Below, one piece after another: positions 1 through 6,290 of a DNA stretch of 6,290 nt. The notes below the pieces were generated by a model. That model did no database searches, was not told the DNA's origin, and was given only the letters and a program-made list of their open reading frames with translations. Numbering within the stretch: the first letter of the stretch is position 1; each line of letters begins with the position of its first letter. Origin of the DNA: Pseudomonadota bacterium (GTDB lineage: Bacteria > Myxococcota > UBA9042 > PHBI01); assembly GCA_005772945.1 (NCBI GenBank), contig SXIE01000156.1:1-6290 (forward strand), written 5' to 3'. Made by a program: the position numbers and the translations under genes.

Positions 1-120
1 CACCTCACACGCCGCCAAGGACCGCGCGCAAGATACCGCGGGGTCCGAAAGAACGTCTTCGACTTACGCCGCACCGCCGCGGTCGAGAACCTGATCACGG
101 CCGACAGGCTCGCTTCCTAG
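1..120 (+). CDS. C-terminal tail of a probable transposase (5' end outside window)
   Basis: Frame 1 is open from the first base to a TAG at 118-120 and encodes 39 residues. The tail contains RYRGVRKNVFDLRR followed by TAAVENL. A Y-x-G-x-x-K/R element followed by a basic, then Ala/Asn/Leu-rich segment is typical of the extreme C-terminus of several DDE transposases (IS1182/IS5/IS4-like), where the last helix follows the catalytic Glu. The catalytic residues would lie outside the window, so neither family nor intactness can be judged. It converges on the minus-strand operon. A 6-bp inverted repeat (TCCTAG at 115-120, CTAGGA at 136-141) starts at the stop codon and could be a terminator or element end. 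The call rests on recognising a short motif; it could be another basic C-terminal tail. Confidence 0.5.
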   Translation, partial: HLTRRQGPRARYRGVRKNVFDLRRTAAVENLITADRLAS

Positions 121-369
121 ATTCTGTTCGGTGTTCTAGGAGCACGAAGCGGTTCAGCGCACCGAGACCCCGCGCAGGCGCATGGAATGCGGCATTGCGT
201 TCGATGCGCGGGGCCGAGACGGGTCCCTCGGGCACGAGAGACAGGCCTCCCGATGACGCCGAGTGGCGCCTCAGGAGGAGGGCTCGGACGCGGGCTCGCG
301 GAATCCTTTGAGAACTGCAAATGCGAACGACGCCCGAAGAGTTGGCTTGCGCGGCAGCGAAGGCTCGGC
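121..369. other. Intergenic region between transposase tail and operon end
   Basis: I support no gene in these 249 bases. The short open frames on either strand have arginine-rich composition and no recognisable motif. Both flanking genes end here (convergent), so this is where terminators would be expected, but I see no stem followed by a T-run on either strand. Two imperfect inverted repeats are visible: one around the transposase stop (115-141) and a two-tier stem at 246-278. Confidence 0.5.
246..278. repeat. Two-tier imperfect hairpin in the convergent intergenic region
   Basis: CCTCC (246-250) can pair with GGAGG (274-278). Inside, CGCC (257-260) pairs with GGCG (265-268) around a GAGT tetraloop, with a 6/5-nt internal loop between the stems. 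It lies about 90 bp beyond the radical SAM stop codon and could help stop transcripts from either side, but neither side has a U-tract. In DNA this GC-rich, short stems of this kind arise by chance. Confidence 0.2.
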
Positions 370-1659
370 TCAGAACTGAATCGTCCGGTCGTACACCGAG
401 AGGGCCGAGAGATCCGGGCGGTTCGCATAGAAGTCGCGCCAGAGCCGCAGGTAGCCCGCCTCGACCTGCTCGGGCGTGAGCTGCGCCGGCCGGTAGACGC
501 AGGTCGTGTCATTGTAGTGGCGCCACTCGCGCGTGAGCAGGCGCCCTTCGGCCTCGATGCGATACCAGTCGGGCGTGCCCGGGTAGGGCGTCGCGACCGC
601 GAACTCGCACTTGCGGATCTTGCTCGTGTGGCAGAACTCGAGGATGCGATCGACCGTGCCTTCGTCGTCGTAGTCGGACCCGTAGAGGAACGACGCGTAC
701 GGCTCGATGCCCGCGTCCCACGACTTCGCGACGGCCTCGAGGGCGCGCGTGTAGGCGCGGTCGTCCTGGCCGGTCCAGGCGCGCATCGTGATCGGATCGA
801 AGCCCGTCACCAGATAGAACATGTCGACGCCGGCCTCTTTCGCGAGCGTCAGCGTGGCCGCCGGCGTGCTGCGGATCATCGTCATCGAGGTGCCGACGTA
901 GCTGACCGAGGCTCGCTCGCCGCGGTCGACGAGCGTCTGTAGGAAGGTCTTGAGGAGCTCGCGCGGTGCGCCCGGAAGCCAGCTCGTGTCCTCGGTGAGG
1001 CAGGCGCGCTTGCCGGCCTTCGAGAGGTTCGCGAGCTGCCCGAGCACGTGATCGAGCGTATGCGTACGACACGCGCCGCCCATCGAGGTCGGCAGGATGC
1101 ACGCGCGACAGGCGAGTGGACAGCCACGCGAGAGCTGCAGCGGGTAGTCGTCGGGATGGAAGCTCGGGCCTTCCTGCGTGAAGTAGAGATCGACGCGCGG
1201 CAGCGGCAGCCCGACCAGATCGCACGGCGCGGCCGTGTAGCGCGGCGCGAGGCACCCGGCGCGGAAGTCATCGAGGAGGCGCGGCCACACCGGCTCACCC
1301 TCGCCGACCACGACCGCATCGACGTGCGGCTGCACGACGTCGGGCATCGCGGTCGGAAAGATCCCGCCAGCCACGACGGTCTTGCCTTGCGCGCGGAACC
1401 AGTCCGCGAGCTGCAGCGCGCGCGTCGCGGCCGGCGTGAAGAACGAGAGCGCGACGATATCGGCGTCGGTCTCGTAGTCCGCTGGCGCGAGGCGATCGTC
1501 GCGCATCTCGAGCTCCCAGTCGTCGGGCGTCATGGCCGCGACGGAGGCGATCCCGAGCGAGGGCGATCCGAGATATTCGTTCATCGGCACGTACGTCCGG
1601 AGCTCCGGATGGACGTCGGCGTGGCGCTGGAAGCCTGGGTACACAAAGAGGATTTTCAC
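370..1659 (-). CDS. Class B (cobalamin-binding type) radical SAM enzyme, lipid-modifying type
   Basis: This 429-residue protein has the B12-radical SAM architecture. An N-terminal Rossmann-like domain (about 1-135) begins MKILFVYPGF and ends with the VVVGEGE turn (117-122). A radical SAM barrel (about 172-360) carries the cluster motif C180-x3-C184-x2-C187 in SRGCPLACRAC, which ligates a [4Fe-4S] cluster for reductive SAM cleavage. The C-terminal part (TPYPGTPDW at 357-365, then WRHYND and a YxxLWRDFY-type helix) matches the DUF4070-like tail of HpnP/HpnJ, GrsA and related lipid enzymes. The canonical DxHxxG cobalamin motif is absent; only D15-x-H17 is seen. Such enzymes methylate or couple unactivated sp3 carbons, so an ACP-bound acyl chain is a plausible substrate (inference). 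The GTG start is chosen because it gives the family N-terminus, has GGAG 7 nt upstream (1667-1670) and overlaps the ACAD stop as GTGA. It is the last gene of the operon. The specific reaction is unknown. Confidence 0.88.
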   Translation of the reverse strand: MKILFVYPGFQRHADVHPELRTYVPMNEYLGSPSLGIASVAAMTPDDWELEMRDDRLAPADYETDADIVALSFFTPAATRALQLADWFRAQGKTVVAGGIFPTAMPDVVQPHVDAVVVGEGEPVWPRLLDDFRAGCLAPRYTAAPCDLVGLPLPRVDLYFTQEGPSFHPDDYPLQLSRGCPLACRACILPTSMGGACRTHTLDHVLGQLANLSKAGKRACLTEDTSWLPGAPRELLKTFLQTLVDRGERASVSYVGTSMTMIRSTPAATLTLAKEAGVDMFYLVTGFDPITMRAWTGQDDRAYTRALEAVAKSWDAGIEPYASFLYGSDYDDEGTVDRILEFCHTSKIRKCEFAVATPYPGTPDWYRIEAEGRLLTREWRHYNDTTCVYRPAQLTPEQVEAGYLRLWRDFYANRPDLSALSVYDRTIQF

Positions 1660-3125
1660 GCGTCGACTCCGTCGAGAAGCAGGTGGGCGATGGGGGTGGT
1701 GCCATGAAAGTCGACCGGTTCGAGCGCGATCGCGTCCGCCGCGCGCGCGAGGAGCTCGAGCGCGTGAGCGGCGAGCGCCGCGTCGAGCGGGTCGCACGTC
1801 GCGGCGGTTTCGGTCTGATGAAGAACCGCGTCGGCCGCCTCGCGCAGCATCACGAGGCGTCCGAGGTGGTGAAGGGCTTTCGCGTTGCGGAGCGCGGCGA
1901 GACCGCTGCGAGCGTGGAGACCCTGGCAGGCCTCGGTGACCCGACGCCAGGTCGGTCCGTGCGAATTCTCCGCCGTCACCGCGCGCGGCGCGACCAGCTC
2001 CAGGAGGCCGAGGCGCCCGAGGAGGACGTCGTTGGCGCCCTCGAAAATGCGGGTGATGCGCGCGTCGCGCATGAGCAGCGGGATGCCGCTTTCCTCGATA
2101 TAGCCGCTGCCGCCGTGAAGCTGCAGCGCCATGTCGCAGATGCGCCAGTCCGCGTCGCTGGCGTAGACCTTCGCAGCGAGCGAGCGGCGCTCGAGGTCGC
2201 TCGGATCGGCCGCAGTAAGGGCGATGAGCGCCCGCATCGTGTAGAGCTCGGCCGCCATATGAGCGACCTGCGCGCGGACGACGGCGTTCTGTCCGAGTGG
2301 CTTGCCGAACTGCTGACGATTGCGCACGTGTGCAAGCGTCTTGTCGAGCGCCGCGCGCGCGGTCCCGGCGCAACCCGACGCCATGATGGTGCGGCCCCAC
2401 GCCAAGATGTGCCCGAGCAGGCGACTCCCACTCCCGGGCTCGCCCACGATGCGGCTGAGCGGCACGCTCGTATCGACGTAGATCGGGGTCGTCGACGAGC
2501 CGCGCAGTCCGAGTTTCTCTTCCTCGCGGCCGATGTCGACGCCGCCGTCCTCGCGCCGCAGCATGACGAGGCTCTGGCCAGCGGCCCCGCCCAGACCCGG
2601 GCTCGACGTGGTCAGCGTGTAGATGCCGGCCAGTCCGCCGTTGGTGACGAAGGCCTTCTGCCCGACGACGCGCAGGCGTCCGTTCGCCTCGAGCGTCGCG
2701 GTCGTCGCCAGGCGCGAGAGGTCGCTGCCCGCCCCCGGCTCGGTCGTCGCGAACGCGGCGATGGTCTTGCCGGACGCGAGACCGGGCAGGAACTCGGCGT
2801 GCTGCGCGTCGCTCCCGAAGGCGACGAGGCCGCGTGTGCCCAACCCCAAATGGAGGCCGATGGTGGTCGCGACCGAGCGGTCCACGCGCGCGACCGCCTC
2901 GACCACCGCGGTCGCGCCGGGCAGGCCGAGGCCGCATCCGCCGTGCTCGATCGGCAAGGACACGCCGAAGACGCCGAGCTCCCCGAGGCCGCCGAGGACC
3001 TCGGCCGGAATGGCGTGCGCGCGATCGATCCGCGCGGCGTCGACGTGGCTTCCGAGGAAGCGCTCGAGCGAGCGGACGAAGTCGCGAATCGTGGCGGCGT
3101 CCGTGGCAGCGTGCGCGGCGATCAT
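1656..3125 (-). CDS. Acyl-CoA (probably acyl-ACP) dehydrogenase, VLCAD-like length
   Basis: This 489-residue flavoprotein should catalyse alpha,beta-dehydrogenation of an acyl thioester using FAD. The N-terminal helical domain is about 8-120. The FAD/substrate segment FATTEPGAGSD is at 125-135 and the beta-domain element LGLRGSSTTPIYVD at 205-218. RNRQQFGKPL (268-277) is the family FAD-pyrophosphate signature, LQLHGGSGYIEESG is at 335-348, and the catalytic base is Glu362 in RIFEGAND. Core motifs are intact, so it should be active. It has about 110 residues beyond the usual ACAD core, resembling VLCAD/ACAD9, which use the tail for membrane association. The ATG overlaps the ACP stop (ATGA) and no good ribosome site is visible, so translation is probably coupled. 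Sitting next to an ACP and a FAAL-like gene, it parallels MbtN (FadE14), which desaturates an ACP-bound fatty acid; the ACP-tethered substrate is therefore inferred, not shown. An ordinary beta-oxidation enzyme is the alternative. Confidence 0.9.
   Translation of the reverse strand: MIAAHAATDAATIRDFVRSLERFLGSHVDAARIDRAHAIPAEVLGGLGELGVFGVSLPIEHGGCGLGLPGATAVVEAVARVDRSVATTIGLHLGLGTRGLVAFGSDAQHAEFLPGLASGKTIAAFATTEPGAGSDLSRLATTATLEANGRLRVVGQKAFVTNGGLAGIYTLTTSSPGLGGAAGQSLVMLRREDGGVDIGREEEKLGLRGSSTTPIYVDTSVPLSRIVGEPGSGSRLLGHILAWGRTIMASGCAGTARAALDKTLAHVRNRQQFGKPLGQNAVVRAQVAHMAAELYTMRALIALTAADPSDLERRSLAAKVYASDADWRICDMALQLHGGSGYIEESGIPLLMRDARITRIFEGANDVLLGRLGLLELVAPRAVTAENSHGPTWRRVTEACQGLHARSGLAALRNAKALHHLGRLVMLREAADAVLHQTETAATCDPLDAALAAHALELLARAADAIALEPVDFHGTTPIAHLLLDGVDA
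1667..1670 (-). promoter_or_regulatory. Ribosome-binding site supporting the GTG start of the radical SAM gene
   Basis: GGAG on the minus strand, 7 nt before the GTG at 1659-1657. It favours this non-ATG start over the in-frame ATG at codon 26, which would remove the first strand of the cobalamin-binding domain. Confidence 0.55.
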
Positions 3126-3379
3126 GTGGAGAGGCCGCTGGATTTCGCGAGGCGCGCCTCGGCGAGGGCCACGATCTTACCGATGGTATTGAGGCCTGCG
3201 ACGTCCTCCATCTCGAGCGCGAGGCCGAGCTCGTCGTCGATGAGCGACACGAGCTCCATCGCGGCGACCGAGTCGAGCGCGAGGTCCTCGCGCAGGCGGG
3301 ACGCAGGCGTGATCTCGACTTTGGAGACTGGCGTGACCTGCTTGACGAGGGTGCAGATGCTGGCGAAGACAGAGCTCAT
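3122..3379 (-). CDS. Acyl carrier protein
   Basis: This 85-residue protein has the size and four-helix layout of a free-standing type II ACP. The phosphopantetheine site is Ser37 in DLALDSVAAMEL, at the start of helix II, matching the family D-S-L/V motif. Acidic residues follow in helix II (SLIDDELGLALEMED), the usual docking surface for partner enzymes. It should be primed by a 4'-phosphopantetheinyl transferase (none in the window) and carry an acyl chain as a thioester. The ATG overlaps the upstream SDR stop (ATGA) and has GGAG 5 nt upstream (3385-3388); its own stop overlaps the ACAD start (ATGA). Placement between an SDR and an ACAD, downstream of a FAAL-like gene, points to a dedicated carrier for this pathway rather than the housekeeping fatty-acid ACP, comparable to MbtL. 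DSV instead of the DSL typical of AcpP agrees with a specialised ACP but is weak evidence. Confidence 0.92.
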   Translation of the reverse strand: MSSVFASICTLVKQVTPVSKVEITPASRLREDLALDSVAAMELVSLIDDELGLALEMEDVAGLNTIGKIVALAEARLAKSSGLST

Positions 3380-4389
3380 GGGGACTCCAACGGGATGACG
3401 GCCTCGGTTCGGGCCGGGATGATGCGCATGCGCGCCGCCCACGTATCGAAGGCGGCGAGGGTCTCGGAGAACGGTGTCCACTGGATGCCGAGCGTCGCGG
3501 TCGCGAGCGCGGCGTCGACGGGGACGCCATGGATGACGAGATCGACGATCTCGCGGGCGATGGCCGCGCGTTCGGGCGTGCCCGCGACCCGCGCTTCTTC
3601 GGCGTCGGCGAGTGCGCAGGCCGCCGCCGGCGTGAGTGGGGCCGACGGGAGCGCGACGCCGTAGTGGTGCGCGAGCTCGGTGAGCAGCGTCTGCAGGCGC
3701 GTCGTCCGCCCCGCGAGGAGCACGCGGCGCGGCGGATTCGGGTGCGTCGTCAGCGCGAGGAGCGCGCGCCCGACATCGCGCGCATCGACCAGCGCGACGG
3801 TGCCATCGGGGTGGGGCGGGCAGCGATCGTGGGCCATGCCGACGAGCAGCGCGGACGTCCCGACCTTCAAATCCCACGGCCCGATGCATGCGCCCGGACA
3901 CGCGACGAGGACCTCGAAGCGGCGCTCGGCGAGGACGCATTGCTCCATCGCCCATTTCAGATCGTGGTAGGTGCCGAAGCCGGGCGCGCGCGGGTAGACG
4001 TCGGCCTCGGTCGAGGGCGAACCGTCCGCGCGCGGGGCGACGGTGGCGGTGCTGGAGACGTAGATGAAGCGCTTGACGCCGGCCGCGGCGGCCGCGTCGA
4101 GCAGCGTCTGCGTTTGCTTGCAGCCGCGTGCAAGGGTTTCCTCGGGCGTGCGCGAGTCGCGAGGGTAGTGCCCGGCGAGATGCACGCAGACCTCGTTGCC
4201 GGCGAGCGCGGGAATCAGGCTCGCCGCATCCTCGAGATCGATCGCGACGCGCTCGACGCCCCGCCGTTTGAGCGGGATGAGATTGCCCCGCGGCCGATGC
4301 AGGCAGCGAGGGGAAACACCCGCCGCCACCATGACATCGATCAGGTTCAGACCGAGAAAACCGCTTGCGCCGAGGATGGTCACGCCCAC
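3376..4389 (-). CDS. Extended SDR: NAD(P)-dependent epimerase/dehydratase/reductase
   Basis: The 337-residue protein begins with a Rossmann nucleotide-binding motif G7-A-S-G10-F-L-G13 (GxxGxxG, typical of extended SDRs). A catalytic Ser/Thr segment YVSSTATV is at 110-117 and the Y141-x3-K145 pair is in YHDLKWAME. Arginines after the second beta strand (HRPRG, 31-35) favour NADP(H), by inference. The overall pattern resembles the HpnA/dihydroflavonol-reductase/3-beta-hydroxysteroid dehydrogenase branch, whose members reduce ketones or epimerise, so substrate cannot be assigned. A role reducing a keto group on the acyl or condensed product is a guess. The GTG at 4389 lacks a clear Shine-Dalgarno site; GTG at 4383 (two codons later) would give the more typical MTILGASGFLG. 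An in-frame stop at 4437-4435 rules out a much longer form. It is the first gene after the 56-bp gap with the Fnr-like box, and its stop overlaps the ACP start. Confidence 0.85.
   Translation of the reverse strand: MGVTILGASGFLGLNLIDVMVAAGVSPRCLHRPRGNLIPLKRRGVERVAIDLEDAASLIPALAGNEVCVHLAGHYPRDSRTPEETLARGCKQTQTLLDAAAAAGVKRFIYVSSTATVAPRADGSPSTEADVYPRAPGFGTYHDLKWAMEQCVLAERRFEVLVACPGACIGPWDLKVGTSALLVGMAHDRCPPHPDGTVALVDARDVGRALLALTTHPNPPRRVLLAGRTTRLQTLLTELAHHYGVALPSAPLTPAAACALADAEEARVAGTPERAAIAREIVDLVIHGVPVDAALATATLGIQWTPFSETLAAFDTWAARMRIIPARTEAVIPLESP
3385..3388 (-). promoter_or_regulatory. Ribosome-binding site of the ACP gene
   Basis: GGAG on the minus strand, 5 nt before the ACP ATG and inside the end of the SDR gene. 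With the ATGA overlap it allows independent re-initiation, which suits an ACP needed in higher amounts than the enzymes. The next gene (ACAD) has no comparable site. Confidence 0.55.
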
Positions 4390-4396
4390 GCGCGGG

Positions 4397-4402
4397 ACCG
4401 TA
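4397..4402 (-). promoter_or_regulatory. Possible -10 element upstream of the SDR gene
   Basis: The minus strand reads TACGGT here, matching TATAAT at the three most conserved positions (T1, A2, T6). It lies where a class II Fnr-activated promoter would need it if the box at 4425-4438 is centred near -41.5. That spacing would put the transcript start around 4390, at or next to the GTG start codon. This is a fit to expectation rather than an independent recognition. Confidence 0.25.
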
Positions 4403-4424
4403 TCGGAGCGACCGAGCGCAGACC

Positions 4425-4438
4425 TTGCGCAAGATCAA
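4425..4438 (-). promoter_or_regulatory. Candidate Fnr box in the only true intra-operon gap
   Basis: The minus strand reads TTGATCTTGCGCAA. The Fnr consensus is TTGAT-N4-ATCAA; the left half-site is perfect and the right is CGCAA (3 of 5), giving 8 of 10. It sits 8 bp after the regulator's stop codon and about 35 bp before the SDR start. The regulator immediately upstream has the E-x-x-S-R recognition helix that reads this sequence in Fnr. A competing, more symmetric dyad overlaps it: CTTGCGCAAG at 4424-4433, extendable to GACCTTGCGCAAGATC with one mismatched pair, so another regulator or a short hairpin is possible. Confidence 0.5.
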
Positions 4439-4445
4439 TGTGCGG

Positions 4446-5105
4446 TCACATTCCGGTCAAAAGCCGCATGCGCCGGCCTTCGACCTCGATGACGCCCGCG
4501 CGATGAAGCTCCTGAACCTGACGCGACACAGTCTCGAGCGTCAGCCCGAGCGCCTCGGCCATGTCCTCGCGCGTCGCCGGCAGCTGCCCCCACGTGCCCG
4601 TCGGGATCGGTCCGAGCAGCTCGGCGACCATCGCCAGGACGCGCTCGCGAGCGCTGCGCGTGCTCCGCACGATACGGACCCGCAGGGCCTCCATGTCGTC
4701 CGTGAGCGCGCGCGTGAACGCCATGCCGAGCGCAGGTCGCTCCGCGATCGCGTCCATGACCTGCCCGACCGGCACGCGGCAGACGCGCGAGGCCTGAAGC
4801 GCATCGAGCGTCGTGCGCTGCTCGCCGCTGGTCATCGACTCGCTCCCGAGCACCTGCCCAGGTCCGACGAAGCGCGTCGTCGTGCGCCGCCCCTCGTCGT
4901 CCATGATCGACTCGCGCATCCATCCTTCGACGACCGCGAAGATGTGCTGCGCGGGCTCGCCAGCGCGCGCCAGGATGTCGCCGCGAACGAGCGTGACCTG
5001 CCCGGCGGGCGGTCGCCCGGTGCACGAGTAGCACACCGCGCGCAGCGTCAGACCCCGGGCCACCAGCGGACAGCGCGTCGGATGGTTGCAGTTCGAAGCA
5101 ATCAT
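4446..5105 (-). CDS. Crp/Fnr-family transcriptional regulator, probable redox (Fe-S) sensor
   Basis: The 219-residue protein has a cysteine-bearing N-terminus (C6, C12, C25, C28), a cyclic-nucleotide-fold beta barrel (about 33-105, with RGDILARAGE and FVGPGQVLGSE), a dimerisation helix (about 125-152) and a winged HTH (about 155-215). C109 in ASRVCRVP aligns with Fnr C122 (MVCEIPF), the fourth cluster ligand in E. coli Fnr. The recognition helix TLETVSR has E191-x2-S194-R195, the same spacing as the E209/S212/R213 reading residues of Fnr. The Fnr cAMP-independent fold is supported by lack of the CRP cAMP pocket signature. It is therefore predicted to sense oxygen, NO or redox state through an Fe-S cluster and bind Fnr-like sites, including the one just downstream. 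Cysteine spacing differs from canonical Fnr. The ATG at 5105 is preferred because it forms an ATGA overlap with the ligase stop and has GGAG 8 nt upstream; it is co-transcribed with the ligase. Confidence 0.87.
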   Translation of the reverse strand: MIASNCNHPTRCPLVARGLTLRAVCYSCTGRPPAGQVTLVRGDILARAGEPAQHIFAVVEGWMRESIMDDEGRRTTTRFVGPGQVLGSESMTSGEQRTTLDALQASRVCRVPVGQVMDAIAERPALGMAFTRALTDDMEALRVRIVRSTRSARERVLAMVAELLGPIPTGTWGQLPATREDMAEALGLTLETVSRQVQELHRAGVIEVEGRRMRLLTGM

Positions 5106-6290
5106 GGGGTGGTCTCCATGGCAAGACGACGGCACGCGGTCCGATCAAGCGCCGATCCGACACGCGGGAGCGACCCAGGTCCGACGACGCACACGCGCGC
5201 GCCGCCGAGCCCGAGACGGTTCAGGATCTCGCCGACGATGGTCTGGGCGAGCGCACCTTCGGCCGCGGTGTCGCCGACGAGGGCGCTCTCGGCCAGGATC
5301 ATCAAGCCTTCGGTGCCCTCGCGCGCATCCGGGATCGCGGTCGCGAAGACGGACCGCACCGAGGCCTCGCGCGTCACGAGCGACTCGACGTCGTCGATGT
5401 AGAAGTTCTTGCCGCGCCGGATCACCATCTCCTTGCGGCGCCCGAGGACGACGATCTCGCCGTCGTGGAACGCGCCCAGATCGCCCGTGTGCAGCCAGCC
5501 GTCGGCGTCGAGAATGCGCGCGGTCGCCTCGGGCGCGTCGAGGTAGCCGTCCATGACGGACGGTCCGCGCACGAGGATCTCGCCGTCGCGCAAGCACACG
5601 TCGTGGCCCGGAAACGGGCGTCCGCAGGCGACACCACCGGGGCCCACTCGGAGCGCGCGCCCAGGCGGGGTCACGCTGACGGCGAGGACGTGCTCGGCCA
5701 GTCCGTAGGCGGCCGTGAAGGCCTCGGCGCGAAAGCCACACGCGGCGAAGCGCGCCGCAAACGCGTGGCACGTGTCGGCCTGGACCGTCTCCGATCCAGT
5801 CAGCGCGACGCGCAGACGCGAGAGATCGAGCCGCGCCAGATCGGCCTCGCGCACGCGCCGGGCACACATCTGCCAGGCGAAGTTCGGACCCGCCGTGAGC
5901 GTGGCGCCGCGCGCCCCGAGCGCCTCGAGCCACCGCACGGGCTGGACGAGCACCGCCTCCGCCTTCATGAGATCGACCGGGTAGCCCCACCAGAGGGCCA
6001 TCATCAGGCCGCCGACCAAGCCCATGTCGTGGCTCATCGGCGACCACGAGAGCGCGCGATCGGTGGGGCCGACGCCCAGTGCGCGCCCGAGCGCTTCGAT
6101 GTTGGCCGCGAGGGCCCCATGCGAGAGCATGATGCCGCGCGGCGCGAGCTGCGGGCTTGAGCCGTATTGGACGAACGCGAGGTCGCTCGGGAGCGGGCGC
6201 AGGCCGGCCCCGAGGTCGGTCGGCTCAGCAGTGGCGTCCGTTGCGTCGGGCGCGACGCGTGCGACCAGATCGAGCCGCGGCGTCGTGCGC
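5102..6290 (-). CDS. Fatty acyl-AMP ligase-like (FAAL) protein, 5' end outside window
   Basis: 395 residues are visible, open to the window edge; full FAALs are about 580 residues, so roughly the first third is missing. FAAL signatures in order: LSWSPMSHDMGLVGG (A4-like, around residues 81-95 of the visible part), AGPNFAWQMC (the FAAL GPNFAYDLC element), AYGLAEHVLAVS (A5), VACGRPFPG, GYLDAPEATA, DGWLHTGDLG (A7) and GRRKEMVIRRGKNFY (A8 hinge). Canonical FAALs adenylate a fatty acid with ATP and pass it to an ACP phosphopantetheine; the ACP in this operon is the natural partner. Two catalytic elements are odd: the A3 ATP loop reads FVQYGSSPQLAPRG instead of QYTSGST-type, and A10 reads LPRVGSALDR, lacking the catalytic lysine. 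It may be impaired in adenylation or act only as an acyl binder/transferase. Its TGA overlaps the regulator ATG. More operon genes may lie upstream. Confidence 0.85.
   Translation of the reverse strand, partial: RTTPRLDLVARVAPDATDATAEPTDLGAGLRPLPSDLAFVQYGSSPQLAPRGIMLSHGALAANIEALGRALGVGPTDRALSWSPMSHDMGLVGGLMMALWWGYPVDLMKAEAVLVQPVRWLEALGARGATLTAGPNFAWQMCARRVREADLARLDLSRLRVALTGSETVQADTCHAFAARFAACGFRAEAFTAAYGLAEHVLAVSVTPPGRALRVGPGGVACGRPFPGHDVCLRDGEILVRGPSVMDGYLDAPEATARILDADGWLHTGDLGAFHDGEIVVLGRRKEMVIRRGKNFYIDDVESLVTREASVRSVFATAIPDAREGTEGLMILAESALVGDTAAEGALAQTIVGEILNRLGLGGARVCVVGPGSLPRVGSALDRTACRRLAMETTP
5114..5117 (-). promoter_or_regulatory. Ribosome-binding site that fixes the regulator start
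   Basis: GGAG on the minus strand, 8 nt before the ATG at 5105-5103 and inside the last codons of the ligase gene. It supports the 219-residue start over an in-frame ATG 30 nt further upstream (5135), which lacks a comparable site and would add a non-conserved ten-residue extension. Confidence 0.6.

Follow-up and report, generated by a model that had tools for sequence, protein, structure and literature searches.

A conserved five-gene block with a radical SAM enzyme, and its candidate role in acyl-ACP remodelling, in uncultured Myxococcota and a neighbouring phylum

Six genes follow each other on the minus strand of the window (the whole stretch of 6,290 nucleotides that was analysed), and the question they raise is whether they belong together and, if so, what they would do. 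The original prediction described them as a cassette in which an acyl chain is loaded on a carrier, desaturated and then altered by radical chemistry under local oxygen control. The analysis partly supports that view: its outline appears right and several of its labels wrong. Taking all the proposed steps as one explanation, we favour on balance, with some reserve, the reading of the block as an acyl-ACP remodelling operon.

Gene order, conservation and distribution

Transcription runs from 6290 to 370 in the order FAAL-like gene, Crp/Fnr-family regulator, SDR, ACP, ACAD and radical SAM gene (Table 1). Overlaps of four bases join SDR to ACP, ACP to ACAD and ACAD to the radical SAM gene. The regulator is likely to start at the coupled ATG at 5105 rather than at 5135, in which case an ATGA is common to the FAAL stop and the regulator ATG and such junctions are four in all; the sole intergenic gap in the set, of 56 bp, separates regulator and SDR. 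The expected Pfam domains were found in all six genes, Radical_SAM alone being under its curated cut-off. The reading frames, domains and four-base overlaps thus bear out the prediction of six families in one tightly packed set. No terminator or promoter was found in positions 1-420 of the window, and a search for plasmid carriage gave 39 record matches, all below 60% identity (the best ten of the 39 at 25-29%).

Table 1. Features of the window, in order of transcription
Feature	Position	Strand	Basis
FAAL-like (pseudo-FAAL) gene, 3' 395 codons	6290-5102	-	AMP-binding PF00501, 108 bits
Crp/Fnr-family regulator	5135-4446	-	cNMP_binding and HTH_Crp_2 above curated cut-offs (Pfam)
FNR-box-like palindrome TTGATCTTGCGCAA	4425..4438	-	8 of 10; in the regulator-SDR gap
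Extended SDR	3376..4389	-	Epimerase PF01370, 67.6 bits
ACP, 85 aa	3122..3379	-	PP-binding PF00550, 47.4 bits
ACAD family flavoprotein	1656..3125	-	Acyl-CoA_dh N, M and C, all three domains above cut-offs
Radical SAM enzyme with N-terminal B12-fold domain, AprD4/MgmA-like	370..1659	-	GTG start; B12-binding PF02310

A scan of species genomes with the 36-row radical SAM alignment gave 32 loci, all of them in MAGs titled as Myxococcota or members of it, or as delta- or other proteobacteria; with two phylum searches added, 53 non-duplicate loci were examined. Co-occurrence was counted in the 38 orthologous loci whose upstream sequence reaches 4.6 kb or more, 37 of them from the filter and one, L120, entered manually and scored as a miss; as some are closely related, they are not 38 independent cases. 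FAAL, SDR, ACP, ACAD and radical SAM genes occur all together in 31 of these 38 loci, the ACP and the ACAD being present in 37, the FAAL in 35 and the SDR in 32, and this recurrence therefore rules out a chance gene cluster. The incomplete loci lack the FAAL (L030), the FAAL and the SDR (L069) or the SDR (L070, L073, L075 and L076), and L120 has no block gene beside its radical SAM orthologue. The orthologues in L122 and L123 also appear stand-alone, though their upstream flanks are short; for L120 and L123 a block is present elsewhere in the same genome, which makes them second copies. The ACP-tethered acyl-modifying unit that had been predicted thus does travel as a block, but of its six families only five do so, whereas the Fnr-like regulator is specific to certain lineages. 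Of the 37 filtered loci, 6 have a Crp gene nearby (on the same strand in one of them) and 9 a LuxR gene, so that a six-gene unit was rejected. Many genomes keep the five genes together, and in a subset, the window included, an FNR-like regulator accompanies them, in most such cases with FNR boxes.

Among 195 Myxococcota genomes, 26 have orthologues of the radical SAM enzyme, at 27 places with at least 49% identity (G158 has two); fragments aside, such as the one in G072, the next matches are at 36% or less. In the neighbouring phylum they were found in 23 of 282 sampled genomes with at least 51% identity, three being partial, and are followed by a graded series of farther relatives, nine of them at 36-42% (L129-L137). 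These nine lie in other settings, eight without block genes and L137 with a weak ACAD match on the other strand. The five-gene set is a conserved unit of uncultured Myxococcota and a neighbouring phylum, among which its signature enzyme is fairly common.

Two arrangements of the block were distinguished: type I, the branch of the window (FAAL-SDR-ACP-ACAD-rSAM, where rSAM is the radical SAM gene), and type II (FAAL-(SDR)-ACP-rSAM-ACAD). The radical SAM tree gathers the 11 type II rows into a single group (100/100) and places the window within a 42-row type I group (100/99); the swap of ACAD and radical SAM genes counts as a single event, despite which the block is kept. Within type II, L128, which has the SDR, splits first, and then two five-locus clades with and without it. 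An alpha-oxoamine synthase gene follows the ACAD in four loci of the SDR-less clade (L069, L073, L075 and L076), and in G008, the genome of L070, it is placed at the start of another contig. This synthase is closest to serine palmitoyltransferase (SPT), with 395 bits against a cut-off of 640 for NF047600. As far as the contigs reach, SDR and synthase are mutually exclusive in the 11 type II loci, an exclusion that amounts to one event because the five SDR-less loci are one clade.

The FAAL-like protein and the Fnr-like regulator

In FAALs, the A3 motif (the P-loop, for ATP) and the A10 motif have known roles in adenylation. The FAAL-like label of the window gene is right as homology, its best NCBIfam match being fatty acyl-AMP ligase NF006624 (276.5 bits), but the window copy is without these two catalytic motifs. 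Its P-loop reads QYGSSPQLAPRG where others have QYTSGSTGxPKG, and the A10 lysine is missing (LPRVGSALDR, compared with LPRTSSGKLRR elsewhere); A5, A7 and A8 are kept. The 5' end of the gene is cut by the window edge at 6290; its full-length, near-identical counterpart P0121, encoded on a contig of 18,342 bases, is 518 aa long. The solved chains nearest to a type I copy, that of L009, include the FAALs 3pbk and 7r7g, and the insertion specific to FAALs is defined in the accessible part of PMC11837247.

Altered P-loops recur in relatives, as QYGSGPQLxPRG in P0121-P0123 and as QYTSGPVHTPRG in P0124. SGK is absent from 4 of 120 listed FAAL homologues, which are these same proteins, and both motifs are altered in all four. 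The same two losses were seen in L068, L071 and L077, that is, in 4 of 39 aligned rows with the window included (L072 stops before A10). Pseudogene decay was rejected, since relatives with the same losses keep full frames (P0121 518, P0122 516 and P0123 511 aa, the last two with 85% and 66% identity to the first), and the window protein is probably a conserved pseudo-FAAL. Among the six SDR-bearing type II genomes, four carry a FAAL with changes in both motifs (the G198 copy being located on another contig, at its end), the contig-end copy of G160 has an altered P-loop and a missing C-terminus, and that of G436 (L128) is intact. In the FAAL tree the altered copies, the window's included, fall outside the type I FAAL clade, which conflicts with the radical SAM tree. 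They group weakly (46/47, motif columns left out) and on long branches, so that a single origin of the pseudo-FAALs is unsupported. Judging from these motifs, the window protein probably does not load the acyl chain through acyl-AMP, contrary to the loading step assigned to it in the original prediction; as both the P-loop and the A10 lysine are lost, the chain would have to be loaded another way.

The cysteines of the window regulator are at positions 5, 16, 22, 35, 38 and 119 (counted in the reading frame from 5135), the last, in a VCRVP segment, being the one that we take, by eye, to match Cys122 of E. coli FNR. The cysteine spacing of E. coli FNR is C-x2-C-x5-C. The regulators of the window and L029 have C-x12-C-x2-C plus a later cysteine, as aligned to FNR by eye, and those of L005, L011, L015, L023, L025 and L032 have C-x2-C-x7-C plus at least one later cysteine; the clusters are N-terminal in all eight. 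As regards binding sites, the FNR box consensus is TTGAT-N4-ATCAA, and the chance of matching it at 8 or more of 10 positions in 60 random bases, as the palindrome of the window does, is about 0.003. The 54 loci, 764,657 bases in total, contain four perfect boxes where Markov shuffles predict 0.05, and all four are in loci with a Crp gene (L001, L005, L025 and L032); L023 has a 9 of 10 match. The perfect box of L001 is at the regulator-SDR junction, matching the site of the window's box, those of L025 and L032 are just upstream of the FAAL, and that of L005 is on the far side of the regulator. On the other hand, no box of at least 9 of 10 was found in L011, L015 and L029, three of the eight other Crp-bearing loci, and blocks that lack a Crp gene are flanked by LuxR-type genes or by neither kind, which points to oxygen control that is local to a subset. 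The local control proposed at the outset gains support for that Crp-bearing subset, the window included. FNR control of all blocks was rejected: in a separate set of loci, with the FAAL on the radical SAM strand and 350 bp before it, a box of at least 9 of 10 is present in just 3 of 37, the background being 14 of 1630 windows.

The radical SAM enzyme and its partners

The CxxxCxxC motif is invariant in 36 of 36 rows of the radical SAM alignment. The Radical_SAM Pfam domain scores 24.1 bits, under its cut-off of 29.5, and the B12-binding domain 41.9 bits against 32.1. The nearest relative of the enzyme is AprD4, both in sequence profile and in fold, and MgmA is the second nearest by the same two measures; fold likeness alone shows no function. 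To our knowledge, AprD4 needs no cobalamin. A B12-dependent enzyme acting on lipid carbon skeletons had been predicted, and the B12-binding domain is indeed present above cut-off. Nevertheless, the scores against the curated NCBIfam models are far below their cut-offs (27.7 of 577.6 bits for HpnJ, 25.2 of 650 for HpnR and 31.1 of 360 for the ladderane B12 radical SAM enzyme) and AprD4 is the nearest relative, so that this B12 chemistry is unsupported. No His-on motif (DxHxxG) was seen in the sequence. The loop after strand 3 has invariant F73, F74 and T75, at the place of the residue under the cobalt in OxsB, TsrM and TokK, according to the available portion of PMC13331322.

This bears on an alternative that we consider rather unlikely, in which the enzyme would carry out a cobalamin-dependent C-methylation of the acyl chain and so supply membrane or signal lipids with a branched fatty acid. 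The kinship with AprD4 speaks against it, and so does the absence of a cobalamin riboswitch, or of any other Rfam match, from the 8 sources searched, which is weak evidence. The missing His-on motif also counts against it, although class 1 enzymes bind cobalamin without the histidine too (PMC13331322, in the same portion). We therefore return to the preferred reading, acyl-ACP remodelling, and to the enzymes with which the radical SAM protein would work.

In the SDR, YxxxK is present in all 38 rows covering the site, and R32 is invariant (16 of 16 rows). Its structure model is nearest to gox2253, PA4631 and cinnamoyl-CoA reductase, and resembles many other extended SDRs too; the protein would be a reductase of the NADP(H) type, the cofactor being predicted. 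The DS motif of the ACP is found in 45 of 45 aligned rows. The catalytic glutamate of the ACAD is present in 49 of 49 rows (RIFEG in 48, QIFEG in 1); catalytic residues are kept across relatives in the ACP, the ACAD, the SDR and the radical SAM enzyme. The solved chains nearest to the ACAD are VLCAD and ACAD9 (223-228 bits), whereas it reaches 65 of the 700 bits of the curated NCBIfam model for MbtN, and the MbtN-like assignment had to be dropped; the cut window copy of the FAAL reaches 193.6 of 621 bits for MbtM. The ACAD would act on an acyl thioester, with acyl-ACP as putative substrate.

Proposed reactions, rival pathways and known systems

In the acyl-ACP remodelling that we favour, a long acyl chain would be carried on the dedicated ACP; in most loci the FAAL would load it, in the window some other ligase or an acyltransferase. 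Making the chain alpha,beta-unsaturated would fall to the VLCAD-like flavoprotein, after which the radical SAM enzyme would take a hydrogen from the chain and remove or move a functional group in the manner of AprD4, or else add a carbon in the manner of MgmA. The NADPH-type SDR would reduce either the resulting carbonyl or the thioester, in a sequence like that of AprD3 after AprD4; AprD4 is a radical diol dehydratase paired with the NADPH reductase AprD3 in the available part of PMC5461906. The order of these reactions, from loading to the SDR step, is our inference. In the SDR-less side branch the alpha-oxoamine synthase could release the chain by condensation with an amino acid. The block would be switched on by the FNR-like protein when oxygen is low, a condition that suits a radical SAM enzyme. 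A bolder version, which we regard as improbable, would have a carrier-bound radical dehydration or rearrangement of the enoyl chain, bringing AprD4 chemistry from sugars to fatty acids, together with an ATP-independent pseudo-FAAL that presents or transfers the chain on the ACP, the product being a new class of lipid or signal. If the remodelling reading is true, radical SAM chemistry extends to acyl-ACP, with oxygen as the control, and a conserved FAAL devoid of its ATP motifs is a further addition; both can be tested with small soluble proteins.

The gene order also recalls bacterial sphingolipid synthesis, of which the block might be a variant, its FAAL, SDR and ACP acting as AasR, keto-reductase and AcpR and handing the chain to an SPT-like enzyme. 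E. coli BL21 has FAAL-SDR-ACP-SPT, an order matching the first three genes of the block, and the accessible text of PMC9386255 shows AasR loading AcpR for SPT. The SPT-like synthase after the ACAD in 4 of 11 type II loci, its counterpart on another contig in the fifth genome and an SPT-like gene elsewhere in G160, type II with SDR (E 6.9e-86), agree with this. However, no such synthase lies in the window or adjoins type I blocks, and the blocks that do adjoin one lack the SDR. Besides, the 16 type I genomes searched, all of them Myxococcota, give weaker synthase matches (4.7e-70 to 1.9e-60) than many other Myxococcota (about 1e-85). The match of the E. coli SDR to the cassette SDR is weak and confined to the N-terminal part, with E values from 5.6e-6 to 9e-4 across the seven genomes in which it is listed, and the best AasR match is another FAAL in 7 of 9 searched genomes with a cassette FAAL. 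We thus judge the sphingolipid variant quite improbable.

Least credible of all is a module that supplies the starter unit of a lipopeptide or polyketide: FAAL, ACP and ACAD sets do serve lipopeptides, and a FabF-like ketosynthase gene is a neighbour of the L126 block and, in L133, of a distant radical SAM relative, but the flanking genes vary between loci, the large flanking ORFs tested encode kinases, AAA, TPR, Ig-like, Kelch or RCC1 repeat proteins, and the L126 ketosynthase is a single gene on the opposite strand. As predicted, no ordinary NRPS or PKS cluster was seen: Pfam revealed no NRPS or modular PKS in any of 28 flanking ORFs, a minority of all of them, and that lone ketosynthase is the nearest exception.

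For acyl-ACP remodelling by this gene set, the statement that no described pathway has exactly these genes held in the literature searched (titles and starts of abstracts, few subscription texts, no bioRxiv), where no paper describing them was found. Known systems share parts of it. AprD4 (PDB 6fd2), with 17% identity to the radical SAM enzyme over the aligned part, acts with AprD3 in the C3' deoxygenation of apramycin; unlike the block, that system has a sugar substrate and no ACP, FAAL or ACAD, and the AprD4 substrate is an aminoglycoside diol, whereas the block has no diol-making gene. MgmA (9ccb), with 20% identity, is a methyl-coenzyme M reductase glutamine methylase whose substrate, from its title, is a protein glutamine. 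HpnJ, HpnR and the ladderane enzyme belong with ours to the common class of B12-domain radical SAM proteins, with scores of 25-31 bits against cut-offs of 360-650. In mycobactin synthesis MbtM, MbtL and MbtN follow the logic of FAAL, ACP and ACAD, and the set logic of the block is alike, but its ACAD and FAAL are far under the curated cut-offs. Finally, the ceramide operon of Caulobacter and E. coli BL21 (aasR-epi-acpR-spt), whose SDR is not the nearest relative of the block SDR, has FAAL, extended SDR and ACP in like order, and SPT in the place where the block has the ACAD and the radical SAM enzyme.

Ketosynthase and FAAL genes

Several genes accompany the five-gene block (FAAL, SDR, ACP, ACAD and radical SAM) at individual loci. 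In L126 a FabF-like ketosynthase gene adjoins the block on the opposite strand. In L133 another adjoins a 38% radical SAM relative, and a second large ORF comes after this ketosynthase gene. In the L072 genome, the FAAL downstream of the block has an intact P-loop, and its contig breaks off before the C-terminus is complete; a different contig of this genome ends with another FAAL (L157), which has an altered P-loop.

Coordinates of the genes (L, locus; G, genome; C, contig)
Feature	Position
FAAL	L072:4116-5717
FabF-like ketosynthase	L133:8653-13407
FabF-like ketosynthase	L126:3542-4765
NnrS-like membrane protein	L015:4298-5596
FAD-dependent (DAO) oxidase	L015:11307-12416
Second radical SAM	L009:11300-12508
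Three radical SAM paralogues	G004:C195:8267-12169
Five radical SAM paralogues	G057:C2:6605-19528

Membrane protein, regulator and enzyme neighbours

A membrane protein gene upstream of the block in L007, L011 and L015 is NnrS-like at 22.2 bits, below the cut-off of 28, and in L011 and L015 there is a Crp/Fnr gene in the vicinity. A FAD-dependent (DAO) oxidase gene follows the block in L003, L004, L007, L011 and L015, and a tryptophanase/tyrosine phenol-lyase-like gene is found close to it in L017, L027 and L029.

Additional radical SAM genes

Radical SAM paralogues form arrays in two genomes, at 31-36% to the window's enzyme over both arrays. Besides, a second radical SAM gene lies downstream of the block in L003, L008, L009, L019, L022, L024, L026 and L027. 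The top matches of the L009 copy are NirJ2 (65 bits) and the tetraether lipid synthase Tes (61 bits), both below their cut-offs, and its closest solved chain is 7tol (E 6.9e-8).
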